Part shown: positions 1 through 36,097 of the stretch, in pieces
Layout: each line of letters begins with the position of its first letter
Numbering within the stretch: position 1 is the stretch's first letter
Source of the DNA: Oscillospiraceae bacterium
GTDB taxonomy: Bacteria > Bacillota > Clostridia > Oscillospirales > Acutalibacteraceae
Assembly: GCA_015066385.1 (NCBI GenBank)
Contig: SVOJ01000027.1
Location: forward strand, 1-36,097
Length of the DNA stretch: 36,097 bases
Reading direction: 5' to 3'
Position numbers and translations under genes: made by a program
The notes under the pieces: generated by a model
Told to the model about the DNA's origin: nothing
The model's database searches: none
Seen by the model: only the letters and a program-made list of their open reading frames with translations

Positions 1-27
1 TTTAAATTTGTGCGTGGTCGTAAATCA

Positions 28-89
28 GGGGACAGTACTGCGATTGACATTTTGGAAAAATGATTATGTCAATCACAGTAGCCGTCCCC
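28..89. repeat. REP-like imperfect palindrome
   Basis: Bases 28-50 and 66-89 form a long imperfect inverted repeat. Both arms start with GGGGAC and end with GATTGACAT around a 15-base loop, with one indel and a few mismatches. A further GATTGACTCCCC follows at 91-102. GC-rich tips and extragenic position resemble REP sequences mobilised by IS200-like Y1 (RAYT) transposases. No transposase is in the window, so that link is inference. Confidence 0.5.
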
Positions 90-129
90 ATGATTGACTC
101 CCCAACTCCCCGCTAAACCGTAATTTGCA

Positions 130-161
130 AAAAAAAGATTGCCCCGTGTGAGGCAATCTTT
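130..161 (-). terminator. Intrinsic terminator of the Gfo/Idh/MocA gene
   Basis: A 10-bp stem (134-143 with 152-161, loop 144-151) is followed on the minus strand by a run of eight or more Ts. It lies just beyond the stop codon of the oxidoreductase at 170. Confidence 0.85.
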
Positions 162-169
162 TTGCATTT

Positions 170-1234
170 TTATAATTCTATTTCTTTTCCCGTTTCGGCG
201 GATTTGTACATCGCCGTCAGAATCTTGATCATGTCAATGCCCTGATCGGGAACAAAGTCAGGCTGTGCTTTGCCTGTGATAACATCAATGAAATGTGCCA
301 GGTTTTTGTCATGACCGCCTGATGCGGTTTTACGCTGTTTGCGGATGGTTTTGAGTTTGCCGTTGGCTTCGGTGAAAATCTTCATGCGACTTTGTGACCA
401 ATCAATACCTGCCTTGGACCCGCGCAGTTCCACAAAGGATTTTTCTCTTGCAACATTGGATGCCCAGCTGAATTCAATCTGCAGAATCGCACCGTTTTCA
501 AAACGGATCATACCCATGGCAAGGTCTTCTACGTCAAATGTACCGCCTTCGACTTTGTCGCCGAAATTGGAGTTGACGGAGTCGGATACATCGTTGTCTG
601 CAAATTTGCAGAATGTGCCGCCGCTGACGGAAACCGGTTTGGGATTGCCCATCAGCCAGATGGCAAGGTCGATCATGTGCACACCTAAGTCAATCAGCGG
701 ACCGCCGCCGGACATGGCTTTGGTTGTGAACCAGCCGCCTTTTCCTGGAATACCGCGTCTGCGGATCCATCCGCAACGAGCGGCGTAGATGTCGCCGAAT
801 TCACCGTTTTCAGACATTTCTTTTGCAATTTTAGAAATGTCAAGCCAACGGTTGTTGCGCATGATCATCAATGTTTTGCCTGCCTCATCGGCGGCTTTTT
901 TCATTTTCAGGGCTTCTTCCACGTTGATTGCATCGGGTTTTTCGCAAAAAACGTGTTTACCTGCGGCAAATGCATCCACAGCAATGATGGAATGCAGGTA
1001 GTTCGGGGTGCAGATGTCAACGGCATCAATGGTTTTGTCCTTCAGCAGTTCTTTGTAATCGGTATACACTGCCGCTTGTTTGAAATGTTTATTTTTTGCC
1101 CATTCGGCGCGTTCCTTGCGGATGTCACAAAGAGCCACGACCTGCACACGCTTGTCGCGGATATAAAAGGGAAGATGGGCGCCTTTGAAAATACCGCCGT
1201 TGCCGATAATGCCGATGCGGATTATTTCACTCAT
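170..1234 (-). CDS. Gfo/Idh/MocA family NAD(P)-dependent oxidoreductase
   Basis: A 354-residue cytosolic oxidoreductase of the Gfo/Idh/MocA family, whose members oxidise or reduce sugars, inositols or related cyclic alcohols with NAD(P). The N-terminal Rossmann fold has the glycine-rich loop GNGGIFKGAH (residues 11-20). The family motif EKP is at 98-100, where the lysine is usually catalytic, and the C-terminal substrate domain carries GVHMIDLAIWLMG. The frame is open upstream to 1420, but the ATG at 1234 is preferred because GGAGGAG lies 8 bases before it and the family motif begins right after it. It is a single gene with its own terminator, divergent from spo0A. The substrate cannot be read from the sequence. 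Confidence 0.9.
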   Translation of the reverse strand: MSEIIRIGIIGNGGIFKGAHLPFYIRDKRVQVVALCDIRKERAEWAKNKHFKQAAVYTDYKELLKDKTIDAVDICTPNYLHSIIAVDAFAAGKHVFCEKPDAINVEEALKMKKAADEAGKTLMIMRNNRWLDISKIAKEMSENGEFGDIYAARCGWIRRRGIPGKGGWFTTKAMSGGGPLIDLGVHMIDLAIWLMGNPKPVSVSGGTFCKFADNDVSDSVNSNFGDKVEGGTFDVEDLAMGMIRFENGAILQIEFSWASNVAREKSFVELRGSKAGIDWSQSRMKIFTEANGKLKTIRKQRKTASGGHDKNLAHFIDVITGKAQPDFVPDQGIDMIKILTAMYKSAETGKEIEL

Positions 1235-1265
1235 ATTGAATCTCCTCCGTTTTGTATTTAATTCC

Positions 1266-1271
1266 ATTGTA
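1266..1271 (-). promoter_or_regulatory. Candidate -10 box for the Gfo/Idh/MocA gene
   Basis: TACAAT reads leftward about 30 bases before the ATG at 1234. No good -35 is seen, because the upstream stretch is T-rich. An imperfect GGAA/TTCC dyad at about 1299-1322 sits upstream and could be an operator. Confidence 0.4.
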
Positions 1272-1341
1272 GCACAAAAAAACAAAAAATGGAAGTAGGA
1301 AAAAATTTCCCAAAAATTTCCAATTATTTTTACAAAACCCC

Positions 1342-1370
1342 TTGCAAAACTGAAAATGATATGGTAAAAT
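1342..1370 (+). promoter_or_regulatory. Candidate vegetative promoter of spo0A
   Basis: TTGCAA (1342-1347), a 17-base spacer and TAAAAT (1365-1370) fit a sigma-A promoter 50 bases before the spo0A ATG. I saw no clear sigma-H promoter or TGTCGAA 0A box nearby, although those control spo0A in Bacillus. Confidence 0.5.
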
Positions 1371-1418
1371 ATGGCAGAAATTGGAAATAATAGCCAATTA
1401 CGAAAGGAAGGACAAGCC

Positions 1419-2201
1419 ATGTCAAAACAAAGAAAAATTTTGATTGCAGAAGAAAACGGAGATTTTACACAGCGCTGCTGTGCGGCACTGACCGCATACG
1501 GCTATGACGTTACAATTGCACCGAAAGACGGATTGCAGATTCTGGATATCATCCGCACACAAGCGCCCGATATTGTGATTCTGGATGCCGTTATGTCACA
1601 TCTGGATGCATTGGGTGTACTCACCCGTCTGCCGACTTTGCATCTGAATCAGAAACCGATGTGTATTTTACTGTCCGGGGTGGACAATCCCCGTTTTGAA
1701 CAGCAGGTGCTTGCCAACGGAGCAGATTACTATTTTCTGAAACCCGTTGAACCGGAATTGCTTGCGGAACGGGTGGTGCAACTCAGCGGTTGGTCAAGCC
1801 TGAAATCCGTTGCACAACCGCTTTCCCGGCAGGTGGCAACCGAACCGGATCTTGAAATTATTGTTTCGGATATCATGCATCAGATCGGTGTTCCGGCACA
1901 TATCAAAGGCTATCAGTATCTGCGCACGGCAATCATTCTGTCGGTGTCCGATACGGAAATGCTCAATTCTGTTACAAAAGTGCTGTATCCCACGGTTGCC
2001 AAACAATACGATACAACCTCTTCCCGCGTGGAACGTGCCATTCGTCATGCAATTGAAGTTGCGTGGGACAGAGGAGATCTGGATGTGTTGGGATCTTATT
2101 TCGGCTATACCGTACAGAATTCAAGAGGAAAGCCGACCAACAGTGAATTCATCGCAATGATTGCAGACAAACTGCGTCTGCGTATGAAAAAGATTTCCTG
2201 A
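1419..2201 (+). CDS. spo0A: Sporulation master regulator Spo0A
   Basis: Phosphorylation-activated transcription factor that commits the cell to sporulation (260 residues, the family's usual length). Residues about 5-125 are a CheY-like receiver with phosphoacceptor Asp56 and the conserved lysine in FLKP. The C-terminal third is the Spo0A-specific DNA-binding domain, recognisable by [37 protein letters not shown] and [10 protein letters not shown]. The ATG at 1419 follows AGGAAGG and matches the family start, so an upstream in-frame ATG at 1371 is rejected. The receiver is slightly unusual: the metal-binding acidic pair is Glu11-Glu12 instead of Asp-Asp, and the usual MPHLDG is MSHLDA. No spoIVB gene lies upstream, unlike in Bacillus. 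Confidence 0.97.
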
Positions 2202-2234
2202 CAGTTCTTCTTTTTTTTAAATTCCGGGCAAATA

Positions 2235-2275
2235 AAATCGCCGTCATCCTGTTTGCGGAGGGCGGCGATTTATTT
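2235..2275. terminator. Bidirectional terminator between spo0A and clpX
   Basis: A 9-bp stem AAATCGCCG/CGGCGATTT (2235-2243 with 2263-2271) is flanked by T-rich sequence on the right and A-rich on the left. It serves convergent spo0A and clpX. Confidence 0.8.
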
Positions 2276-2286
2276 TGATTGTTTTT

Positions 2287-3591
2287 TTATGCCAATTCTG
2301 CGGGAAGATGACCGCTGATGGGACCTTCCAGGCGGGATGTGTCACGTTCAATAAGCGGAGCCGCGCCGTTTTCCACGCAGTCACGGGTAACGGTTACACG
2401 AACAATGGATTTGTCAGACGGGGTTTCATACATAATCGGCAACAAAACCTGTTCCATAATGGCACGAAGCCCGCGTGCGCCCGTTTTCTTTTCAAGTGCG
2501 GATTCTGCAATGGCTTCCAGGGCATCTTCTTCAAACTGCAGTTCCACATTATCAATGGCAAACAATGCACTGTATTGTTTGAGAAGCGCATTTTTCGGTT
2601 CGCGGATGATACGAACAAGTGCCTCTTTGTTGAGATTTTCAAGGCTTGTAAGAACGGGCATTCTGCCGACGAGTTCGGGAATCAGGCCGAAACGGATGAG
2701 ATCCTGCGGGATGGCTCTGGACATGATGAAATCCTGATCAAAATCAGCCTTTGTCTTGATTTGGGCACCGAAACCGAGCACTTTGTTGCCCATACGTTTT
2801 TCGATGATCTTTTCAATACCGTCAAATGCACCGCCGCAGATGAAGAGGATGTTGGATGTGTCGATCTGAATGAATTCCTGTTGCGGATGCTTTCTGCCGC
2901 CCTGCGGGGGAACATTTGCAAGCGTTCCTTCTAAAATTTTCAGCAAAGCCTGCTGCACACCTTCACCGCTGACATCGCGGGTAATGGAGGTGTTTTCGGA
3001 TTTGCGGGCAATTTTGTCGATTTCATCCACATAAATAATGCCGCGTTCCGCACGTTCCACATCAAAATCAGCAGCCTGAATCAGGCGAAGCAGAATGTTT
3101 TCAACGTCTTCACCGACATAACCGGCTTCGGTCAATGTGGTGGCATCGGCAATGGCAAAGGGAACGTCGAGGGTCTTTGCAAGTGTCTGTGCAAGGAATG
3201 TTTTGCCCACACCGGTCGGACCGAGCAGAAGAACATTGCTCTTCTGAATATCCACATCATCATTTTTTACTTTGCGGAAAATTCGCTTATAATGGTTGTA
3301 AACGGCGACGGACAGGGCAATTTTTGCCGTATCCTGCCCGATAACGTATTCATCCAGTTTTGCCTTGAGTTCCTGCGGTTTCGGAAGCAGACGGGGTGCG
3401 TTTGAACGCGAATGTTTTTTTGGTTTTGCATCTGTAGTCAGATCACCGTCTTCGATAATCGCACGGCAATTTTCAATACATTCGTCGCAGATATAAGCAC
3501 CCGGCCCCTGAATGAGCATGGATACCTGATCTTGTGTTCTGCCGCAGAATGAACAGCGGATGGGCTTGTCTTTGTCTTCGTATTTAGCCAA
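2287..3591 (-). CDS. clpX: ATP-dependent Clp protease ATP-binding subunit ClpX
   Basis: AAA+ unfoldase that recognises tagged proteins, unfolds them and feeds them to ClpP. At 434 residues it is full length. The N-terminal zinc finger has Cys13, Cys16, Cys35 and Cys38. Walker A GPTGVGKT is at 124-131, Walker B is YVDEIDKIA, and the C-terminal region contains ELVGRMP and KKTGARGLR. The start is a TTG at 3591 with GGAGG 8 bases upstream, giving the expected MAKYEDKD N-terminus; the open frame upstream to 3690 overlaps the clpP 3' end and is not conserved-looking. It is the last gene of the tig-clpP-clpX cluster and ends at a terminator shared with spo0A. Confidence 0.97.
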
Positions 3592-3618
3592 AGTTTTTTC
3601 CTCCGTAATGGAATGAAG

Positions 3619-3653
3619 AAAAGGGAGTGCGAGTTTTGATCGAACTCCCTTTT
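3619..3653 (-). terminator. Hairpin between clpP and clpX, possible leaky terminator
   Basis: A perfect 10-bp stem AAAAGGGAGT/ACTCCCTTTT (3619-3628 with 3644-3653, 15-base loop) lies in the short clpP-clpX gap. On the minus strand only four Ts follow, all within the stem, so it may attenuate clpX expression or protect the clpP mRNA end. Confidence 0.5.
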
Positions 3654-3664
3654 GTCTGAATTTT

Positions 3665-4264
3665 TTATCTCTTGTAGAGCACCTTGTCAACCAGACCGTA
3701 TGCGCAGGCTTCTTCTGCAGTCAGCCAATTGTCGCGTTCGGTGTCGGCGGTGATAATCTCAATATCCTTGCCGGTATTTTCGGCAAGAATGCGGTTGAGT
3801 TTCTGCTTTGTGCGCAGAATGTGCTGTGCGGCAATTTCGATTTCGGTTGCCTGACCTTTGACACCGCCCAGAGGCTGGTGGATCATCACTTCGGCATTGG
3901 GCAGGCAGTAACGCTTGCCTTTTGTGCCGGAGGACAGCAGGAATGCGCCCATGCTTGCGGCAAGCCCCATGCAGATGGTGGAAACATCGCACTTGATGTA
4001 CTGCATGGTGTCATAAATTGCCATGCCTGCGGTCACGGAACCGCCGGGGCTGTTGATGTAAAAAGAAATGTCCTTTTCGGCATCCTGCCCTTCCAGGAAG
4101 AGCATCTGTGCAACAACAAGGCTTGCGGTTGCGTCGTTGACTTCATCGGAAAGAACAATGATGCGGTCATTGAGCAGACGGGAGAAAATATCATAAGCGC
4201 GTTCGCCGCGGTTTGTCTGTTCAATAACGGTCGGAACAAGAGCATCATAAATAGGTAAAGACAT
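3665..4264 (-). CDS. clpP: ATP-dependent Clp protease proteolytic subunit ClpP
   Basis: Serine peptidase that forms the tetradecameric barrel capped by ClpX. It has 199 residues, typical length. The catalytic triad is visible: Ser104 in [11 protein letters not shown], His129 in [10 protein letters not shown] and Asp178 in DTERDNW. The oxyanion-hole motif SPGGSV is at 72-77. The ATG at 4264 follows an AGGAGG-like element (rc of CCTCCTTGG). It sits 63 bases after tig and 73 bases before clpX, the standard order in Firmicutes. No CtsR-type heptad repeats were seen upstream. Confidence 0.98.
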
Positions 4265-4327
4265 GTTATTTGCCTCCTTGGAGTAGGGTAACGGAATATA
4301 TCGGAAGTATTGGCAAAAACAGGTATT

Positions 4328-5728
4328 TTATTCAGCAGCTTCTTCTGCTTCGTCTTTCTTTGCCTTCTTGGTGGTCTTCTTTGCAGGCTTTTCAGCGGCT
4401 TCTTCACCGTCTTCAGCAGCCTTTTTCTTGGAAGCGGCTTTCTTCTTTGCTTTTTCAACAACAGCGTTGTCGGTGATGACTGCGTTTGCCTTGTTGCCCT
4501 TGAGCTGTGCTTCTACGCTGTCAGCGGCAATTGCCTTGCGGACGGTTTCAGCATCAACACCGTACATTTCAGCCATTTTTGCATATTCAGCTTCCACTTC
4601 TTCTGCAGAAACTTCGATGCCTTCAATGTCAGCGATCTTTTCGAGAGCAAGGCTGATCTTGACTTCTCTTTCAGCGGCGGAACGATAGTTTTCCTTGAGA
4701 GCATCCATATCCATGCCGAGGTACTGCATGTACATTTCCATGGAAAGCCCCTGGCTCTGCAGACGATAGGAGAATTCGTTGATCATGTCATTGACACGGT
4801 TTTCGAACATAATTTCGGGGATTTCGCCTTCAACAAGGTCGGCCAGTTTTTCGAAAACAGCATTTTCGAAATCTCTCTGTGCGGACTGTTCTTTTCTGTC
4901 AAGAATGGTCTTCTTGATATCTTCCTTGAGTTCTGCAATGGTGTCAAATTCACTGACATCCTTTGCAAATTCGTCATCAGCAACGGGAAGAACCTTTTCT
5001 TTGATGGAGTGCAGTTTGCACTTGAAAACAGCTTCTTTGCCTGCAAGTTCGGGGGTGTATTCGGTGGGGAAAGTAACGTTGACGTCGAATTCTTCGCCGA
5101 TATTCTTGTCAGCGACTTGTTCTTCGAAGCCGGGGATGAAACTGCCCGAACCGAGGGTCAGTTCATATTCTTCGCCCTTGCCGCCTTCAAATGCAACGCC
5201 GTCTACGAAACCTTCAAAGTCGATAACGGTGATGTCGCCCATCTTGGAGGCTCTGTCTTCAACGGGAGTGATTCTTGCGTTGGCTTCCAGTTTGCTGTTG
5301 AATTCTGCTTCCACTTCTTCATCAGTTACTTCAACGGCTGCCTTGGGAGCGGAGATGCCTTTGTAGTTTTCAACTTTGATTTCGGGCTTGACGGTGACCT
5401 TGCAGGTCAGTTCAACGCCTTCTTTGCCGACGGACTTGATGTCGAAGTCACGGGGCTGATCAACGGGAGAGATGCCTGCCTCTGCCACTGCCGCGGTATA
5501 AGCATCGGGGAATGCAAGTTCAAGAGCGTCATCATAGAAAACGCCTTCGCCGTACATCTTTTCGATGAATGCTCTGGGAGCTTTTCCTTTTCTGAAACCG
5601 GGCACATTGATCTTGCCTTTTTCGCGGTTGTAGACTTTGTTGACAGCCGTTTCAAAAGAAGCAGCGTCAATGGAGATTTCAAGGGTGAATTCGTTGGTGC
5701 CGGTTTTTTCAGCAGATTTAAGACTCAT
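4328..5728 (-). CDS. tig: Trigger factor, ribosome-associated chaperone and prolyl isomerase
   Basis: Binds ribosomal protein L23 near the exit tunnel and shields nascent chains; its central FKBP-like domain isomerises prolyl bonds. The N-terminal ribosome-binding signature GFRKGKAPR is present at about 45-53. The FKBP domain spans about 150-240 (GDITVIDFEGFVDG, GSGSFIPGFEEQ), followed by the helical C-terminal chaperone domain. At 466 residues it is slightly longer than usual because of a Lys/Ala/Glu-rich tail of about 45 residues with repeated KKA/EEA, probably disordered. The ATG at 5728 has AGGAGG upstream; twelve extra in-frame residues upstream are rejected. First gene of tig-clpP-clpX. 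Confidence 0.97.
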   Translation of the reverse strand: MSLKSAEKTGTNEFTLEISIDAASFETAVNKVYNREKGKINVPGFRKGKAPRAFIEKMYGEGVFYDDALELAFPDAYTAAVAEAGISPVDQPRDFDIKSVGKEGVELTCKVTVKPEIKVENYKGISAPKAAVEVTDEEVEAEFNSKLEANARITPVEDRASKMGDITVIDFEGFVDGVAFEGGKGEEYELTLGSGSFIPGFEEQVADKNIGEEFDVNVTFPTEYTPELAGKEAVFKCKLHSIKEKVLPVADDEFAKDVSEFDTIAELKEDIKKTILDRKEQSAQRDFENAVFEKLADLVEGEIPEIMFENRVNDMINEFSYRLQSQGLSMEMYMQYLGMDMDALKENYRSAAEREVKISLALEKIADIEGIEVSAEEVEAEYAKMAEMYGVDAETVRKAIAADSVEAQLKGNKANAVITDNAVVEKAKKKAASKKKAAEDGEEAAEKPAKKTTKKAKKDEAEEAAE

Positions 5729-5745
5729 AATATTTTTTCCTCCTG

Positions 5746-5760
5746 TGCGGTGTTTACCGC
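5746..5760 (-). promoter_or_regulatory. Small hairpin in the tig leader
   Basis: GCGGT/ACCGC (5747-5751 with 5756-5760, 4-base loop) sits just upstream of the tig Shine-Dalgarno. It is short and could tune translation or stability. Confidence 0.3.
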
Positions 5761-5776
5761 GCAAATTATCTTTCTC

Positions 5777-5782
5777 ATTATA
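5777..5782 (-). promoter_or_regulatory. Extended -10 promoter of tig-clpP-clpX
   Basis: A perfect TATAAT preceded by TG-n (extended -10) lies about 50 bases upstream of tig. The -35 is poor, as is common for extended -10 promoters. Confidence 0.6.
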
Positions 5783-5839
5783 ACAAAAGTAAATAAATAA
5801 ATCTATAGTAATTTAAAAAAAAGGTGAATATAAAACGGC

Positions 5840-6529
5840 TCATAAGGACACAATTTTTGGGCAGAATGATAAAAAATCAGCCGCAACGAGCGAAAAACGG
5901 ATGCCGTCACGTTCAAAAAGCGAATACTTGCTGCCCGAAAGCCCGTGCAGGTGGCCGAAATAACAACGCTTTACATTGTATTCGAGAAGCACGTCGTAAA
6001 TTTCGCGGCAGATTTTGTCTTCGTACAACGGCGGATAGTGCAGAAACACGATCGGTTCACCGCCGAGCTGCATTGCCGCATCGAGTGACATACGAAGTCT
6101 GCCTGCTTCGCGGTTGAGGATTTTTTCCACGTTTTCCGTTTCTGCATCAAAGAACCAGCCTCTTGTTCCGCATACGGTAAAATCGTCAATCCGATACGCA
6201 TTGTTGAACAGAATCTTTATGGTGGAAAGTTCATTCTGTTCAATAAAATTTGTCATTTTGCGCATGGTTTCCCACCAGTAATCGTGGTTGCCTTTGCCGA
6301 GAATTTTTGTGCCGGGCAGGCTGTTTAAAAATTGCAGATCCGGCAATGCGGATTGCAGGCTCATACCCCACGAAACATCACCGGGAATGACTACGGTATC
6401 CTCTTCCTTTACTATGGCACGCCACGTGTTTTCAAGGCGGTCGGTATAATCCGACCACCCTTTGAAAATATCCATCGGTTTATCCGTACCGAAAGACAAA
6501 TGGGTATCGCCAATCGTAAAAAGTGCCAT
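5840..6529 (-). CDS. Cytosolic metallophosphoesterase
   Basis: Calcineurin-like phosphoesterase of 229 residues, cytosolic (no signal peptide or membrane segment). The dinuclear-metal motifs are all present: GDTH (7-10), GDVSW (50-54), GKGNHD (78-83), LHYPP and GHLHG near residue 190. It resembles the small predicted phosphohydrolases of the COG1768 type, whose substrate is unknown. The ATG at 6529 has GGAG upstream. It lies 111 bases before tig in the same direction with no terminator between, so some readthrough into tig is likely. It is divergent from the DUF1540 gene. Confidence 0.9.
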   Translation of the reverse strand: MALFTIGDTHLSFGTDKPMDIFKGWSDYTDRLENTWRAIVKEEDTVVIPGDVSWGMSLQSALPDLQFLNSLPGTKILGKGNHDYWWETMRKMTNFIEQNELSTIKILFNNAYRIDDFTVCGTRGWFFDAETENVEKILNREAGRLRMSLDAAMQLGGEPIVFLHYPPLYEDKICREIYDVLLEYNVKRCYFGHLHGLSGSKYSLFERDGIRFSLVAADFLSFCPKIVSL

Positions 6530-6546
6530 TTTTTTCTCCGTTTAAT

Positions 6547-6571
6547 CCGCTTATAAATTCAAAAAAAGCGG
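6547..6571. repeat. Dyad in the divergent control region
   Basis: CCGCTT (6547-6552) and AAGCGG (6566-6571) form an inverted repeat midway between the divergent phosphoesterase and DUF1540 genes. It could be an operator. No convincing promoter pair was identified here. Confidence 0.3.
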
Positions 6572-6607
6572 TCAGAATAATAACAAACACGAAAGGAGTG
6601 TTGTTGA

Positions 6608-6784
6608 ATGGAAAAGAAAGAAATCAAGCATATTCACTGTACCGTTAAAAACTGTGAGTACCATACAACGGACAGCCGCTGCATGGCAGGCGACATCACC
6701 GTCGGCACGCAGAATGCAAACAGTTGCAGCGAAACAGCTTGCGAAACCTTTAAACTCAACCGTAAAAACGGATGCTGTGAATAA
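6608..6784 (+). CDS. DUF1540 domain small cysteine-rich protein
   Basis: A 58-residue protein with seven cysteines (11, 16, 25, 40, 45, 56, 57). The pattern (HC-x4-C near the start, then C-x-A-x2-I-x-V, then C-x4-C-x-TF) matches DUF1540, a family common in spore-forming clostridia and presumed to bind metal. The function is unknown. The ATG follows AAGGAG with good spacing, and the gene ends at a clear terminator. Confidence 0.85.
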   Translation: MEKKEIKHIHCTVKNCEYHTTDSRCMAGDITVGTQNANSCSETACETFKLNRKNGCCE

Positions 6785-6795
6785 GTGAAAAAAGT

Positions 6796-6826
6796 GCCGC
6801 GAAGCAGTTGTTTCGCGGCGATCTTT
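6796..6826. terminator. Bidirectional terminator between DUF1540 gene and thrC
   Basis: An 8-bp stem GCCGCGAA/TTCGCGGC (6796-6803 with 6812-6819) has GATCTTTTATT on the right and six Ts on the minus-strand side, so it serves both convergent genes. Confidence 0.85.
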
Positions 6827-6829
6827 TAT

Positions 6830-8320
6830 TCAGATGCCGAGCATATCGAATACAACTTTGCGCATTTCTTCCTTGGTGCAGATGCCCGTGAAGCGCGGTG
6901 TTGTGCCCTTGAGTGCAAGCAGCTGTGCAGGGGCGTTGTTGGCGGTTTTTGCCTGCAGTTCTTCTACCATAGAGAATTCGTCGGCGGGAAGTGCCTCGTC
7001 GGAAACGGCATCCAGAACGGCGGCACTGAACTTGAACGGACTTGCTGTGGAGGCAATCACGGCAGGGGCAGTGTCACCCGTCTGCTTGCGGTATTCTTCA
7101 TACACGTTAACAGCAACGGCGGTGTGTGTATCGCAAAGATAATTATAGGTTTTATAGACTTCACCGATGGTCTTTGCCGTGGCTTCGTCATCACAGCAAC
7201 CTGCGGCAAACAGGTCTTTGATCTGTTTGAGAATATCTTCACTGACGGTGTAAGCACCCGTTTCGTTGAGCGATGTCATCCATGCGCGAAGCTGTTCGTC
7301 ATTTTTACCGCAAAGGTCATACAGCAGTCTTTCGAGGTTGGAAGAAATGAGAATGTCCATTGAGGGAGAAACGGTTGTATGGAAGGGACGATTTCTGTCA
7401 TATGTGCCGGTGGTGAGGAAGTCAGTCAGCACATTGTTGGCATTGGATGCGCAGATGAGTTTTTTGACGGGAAGTCCCATTTTTTCGGCATAATAAGCGG
7501 CAAGAATATTGCCGAAATTGCCCGTGGGAACAACAATATTGATTTCTTCACCGTTTGCGATCTCACCCTTTTTGAGCAGGTCGCAGTAAGCGGAAAAATA
7601 GTAAACAATCTGCGGAGCCAGTCTGCCCCAGTTGATGGAGTTTGCAGACGAGAATGCAAAACCGTTTTCGTCGAGAATAGCACGGATTTCGGGGTTTGTG
7701 AAAATCTTTTTCACACCCGTCTGTGCATCGTCAAAGTTGCCGTAAATAGCGGATACGCCGACATTGTTGCCCGCCTGGGTGGTCATCTGTAGTTTCTGCA
7801 TGGGGCTGACACCGTCATTGGGGAAGAAGACGAGAATGCGTGTGCCGTCTACGTCTTTGAAGCCCTCAAGCGCGGCTTTGCCCGTGTCGCCGGAGGTGGC
7901 AACAAGAATGACGATCTGCTTGTCGCTGCCGCCTTTTTTGGAAGCGGTGGTCAGCAGGTAGGGAAGCAGTTGCAGTGCCATGTCCTTGAATGCACAGGTC
8001 GGGCCGTGCCACAGTTCAAGAATATGCACATTGTCGTGCAGTTTCACGACGGGGGCAACATCTTCGTGTGCAAAACCGGTGCCGTAAGCACCCGTGATGC
8101 AGTGGTCGAGTTCTTCTTCGGTGTAGTCGGTCAGAAACAAAGAAAGAACTGCTTTGGCACGTTCAATGTAGGATTTGTTTTTCAGATCGTTGAGGAAATC
8201 CTTGTCGATGCAGGGAATTTCGGTAGGGACAAACAGACCGCCTTCGACGGAAATCCCCTTTTCGATCGCCTGTGCAGACGAAACGGACAGATTGTTATCT
8301 CTTGTAGATGTATAGAGCAT
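6830..8320 (-). CDS. thrC: Threonine synthase
   Basis: PLP-dependent lyase converting O-phosphohomoserine to threonine, the last step of threonine biosynthesis. At 496 residues it belongs to the longer class. The N-terminus (MLYTSTRD, EGGLFVP) is typical. The PLP lysine is Lys112 in CAFKDMA, and the phosphate-binding loop is ATSGDTGKAALEGF. NFGNILAAYYA and the SANSINWGR motif are also present. The ATG at 8320 has AAGGAG upstream. It is a single gene with its own promoter and terminator; no thrB or hom is adjacent. Confidence 0.95.
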   Translation of the reverse strand: MLYTSTRDNNLSVSSAQAIEKGISVEGGLFVPTEIPCIDKDFLNDLKNKSYIERAKAVLSLFLTDYTEEELDHCITGAYGTGFAHEDVAPVVKLHDNVHILELWHGPTCAFKDMALQLLPYLLTTASKKGGSDKQIVILVATSGDTGKAALEGFKDVDGTRILVFFPNDGVSPMQKLQMTTQAGNNVGVSAIYGNFDDAQTGVKKIFTNPEIRAILDENGFAFSSANSINWGRLAPQIVYYFSAYCDLLKKGEIANGEEINIVVPTGNFGNILAAYYAEKMGLPVKKLICASNANNVLTDFLTTGTYDRNRPFHTTVSPSMDILISSNLERLLYDLCGKNDEQLRAWMTSLNETGAYTVSEDILKQIKDLFAAGCCDDEATAKTIGEVYKTYNYLCDTHTAVAVNVYEEYRKQTGDTAPAVIASTASPFKFSAAVLDAVSDEALPADEFSMVEELQAKTANNAPAQLLALKGTTPRFTGICTKEEMRKVVFDMLGI

Positions 8321-8353
8321 AAAAATCTCCTTTCAATAAAAAACTAATTAAAT

Positions 8354-8382
8354 AGTTTACCAAATAATTTTTAAAATGTAAA
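8354..8382 (-). promoter_or_regulatory. Promoter of thrC
   Basis: On the minus strand TTTACA (8377-8382), a 17-base spacer and TAAACT (8354-8359) precede the thrC start by about 34 bases. I saw no T-box or other amino-acid riboswitch in the short leader. Confidence 0.6.
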
Positions 8383-8404
8383 GTGTTTTATTAAAAAATA
8401 TATA

Positions 8405-8434
8405 TTGAATTTATATATATAAATGTGGTATAAT
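8405..8434 (+). promoter_or_regulatory. Promoter of the tldD operon
   Basis: TTGAAT (8405-8410), an 18-base spacer ending in TGG and a perfect TATAAT (8429-8434) make a strong extended promoter. Predicted transcription starts near 8441, which argues against the ATG at 8451 and for the TTG start at 8466. Confidence 0.7.
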
Positions 8435-8465
8435 AACAAAACAATGCAAAATGGGGTGGTATTTC

Positions 8466-9848
8466 TTGCTTAACGATTATATTCTCAAATATGCCGACGG
8501 TGCGGCACAGCATACGGAAATCCGTGCACAACAGGCTTTTAACCGTTCTGTCACCTTGGTCGGCGGCAATCTTGTCAATAATACCCGCACCCGTACGGGC
8601 GGTGTCTGTGCAAGAGTTTACAAAAACGGTCTGTGGGGATTTTCCTCAAAAGGCGAATACAACGAAGAAAGTGTCCGTGCCGTATTGGAAGCCGCCCGCG
8701 ACAATGCATTGTTCATGGATCGCAAACTTTCATTGGGTAAACCGCCTATTCAGGCGGCAGAGCCCGTACAATATACCACTTCGCTTACATTTAAAGATGT
8801 TGAACAAAAAACACTGATTGATTATGCAAATGCGGTGGATGGTTATATCAAGAGCAAATATCCCGACCTTGCAAGCCGTACGGTCAGTGTCAGAAGCGGT
8901 TGTATTGAAAAAATTCTGCACACCGATACGGGCAGTTTTGCCCATCAACTTTTTCCGAGAACGTATTATATTATCTCCATGGCGGCAGAAACCGCAGACG
9001 GCGACACGGTGGAACTTTTTGACATCATCGGCGGCGGAGCCGGCAGTTTTTGTGATTTTTATGATGATCCGATGCAATACACCGACCGCATTGATTCGCT
9101 GTATGAAGAACTCATGCAGAAAAAAGAAGGTGTGTTCCCGGATGCGGGTATGTGCGACTGCATCATCGGTTCTGCCGTGGCAGGTATGGTCGCACACGAA
9201 GCTGTCGGGCATACCGTGGAAGCAGACCTTGTTCTGTCTGGCTCGGTTGCTGCAAGCAATCTCAACCGGCAGGTGGCTTCCCCTATTGTCAACATGGTGG
9301 ATTTTGCCCACACCGCACTCGGACAACCTGCCCCGCTTCCTGTATATGTTGACGACGAAGGAACCTTGTGCGAAGATTCCGTGCTGATCAAAGACGGTAT
9401 CCTTGTCGGTTATATGAACAACCTTGAAAGTGCCGCACACTTCGGTGTCAAGCCCTGCGGCAATGCAAGGGCATACGGTTTTGCGGATGAACCCCTTATC
9501 CGCATGCGTAATACCGCGGTGCTTCCCGGTAAAGACAAACTGGAAGATATGATCGCATCCGTCGAAAACGGATATTATCTGACCCGTACCGCCAACGGAC
9601 AGGCAGACACAACGGGTGAATTCATGTTCGGTGTCTGCATGGGATATGAAATTAAAAACGGCAAACTCGGCAGAGCACTTCGGGATACAACCATTTCGGG
9701 GGTTGCATTCAATATGCTCAAAACGGTCGATATGTTGTCCGATACAATCGAATGGGACTTTGCGGGCTTCTGCGGCAAGAAACAGCCGATGGCGGTTTCC
9801 ATGGGCGGTCCTGCCATCAAGTGCAAAGTCAATATCGGCGGTCGCTGA
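8466..9848 (+). CDS. tldD: TldD family metalloprotease
   Basis: Catalytic subunit of the TldD/TldE zinc protease, which in Escherichia coli cleaves unfolded peptides and processes the microcin B17 precursor and the antitoxin CcdA. The zinc motif HEAVGH lies at residues 244-249, inside VAHEAVGHTVEADL. The N-terminal and glycine-rich C-terminal regions fit PmbA/TldD (460 residues). The start is taken as TTG at 8466 because GGGGTGG lies at a good distance, whereas the ATG at 8451 would have a 10-base leader without a Shine-Dalgarno. The stop is 14 bases before the tldE ATG. First gene of a five-gene plus-strand operon. Confidence 0.93.
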   Translation: MLNDYILKYADGAAQHTEIRAQQAFNRSVTLVGGNLVNNTRTRTGGVCARVYKNGLWGFSSKGEYNEESVRAVLEAARDNALFMDRKLSLGKPPIQAAEPVQYTTSLTFKDVEQKTLIDYANAVDGYIKSKYPDLASRTVSVRSGCIEKILHTDTGSFAHQLFPRTYYIISMAAETADGDTVELFDIIGGGAGSFCDFYDDPMQYTDRIDSLYEELMQKKEGVFPDAGMCDCIIGSAVAGMVAHEAVGHTVEADLVLSGSVAASNLNRQVASPIVNMVDFAHTALGQPAPLPVYVDDEGTLCEDSVLIKDGILVGYMNNLESAAHFGVKPCGNARAYGFADEPLIRMRNTAVLPGKDKLEDMIASVENGYYLTRTANGQADTTGEFMFGVCMGYEIKNGKLGRALRDTTISGVAFNMLKTVDMLSDTIEWDFAGFCGKKQPMAVSMGGPAIKCKVNIGGR

Positions 9849-9862
9849 AAGGAGAACGCAAG

Positions 9863-11161
9863 ATGAAAATATTAAAAGAAACAGCCGAATATGTTCTCCG
9901 TGCACTCAAAAACGCAGGTGCGGATGATGCACAGTGTTCCGTTTCAAGCGGTAAAAAAGAAGAATTCAACATTGATGCAGGTCAGTTTTCATTGCTTCGC
10001 AGTGTTTTTAACAGCGGTGTGAGTATGAAAGTCATCAAGGACGGCAAAACGGGACAGGCTTTCATCAACAGCCTTGAAAAGCAGGATATTGATGCCGCGG
10101 CGATTGAATGTGTGCGGTCGGCAGAAGTTTCCGTTCCGGATGAAGCATACTGCATTGCATCGTTTACCGAAAATGCCGATTTTGCTGACGGCACAAAGAA
10201 CCCCGACCGTGATCGGTTTTTTGACCGTGTGCGTGAATTTCTTGACGATATCGGGAATGAGTTTCCCAAAATCATGATCGAACAGATCATTGCCGAATAT
10301 GTGGAAGGACAAAGTGTTCTTGCCAACACGAACGGTGTTTTGTATACACAGAAAAATGCAAATTATTCCGTCGGTGCGATGTATTCCGCGCATGACGGCG
10401 ATAAAACAACCTCGTTCAACAGTTTCGGTATTGATTATATTGATCCCGATTGCCGCATTATGGATCTCGGCGACAGCCGCAAAATGTTTGCCCGTTGCGA
10501 AGCGGAACTCGATATGCGCCCGCTGGACGGCAAATTTGAAGGTGTTGCACTGTTCGCACCCGGTTGTCTTGACAGCATGCTTTCGACCGTAATTGACAAT
10601 TTCTGCTCAGATTCCGTGATTGTGGAGGGAACTTCTCCGTGGAAAAATGCGGTCGGCACAAAAGTTGCGGATGATAATTTCTCCTTGCGTGTTATTTCCC
10701 ATGATGAACGTGTTGTCTGCGGTGAACGTGTGACCGATGACGGTTATATTTCGCAGGATTATGATATTATCAAAAACGGCATTCTGAAAGATTTTTGTCT
10801 GTCCGAATATGCCGCACGCAAGACTGGGCTTTCCCGTGCACCGTCCTCAAGCGGTTGCATCGGTGTACCCCCCGGTAAAGTGTCTTATGAAGACATCATC
10901 GGCGGCATTGAAAAAGGCATTCTTGTCTGCCGTTTTTCGGGTGGCGATCCTGCCACAAACGGCGATTTTTCGGGTGTTGCCAAAAACAGTTTTTATATTG
11001 AAAACGGCAAAATTGCTTATCCCGTCAGCGAAACCATGATCAGCGGTAACCTTGCACAGATGCTTCAAAATGTTGTCGGCATTTCAAAGGAAGTTTCCTG
11101 TGACGGCACCTGTGTTCTGCCGTATGTCGCATTCGGCGGCATCACCGTTTCGGGCGGTTAA
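9863..11161 (+). CDS. pmbA: TldE/PmbA, partner subunit of TldD
   Basis: A 432-residue paralogue of TldD that pairs with it to form the heterodimeric protease. The HExxxH zinc motif is absent, as expected for the TldE/PmbA subunit. It starts at the ATG at 9863, with AAAGGAG just after the tldD stop. Typical C-terminal features are the glycine-rich VCRFSGGDPATNGDFSGVAKNSFYIENG region (only partly quoted here: GGDPATNGDFSGVAKNS) and EVSCDGTCVLP. The upstream in-frame extension to 9752 overlaps tldD and is rejected. No RiPP precursor or ABC exporter is nearby, so a general proteolytic role is more likely than toxin maturation. Confidence 0.92.
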   Translation: MKILKETAEYVLRALKNAGADDAQCSVSSGKKEEFNIDAGQFSLLRSVFNSGVSMKVIKDGKTGQAFINSLEKQDIDAAAIECVRSAEVSVPDEAYCIASFTENADFADGTKNPDRDRFFDRVREFLDDIGNEFPKIMIEQIIAEYVEGQSVLANTNGVLYTQKNANYSVGAMYSAHDGDKTTSFNSFGIDYIDPDCRIMDLGDSRKMFARCEAELDMRPLDGKFEGVALFAPGCLDSMLSTVIDNFCSDSVIVEGTSPWKNAVGTKVADDNFSLRVISHDERVVCGERVTDDGYISQDYDIIKNGILKDFCLSEYAARKTGLSRAPSSSGCIGVPPGKVSYEDIIGGIEKGILVCRFSGGDPATNGDFSGVAKNSFYIENGKIAYPVSETMISGNLAQMLQNVVGISKEVSCDGTCVLPYVAFGGITVSGG

Positions 11162-11204
11162 CCCCGGAATTAAAACAGATTTTACCCAAATTGGAGCTTT
11201 ATAT

Positions 11205-13622
11205 ATGACAGTAAAAAAAGAAATAACCGTGCCTGTTGTCGCTTTGCGCGGGGTTGTCCTCTTTCCGGACATGACCCTGCACTTCGACGTGGGCAGAAAA
11301 GAATCCGTTGCCGCACTTCGTGCCGCCATGAATGCAAGGCAGCAAGTGTTTTTTGTAACGCAGGTAGGCTTTGCGGATGAATATCCCGATTTGAACGGAT
11401 TGTATCAGATCGGCGTGCTCGGTGAGGTGCGACAGATCGTACGCATCCCGGGGGCCAAAAACAACTTGCGTGTTGTTGTGGACGGTAAGCAGAGAGGCGT
11501 TATTGTGGATGTGCTGCAGAAAAAGCCGTTCATGAACGCCCGTGTGGAGTTGCTTGAGGATGAACGTAATTTTGAGGATGATCCCGTTTATCTTGCGGCC
11601 TTGCTGATGCGTTGCCGTGCACTGTTTGAAGAATATTGCATGCATTCTCCGCAGTTGGCAGAGGATGTGATTCAGTCTGTGTATGAAACGGATGATCCCG
11701 GCGTTCTGTCCGACAAAATTGCAGGCAACATTCTGTTTCCCATCGAAATCAAGCAGGATCTTCTTGCCATTGCAGACCCCATGGACAGACTCGAATTTCT
11801 GTGTGTGGCACTTGCACAGGAAACAGAAATTCTTGCACTCGATGAAGATATTCAGAATCGTGTGCAGGAAGCCATGGACCGTAATCAGAAAGAATATTAT
11901 CTGCGTGAACAAATGCGCATTATCGAAGAAGAACTCGGGGAAGCCGAAGGCGATGACGTCAGCTCTCTGCGCCGTATGATCGAAGAAAGTGCAATGAATG
12001 AAAATGCAAAGAAAAAACTGCTCGGCGAATGCAGACGTCTGCAACGTATGTCACCCGCATCGCCCGATGCAAACGTGCTTCGTACATACATCGAAAAATG
12101 TCTCGATATTCCGTGGGGTAAATACAGCAAGGAAAAAACAAAAATTTCCGCAGCCGTCAAGGTGCTTGAACGCGATCATTACGGTCTGAAAGATGTGAAA
12201 GAACGCATCACCGAAATGCTCGCCGCACGCATTGTGTCGCCCGAAATCAAAGGGCAGATCATCTGCCTTGCAGGCCCTCCCGGTGTCGGCAAAACCAGCA
12301 TTGCAAAGTCCATTGCCACTGCAACGGGCAGAAATTATGCAAGAATGTCTTTGGGCGGTGTGCGTGACGAAGCGGAGATCCGCGGTCACAGACGCACCTA
12401 TATCGGTGCCATTCCCGGCAGAATCATTGATGCACTTGTGAATGCAGGCACCATGAATCCGCTGATCCTGCTGGATGAAGTCGATAAACTCAGTTCCGAT
12501 GTCAAGGGCGATCCGTCATCGGCACTGCTTGAAGCACTCGATGCCGAGCAGAATCACTCCTTCCGCGATCACTATGTGGAACTGCCTGTCGATCTGAGTC
12601 AGGTGTTGTTTATCACCACCGCCAATGACAAAAATGCCATTCCCGATGCCCTGCGTGACCGTATGGAAGTTATTGACATTGCAAGTTATACCTTTGAAGA
12701 AAAATTCCATATCGCCAAAAAGCATCTGTTGCCCAAACAGATGAAAGAACACGCACTCACCAAAGATGACCTGCGTGTCACGGACGGTGCACTTCGTGCC
12801 GTCATTGAAGGCTATACCCGCGAAGCAGGTGTCCGTAAACTGGAACGGCAGATTGCAAAAATTTGTCGCAAAAAGACCCTTTCCATCGCAAACGGCGAAA
12901 GCGGCAAAACCGTTGTGGATGAAAGCATGCTTGAACATTTGCTCGGCATCCGCAAATTCCGCGATGATGCAAACGAAAACGAAGATGCTGTCGGTGTTGT
13001 CAACGGTCTTGCATGGACGAGCGTGGGCGGCGAGTTGCTCAAGGCAGAAGCCCTCATTATGGACGGCACGGGCAAACTCGAAACCACAGGCTCTCTGGGC
13101 GATGTGATGGTTGAATCCGTCAAGGCGGCGGTCAGTTTCATCCGAAGCCGTTGCGATTCCCTCGGCATTGCCTCCGATTTTTATAAAACGAAAGACATTC
13201 ATGTCCATTTCCCCGAAGGTGCGGTGCCCAAGGACGGTCCGTCGGCGGGTATCACCGTTACAACGGCACTCGTGTCTGCACTCACAGGCAGACCCGTTTC
13301 TGCAAAAATCGCCATGACAGGTGAAGTCACCCTTCGCGGCAGAGTACTTGCCATCGGCGGACTTCGCGAAAAGGCCATGGCGGCATATCGCATGAACATT
13401 CCTACCGTCATCATTCCCGCACAGAACGTGCCCGACCTGCAGGAAATTGACGATGCTGTCAAAGAGAAAATTACCTTTATTCCCGTCAGACATGTGGATG
13501 AAGTGTTGGAACTTGCTTTGTGCGAATTGCCTGAAACGGCAGAAAATGAAAAAAGCGGCATTCTTTTGCCGCCGAAAGAAAACTACAAGAGAAACCGAGG
13601 TGTGAGCGGTGAATTACAATAA
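11205..13622 (+). CDS. lon: ATP-dependent protease Lon
   Basis: AAA+ serine protease that degrades misfolded and regulatory proteins in the cytosol. It has 805 residues: the N-terminal substrate domain begins VPVVALRGVVLFP, Walker A GPPGVGKT is at 357-364, Walker B is LILLDEVDKL, and the C-terminal protease domain has the Ser680/Lys723 dyad in PKDGPSAG and GLREKAMAAYR. The 43-residue spacing of the dyad equals that of E. coli Lon. The ATG at 11205 follows GGAG, 43 bases after tldE. The 3' end overlaps the engB start by 14 bases. No HrcA/CIRCE or CtsR box was seen upstream. Confidence 0.98.
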   Translation: MTVKKEITVPVVALRGVVLFPDMTLHFDVGRKESVAALRAAMNARQQVFFVTQVGFADEYPDLNGLYQIGVLGEVRQIVRIPGAKNNLRVVVDGKQRGVIVDVLQKKPFMNARVELLEDERNFEDDPVYLAALLMRCRALFEEYCMHSPQLAEDVIQSVYETDDPGVLSDKIAGNILFPIEIKQDLLAIADPMDRLEFLCVALAQETEILALDEDIQNRVQEAMDRNQKEYYLREQMRIIEEELGEAEGDDVSSLRRMIEESAMNENAKKKLLGECRRLQRMSPASPDANVLRTYIEKCLDIPWGKYSKEKTKISAAVKVLERDHYGLKDVKERITEMLAARIVSPEIKGQIICLAGPPGVGKTSIAKSIATATGRNYARMSLGGVRDEAEIRGHRRTYIGAIPGRIIDALVNAGTMNPLILLDEVDKLSSDVKGDPSSALLEALDAEQNHSFRDHYVELPVDLSQVLFITTANDKNAIPDALRDRMEVIDIASYTFEEKFHIAKKHLLPKQMKEHALTKDDLRVTDGALRAVIEGYTREAGVRKLERQIAKICRKKTLSIANGESGKTVVDESMLEHLLGIRKFRDDANENEDAVGVVNGLAWTSVGGELLKAEALIMDGTGKLETTGSLGDVMVESVKAAVSFIRSRCDSLGIASDFYKTKDIHVHFPEGAVPKDGPSAGITVTTALVSALTGRPVSAKIAMTGEVTLRGRVLAIGGLREKAMAAYRMNIPTVIIPAQNVPDLQEIDDAVKEKITFIPVRHVDEVLELALCELPETAENEKSGILLPPKENYKRNRGVSGELQ

Positions 13623-14184
13623 CGTAACTTTTGAAGCGGCATACGGTACGGCGAAGCAGTTGCCTGTGTCCGATCTGCCCGAAATTGTGTTTTCGGGTCG
13701 CTCAAATGTCGGTAAATCTTCGCTGATCAACAAGTTGTTTAATCGCAAAAATCTTGCCCGTGTCAGTTCCGTTCCCGGAAAAACCACAACGGTCAACTTC
13801 TTCCGTTGTGAAGATGTACGTTTTGCAGACCTGCCCGGTTACGGCTATGCGAAACGATCAGGCGACGAAATCCGCCGCTGGAGTAATCTCATGGAAGGAT
13901 ATTTTCAGTCCGAACGCAACATAAAGCTTGTTGTGCAGCTTGTGGATATGCGTCACAAGCCCACCGCAGATGACCGTACGATGATCGATTTCCTGTCTGC
14001 GGCAGGCGTTCCGTTTGTGATTGCACTGACCAAGAGTGATAAACTCAAAAAGACCGAGCGTGCAAAGCGTGAGCAGGAAATTCCCGAAGAATTACCCGGT
14101 CTTGAAACCATTGCATTTTCGTCCGAAAACGGGGAAGGTGTGGAGGCTCTCAAAGCCCGCATCGAAGCCGCTCTGACTGAATAA
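13609..14184 (+). CDS. engB: Ribosome biogenesis GTP-binding protein EngB/YsxC
   Basis: Essential GTPase (YihA/YsxC/EngB) required for large-subunit ribosome assembly. It has 191 residues with the full G-motif set: G1 GRSNVGKS (30-37), G2 threonines in PGKTTTVN, G3 DLPGYG, G4 TKSD and G5 SSE. The start is GTG at 13609, inside the end of lon, with GAGGTG 6 bases upstream. lon-engB adjacency is conserved in many Firmicutes and supports translational coupling. Confidence 0.97.
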
Positions 14185-14201
14185 AGAGAGGAAGGTTCAA
14201 T

Positions 14202-14732
14202 ATGAATATCTGGCATGACATCAGCCCCAAACGCATCACGGCAAGAGATTTTATTGCCGTTGTCGAAATTTCCAAAGGCAGTAAGTGCAAGTATGAGCTC
14301 GATAAGGAAACGGGGCTTCTGCGTCTGGACAGAATCCTTTACACATCCACCCATTACCCCGCAAACTACGGTTTTATTCCGCGTACTTATGCGGATGACC
14401 TTGACCCGATGGATGTTATGATTCTCTGCTCCGAACCCATCCGTCCGCTGACAGAAGTGCGTTGCTATCCCATCGGTGTTATCTCCATGATCGACTCGGG
14501 CAGATACGATGAAAAAATCGTCTGCATCCCGTTCAACGATCCGACCTATAATACCTACACCGACATTCAGCAATTGCCCCGCCATATTTTTGACGAAATG
14601 ATGCACTTCTTCCGTGTTTACAAGGAACTCGAAGACAAGGATACTGCCGTCAACGAACTCAAAGGTGCCAAAGAAGCGGAAGAAATCATTCAGCAGTCCA
14701 TTGATTGTTATATTGATACCTATTGCAAATAA
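14202..14732 (+). CDS. ppa: Inorganic pyrophosphatase, family I
   Basis: Hydrolyses pyrophosphate released by biosynthetic reactions, a soluble cytosolic enzyme of 176 residues. The family signature (D-x-D-P-x-D type) is seen as DDLDPMDV at about 65-72, along with the upstream YPANYGFIP and downstream DEKIVCIP. Family I is less usual than the DHH-type family II in clostridia. The ATG follows GAGGAAGG, 17 bases after engB. It is the last gene of the tldD operon and is followed by a strong terminator. Confidence 0.92.
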
Positions 14733-14739
14733 ATCGCAA

Positions 14740-14786
14740 ACATATCCCTGCATCCTTTTGAGGAACGCAGGGATATGTGTTTTTTT
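14740..14786 (+). terminator. Strong terminator of the tldD-ppa operon
   Basis: A perfect 12-bp stem (14740-14751 with 14767-14778) is followed by a T run. Confidence 0.92.
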
Positions 14787-14809
14787 GTTCACAGAAACTT
14801 GGGGGAGGA

Positions 14810-14848
14810 AGAAAAACAAATTACGGTTTGCGTGATAAACCGTAATTT
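14810..14848 (-). terminator. Terminator with perfect 12-bp stem, downstream of the small unknown gene
   Basis: AAATTACGGTTT (14818-14829) and its exact complement (14837-14848) enclose a 7-base loop. Minus-strand Ts follow, so it can end the transcript of the gene at 14886-15185. The same 12-mer recurs elsewhere in the window (115-126 and 15450-15461). Confidence 0.75.
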
Positions 14849-14885
14849 TTATTTACTGATAAAACCACAATTATCCGTGAAGAGC

Positions 14886-15185
14886 CTATTTTTCTGCTTC
14901 TTCTTTCATTTTCGCAAACTCTTCCGAATTAAACAAATTCAATGCCTTTTCTTTCAAATAAACAAAGCGCGCAGGCTCACCACGCTCGACATAGAGCCGC
15001 CCGAATGAGATATAATCACGAATTTCCAATCCGTCCAGAATGTTCTGCACCAAATCAATAGGTCTGCGTTCAAACACATCAAAATCATGATCCGGAAGGT
15101 CAATTTGCGTTTCATAATATTTCAGATATTTCTCACCGAGAAAGACAAGCATTTCTTTTTCCTTTTTGTTCAGATATTCCTGCAT
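14886..15185 (-). CDS. Small hypothetical protein
   Basis: A 99-residue, charged, probably helical cytosolic protein that I do not recognise. It has no signal peptide, cysteine or metal motif; the central part contains ERRPIDLVQNILDGLEIRDY and a C-terminal Lys/Glu-rich helix. The ATG at 15185 has AGGAG at a good distance. It lies immediately downstream of the terminator of the structured element at 15201-15410 and may be transcribed by readthrough from that promoter, because no separate promoter is visible. Confidence 0.65.
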   Translation of the reverse strand: MQEYLNKKEKEMLVFLGEKYLKYYETQIDLPDHDFDVFERRPIDLVQNILDGLEIRDYISFGRLYVERGEPARFVYLKEKALNLFNSEEFAKMKEEAEK

Positions 15186-15200
15186 AAAAAACTCCTGAAA

Positions 15201-15410
15201 TTAAAAAAGTGCGGCAACCAAGTGCCGCACCGAAAAACGCAAACCCTTGATTGTCGCCAAACAAATCAAACAGACAAAGCATTGCATGCCAAAATCTATC
15301 AGCCGGGTTTGCATTTTTGCAAAACTCAATACTGATATTTTTGACAAGCAGAAATAAAGATATTTTTGTAAAAAAATACCTGCGTTCTCTGTTTATTTGA
15401 TTTGTTTGGC
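15201..15410 (-). ncRNA. Candidate structured non-coding RNA (6S-like outline, class unassigned)
   Basis: The predicted transcript starts 7 bases after a perfect TATAAT, exactly at the first base of a perfect 15-bp closing stem (15396-15410 with 15256-15270). Inside, on the 5' side, is a 7-bp hairpin (15361-15378) enclosed by GCAG/CTGC. A second helix of 14 pairs with a small internal loop follows (15332-15346 with 15287-15302), then an apical 6-bp hairpin with an AAAA loop (15308-15323). It ends in an 8-bp GC-rich stem (15209-15216 with 15223-15230) and TTTTTT. A long-range 8-bp complement (15239-15246 with 15305-15312) competes with or ties this fold. The long rod with a large internal bulge recalls 6S RNA, but the side hairpin is on the unusual strand. 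No reading frame of note is present. A leader of the downstream gene is the alternative. Confidence 0.55.
15203..15230 (-). terminator. Intrinsic terminator of the structured RNA
   Basis: GTGCGGCA/TGCCGCAC (15209-15216 with 15223-15230, 6-base loop) is followed on the minus strand by six Ts. It lies about 20 bases upstream of the start codon at 15185. I found no competing anti-terminator pairing. Confidence 0.85.
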
Positions 15411-15416
15411 AGTTTT

Positions 15417-15445
15417 ATTATACCACAGGCGGTTTTGATTTACAA
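15417..15445 (-). promoter_or_regulatory. Promoter of the structured RNA
   Basis: On the minus strand TTGTAA (15440-15445), a 17-base spacer ending in TGG and a perfect TATAAT (15417-15422) form an extended sigma-A promoter. It points into the 15410-15201 element. Confidence 0.7.
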
Positions 15446-15543
15446 GGGTAAATTACGGTTTGTCGGGCTACTTGCAAAGTGAATTTGACCCTCAAATACT
15501 TGTCGCCCCTTTCAGGCAATGTCGTCAACTTAAGGAATTTTTT
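15446..15543. other. Intergenic stretch with hairpin and recurrent 12-mer, possible element remnant
   Basis: This non-coding stretch holds a copy of AAATTACGGTTT (15450-15461) and a hairpin AAGT..ATTTGA/TCAAAT..ACTT (15477-15501). No reading frame is seen. It could be a decayed repeat element. Confidence 0.3.
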
Positions 15544-15573
15544 TGTAACCTTTTATGCCTTTGGGTTGTTATA
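15544..15573 (+). promoter_or_regulatory. ECF-type promoter upstream of the sigma factor gene
   Basis: TGTAACC (15544-15550), a 17-base spacer and GTTATA (15568-15573) match the AAC-type -35 and the GTTA/CGTC-type -10 of extracytoplasmic-function sigma factors. This suggests autoregulation. A short palindrome GAAAGG-A-CCTTTC follows at about 15580. Confidence 0.6.
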
Positions 15574-15641
15574 TAAGTGAAAGGACCTTTCAATAGGGTG
15601 ACGGGAGCAAGCCGAACCCGTTTTTTACAGGCGGTGAAACA

Positions 15642-16127
15642 ATGACAGAAGAAGTATTTACAGATGCCGTGCAACGAAACAGCCAACGGTTGTATCTCAT
15701 TGCACTGTCATTTGTGAAAAATACATACGATGCCGAAGATATTCTGCAAAATGTATTTTTAAAGCTGTGGAAACATCCGAAGCCTTTTTCCGATGAAACG
15801 CATCTGGATAAATGGCTGACAGCCATATGTGTGAACGAAAGCAAAAATTATATAAAGCATCCGTTCCGACAGCATATCAATATTGAAGACTGTGTTTTTG
15901 TTTCATCTGCCGAGATGGACAGTAGCGAAAAAGCAGATCTGTACAGGGCTGTGATGCAACTGTCAAAAAAAGAACGTGCGGTCATTCATTTGTTTTACTA
16001 CGAAGACCTGTCTGTCAAAGACATTGCAAAAATGCTGAAAATGAAAGAGTCGGCAGTAAAAACAAGGTTGAACCGCGCAAGAAACAAACTGAAAGAACGA
16101 TTGGGGGATGCATGGATCGATGAGTAA
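15642..16127 (+). CDS. ECF-family RNA polymerase sigma factor
   Basis: A 161-residue sigma-70 family protein consisting only of regions 2 and 4, as in ECF sigma factors that respond to envelope stress. Region 2 (about 10-65) contains NTYDAEDILQNVFLKLW. Region 4 (about 105-155) has a helix-turn-helix, LSVKDIAKMLKMKESAVKTR. The ATG at 15642 follows GGCGG. The stop overlaps the start of the downstream membrane protein by 8 bases, the usual sigma/anti-sigma coupling, and an ECF-like promoter sits upstream. The regulon cannot be inferred. Confidence 0.93.
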   Translation: MTEEVFTDAVQRNSQRLYLIALSFVKNTYDAEDILQNVFLKLWKHPKPFSDETHLDKWLTAICVNESKNYIKHPFRQHINIEDCVFVSSAEMDSSEKADLYRAVMQLSKKERAVIHLFYYEDLSVKDIAKMLKMKESAVKTRLNRARNKLKERLGDAWIDE

Positions 16128-16581
16128 AAAACAATATGTTGCAACCTTTTCAGACCTTCATCCTGCCGATGAAGCATTGGAAAGGATCATGACTATGAAA
16201 GAAAGAAAACAAAATATTGCATGGCGAAAAACACTTATTGTTGCGGCAGTAGCAATCAGCGTGCTGTTTGCCCTCGGTGCAGTGGCTTATGCCGCGACAG
16301 ACGGTGAAATTGTAAATTCCGTAGTTGAAACGATTGATCTGATTGCCGGGAAAGCGTATGTTTTTGTAAACGGCAAAAAGACCGAAACAGAACTCAATAT
16401 TTCCGAGCAGGTCAATGAGGACGGCGAAACCGTTTATTATGTGGAAATGGGTGTGCCGCTGTCGGATACGGACTCGGTAATCAAAGTGGAGTATGTCGGT
16501 GATGGTGTGGATATCAATGCATTTGATCTGTATATTCAGGAGCCAGTCGAAAGCACAATGGAATCCACCCAAAGTGAATAA
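16120..16581 (+). CDS. Single-pass membrane protein, probable anti-sigma factor
   Basis: A 153-residue protein with a cytosolic N-terminus of about 37 residues, one membrane segment (about 38-59, rich in Val/Ala/Leu) and an extracytoplasmic domain of about 95 acidic residues. It overlaps the ECF sigma gene, so it is probably its anti-sigma factor that holds the sigma at the membrane. No zinc-binding anti-sigma motif (HxxxCxxC) is seen. The start is uncertain: the ATG at 16120 has GGGGGA about 11 bases upstream, while the ATG at 16108 has none at a workable distance. A terminator follows at 16589. Confidence 0.75.
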   Translation: MSKKQYVATFSDLHPADEALERIMTMKERKQNIAWRKTLIVAAVAISVLFALGAVAYAATDGEIVNSVVETIDLIAGKAYVFVNGKKTETELNISEQVNEDGETVYYVEMGVPLSDTDSVIKVEYVGDGVDINAFDLYIQEPVESTMESTQSE

Positions 16582-16583
16582 AA

Positions 16584-16613
16584 AACAGGGGGCTGCGTAA
16601 GCAGCCCCTTCGG
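16584..16613. terminator. Bidirectional terminator
   Basis: A perfect 8-bp stem GGGGCTGC/GCAGCCCC (16589-16596 with 16601-16608, GTAA loop) has six Ts on the minus-strand side and a weaker T tract on the plus side. It separates the anti-sigma gene from the convergent phosphoesterase. Confidence 0.85.
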
Positions 16614-16615
16614 TT

Positions 16616-17767
16616 TTACAGAAACAGATTGTGGAAACCGTCCAGAATCTTCTGACGGAAGAATTTGACAAGTTTGTAATAGAATGTGCTGTTCCTGCCT
16701 TCGATTCGGGGCAGCAATGAGCCTTCTTCAAGTGCCATGTCGAAGTGATAAATCATCTGATAATCATAATTTTCAATATCATCTTCGTGCAGGGTAATCA
16801 ATCCCGAGCCTCTTGAAATGGCATCGGAATAGGCATTGCAACCCACCGTGGGCACATTGTGCAGCTGAATACCGTAGCAATCGGTTGTGAAGTCATTGAC
16901 ATGGTCATGGCCGAAGAATGCGGCAATCACATCGCCCGTTTCAAGCAGGGCATCGACCTGACCTGCCGAAACAAAGGGAGGACTGCAGGGTTCCAAAATA
17001 ATGCCCGCATGGCGGTTGAAAAACGGTACGGGGAAATATGTTTTTCCTTTTATTGTGTAATCCTTGCCTGCGGTAAAGGGCAATTTCGGATACAGCGTTT
17101 CATATACTTCGGGAAAAATGATGTGCTGGAACAGCATGGACGGCACCACCTCGCCGCCGTTTTCGACTTTTAATTTCGCGGCGGTGGTTTTGTACCATTC
17201 AATCTGATCTTCACGCACATAGTCATAACCGCCCGTTTCTTTGTCGGGGTTGGCAGAACCGCTGTCAATCAGCCACAGGTTGAATGCGGTCTTTGTGCCG
17301 TCGGAAGACGAAATCGGGATATTGCAGTTGCCGCAACCGTACAAATCGGGATCTGCATCATAGGTCAGTGTGCCGAATTGCTTGTAAATATCGAGCAATT
17401 CTTCGGGTGTTGCATCCAGTTCGGTATCATGGTTGCCGAAAACAAACGCATGGGGGATGTTGCGTTCACGGCAAGGAAGTGTAAAAGCTTCAACGGATTT
17501 TGCATAGCCGTCAAGCGATCTGTCCACGCTGTTGTCACCCAAGAAAATGACAAGATCGACTGTGTATTTGTCCAGCGTTTCACGCATAAGTTGCATGGTG
17601 GATTCTTCCACGTCTTCATTGTCCTGAATATCAGAGAAAATGATGATTTTAAATTCTCCGTTTTCGTTGAATTGCAGAGATTTGTTTGTGGTTTCAGCCG
17701 ATGCAAACAGCGGCAGGAACGCCACGCACAGCAGGCAAGAAAGCAAAATGCAGAATACTTTTTTCAT
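16616..17767 (-). CDS. Secreted metallophosphoesterase
   Basis: A 383-residue exported calcineurin-like phosphoesterase. The N-terminus is a signal peptide (MKK, hydrophobic core to about 20, ASAET cleavage region). Metal motifs follow in order: FSDIQD, where a Gln replaces the usual His; LGDNSVD; FGNHDTE; and FGHDHVND. The general layout resembles the Dcr2-like phosphatases. The ATG at 17767 has AGGAGG; the in-frame upstream extension to 17821 lies inside the transporter gene and is rejected. The EamA stop and this ATG are one base apart (TAA-C-ATG), so the two are translationally coupled. A terminator follows. Confidence 0.9.
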   Translation of the reverse strand: MKKVFCILLSCLLCVAFLPLFASAETTNKSLQFNENGEFKIIIFSDIQDNEDVEESTMQLMRETLDKYTVDLVIFLGDNSVDRSLDGYAKSVEAFTLPCRERNIPHAFVFGNHDTELDATPEELLDIYKQFGTLTYDADPDLYGCGNCNIPISSSDGTKTAFNLWLIDSGSANPDKETGGYDYVREDQIEWYKTTAAKLKVENGGEVVPSMLFQHIIFPEVYETLYPKLPFTAGKDYTIKGKTYFPVPFFNRHAGIILEPCSPPFVSAGQVDALLETGDVIAAFFGHDHVNDFTTDCYGIQLHNVPTVGCNAYSDAISRGSGLITLHEDDIENYDYQMIYHFDMALEEGSLLPRIEGRNSTFYYKLVKFFRQKILDGFHNLFL

Positions 17768-17768
17768 G

Positions 17769-18662
17769 TTAATCCTCCTTTGGTTCTTCTTTTCGTTCAA
17801 GTCTTGAATAGAAATATACACTCACAAGAATAATCACACTGCCTGCAACGGTCAACCCTGTCGGATATTCTTTGAACAGAAACACTGCAAGCACGGCGGC
17901 GCCGACAGGTTCGCAGAGTTTAGCGGCGGTGCTAAACGAGGGAGACAGGTATTTTAAACACCAACTGAATACGCTGTGTCCCAGTAAGGTTGATGCCACA
18001 GCAAGTGCAAGGCCGATAAGCACCGTTCTTGGGCCGTAGGCAATGGGATTCTGTTTCTGAAAAGCACAAAACAGCAACAGCACAACCGTACAACTGACAT
18101 ACACTGTATATGTGTAAACGGTGGTGGACACGGTTTCTCTTACGATTCTGCCGATGAGGGTGTAAACGGATGCGGCAATGGCGGCAAACAGTGCCAATAA
18201 AATACCGTAAAGTCCGATCCCTGCCGTGGTGTCCGCAAGGGCAATCAGCACACTTCCGCCAAAGGTTGCGGCAATGGCAAGCACGGCTTTCCAAGTCAGT
18301 TTTCCTTTTAAAAACAAACAGAAGCCGAGCGAAACCCATATCACATCCGTGCAGACAATGGTGGTGGAGCTTGCAACGGATGTGTGTTGCAGGGACTCAA
18401 ACCAAAGTGCAAAGTGCACCGCTAAAAATACGCCGCTGAGCACACTCAACAGCAATTCTTTTTTCGTCAGATGAAGTAATTCTGTTCGCACTTCCTTTTT
18501 ACCGAACACAACGGGGGAGAGCAATGCTACCGTGCACAAAAGCCGCCACGCGGCAGTGACACTTGAGGGAGCGTCGGAAAATCGGACTAAAATTGCCGAC
18601 AGGGAAACGCCGATCACACCGACGACCACCATGATCATAGGGTGTTTTTCAAGATATTTCAT
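17769..18662 (-). CDS. EamA/DMT-family transporter
   Basis: A 297-residue inner-membrane protein of about ten membrane helices in two EamA repeats (about 10-140 and 150-288). The second repeat has the typical LSPSFSTAAKLCEPVGAAVLAVFLFKEYP signature around residues 240-268 (quoted here in part as EPVGAAVLA). This family exports amino acids, sugars or metabolites; the substrate is unknown. The ATG at 18662 has no clear Shine-Dalgarno and lies 20 bases past a hairpin that follows the mannosidase. It is cotranscribed with the secreted phosphoesterase. Confidence 0.88.
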   Translation of the reverse strand: MKYLEKHPMIMVVVGVIGVSLSAILVRFSDAPSSVTAAWRLLCTVALLSPVVFGKKEVRTELLHLTKKELLLSVLSGVFLAVHFALWFESLQHTSVASSTTIVCTDVIWVSLGFCLFLKGKLTWKAVLAIAATFGGSVLIALADTTAGIGLYGILLALFAAIAASVYTLIGRIVRETVSTTVYTYTVYVSCTVVLLLFCAFQKQNPIAYGPRTVLIGLALAVASTLLGHSVFSWCLKYLSPSFSTAAKLCEPVGAAVLAVFLFKEYPTGLTVAGSVIILVSVYFYSRLERKEEPKED

Positions 18663-18681
18663 ATGTTTTCAGGCAGAAAGT

Positions 18682-18709
18682 ACGGGGAGTGGGTTGAGTC
18701 ACTCCCCGT
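18682..18709 (-). terminator. Hairpin between mannosidase and EamA genes (partial terminator)
   Basis: A perfect 9-bp stem ACGGGGAGT/ACTCCCCGT (18682-18690 with 18701-18709) with a 10-base loop. Only a short T stretch follows on the minus strand, so it probably attenuates rather than stops transcription. Confidence 0.6.
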
Positions 18710-18718
18710 GTTTCAGGT

Positions 18719-21700
18719 TCAGAATGTGATTTTGAGGGTCTTGATTTCAAATGGCCTGAAGCGGATCGGAAGTTTATTTTCGCAAACTTTCAGTGCTTCC
18801 TCCTTTTCTTCCAGCAGGTTGCATTCGCTGATTTCTTTGACTTGCTTGCCGAACGACAGCCATGTGACTGTTTCTTTGTTCCATGTTTCATACAGACGGA
18901 CGATGAGCGCATCGCTGTCTTCCGCTTTCTTCACCGTTTCAATGCAGATATTGTCAGCATCCGCCGCAATCAGCGAGAAGCTGTCGGCAAGTGTGCCCTC
19001 GTGTGCATCTGCTTTCTTTGCATACAGCGGTACATTCAGGCTGTAGCCCTGATTGACAACATCACTCTGTGCGACCGCACCGCTGTGGGCATAAACGGCA
19101 AATGTGAAGGTATGGCGTTCGCGGTCCTGCAGGTGGTTGGGGGTGGTGGCACAACGAAGCAGGGTCGGTTTGATGTGTCCGTCTTTGACCGTCCAACCGT
19201 ACTTGCAGTCGTTGAGCACGGACAGACCGAAGCTGTTGTCTGAAAGGTCAGCCCACTTGTGGCCGCAGACCTCGAACTGTGCAAAATCCCATGTGGTGTT
19301 GCTGTGTGCGGTACGTTCAAGGTTGCCGAACTGAATGTCAAAGGTTGCCTTGACGGCATTGACATCCACGGGATAATCCGCTTTGAGCGCAATGTTCTTT
19401 TCCTTCCAGTCGATGTCATAGAAGATATCGAAGCGGTCGGAATGCGGATAGAAGATAAAATACTGTTGGATCGTCGAAAGGTTGAACGGACGGACGACCT
19501 TGATGACTGTACGCACGGCACCGCTTTCAATGACTTCGCAGGAAGTCACATCGTCAATGTACCAGTATTTTTCGTCATAATAGCATTTGATGTCCCATGC
19601 TTCATGGTTGTGCGGTCTGTCTTCGTAGGCAATCAGGCGGTTCAGAAGCTGTCCTTCCGGCGCCACTGACTTGCCGCTTTCCTTGTGGAGCATGTGTGCG
19701 ATGTTCATATTTGTATCAAACACCACCGTGTAGAACGCATTGTCCACGGTATTATCTGCAAAGTCAAGTGCTCCGCAGGTGCAGGGAGTGCCTGCCTTGA
19801 GTGTGAATGCTTTGTAGCCCTTTGCAGGCACATTCTTTGCAAGGAATGCGGTCTTGCCGTCATAAGTTTTCTGGGTCGGCAGCGCCGTGCCGTCAGCGTC
19901 ATAAACGCAGACATTGTCGGGCAGGTCGCAGATGGCAACATCCGTTCTGTCAAAGCCGAGGGTGTTGAATACAACAACACTGTCTTCTTTTACGCAAATG
20001 CCGTCCGTGATAGCCGTGAGGGCTTTGTCGATGAGAGTTCTGCCGTCGGCAAGAATGGTTTCATACTGTTCTTTGGAATCCTCATAAACGGCGGCAATGG
20101 ACGAGCCGGGGATGATATCATGGAACTGATTCAGAAGAATGATCTTCCATGCTTCAAGGATTTCTTCGGCAGGATAATCAGCACCGGTCAACACCTGCGC
20201 AAGCTTGCAGAGGGTTTCGGCATCGTGATACAGAAGCTCGCTCTTGCGGTTGTATTTTTTGTTTCTTGCCTGTGCTGTGAGTGTACCGCGGTGGAATTCA
20301 AGATACAGTTCACCTGCCCACTTGGGAAGACGGTCGCTGCCCTTGACTTCTTCGGCAAGGCGGTCAAAATAATCACGGGCAAATTCCATCTTTACATTCG
20401 GACAGCCCTGAATGCCCTTTGCCATGCGCACACCTTTTTCAAGCATGCCTCTGGTCGGTCCGCCGCCACCGTCACCGTGGCCGAACGAGCAAAGCACGTT
20501 GCGGTTGAGGTCTTTGTTGGAATAACGCTGCCAGCCGCCGATGATCTGATCGGGTGTGAGGTCGGCATTGTAGGTGGTCTGGAATCGCTCTTTTTCATTG
20601 GCACGCAGGCTGGGAATAAAGTGCGACAGAATTTCCGTTCCGTCAATGCCCTTCCACATGAAGGTGTCAAAGGGGAACTTGTTGTATTCATTCCATGAAA
20701 TTTTGGTGGTCATGAAGTAGTCGATGTCGGCTTTTTTCATGATCTGCGGCAGGGCACCCGAATAACCGAATACGTCGGGCAGCCACATGATTTTGTTGTC
20801 AACACCGAATTCGTCCCTGAAGAAGCGTTTGCCGACAAGGAACTGACGGACAAGCGATTCGCCCGAAACCACGTTTGTGTCGGATTCAACCCACATGCTG
20901 CCTTCTGCTTCCCAGCGGCCTTCCTTGATCATCTGCTTGATTTCTTCATACAGCTCGGGATAATCCTGCTTTACAAAATCATAAAGCTGTGCCTGCGGGG
21001 ACATGAATTTATAATCCTTGTATTCACGCATGAGGTTGATAACGGTTGCAAAGGATCTGCCCGTTTTGTCGCGGGTCTGACGAAGACGCCACAGCCATGC
21101 GGTGTCGATGTGCGTGTGACCGATTGCAGAGGTATAAACACCGTTGTCAACACCGTAAATGTTTTCTTCAATATATGCGCGTGCTTTGGCAACGCTTTCC
21201 TTGAACACGGCATAGTCGGTTGTGTTCAGTTCGAGCAAATTGACGGCATTGTTGAGATGTTTAATGATGTCCACACGTTGCAGGTCATCGTGGCTGTACA
21301 GGTGGGCAGTTTCCCACGGGGTGATCAGGTCATAATACAATGCAACAACATCATCGTCAATCACTTTTATAGCGGCAGCAAGTTGTGTGGGGCCTCTGAA
21401 TTCCCAATCGTCGCAATAGGCATTCAGGGCAATATCATAGGATTCGCCGCCTTTGGCGTTTTCTTCAAGAATGATGTATGTGTGGTTCATGTCAACACCC
21501 TGCACCATTTTGCCGTTGACGAACACAATAAACTGCTGTGCTCTGTTTTCCCAACGGAACGAGGGGAAGGGTGTGATATCATAAACGATTTTCTTGCCTG
21601 CAAAGCGTTCGGGAACGGTCACGGTCTGCTTGAACCAGCAATACTGTTCTTTGTAACCCCAGAAATCATCTTTGCCGAATGCAGTCCATTCGCCGTCATT

Positions 21701-21868
21701 GATTTTGGAAATATCGGACTGTCCGTCACGGAATAAAAAGTCACCCGTGTTTTCACTGTCTGTGAAAATTCTGCCTGCAAGGTGATCAATAATCTGTTTG
21801 ATGCGGGCTGCAAGCATTTTGCGTTCATTGTTTTTGTCAACAAAAGGGATGTCAAAATGAATAGGCAT
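18719..21868 (-). CDS. Alpha-mannosidase, glycoside hydrolase family 38
   Basis: A large (1049-residue) zinc-dependent alpha-mannosidase, cytosolic (no signal peptide). The zinc-site motif HIDTAWLW has His253 and Asp255. The nucleophile Asp365 is in WLPDVFGYSG, and NQFHDIIPGSS plus GHGDGGGGP complete the active site. The N-terminal half is the catalytic domain, followed by the helical middle domain and beta-sandwich GH38 C-terminal domain. The ATG at 21868 has AAGGAG. It probably releases mannose from imported oligosaccharides, for example host or yeast glycans. It heads a transcript with EamA and phosphoesterase genes downstream. Confidence 0.96.
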   Translation of the reverse strand: MPIHFDIPFVDKNNERKMLAARIKQIIDHLAGRIFTDSENTGDFLFRDGQSDISKINDGEWTAFGKDDFWGYKEQYCWFKQTVTVPERFAGKKIVYDITPFPSFRWENRAQQFIVFVNGKMVQGVDMNHTYIILEENAKGGESYDIALNAYCDDWEFRGPTQLAAAIKVIDDDVVALYYDLITPWETAHLYSHDDLQRVDIIKHLNNAVNLLELNTTDYAVFKESVAKARAYIEENIYGVDNGVYTSAIGHTHIDTAWLWRLRQTRDKTGRSFATVINLMREYKDYKFMSPQAQLYDFVKQDYPELYEEIKQMIKEGRWEAEGSMWVESDTNVVSGESLVRQFLVGKRFFRDEFGVDNKIMWLPDVFGYSGALPQIMKKADIDYFMTTKISWNEYNKFPFDTFMWKGIDGTEILSHFIPSLRANEKERFQTTYNADLTPDQIIGGWQRYSNKDLNRNVLCSFGHGDGGGGPTRGMLEKGVRMAKGIQGCPNVKMEFARDYFDRLAEEVKGSDRLPKWAGELYLEFHRGTLTAQARNKKYNRKSELLYHDAETLCKLAQVLTGADYPAEEILEAWKIILLNQFHDIIPGSSIAAVYEDSKEQYETILADGRTLIDKALTAITDGICVKEDSVVVFNTLGFDRTDVAICDLPDNVCVYDADGTALPTQKTYDGKTAFLAKNVPAKGYKAFTLKAGTPCTCGALDFADNTVDNAFYTVVFDTNMNIAHMLHKESGKSVAPEGQLLNRLIAYEDRPHNHEAWDIKCYYDEKYWYIDDVTSCEVIESGAVRTVIKVVRPFNLSTIQQYFIFYPHSDRFDIFYDIDWKEKNIALKADYPVDVNAVKATFDIQFGNLERTAHSNTTWDFAQFEVCGHKWADLSDNSFGLSVLNDCKYGWTVKDGHIKPTLLRCATTPNHLQDRERHTFTFAVYAHSGAVAQSDVVNQGYSLNVPLYAKKADAHEGTLADSFSLIAADADNICIETVKKAEDSDALIVRLYETWNKETVTWLSFGKQVKEISECNLLEEKEEALKVCENKLPIRFRPFEIKTLKITF

Positions 21869-21889
21869 AAAATAACTCCTTTCACGGTA

Positions 21890-21912
21890 GGGGAGTTTAT
21901 ATACAATTCCCC
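21890..21912. promoter_or_regulatory. Operator-like dyad upstream of the mannosidase
   Basis: A 23-bp imperfect dyad with GGGGA/TCCCC ends (21890-21894 with 21908-21912) and an AT-rich centre lies just downstream of the predicted transcription start. This is a natural position for a repressor. The regulator is unknown. Confidence 0.45.
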
Positions 21913-21921
21913 ATTGTTTCT

Positions 21922-21950
21922 ATAATAACAGAATTAAAAAAGCGGGTCAA
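21922..21950 (-). promoter_or_regulatory. Promoter of the mannosidase operon
   Basis: On the minus strand TTGACC (21945-21950), a 17-base spacer and TATTAT (21922-21927) form a near-consensus sigma-A promoter. Confidence 0.7.
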
Positions 21951-21953
21951 TGA

Positions 21954-21993
21954 AAAAAGACAGCCTGCAGGTAGAAAAGCGGGCTGTCTTTTT
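21954..21993. terminator. Terminator with 12-bp stem
   Basis: AAAAAGACAGCC/GGCTGTCTTTTT (21954-21965 with 21982-21993) with T-rich flanks on both strands ends the minus-strand gtrA transcript from the right. Confidence 0.8.
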
Positions 21994-22005
21994 GGTTATT
22001 ATGTA

Positions 22006-22034
22006 AAAAACTGCTCACATTGTGAGTAGTTTTT
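22006..22034. terminator. Second hairpin downstream of the gtrA-like gene
   Basis: AAAAACTGCTCAC pairs with GTGAGTAGTTTTT (one G-T wobble) and has A/T tracts on both sides, so it reads as a bidirectional terminator. Confidence 0.7.
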
Positions 22035-22055
22035 AAATAACAAAAAACACCTTTT

Positions 22056-22076
22056 CGCCCCCAAGATTGGGGGGCG
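22056..22076. repeat. Short GC-rich hairpin
   Basis: CGCCCCC (22056-22062) and GGGGGCG (22070-22076) form a hairpin just after the stop of the gtrA-like gene, flanked by a G-rich run. Confidence 0.5.
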
Positions 22077-22099
22077 GGGGGTTGATGTAGAATAATTTT

Positions 22100-22636
22100 T
22101 TATTTTGTTGCATCGTTTTTATTCTTTCTGAACACAACGAGTTTGCTTGCCACATAGTTGAATATAACAACAAACACGGCATTCACGATTTTGACAAGGT
22201 ATTCGTTCATTTTGAAAACTTCGATCAGCAGTGCAAATACGGCAACATCGAAGATCAGAAAACAAAGAATTCTTGCACCGAAAAAGGATACCATTTCTTT
22301 TGCGACAGCCCCTTTGGCTGTTGCTTTGCTTTCAAACACAAACAATTTGTTTGTGACAAACGCAAACAGCACCGAACAGACCCATGCCACGGCATTGGCA
22401 ACATAGACCCATTTCAGGGCAAAACCGCCGACGGAAAAAAGTACCGTTTCATTGTTCTGTATTTTGCCGAACAGCCAGAACACAACAAAGTTGACAACCG
22501 TTGTCAGCACACCGAAAATGAGATACATCAGAACTTCATATTCAATGAGTTTTGAAATAACGGGTAATGATAAAATTTTATCGAATATTTTTACTTTGCG
22601 AAGGGCCGTAAATAATTTGTCATACAATTTACGCAT
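22100..22636 (-). CDS. GtrA-like membrane protein
   Basis: A 178-residue protein with about four membrane helices (first at about 36-55), matching the GtrA family, whose members help move lipid-linked sugars across the membrane or modify surface polysaccharides. The C-terminal motif NYVASKLVVFRK is characteristic. The ATG at 22636 has AAAGGA and lies 2 bases after the kinase stop codon, so it is translated with the two-component system. Glycosyltransferase partners, usual for GtrA, are absent here. Confidence 0.85.
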   Translation of the reverse strand: MRKLYDKLFTALRKVKIFDKILSLPVISKLIEYEVLMYLIFGVLTTVVNFVVFWLFGKIQNNETVLFSVGGFALKWVYVANAVAWVCSVLFAFVTNKLFVFESKATAKGAVAKEMVSFFGARILCFLIFDVAVFALLIEVFKMNEYLVKIVNAVFVVIFNYVASKLVVFRKNKNDATK

Positions 22637-22638
22637 TT

Positions 22639-24195
22639 TTAAATTCCTTTATTGTTTGGATTTTCAGCTTTTTTGATGTCAAAACGGAAACGGACACCGG
22701 TTGCCGTGTTTTCGACACCGTAGCTTTGCCCGTGCAGCTTCTGAATAGATGCCACGATGGCAAGCCCCAGACCAAACCGACCTTGCGAACGGGACATGGC
22801 TTTGTCGGCACGGTAGAAAGAGTTCCAGATTTTGTCAATGTCCTTGTCGGAAATGGGTTTGCCTGTGTTTTCTACCCAGATTCTGTATATATCGGGCAGA
22901 CTTTCCGCGTACACACGGATTATTTTTGCACCTTTCACATGGGAAACGGCATTGGACAGATAGTTGTTTGCAACCGATGTGAGAATAATGGAGTCACCTT
23001 CGCCGTAGCAATCGCGGGGAATGTCATTGATTGCCGTGATGCCTTGTTCGGTCAGGTTGTTGCTTTCTTTTGCAAACCATTCCTCTATCATGTTGTGAAT
23101 GGAAAACACTTCGTTGGTAGGTACATAAGCACCCGAATCGTATTTTGTGATTTCCAGCAGCTTCATGACCATCTGGTTCATACGAACGGATTCATCCATG
23201 ATGACCGTACAGTATTCTTTTGCAGCCTGCGGGTCATTGTCCAGGAATGTCAGAGCACCTTCCGCATAGCCCTGAATGATGGCAATGGGGGTTTTCAGCT
23301 CGTGCGAAACGCCCGAAATAAAGACCTGACGCAGGTTGTCAAGGGTGCGCTCGTTTTCAATGTCTTCCTGCAGCTTTTGGTTTTTTGCCTGCAGATCGGT
23401 CAGTGCTGTGTCGAGTGTATCGGACATAGTGTTGATCTTGTCTGATAGTTCTGACAGCTCAAGGACCTTCGTGGGCGGTAATTTTTCACTGAAGTCAAGT
23501 TTGCTCATTTTGTCGGCAGTCTGCACCATTTGTTTGATCGGTTTTGTCAGACGCAACAATGCAAGTCCTATGATTGCCAATGACAGCAACAGCAGTATGA
23601 TTGTGATTGCCGACATGATCAGAATCACGATTCTTGTGTTGGACGACAGGGCACTGGTTTGCATGACGATGCTGATACGTTCTCCCGTATCAGTGTACTG
23701 ATAGTGAATCAGAAAGTCTACTTCAATTCCGGCTGTGGCATATTTTCCGATAGAAAATCCACGCTGACCGACTTCCAGATTTTCGTTGTTAAGCTGATCG
23801 TAGTTTGTTTTGTATTTATCGTCAATAACGGGAGCTTCCGACAGCGGAAAGGGAATATTTTCCGTCATTTCGGGGGTATAGTTTGTGCTGTAAATGAGCT
23901 GACCGTCCTTGTTATAAATTTCCACCTTGGCATCATAACCTGTTTCAACGGCTTTGATTGCAAGTGTAAAATTATCTTCGTCACCGTAGGTGCTCATAAT
24001 CTCATCCGAAGCGAACCACATACGAACGCCCGGCAGAAGAAAATAAAAATGTTCGGGCAGTTGTTCGTAGGCAATCACGGGCAGAATCAATGCAATCAGC
24101 AGAATCAGAGAAATCCGGCTGAATATTTTACGGGTTATGCTTTTTTTCTTCAAAGACGGCAATTTTGCCTTTTTGCCCGCCTTTTCAGTTTTCAT
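22639..24195 (-). CDS. Sensor histidine kinase
   Basis: A 518-residue membrane sensor kinase. The first membrane helix is at about 25-43, and an extracytoplasmic sensing domain of about 140 residues follows. The second helix (about 190-215) leads to a HAMP segment (RLTKPIKQM). The HisKA domain has phosphoacceptor His298 in GVSHELKTPIAIIQGYAEG. The ATPase domain follows with an N box NNYLSNAVSH, G1 ENTGKPI, F box SFYRADKAMS and G2 RFGLGLAI. It overlaps the response regulator gene by 11 bases and is followed 2 bases later by the gtrA-like gene. The signal is unknown. Confidence 0.94.
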   Translation of the reverse strand: MKTEKAGKKAKLPSLKKKSITRKIFSRISLILLIALILPVIAYEQLPEHFYFLLPGVRMWFASDEIMSTYGDEDNFTLAIKAVETGYDAKVEIYNKDGQLIYSTNYTPEMTENIPFPLSEAPVIDDKYKTNYDQLNNENLEVGQRGFSIGKYATAGIEVDFLIHYQYTDTGERISIVMQTSALSSNTRIVILIMSAITIILLLLSLAIIGLALLRLTKPIKQMVQTADKMSKLDFSEKLPPTKVLELSELSDKINTMSDTLDTALTDLQAKNQKLQEDIENERTLDNLRQVFISGVSHELKTPIAIIQGYAEGALTFLDNDPQAAKEYCTVIMDESVRMNQMVMKLLEITKYDSGAYVPTNEVFSIHNMIEEWFAKESNNLTEQGITAINDIPRDCYGEGDSIILTSVANNYLSNAVSHVKGAKIIRVYAESLPDIYRIWVENTGKPISDKDIDKIWNSFYRADKAMSRSQGRFGLGLAIVASIQKLHGQSYGVENTATGVRFRFDIKKAENPNNKGI

Positions 24196-24871
24196 TTTCT
24201 TTTACCTCAAGTTTGTAACCCGTGCCGTAAATGGTCTTGATGTGTTTGATACCCCAATCGCCGAGTTTGGTGCGCAGTCTTGCGACATGGGAGTCAACGG
24301 TACGTATATCGCCTGTGAAGTCATACCCCCAGATGTCGTCAAGCAACTGTTCACGGGTGAAGACCCTGCCCGGTGCACTCAATAATTTCTGCAGAATGGA
24401 ATATTCCTTGACTGTAAGCATGACGGAGTTCCCGCTGAGCCAAACTTCATGTGCAAAATTGTCAAGTCTGAGATCCCCCACTGAAACTACCTTGTTGCCG
24501 GTGGCGGAGGTGTCACGGCGAAGAAGGGCTGCAACACGCTTCATCAGTACCGACGGACTGCAGGGCTTTGTGACATAGTCATCTGCACCTGCTTCAAAGC
24601 CCATCAACTCATCGAATTCCTGACTTCTTGCCGTGAGCATGATGATGGGAACATTGGAATTTTCACGAATACGGCGGCAGACTTCCCATCCGTCCACTTC
24701 GGGCATCATAATATCAAGAATCAGCAATGCCGTATCGGGGTTTTCCTCAAACAGACGAAGTGCCTGTTCGCCGTCCGTTGCGGTCAGCGGTGTGTAGCCT
24801 TCATTGCGCAAAAAGTCGCTGACAAGTTTCAGAATCAGTTCTTCATCGTCTGCAACAATAATTTTTTTCAT
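24185..24871 (-). CDS. OmpR-family response regulator
   Basis: A 228-residue DNA-binding regulator partnered with the adjacent kinase. The receiver has acidic residues Asp8-Asp9, phosphoacceptor Asp53, a Thr in IIMLTA and the conserved Lys in YVTKP. The C-terminal winged helix (about 130-225) ends in TIYGTGYKLEV, typical of OmpR/PhoB. The ATG at 24871 heads the operon RR-kinase-gtrA under a consensus promoter. Confidence 0.95.
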   Translation of the reverse strand: MKKIIVADDEELILKLVSDFLRNEGYTPLTATDGEQALRLFEENPDTALLILDIMMPEVDGWEVCRRIRENSNVPIIMLTARSQEFDELMGFEAGADDYVTKPCSPSVLMKRVAALLRRDTSATGNKVVSVGDLRLDNFAHEVWLSGNSVMLTVKEYSILQKLLSAPGRVFTREQLLDDIWGYDFTGDIRTVDSHVARLRTKLGDWGIKHIKTIYGTGYKLEVKENEN

Positions 24872-24907
24872 ATTTTATGCCCTTTCCGTATACTTTGATC
24901 ATAAAAA

Positions 24908-24936
24908 ATTATAACAAAAAAAGACCGCCTTGTCAA
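24908..24936 (-). promoter_or_regulatory. Consensus promoter of the two-component operon
   Basis: On the minus strand TTGACA (24931-24936), a 17-base spacer and TATAAT (24908-24913), preceded by TG-n, give a perfect consensus extended promoter. It overlaps the thiI terminator. Confidence 0.85.
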
Positions 24937-24949
24937 TGAGAAAGCGGTC
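24914..24949 (-). terminator. Terminator of the nifS-thiI operon
   Basis: GACCGC/GCGGTC (24923-24928 with 24944-24949) is followed by nine Ts on the minus strand. The -35 box of the downstream operon lies in its loop and its T tract lies in the promoter spacer. Confidence 0.8.
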
Positions 24950-24981
24950 AGTGCAACACGAATAATGAATATGGTGCAAAA

Positions 24982-26154
24982 TCAGCCGATGATTTTAAGC
25001 ACAGCAGAATCGATGGCACGCTGAATGAGTTCTTCGCCATTTGCAATCATTTCCTCTGCCTTGCGTGCCATGTCGACCGTGGCACGGGTGCGCGGATGTT
25101 TGGGTGTAAAGACCGTACAGCAGTCTTCGTACGGGCGGATGGAAATTTCAAATGTGTCGATCTTGCGGGAAATTTCCACAATTTCATTTTTATCCATACC
25201 GATACACGGACGGAACACGGGAATGGATGCACATTCATCCGTACAGCCGAGTGCGTGCAGGGTCTGACTGGCAACCTGCCCGAGGCTTTCACCCGTGATC
25301 AGTGCACCGCAATTTTCACGCATTGCAATGGCACTTGCTATTTTCATCATAAAGCGGCGCATGGTGATGGTAAACATTTCTTCGGGGCAATTGTCGCGGA
25401 TGGCTTCCTGAATTTCGGTGAATTCAACGGTAAACAGACGGATTCTGCCTGCATATTCCGTGACCTTTTCAAGCAGTTCATGCACCTTGTGTTCGGCAAG
25501 TTCGGATGTGTAAGGAGGAGAAGCAAAATGCACACCGGTCAGTCGCACGCCGCGCTTTGCCATCATCCAACCTGCCACGGGACTGTCGATACCGCCCGAA
25601 ATCAGCAGGCAGGCATTTCCGCCCGAACCGACAGGCATCCCGCCTGCCCCGTGCAGCTGATTTCCGCGGATAAAGGCTTGTTTGTCACGCACTTCAACCG
25701 TCACCGTGATGTCGGGATTGTGAACATCCACGCGAAGACCGGGCACATGTTCAAGCAACCAGCCGCCGACTTCTTCACAGATCTGCGGGGAAGTCAGCGG
25801 GAATTTTTTGTCCGATCTTTTGGCTTCCACTTTGAATGTTTTAACCGCAGACAGCGCATCGCCCAGGTATTCAACAGCTGTTTTGCGGATGATATCAATG
25901 TCTTTTTCGCAAACGGCGGCACGGGAGAGAGCGGCGATGCCGAATACTTTGCTGAGTCTGCGCACGGCTTCATCCCTGTCAACGGAGTCATCTTCGGGAG
26001 TCACGGTGATGGTGGATTGAGATTTTGTGAACGTAAAGTTGCCCAGAGATGAAAGTCTGTGCCGCATGTTTTTGATCATCATGTCTTCAAAGGTGTTGCG
26101 GTTGAGTCCTTTTAAGGCAAGCTCGCCGTTTTTGATGAGTATAATTTCTTTCAT
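24982..26154 (-). CDS. thiI: tRNA 4-thiouridine synthase ThiI
   Basis: Adds sulfur to uridine 8 of tRNA and can also serve thiamine synthesis. It has 390 residues: an N-terminal ferredoxin-like and THUMP region (about 1-165) for tRNA binding, then a PP-loop ATPase with SGGIDSP at 186-192. GESLGQVASQT is characteristic of ThiI. The C-terminal rhodanese domain of E. coli ThiI is absent, the common Firmicute form, in which sulfur comes directly from the neighbouring desulfurase. The ATG at 26154 has a weak Shine-Dalgarno. It lies 32 bases after the cysteine desulfurase gene in the same operon. Confidence 0.96.
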   Translation of the reverse strand: MKEIILIKNGELALKGLNRNTFEDMMIKNMRHRLSSLGNFTFTKSQSTITVTPEDDSVDRDEAVRRLSKVFGIAALSRAAVCEKDIDIIRKTAVEYLGDALSAVKTFKVEAKRSDKKFPLTSPQICEEVGGWLLEHVPGLRVDVHNPDITVTVEVRDKQAFIRGNQLHGAGGMPVGSGGNACLLISGGIDSPVAGWMMAKRGVRLTGVHFASPPYTSELAEHKVHELLEKVTEYAGRIRLFTVEFTEIQEAIRDNCPEEMFTITMRRFMMKIASAIAMRENCGALITGESLGQVASQTLHALGCTDECASIPVFRPCIGMDKNEIVEISRKIDTFEISIRPYEDCCTVFTPKHPRTRATVDMARKAEEMIANGEELIQRAIDSAVLKIIG

Positions 26155-26186
26155 TTTTTTGTCCGTTCTTTCTCTTTATCTTATCC

Positions 26187-27314
26187 TTATCTTCTGAATC
26201 GCTGAATGGCGGTTTCAATGCCGTTTATAAGGGCATCGGCATCCGCATCGGTGGAATAGCGCGAAAAACTGACACGCACGGCAGAGTCAATCTGCTGTAC
26301 GGGAAGCCCTATGGCACGAAGCACTTCGCTTCTGTGACCCTTTTTGCAGGCAGAGCCTGCGGAAATGAAAATTCCCTGCCGGGAAAGATGATTGATCAGC
26401 ACTTCCGACGGAATGCCGGCAACCGAAAGATTGATAATATAGGGCAGACTGTCATGCGGAGAATTGATTTCCACCTTCGGTAATGTTTTGAGGCGTTCCG
26501 CCGTATAGTTGCGCAAAGCAGTCATTTTGTCCAACTGCTTTGCGATGTCGGGTATTGCCGCACAAGCCGCGCCGAAACCTGCAATGGAGGGCATGGGTTC
26601 TGTGCCTGCAAACATGCCGTTTTCCTGACCGCCGCCGAGAATGTGTGGTCTGATCTGTACTCCTTTGCGGATATACAAAGCTCCCACCCCTTTCGGGCCG
26701 TGTACCTTGTGTGCAGAAACACTCAGCAGGTCAATCCCTTCTTTTGCGGGATTTATAGGCAGTTTCCCGAAGCCTTGCACCGCATCGCAATGCAACAGTG
26801 CGGGTGCACCCGCCCGTTTGATGGCTTTGCTTGCCATGGAAACAGGATTGATGACGCCGATTTCGTTGTTGACAGCCATAATGCTTACCAGAATGGTGTT
26901 TTTGTTGATGGCATTGAACAGGTCTTCCTGTGAAAAACTGCCGTTGCGGTTCGGTTTCAGATAAATGACTTCAAAGCCTTTGCTTTCCAGATCCTGCATA
27001 CACCTGAGTACGCTCGGATGTTCAATGGATGTCGTAACAATGCGGTTGCCTCTGCGACGCAATGCCTGTACCGTTCCGAATATGGCAGTGTTGTTGGCGA
27101 CCGAGCCGCCTGCGGTAAAATATATTTCATCGGGTGCGCAAGACAAAATGCCTGCTACCTGCTTGCGCGCTTTGAGCAGGGTTTCGCTTGCATCCAGCCC
27201 TTTTCGGTGTGTTGAAGAAGGATTGCCGTAATTTTCCGTCAGCATCAGTGTGATGGCAGATACGGCTTCGGGGCAGACTTTTGTGGTTGCGCTGTTATCC
27301 AGATAAACTTCCAA
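26187..27314 (-). CDS. Cysteine desulfurase, NifS/IscS type
   Basis: PLP enzyme that takes sulfur from cysteine to form a protein persulfide. It has 375 residues. The PLP lysine is Lys203 in SAHKVHGPKG and the active-site cysteine is Cys323 in AGSACKKG, in the flexible loop expected for IscS/NifS class I. The N-terminus VYLDNSATT is typical. The start is TTG at 27314 with AGGAGG at a good distance. Pairing with thiI suggests a dedicated sulfur donor for tRNA thiolation (the NifZ-ThiI arrangement known in Bacillus). No iscU is adjacent. Confidence 0.95.
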   Translation of the reverse strand: MEVYLDNSATTKVCPEAVSAITLMLTENYGNPSSTHRKGLDASETLLKARKQVAGILSCAPDEIYFTAGGSVANNTAIFGTVQALRRRGNRIVTTSIEHPSVLRCMQDLESKGFEVIYLKPNRNGSFSQEDLFNAINKNTILVSIMAVNNEIGVINPVSMASKAIKRAGAPALLHCDAVQGFGKLPINPAKEGIDLLSVSAHKVHGPKGVGALYIRKGVQIRPHILGGGQENGMFAGTEPMPSIAGFGAACAAIPDIAKQLDKMTALRNYTAERLKTLPKVEINSPHDSLPYIINLSVAGIPSEVLINHLSRQGIFISAGSACKKGHRSEVLRAIGLPVQQIDSAVRVSFSRYSTDADADALINGIETAIQRFRR

Positions 27315-27359
27315 ACTTCAGTTCCTCCTTTCCGGCAGGCAAAAAAGGCCTACCAATAT

Positions 27360-27388
27360 ATTATACTACCGATTGTCCATTTGTGCAA
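27360..27388 (-). promoter_or_regulatory. Promoter of the nifS-thiI operon
   Basis: On the minus strand TTGCAC (27383-27388), a 17-base spacer and a perfect TATAAT (27360-27365) precede the TTG start by about 46 bases. Confidence 0.7.
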
Positions 27389-27505
27389 TCTGTTTTTTTG
27401 TTTTGCATTGAAAAAGAAAGGAAAAAACTGACAAGATTGAAATTTTTACAAGCGGACATACTGAAAACAGAAATATGAAAAAAATGTTTGACGGAGGAAA
27501 CGGAT

Positions 27506-28843
27506 ATGGGAAAACGAGGAAAAGTCCGTACGGCAAGTTTCATTTTGGCGGTAGTGTCGGTGCTGACAATCTGGGGAAGTGTGCAAACGCTGCAACGAAA
27601 CCGCTATGAACAGCAGGTCATTACAGCCCAACAACGAGCCATTGCGCAGCTTTGTGAATATTTTGATGCCATGCAGACTGATCTTGAAAAAAGCGGGTAT
27701 GCCAATACGGTTCCCATGTTTGCCGAAATTGCTTCCGATCTTGAAAAAAACGCAAGCGGTGCAAAAACGGCGCTGGGGACTCTCGATTCAGGGCAGACGG
27801 TGCTGTCGAATATCTATATGTATCTTTCGCAGGCGGGTGCATTTACGGGAAGTCTCGGGCGCAAACTTTCCACAGGGGAACAACTGACCGAGGAAGACCG
27901 CGCGCATTTGCAGAATCTGTCACAGTATGCAAAAATTCTGCATGACAAATTTTTGTATATGAATGATCTGATGGAAAGCGGGGCGTTTTCGTTTGATGAG
28001 GTGGACGGGGAATTGGGAAGCACCGAAATGACACAGGCGGTCAATTACCTTTCAGCCGCCGCAGGTGCGGAAGAATCGTTTGCGGATTATCCGACTTTGC
28101 TGTATGACGGGCCGTTTTCGGACGGTGTGTTGCAAAAAGAATCCGCTTTGCTGGAAGCGGAAGAAGAAATTACCCTGACCGAAGCCAAACAGATTGCTGC
28201 AGAAGTATTGGGTGCAGACAATGTAAGTCAGGTGATTGAAGACGGCGAAAATGCGGGCAAAATCGCGACCTATAACTTCTATTACGAAGGGAGCGAAACG
28301 CAGATCACCAAAAAAGGCGGATATGTGAATATTCTGTTGAGTGATTCATTTGCAGGAGAAACTGTGTACGGCGGAGAAGATGCGGTTGCCATTGCGCAGA
28401 AATTTTTACAGCAATGCGGTTATGAGGATATGGTCAGCAGTTATTATGCCACCAATGACGGCATTTGCACGGTCAATTTCGCTTTTATGCAGGATGATTA
28501 TATCTGCTATCCCGATCTGATCAAAGTCAGTGTTTCCTTGTCAGACGGCAAGGTGCTGAGTATGGATGCCTCGTCCTATATCATGAATCATTCTGACCGG
28601 AATATAGTATCACCTGTCATACGCATTTCCGAAGCGGCAAAAAAACTCAATCCCGCTTTGTATGTCCGTCAGGTTCGCAAATGTGTTGTACCGACTGCCG
28701 GCGGCAACGAATCGCTTGCATACGAATTTTTGGTTACGGATGATGCAAACCATGATGCACTTGTTTATATTGATACGCAAACAGGTGTGGAAGATGAAAT
28801 TTTCCTTTTGTTGTATGCAGATGGCGGCACTTTGACAAAATAA
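27506..28843 (+). CDS. ypeB: Germination protein YpeB
   Basis: A 445-residue protein with an N-terminal membrane anchor (about 10-27) and a long extracytoplasmic region ending in PepSY-like repeats. YpeB locates and stabilises the spore-cortex hydrolase SleB. Diagnostic segments include YDGPFSD, TLTEAKQIAAEVLG and CYPDLIKVSVSLSDGKVL. The ATG at 27506 follows GGAGG. In Bacillus sleB precedes ypeB; here the upstream gene is nifS and no SleB is in the window. A CATACTG at 27457-27463 resembles a sporulation sigma -10, without a clear -35. Confidence 0.93.
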   Translation: MGKRGKVRTASFILAVVSVLTIWGSVQTLQRNRYEQQVITAQQRAIAQLCEYFDAMQTDLEKSGYANTVPMFAEIASDLEKNASGAKTALGTLDSGQTVLSNIYMYLSQAGAFTGSLGRKLSTGEQLTEEDRAHLQNLSQYAKILHDKFLYMNDLMESGAFSFDEVDGELGSTEMTQAVNYLSAAAGAEESFADYPTLLYDGPFSDGVLQKESALLEAEEEITLTEAKQIAAEVLGADNVSQVIEDGENAGKIATYNFYYEGSETQITKKGGYVNILLSDSFAGETVYGGEDAVAIAQKFLQQCGYEDMVSSYYATNDGICTVNFAFMQDDYICYPDLIKVSVSLSDGKVLSMDASSYIMNHSDRNIVSPVIRISEAAKKLNPALYVRQVRKCVVPTAGGNESLAYEFLVTDDANHDALVYIDTQTGVEDEIFLLLYADGGTLTK

Positions 28844-28866
28844 TCCGACTTCTCCAAAAAACAACC

Positions 28867-28895
28867 GTCATATCCCGTTTTTCTGCGGACACAAT
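28867..28895 (+). promoter_or_regulatory. Candidate sigma-E promoter of the lipoprotein gene
   Basis: GTCATATC (28867-28874), a 13-base spacer and GACACAAT (28888-28895) match the sigma-E consensus (GTCATATT / CATACAAT) at 7 of 8 and 6 of 8 positions. By eye only. Confidence 0.35.
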
Positions 28896-28907
28896 ACACT
28901 TCGCAGG

Positions 28908-28938
28908 ACTGCGCAAATGCATTTACTGTTTGTGCAGT
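28908..28938 (+). other. Hairpin between ypeB and lipoprotein gene
   Basis: ACTGCGCAAA pairs with TTTGTGCAGT (28908-28917 with 28929-28938, one G-T wobble). There is no T run, so it is not a standard terminator. It falls in the leader of the lipoprotein mRNA. Confidence 0.4.
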
Positions 28939-28968
28939 TGTGTAGATCTCAAAAAGAAGGAAAGCAAA

Positions 28969-29400
28969 ATGAAAAAAGGAATATTTGTAATTGCCTTTGC
29001 CGTTTTAGCGATCGCTGTTCTTGCAACGGGATGCCGAAATAACAGCAATGATAAAACAGACGGCATCAGTGCAATGCCCGAAGTGACCGCCGCACCGATT
29101 TCCAATGTGCCGTCCACCACAAATGTACCCACAACACAGCGTACCACCGAAAAGGCAGGGGACCGTGTCAGCGAAGCAGCAAGCGGAATAGGAGAAGCCA
29201 TGCGTGACGATGTAACGGGTATGAGCGAAGCTGCAAGTGATATGGCACAGGGCATGCGCAATGCGGGAAATGATCTTGCAAACGGTATGCGCAATGTCGG
29301 TGACGATCTGAAAAGCGGTTTCAGCAGTGATGCAGGTAAACCCGGTGTTGACATTACCGACCGAATGGACGAACTGCTTGAAACAACCGTTGGCCGATGA
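28969..29400 (+). CDS. Probable lipoprotein with amphipathic repeats
   Basis: A 143-residue exported protein that I do not recognise. It has a lipoprotein signal peptide (hydrophobic core, then ATGC with Cys22), a Thr/Pro-rich linker (about 45-70) and a repetitive helical stretch (about 75-125). The repeats alternate Ala/Gly/Met with Asp/Asn/Arg, for example SEAASGIGEAMRDD, MSEAASDMAQGMRNAGND and LANGMRNVGDDL. The repeats resemble amphipathic surface-binding helices. The ATG at 28969 follows AAGGAAAG. It follows ypeB by 125 bases and has a sigma-E-like promoter, so it may be a spore-envelope protein (inference). Confidence 0.7.
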   Translation: MKKGIFVIAFAVLAIAVLATGCRNNSNDKTDGISAMPEVTAAPISNVPSTTNVPTTQRTTEKAGDRVSEAASGIGEAMRDDVTGMSEAASDMAQGMRNAGNDLANGMRNVGDDLKSGFSSDAGKPGVDITDRMDELLETTVGR

Positions 29401-29423
29401 AAAAAGGCATGTAAAGGCAAAAA

Positions 29424-29459
29424 AATGACCGCAGAATCGAGTGACTCTGCGGTTGTTTT
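29424..29459. terminator. Bidirectional terminator between lipoprotein and GH84 genes
   Basis: ACCGCAGA/TCTGCGGT (29428-29435 with 29446-29453) has TTGTTTTG on the right and seven Ts on the minus-strand side, serving both convergent genes. Confidence 0.85.
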
Positions 29460-29463
29460 GTTG

Positions 29464-31059
29464 TCAATAACTGAAATCTTCGAGGACGATTTCGACGAAT
29501 TCACGGAAGCAGAACCCCGTGAGTACGGTTGCGTTGCGATTGTAAATGTACATTTTTGAGCGCAGTTCCTCTTTTTTGTCGGCATTTTCAAAGAGAATTT
29601 CATAACAGGTGCCGAGAATATCCGCGCACAAAACAAATTTTTCAATCCATATGGAAAGTTCCTTGTAGATGCCGTCTTTTTTGTTTTGCAGAAGTGTGGC
29701 GGCATTTTTGACTTGCAAAAGGAATGAATAAAGAATTTCCTTTGCTTTTTCGGGGTTTCCTGTCTGTATGGCGGTCTGGCAACGCAGAAGGTGTTCATTC
29801 ATGATGTGTGAGTTTTCGTCTTTCAGGCAAGAAATGCGAAGATTGTCTGCAAGCAGAATGAATGCTTCCCGTTCATCCTGCGGGATGTTGTCGCAAACAG
29901 CTTCCCGATAGGCCTGCTCAGGATCATAATTTTCGGGATCCCACAGATAGGTGAGTGCCGTTGCAAGCGGGATGCGTGTGCATTCGGCATATTCCATGCA
30001 ATTGAAAATGATACCTTGCGCATGGGCATAAAGTTGTTTATCTCTGCCGATGAGCGGTCCCATGTGCATTTCCATGAACATTTCCGCATCGTTGACGGGG
30101 TAGTTGTCCCAATACAGCGGTTTTCTGTTGGTGCTTTCAAAAAATGTCTGCGCTTCGGTACAACCGATCTCTTTTGCGCAGATGTCAGAACCTGTAAAGA
30201 AAATACGAATATCTGTACCGATGCCTTGTCCCAAAGCACGAAGATAATCGCTGTCGCCTTTTCCCCAGTATTCAGTCGGACATACCGTTAATACACAGCC
30301 GTCGAGCGTTTGCATAAAAGCATCCGTGCGATTGATGAGATCAACATGTGCCTCAACCATGGTGCTGTATTTCTGTTTATCTTCTTCGTAATACAGGTCG
30401 GGGGCAATGTCATCAAGCAGAAGCCCGAACGAGCGGATGCCGATGCCGTACAACTGTGTGATTTTCTTTTTAAGACAGTCGAATTCCTTTTCGCTTGCAT
30501 AGCAGATGCTCAGTCCCGGGGCAATGCAATAGGCAAATTCCATGCCGTATTTGTAAGCCTCGTCGGACAGCACTTTGAGTTGCCTAAGTTCACTTTCGGG
30601 GTATTCCTCGCGCCAGAGTTTGCGGTGATACGGATCGTCTTTCGGGGCATAATAATGTGTGTTTGCACCAAAAGAAGCAGCATAGCGCAGCATTTTAAGC
30701 CTTGTGGCATAGTTCCACGGTCTGCCGTAAAAGCCCTCAATGTAGCCGCGCACGGTAAATTTCGGTTCTTCCTTGGTTTCACCCAACACAAAACGGTTTG
30801 CTCCGCACATACGGCGCACAGCAAACAGGGCATTGATCGCACCTTTTTTTTCGCCGTAACGGACATGGATTGCGAGTGTATCCGCTTGCTGCGTAATGGT
30901 CAGACAATACCCCTCTTTGGATTGCAGGGAATAGTCTTTTTCGGTTGTGATTTTAACTTCATTTCCTTTTTTTACATCCTCAAGGATATAAGAAAAATCC
31001 TCCGACACAAGAGAAATGCCGAAGTCTTTTTCAAAGGAAAAAACGGTGTTCTGATTCAT
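29464..31059 (-). CDS. Cytoplasmic GH84 beta-N-acetylhexosaminidase
   Basis: A 531-residue glycoside hydrolase of family 84 (O-GlcNAcase-like, cf. Clostridium perfringens NagJ). The signature RGYIEGFYGRPW, APKDDPYH, the catalytic pair Asp216-Asp217 in LLLDDIAPD and WDNYPV align with the family's substrate-assisted mechanism. There is no signal peptide and none of the extra C-terminal binding domains of NagJ, so it acts inside the cell, probably releasing GlcNAc from imported glycans or muropeptides. The ATG at 31059 has GAGGAGG. It is the last gene of the yebC-lgt-kinase-GH84 transcript. Confidence 0.94.
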   Translation of the reverse strand: MNQNTVFSFEKDFGISLVSEDFSYILEDVKKGNEVKITTEKDYSLQSKEGYCLTITQQADTLAIHVRYGEKKGAINALFAVRRMCGANRFVLGETKEEPKFTVRGYIEGFYGRPWNYATRLKMLRYAASFGANTHYYAPKDDPYHRKLWREEYPESELRQLKVLSDEAYKYGMEFAYCIAPGLSICYASEKEFDCLKKKITQLYGIGIRSFGLLLDDIAPDLYYEEDKQKYSTMVEAHVDLINRTDAFMQTLDGCVLTVCPTEYWGKGDSDYLRALGQGIGTDIRIFFTGSDICAKEIGCTEAQTFFESTNRKPLYWDNYPVNDAEMFMEMHMGPLIGRDKQLYAHAQGIIFNCMEYAECTRIPLATALTYLWDPENYDPEQAYREAVCDNIPQDEREAFILLADNLRISCLKDENSHIMNEHLLRCQTAIQTGNPEKAKEILYSFLLQVKNAATLLQNKKDGIYKELSIWIEKFVLCADILGTCYEILFENADKKEELRSKMYIYNRNATVLTGFCFREFVEIVLEDFSY

Positions 31060-31082
31060 ACTCGTTCCTCCTCGTATTTTGT

Positions 31083-32009
31083 TTATTCGTTGATAGCCGC
31101 ACGCAATGCACCCTCTGCCGGTGTTTTCGTCAGAAGGATGACTGTGCGGTCGGGAAGTTCATTTGCAAACAGATCTCTGAAGAGTTTGTTGTGTTCAAAA
31201 ATGCCGCCGTAAACATAAAAGGGAATATCCTGCGGTAATTCTTTTAAAAGTGCCTTCGCTGTGTCGGCAAAAAGAGAAGCCTGTTTTTGCACAACCTGCA
31301 TGGCAATTTTGTCGCCGTTTGCGGCTTCTTTGATGACGCAAGGGGCAAATTTTGCAATTTGGTTGCGTTCCATAGGCGGATCGTAGAACACATCAATGAG
31401 CTCGGGGGCAGATTTGACACCCCAGAACGTAAGTGCGGCTTGCAACAGTGTTGTATTTTCGCCGCTTTGTTCTGCCGCACGCACTGCTTCAAACAAGGCT
31501 TCCTGCGCAATGCGGAAACCGCTGCCCTCATCCCCCAACAGATAGCCATAGCCTCCCTTGGTGATGATTCTGCTGTCGGTTGTTCTGCCGCATGCCATTG
31601 AGCCTGTTCCGCAGATGCCGACCGCCGCCGCACCCGGTTCTCCCGTTGCGGCAAGGGCAATATACAGATCACTGTCCATGATGATTTTGTCGGCACTGAA
31701 AATGCCGTCGCAGAATGCGGCACACTCATCTTCACTTGCTCTGCCGAACAATGCAGACATACCGATACAGACCCCTGCAAAATGCGTTATACCCGCGTCT
31801 TTTGCAACGGTGTCAAGCATGGCCTTCATATTGTTGCGGGCTTGTTGCATACCGACGGCACAGTAGTTGATGGTGTCACCCACGGTTTTGAACAGCACAT
31901 TGCCGCTTTCATCGCCGACGAGCACCGTTGTTTTTGTGCCGCCGCCGTCAAGGCCTAAGAAAAACCGGCGGCAGTCGCCGCTGTCGCCGGGAAAATGTTG
32001 GTTATTCAT
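31083..32009 (-). CDS. BadF-type N-acetylhexosamine kinase
   Basis: A 308-residue actin-fold ATPase of the BadF/BadG/BcrA/BcrD family, which includes N-acetylglucosamine kinases and the clostridial MurK. Phosphate-1 motif LGLDGGGTKTT is at about 18-28. GICGTGSMACG is the phosphate-2 loop, and GGYGYLLGDEGSGF is typical of GlcNAc kinases. Cotranscription with a cytoplasmic GH84 hydrolase favours phosphorylation of released GlcNAc or MurNAc. The ATG at 32009 overlaps the lgt stop by 8 bases. Confidence 0.88.
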   Translation of the reverse strand: MNNQHFPGDSGDCRRFFLGLDGGGTKTTVLVGDESGNVLFKTVGDTINYCAVGMQQARNNMKAMLDTVAKDAGITHFAGVCIGMSALFGRASEDECAAFCDGIFSADKIIMDSDLYIALAATGEPGAAAVGICGTGSMACGRTTDSRIITKGGYGYLLGDEGSGFRIAQEALFEAVRAAEQSGENTTLLQAALTFWGVKSAPELIDVFYDPPMERNQIAKFAPCVIKEAANGDKIAMQVVQKQASLFADTAKALLKELPQDIPFYVYGGIFEHNKLFRDLFANELPDRTVILLTKTPAEGALRAAINE

Positions 32010-33054
32010 TATTTTCAGTCACATCCTCTTGAACTTCTTCAACGGTTGTGTTACCTGCGGCAGTGAGCTTTGCCGCCTTTTTCGCTTTGCTTTTTGCCCA
32101 ATACACAGGCGGTTCGCCTACAATATAGTCAACACCTTCTATGGGTTTTGGGTTTTTGATGTATTTAATGAGCAGTGCAACCAGGGCAACTGCACATACA
32201 AGCGCAACCGATAAACTCAGCACCTGCGAAACACGCAAGGTTGTGTTGCCGATGTAAAGACTGTCGGTGCGGAAGCCCTCAATAATGGTTCTGCCCGTAC
32301 CGTACCACACACCGTACATCAAAAACAGCTGACCGCTGAATTTGCGCCAATTTTTGAGGGTGATGTACAGAATCACGAAGCCGAGCAAACACCACAGCGA
32401 TTCATACAAAAAGGTGGGATGCACGGGTTTTGTCGGGTCAAGATTGGCAATAATCGGATCCTCACTGCCGTTGACCGCACCCTGCGAGATCACGTAAGAC
32501 AGGTAATTATAAGTCTTCTGACTGTACATCCCCCACGGGAGTGTGGTGTTGGTGCCGAATGCTTCCTGGTTTGCAAAGTTGCCCCATCTGCCAATGCCTT
32601 GCCCGATGAGCAGGCTCATACCGACCATGTCGAGCAGGTTGCGGATGTTGATTTTGTTGACCTTGCAGACAATCAGTCCTGCCGCAAGACCGCCGATGAT
32701 GCCGCCCCAGATGGCAAGACCGCCTTCCCATATATACAATACGGATAAGGGATTGTCGCTGTAGGCTTCCCATTTGCTGAAGCAGTAATACAGTCTTGCG
32801 CCGATGATGCCGCCCAACGAGCCGTAAATGAGAATATCGACCATTTTGTTCAGGTCAATTTTCCATGTGTAAGCAATTCTGCCGCCGAACAATGCGGCAA
32901 GGATGTATCCGAATGCAATCAGCACACCGTACCAGCGTACGGTGATGACGGATTCGGAAAAGGGGAGGTCGATCTGACAGAAAACGGAAGAAATATTAAC
33001 GGAATTCTCCAGTGCCGTAAACCAGACCTCGGTTTTTTCCAAGAAAAATTCCAA
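32002..33054 (-). CDS. lgt: Prolipoprotein diacylglyceryl transferase Lgt
   Basis: Integral membrane enzyme that attaches diacylglycerol from phosphatidylglycerol to the lipobox cysteine. It has 350 residues and about seven membrane helices. The family signature GRWGNFANQEAFG is at about 155-168, with PTFLYES and YGTGRTIIEGFRTD further on. The position of the E. coli HGG motif reads WGG. The C-terminal 50 residues are a charged cytosolic tail. The start is TTG at 33054, with AAAGGATG upstream. It lies 24 bases after yebC and overlaps the kinase start. Confidence 0.95.
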   Translation of the reverse strand: MEFFLEKTEVWFTALENSVNISSVFCQIDLPFSESVITVRWYGVLIAFGYILAALFGGRIAYTWKIDLNKMVDILIYGSLGGIIGARLYYCFSKWEAYSDNPLSVLYIWEGGLAIWGGIIGGLAAGLIVCKVNKINIRNLLDMVGMSLLIGQGIGRWGNFANQEAFGTNTTLPWGMYSQKTYNYLSYVISQGAVNGSEDPIIANLDPTKPVHPTFLYESLWCLLGFVILYITLKNWRKFSGQLFLMYGVWYGTGRTIIEGFRTDSLYIGNTTLRVSQVLSLSVALVCAVALVALLIKYIKNPKPIEGVDYIVGEPPVYWAKSKAKKAAKLTAAGNTTVEEVQEDVTENNE

Positions 33055-33078
33055 GATTTCTCATCCTTTCGGATTGGA

Positions 33079-33813
33079 TTATTCGTAGTCGTCTTCGTTT
33101 TCCCAGTTGTGCCACACAGCCTGCACATCATCGTTGTCTTCGAACATTTCGAGCATCTTGCCCATGTTCTTGATGTCGTCGCCTTCAAGGCGGGTGTAGG
33201 TTGCGGGAACATATTCTGCCTGTGCGGATGCGATTTCGTAGCCTGCTGCTGTGAGTGCTTCTGCTACGGATGCAACATCGTGGGGATTGGTACGGATGTC
33301 AAACACACCGTCGTCGGTCAGGAAATCCTCTGCACCGGCTTCGAGTGCGGTTTCCATGAGTTTTTCTTCGTCCACATCTTCGCTGTCAACAAGGATAACG
33401 CCCTGACGGGTGAACATGAACATAACCGAACCGGTCTGACCCATGTTTCCGCCGTATTTGTCGAAATAGTGACGCACATCACCTGCCGTACGGTTGCGGT
33501 TGTCTGTCAGTGCTTCTACCACAACGGCAACGCCGCAGGGGCCGTAGCCTTCGTAGATAATTTCTTCGTAGTTGTCTGCGTTGGTGTCGCCTGCCGCCTT
33601 TTTGATGATGCGTTCAATGTTGTCATTGGGAACATTGAAGGACTTTGCCTTTGCGATAACGTCTTTCAGCTTTGAGTTGCCTGCGGGGTCGGGACCGCCG
33701 TCACGCACGGCAACAGCAATTTCTCTGCCGATTTTGGTGAAGACCTTGGCTCTTGCGCCGTCAGTCTTTTCTTTTTTTCTCTTGATGGTACTCCATTTGG
33801 AATGGCCGGACAT
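33079..33813 (-). CDS. YebC/PmpR family regulator
   Basis: A 244-residue protein of the YebC/PmpR family (also called TACO1), with the standard N-terminus MSGHSKWSTIKRKKEKTDGARAK (quoted in part: MSGHSKWSTIKRKK). Members act as DNA-binding regulators or help ribosomes pass polyproline stretches. The motif EGYGPCGVAVVVE is characteristic. The ATG at 33813 has AAGGAAG; the 15-codon extension upstream is not part of the family. First gene of a four-gene transcript. Confidence 0.95.
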   Translation of the reverse strand: MSGHSKWSTIKRKKEKTDGARAKVFTKIGREIAVAVRDGGPDPAGNSKLKDVIAKAKSFNVPNDNIERIIKKAAGDTNADNYEEIIYEGYGPCGVAVVVEALTDNRNRTAGDVRHYFDKYGGNMGQTGSVMFMFTRQGVILVDSEDVDEEKLMETALEAGAEDFLTDDGVFDIRTNPHDVASVAEALTAAGYEIASAQAEYVPATYTRLEGDDIKNMGKMLEMFEDNDDVQAVWHNWENEDDYE

Positions 33814-33848
33814 ACTTAACTTCCTTTCAATTAACTTTCCAAAAAAAT

Positions 33849-33877
33849 AGTTTAGCACAAAATTTTTAATTCGTCAA
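33849..33877 (-). promoter_or_regulatory. Promoter of yebC-lgt-kinase-GH84
   Basis: On the minus strand TTGACG (33872-33877), a 17-base spacer and TAAACT (33849-33854). It lies only 17 bases past the preceding gene's stop. Confidence 0.65.
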
Positions 33878-33894
33878 TTCTTTTGTTTGAAAAC

Positions 33895-36097
33895 TCAGTA
33901 ATTATAGTGAAATAAATCTGTAAAAATCCATTTGCCGTCAATATATTCAAGAGTTTGCTCAAGAGTGTAATTATTTTGCGTCATTTCATCATATCCGAAA
34001 ATTTCAATTATAGAAGAGTTTCCGGTTTGACTTTTTACTGTGACCGACAGTGCCTGACCAAAATCACTTCCGATCGCGAGATTAGATGCATATACGATGC
34101 CATCTTGTTCTATGAAACCGTCGAGAATGTCTTCAACGATTGTTTCATCAAAATAGTTAGCAAGCAGAAGTTGCAGATCTGCAATAGATTTTATATCGGG
34201 ATCTGTAAGGGGGTAATATGCCCAATTCTTTTCTTCTGGTTTATATATCGGATTATCCTCGTCAACATAGCCATTTATTTCACGCCAATATGCCCAGCTA
34301 CAATAGATGTCATTTGCGGTAAACCAAAGCTCCTGTGCGATTTCATCGGTCAGAGTCTGTGTTGTCTGGTATGCTGCAAAATCGGAGAAATCACTATAAT
34401 CTACCGAATAGATACTCCATACTCTTTTGCCGTTTACACTTTTGATTTCGGCCTTAATTTTAAGTTTTCTTCGATCGCCGTCAATGTTATCCACGGCTTC
34501 CCGCATTACAATTGAATAAATTCCGTTTTCATCTTTTTCGGCACTTTCTACGAGCAATTTACCGTCAGCGGATTCGCCGTATCCTTCTGAACCGTTTCTA
34601 TAGTAATGGCCGTTGTGATAATATATGGATTTATATTCATCGCCGCTTTCCGCTATATAGTCATGCTGCGGCTCCACATTGAAAACAGTGCGCAGAACAG
34701 CATCCAATCTTTCACCATCATATTCATAGTAAACAGGCCACCCGGGGGCGAAATAATTCAAGGGATCTCTGTTGTTCTCATCAATATATGCCCTGCTTCC
34801 GTCTTCGTCCGATGATAAATTAAGAATATTATACATTTGGATACCACCAAGCAGATAGTCAATTGCAAACTCAAATGCATCATCGGATGTGCAATCATAA
34901 TCTTCATTTATTTCATGGCAGAAATAGCTCAGGTCATAAAAATCTTTTTCTGTTGCAGTGTTAAAATCACTCGCGCTTGTATTCATCTGCAGATAACCGT
35001 CAAAAGTAAAAGAATTGTAAGCATCAAGCAACAGTTTGCGCTGTTCAGAGTCATCTGCGTTGTCAAATTCTTTGCCGTCGATGGTTGACCATTGCAGGTT
35101 CAGGTTTGTGTTTTCCCTTTTAAAATCTTCAACGAGCTGCTGATATTCCGCTTCTGTGAGTTTTTCATCGTTGAGATAATAAATGTATGTAAAACCACCT
35201 TGATTGACTGCAGATGCCGCAGATTCGCTTCTTTTCACAAGCGGCAATTCGGAATAAACCGTCTGATCTTCATACCACAGCGGGCCGTAATAAGTACCAT
35301 CCCCTCTGATTGTATCATCTGAATAGTATGTGATTTTACCGCTTTGGTTATTCTTGTATAAGGATGTGCTTCCTTTAAGATCCATACCGCCGCCATCGTG
35401 TTTTACCTCTCTGTTTCCAATCGTCCGGATAGTTCTTGTATACGGATCAATTCTGTAATAGTTGTTATGACTGTATAAGTCGGAACCCGTATTGACGGTT
35501 GTAACAAGTTCAAGCACACCGTCAAAATCCAGATCGAGGAAAGAGTAATAATAGTAATTGTCGGAAAGATTTTTTGCATCAGCTTTCCATTCTGAATAAT
35601 TTAAAAGATAGAGGGAAATCACCAGGTCTGCATTGAAAAACGGATCAATGGTTACAACGGTATTGACCGCTTCTGTGTCGGTGGTTTTCTCACTTTCATC
35701 CAACTGCAATTCCGTTTCTTCCGCCAACTTGAAAGCATTTTCCTCCTCGGGGAAGTACATCTGAATTGCGTTTTCGCGGTCGGAAAGTTCTGGGTGCGTT
35801 TGGCAGAACTGTTCCCACACCGCGGTGGCGCAGGCCTGCGCACTGCGGTAGCTGCCGTCCGCATCCTGCACTGCGAGCTGCTGCATGAACAGGTCGGACA
35901 GCTCGTTCTGTTGTTCTTCTTCCATGGCCTGATCCATGACCACCACCATGCCGAGCCCCTTGTCGAACAGGGCATTCAGCAAACGGTTATCGCGTACGCA
36001 CAGGTCATTGCGCAGGAACAGCACACTGCCGCGCAGGGCATTGACCTGCAGGTGATTTCTGAAGAAGGACGGACAGATATAGAAGTAATCTCTGCCC
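33895..36097 (-). CDS. Large hypothetical protein, 5' end outside the window
   Basis: The frame is open from the window edge to a TGA at 33895, about 734 residues visible, with no initiation codon required at the GTG at 36024. I do not recognise the family. The N-terminal 130 residues are charged with many Glu/Asp; the middle carries LDLDFDGVLELV, a short Asp-rich motif resembling calcium-binding FG-GAP loops; the rest is acidic and Tyr/Asn/Asp-rich. No membrane segment is visible in the part seen. Base composition changes within the gene: about 58% GC at 36001-36060 but about 35% at 34801-34860. No terminator separates it from the yebC promoter. Confidence 0.7.
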   Translation of the reverse strand, partial: GRDYFYICPSFFRNHLQVNALRGSVLFLRNDLCVRDNRLLNALFDKGLGMVVVMDQAMEEEQQNELSDLFMQQLAVQDADGSYRSAQACATAVWEQFCQTHPELSDRENAIQMYFPEEENAFKLAEETELQLDESEKTTDTEAVNTVVTIDPFFNADLVISLYLLNYSEWKADAKNLSDNYYYYSFLDLDFDGVLELVTTVNTGSDLYSHNNYYRIDPYTRTIRTIGNREVKHDGGGMDLKGSTSLYKNNQSGKITYYSDDTIRGDGTYYGPLWYEDQTVYSELPLVKRSESAASAVNQGGFTYIYYLNDEKLTEAEYQQLVEDFKRENTNLNLQWSTIDGKEFDNADDSEQRKLLLDAYNSFTFDGYLQMNTSASDFNTATEKDFYDLSYFCHEINEDYDCTSDDAFEFAIDYLLGGIQMYNILNLSSDEDGSRAYIDENNRDPLNYFAPGWPVYYEYDGERLDAVLRTVFNVEPQHDYIAESGDEYKSIYYHNGHYYRNGSEGYGESADGKLLVESAEKDENGIYSIVMREAVDNIDGDRRKLKIKAEIKSVNGKRVWSIYSVDYSDFSDFAAYQTTQTLTDEIAQELWFTANDIYCSWAYWREINGYVDEDNPIYKPEEKNWAYYPLTDPDIKSIADLQLLLANYFDETIVEDILDGFIEQDGIVYASNLAIGSDFGQALSVTVKSQTGNSSIIEIFGYDEMTQNNYTLEQTLEYIDGKWIFTDLFHYNY

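Follow-up and report, generated by a model that had tools for sequence, protein, structure and literature searches.

A probable riboswitch-like transcription attenuator with a chain of four competing helices in leaders of accessory genes of Clostridia

The analysed window, a 36,097-nt stretch of DNA from an Oscillospiraceae bacterium, carries on its minus strand a structured leader at 15410-15203. According to the promoter consensus, the leader is preceded by a -35-like TTGTAA (15440-15445) and, after a 17-nt spacer, by a -10 hexamer TATAAT (15417-15422). A sequence-only reading made earlier had already noticed this hexamer, but placed it seven nucleotides ahead of the closing stem, while the actual distance is 6 nt. 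The closing stem P1 is indeed the perfect 15-bp helix which that reading had described, composed of the 5′ strand GCCAAACAAATCAAA (15410-15396) and the 3′ strand TTTGATTTGTTTGGC (15270-15256), and the position of the promoter makes 15410, the start of P1, the likely 5′ end of the RNA. Folding of the minus strand also returned the side hairpin, inner helix and apical hairpin claimed for the enclosed domain. The side hairpin, belonging to the long subtype, lies at 15359-15380, the inner helix P2 is formed by 15331-15349 and 15284-15302, and the apical hairpin consists of strand 1 (15319-15332) and strand 2 (AAAAATGCAAACCC, 15305-15318). P1 is followed by a linker, AAGGGTTTGCGTTTTTC, which constitutes strand 3 (15232-15248), and then by an intrinsic terminator, GC-rich and ending in six T residues as stated before (15230-15203). 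Its 5′ half is strand 4 (15218-15230), and strand 5 with the U-tract occupies 15203-15216. Strands 1 to 4 were assigned from duplex energies and family covariation, with the fold as an additional basis for strand 1, and strand 5 from sequence, fold and duplex energy. The earlier reading had missed the double complementarity of the linker, as well as the ribosome-binding site AGGAG (15192-15196) and the 99-aa gene (MQEYLNKKEK..., 14886-15185) located directly behind the leader, the ATG of which, at 15185, is separated from the U-tract by 17 nt.

The predicted minimum free energy of the window RNA is -75.8 kcal/mol, whereas 200 dinucleotide shuffles averaged -46.45 (sd 4.15), which corresponds to a z of -7.07; no shuffle folded as stably. 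The linker is complementary to the 3′ strand of the apical hairpin over 14 contiguous base pairs (2:3, -19.9 kcal/mol) and also to the 5′ half of the terminator (3:4, -12.4 kcal/mol); the terminator itself (4:5) has -15.9 kcal/mol and the innermost part of 1:2 is weak (-3.7), all of these being duplex energies that ignore tertiary structure and folding kinetics. The nascent fold of the window RNA contains the antiterminator.

The five strands form a chain of helices, namely hairpin 1:2, pseudoknot 2:3, antiterminator 3:4 and terminator 4:5, in which each helix excludes its neighbour. Transcription would start at P1, as the promoter suggests. In the ON state strand 2 would be kept in the apical hairpin, leaving strand 3 free to form the antiterminator with strand 4, which would permit readthrough into the gene. 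In the OFF state strand 3 would pair back with strand 2 as a pseudoknot, which would allow the terminator to form, and transcription would end with release of a product of about 200 nt. The domain comprising P1, P2 and the pseudoknot may act as the sensor, and a cellular signal, most likely a small molecule, would shift the balance, more probably towards OFF by stabilising the pseudoknot.

The RNA is not confined to the window. A DNA search revealed two relatives in the window's own genome. Within the genus, 17 of 26 genomes had matches, the window's own being one of them; one of the 17 (genome G020, locus L017) is a 27-nt match at which no such RNA is visible. A strict pattern of linker and terminator occurred in 31 of 200 genomes of the bacterial family and in 29 of its 135 genera, and the reversed control of this pattern gave zero in every row listed. 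The same pattern was present in at least 118 stretches from named genomes. The 80 titles listed among them all belong to Clostridia (Oscillospiraceae, Ruminococcaceae, Ruminococcus, a Christensenella and others), an animal host or gut site is named in 47 of these 80 by our own count, and the cultured Anaeromassilibacillus senegalensis An867 is among the pattern matches listed. A covariance model built from 20 same-genus copies found the RNA in 47 of 147 genomes (37 of 88 genera) of the order, in 66 of 293 genomes (44 of 181 genera) of the class and, in a phylum-wide draw of 299 genomes, in none but the window's own, these draws being overlapping sets of genomes at least 90% complete, each including the window's genome. 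In seven chosen genomes the model gave 11, 12, 24, 21, 13, 14 and 11 matches (106 in total). One of the 24 matches in genome G555 lies on the opposite strand of another, which leaves 23 places, and the window's genome carries 11 copies. Matches were also obtained in eight stretches of a viral collection (L199-L206, of which L201, L203 and L205 are alike, as are L204 and L206); small accessory genes stand behind these copies, several of them lipoprotein- or membrane-like. The RNA thus belongs to a large and apparently unnamed family in Clostridia. Tandem copies were seen in L107 (6628-7437), L108, L118, L130, L176, L181 and L185, and by pattern in L112. L107 holds four copies in a row, about 210 nt apart, in which two types alternate and alternate copies are 81% and 73% identical.

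A total of 185 instances was collected, 175 of which had a closing stem above the threshold, and removal of copies more than 88% alike left 160. The RNAs are 130 nt or longer (median 169); 112 of the 160 are shorter than 190 nt and 48, like the window RNA, are of the longer type. Of 158 relatives, 155 have a -10 hexamer with at least four of six matching positions no more than 20 nt from the RNA start, where shuffles predict about 95, and 57 have a perfect TATAAT, where 3.4 are expected. The hexamer is located most often 4-8 nt ahead of P1. The family consensus also contains short conserved stretches outside the helices. Upstream open reading frames showed no excess (8 of 160 RNAs, 9.9 in shuffles), and a translated leader peptide of the type used in trp attenuation was ruled out on this basis.

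Covariation among relatives, by which the sequence-only reading had proposed to judge the RNA, was observed in its stems. In 159 nonredundant RNAs the matched strands paired more stably than swapped ones, with z values of -20.3 (1:2), -18.7 (2:3), -15.6 (3:4) and -23.4 (4:5), whereas the control pairs 1:3, 2:4, 1:4 and 2:5 stayed between -1.0 and -0.2; the relatedness of sequences can inflate such shuffle controls. With swaps restricted to the same terminator type and length class, the respective values were -19.1, -16.7, -13.9 and -19.0, with 0 of 2000 permutations as low, and two control pairs gave 0.6 and -0.5. Each swap test omitted one of the 160 RNAs in which the strand-2 motif was missing (L023 in the within-class test). 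The window's own 2:3 pair was better than all 39 class partners; its 1:2 pair was beaten by one of 39, 3:4 and 4:5 by three each, and the control pair 2:4 by four.

Alignment A4 comprises 112 RNAs, taken from 99 of 198 loci and the window, one row being a weak match on the opposite strand of another (L050). The OFF structure is paired in 94.0% of cells (80.9% when shuffled), and 33 of its 40 pairs show two-sided changes; the ON structure is paired in 94.4% (80.8% when shuffled), and 32 of its 39 pairs show such changes; slid versions of the structures pair 36.7-58.8% of cells. For P1, which was picked by maximal pairing, 99.3% of cells are paired and all 11 pairs show two-sided changes. The alignment was fitted to a model containing P1, inner P2, 1:2 and 4:5, and therefore the counts for these helices lean towards structure. 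Moreover, the instance search included the linker U-tract and the terminator, so their conservation arises partly by construction. The pairings 2:3 and 3:4 belonged to neither the search pattern nor the model. Inside 2:3, two of the 14 positions are frequently unpaired (54 and 36 cells), so that this helix has an internal loop in many members; the outermost pair of 3:4 is formed in 76.2% of cells. Neighbouring helices share at least 3 nt of strand 2 in 156 of 159 RNAs, and of strands 3 and 4 in all 159. Nascent folds ending in strand 4 hold the antiterminator in 159 of 160 RNAs, while full-length folds, computed without pseudoknots, are divided into 89 with the antiterminator and 71 with the terminator, all three being plain counts without a shuffled control. 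The covariation of all four helices, which is absent from the control strand pairs, ruled out that the element is no more than a terminator or a repeat.

In 142 of 156 RNAs a gene start preceded by a ribosome-binding site lies no more than 160 nt downstream, at a median distance of 21 nt, and the remaining 14 have no close downstream gene by the same rule. In 139 loci with both sides present the rule fired 126 times downstream and 48 times at the mirrored divergent position, the latter number indicating how often it fires by chance. The gene is mostly too close behind the RNA for another promoter to fit, and therefore its expression should depend on readthrough. The 99-aa protein of the window matched nothing in Pfam or NCBIfam (E up to 0.001) or in PADLOC (E up to 1e-5), and a 104-aa relative of it is encoded behind a further copy (C4) in the window's genome.

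Of the 142 downstream proteins 138 were scanned, some of them cut by the end of the locus; a 45-aa ORF in L107 and the proteins of L119, L141 and L176 were left out. The largest Pfam groups were BspA-type leucine-rich repeats (LRR_5, 16 proteins) and HTH_3 (8), followed by zinc ribbons and SHOCT domains (4 each) and AMP-binding enzymes and dockerins (3 each). Among the PADLOC matches were generic HTH models and a type II methyltransferase, together with a few others. A secretion-type N-terminus was assigned to 78 of 136 downstream proteins of at least 60 aa and to 125 of 520 control ORFs (at least 100 codons, from loci of at least 6 kb), and a lipoprotein-type N-terminus to 28 of 136 and 22 of 520, respectively, by a crude hydrophobicity rule. 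In the window's genome, by our own reading, seven of the 11 copies precede secreted-looking proteins of 429 to at least 976 aa, three of which run past the end of the stretch fetched, two precede the small MQEYLN-type gene (the window and C4) and one an XRE-type regulator; the remaining copy opens a tandem pair. No common pathway unites the downstream genes, and therefore the targets suggest no ligand.

The view that the RNA looks undescribed agrees with the Rfam searches. At gathering thresholds the whole window had no match in Rfam 15, and with E up to 10 the segment 14900-15600 gave ten weak matches, the lowest E being 0.18, all far below gathering scores. Scanning of 40 related loci returned five tRNAs and one ZTP riboswitch, none overlapping the RNA, and a typical member (L003) had eight weak matches, with 0.97 as the lowest E. 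The 6S covariance model was without a match at gathering in the window and absent from the matches listed at E up to 10 for 14900-15600 and for the typical member, so that the 6S likeness proposed earlier was not borne out. The T-box model matched neither the window nor the 40 related loci, and no c-di-GMP riboswitch was matched in the window, the related loci or the typical member. Consequently, 6S, T-box, c-di-GMP and other Rfam families were ruled out as its identity. ToxN of type III toxin-antitoxin systems was absent from the best 25 families listed for each library (of 365 NCBIfam and 74 Pfam families matched) among the 138 downstream genes. An earlier study is said to have reported 224 candidate RNAs. 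The literature covered, including main-text passages of PMC8040213, PMC11109978, PMC8632094 and PMC2965389, contained no description of this RNA; an unnamed candidate in the tables of PMC8040213 may correspond to it.

A covarying structured domain, a position in the 5′ leader and a mutually exclusive terminator and antiterminator, which characterise attenuators of the riboswitch type, were all found by sequence and covariation. The RNA is therefore very probably a cis-acting transcription attenuator, a riboswitch-like 5′ leader operating through the competing four-strand chain, and it can probably stop or allow the transcription of accessory genes, often those for surface or secreted proteins. 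That the switch responds to a small molecule is held less firmly, at about even chances. Fluoride, ZTP and preQ1 riboswitches are transcriptional and possess pseudoknotted aptamers. They resemble the present RNA in the leader position, the structured domain and a pseudoknot to the 3′ strand that chooses between terminator and antiterminator, but this RNA has no Rfam match, a larger closed domain, no common metabolic targets and up to 23 places per genome. In T-box leaders an antiterminator likewise competes with a terminator; the present RNA differs from them in the lack of an Rfam match and of an amino-acid or aminoacyl-tRNA synthetase theme among the best 25 families per library of its downstream genes. 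With many copies per genome, one signal could control scattered accessory, often surface or secreted, proteins. It is about as likely as not that the family is a new riboswitch class, abundant in gut Clostridia, through which one small signal acting on up to two dozen leaders per genome switches the accessory surface and secreted proteome. If so, the RNA would serve as a global switch that governs the cell surface and not metabolism. With hundreds of detectable copies in Clostridia, many of them in gut bacteria of animals, and no match in Rfam 15, the leader would reveal an unknown intracellular signal together with an entire regulon of surface and secreted proteins. Since the four-strand mechanism gives clear mutational predictions, the signal and the logic are directly testable.

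The same anatomy would also serve a leader switched by a protein or another RNA, and genes without a common metabolism would suit such control. This reading is possible, but less likely than that of a small-molecule switch. Known antiterminator proteins bind short hairpins, whereas the size of this RNA, its conserved stretches outside the helices and its pseudoknot go beyond such hairpins, and regulator-like genes stand behind only some copies (HTH_3 in 8 of 138). The sequence-only reading had suggested an autonomous RNA, and its picture of a discrete structured RNA started by its own promoter was retained. In its favour, the RNA has a promoter and a terminator of its own, termination would yield a discrete transcript about 200 nt long, and little or no gene separates some of the tandem copies; the rod-like shape, length of about 200 nt and closing stem recall 6S RNA. 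Autonomy itself, i.e. a trans-acting small RNA, 6S-like or other, next to an incidental gene, is nevertheless very unlikely. A gene start follows nearly all relatives, and the linker provides a covarying antiterminator and pseudoknot, which count against autonomy because an autonomous RNA would not need them. With respect to 6S RNA in particular, the absence of an Rfam match, the many copies, the mostly leader position and the switching helices set the present RNA apart.

The presence of many copies before unrelated accessory genes could alternatively mean that the unit of promoter, RNA and terminator is itself a spreading mobile element, or travels with one, and became trapped there, and in L130 two tandem copies share the promoter stretch almost letter for letter. 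Naville and Gautheret described mobile attenuators, that is related, highly conserved terminators in front of unrelated genes, and attributed them to IS elements, as stated in the passages of PMC2965389 that were covered. Here, unlike in those terminators, a large covarying switch domain has its own promoter, and identity between tandem copies of one contig is no higher than 56-81%. Some RNA-gene pairs recur across genomes (the MQEYLN-type gene in L001, L002, L006 and L021). The switching helices are kept by compensating changes despite this divergence, and therefore selection acts on the switch, which leaves a mobile attenuator as an unlikely explanation. The least probable reading, to be given hardly any weight, is a known riboswitch class in disguise, such as c-di-GMP. 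The c-di-GMP riboswitches of Clostridia occur in many copies per genome before diverse genes, including those of surface proteins, which is also the case here, and GGDEF proteins are present in 12 of 20 RNA-rich genomes. However, no Rfam riboswitch falls on the RNA at gathering in the window or the 40 related loci. At E up to 0.001 no GGDEF protein was found in the other 8 of the 20, including the window's genome, whose assembly is 97.38% complete and which has 11 copies of the RNA, and c-di-GMP is disfavoured as the signal for this reason.

Several minor observations accompany the attenuator. In the window a divergent ORF on the plus strand (15642-16127) reads, in our own judgement, like an ECF-type sigma factor, and an ECF-like ORF is also located upstream of the RNA in the relative L015; this proximity is probably a coincidence. 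In genome G046 the 3′ half of the terminator is replaced in four of nine copies by a similar sequence of about 45 nt running into the contig end (at contig starts in L191, L193 and L194, at a contig end in L196), as if an insertion element targeted the terminator loop, and a different sequence interrupts a fifth copy (L192). One subtype of the genus keeps a stretch resembling GTTTTGCGCGGAGGGAGG just behind the terminator (L009, L011-L013, L015, L018, L024, L025, L027 and L033), and in several of these loci the gene starts further downstream.
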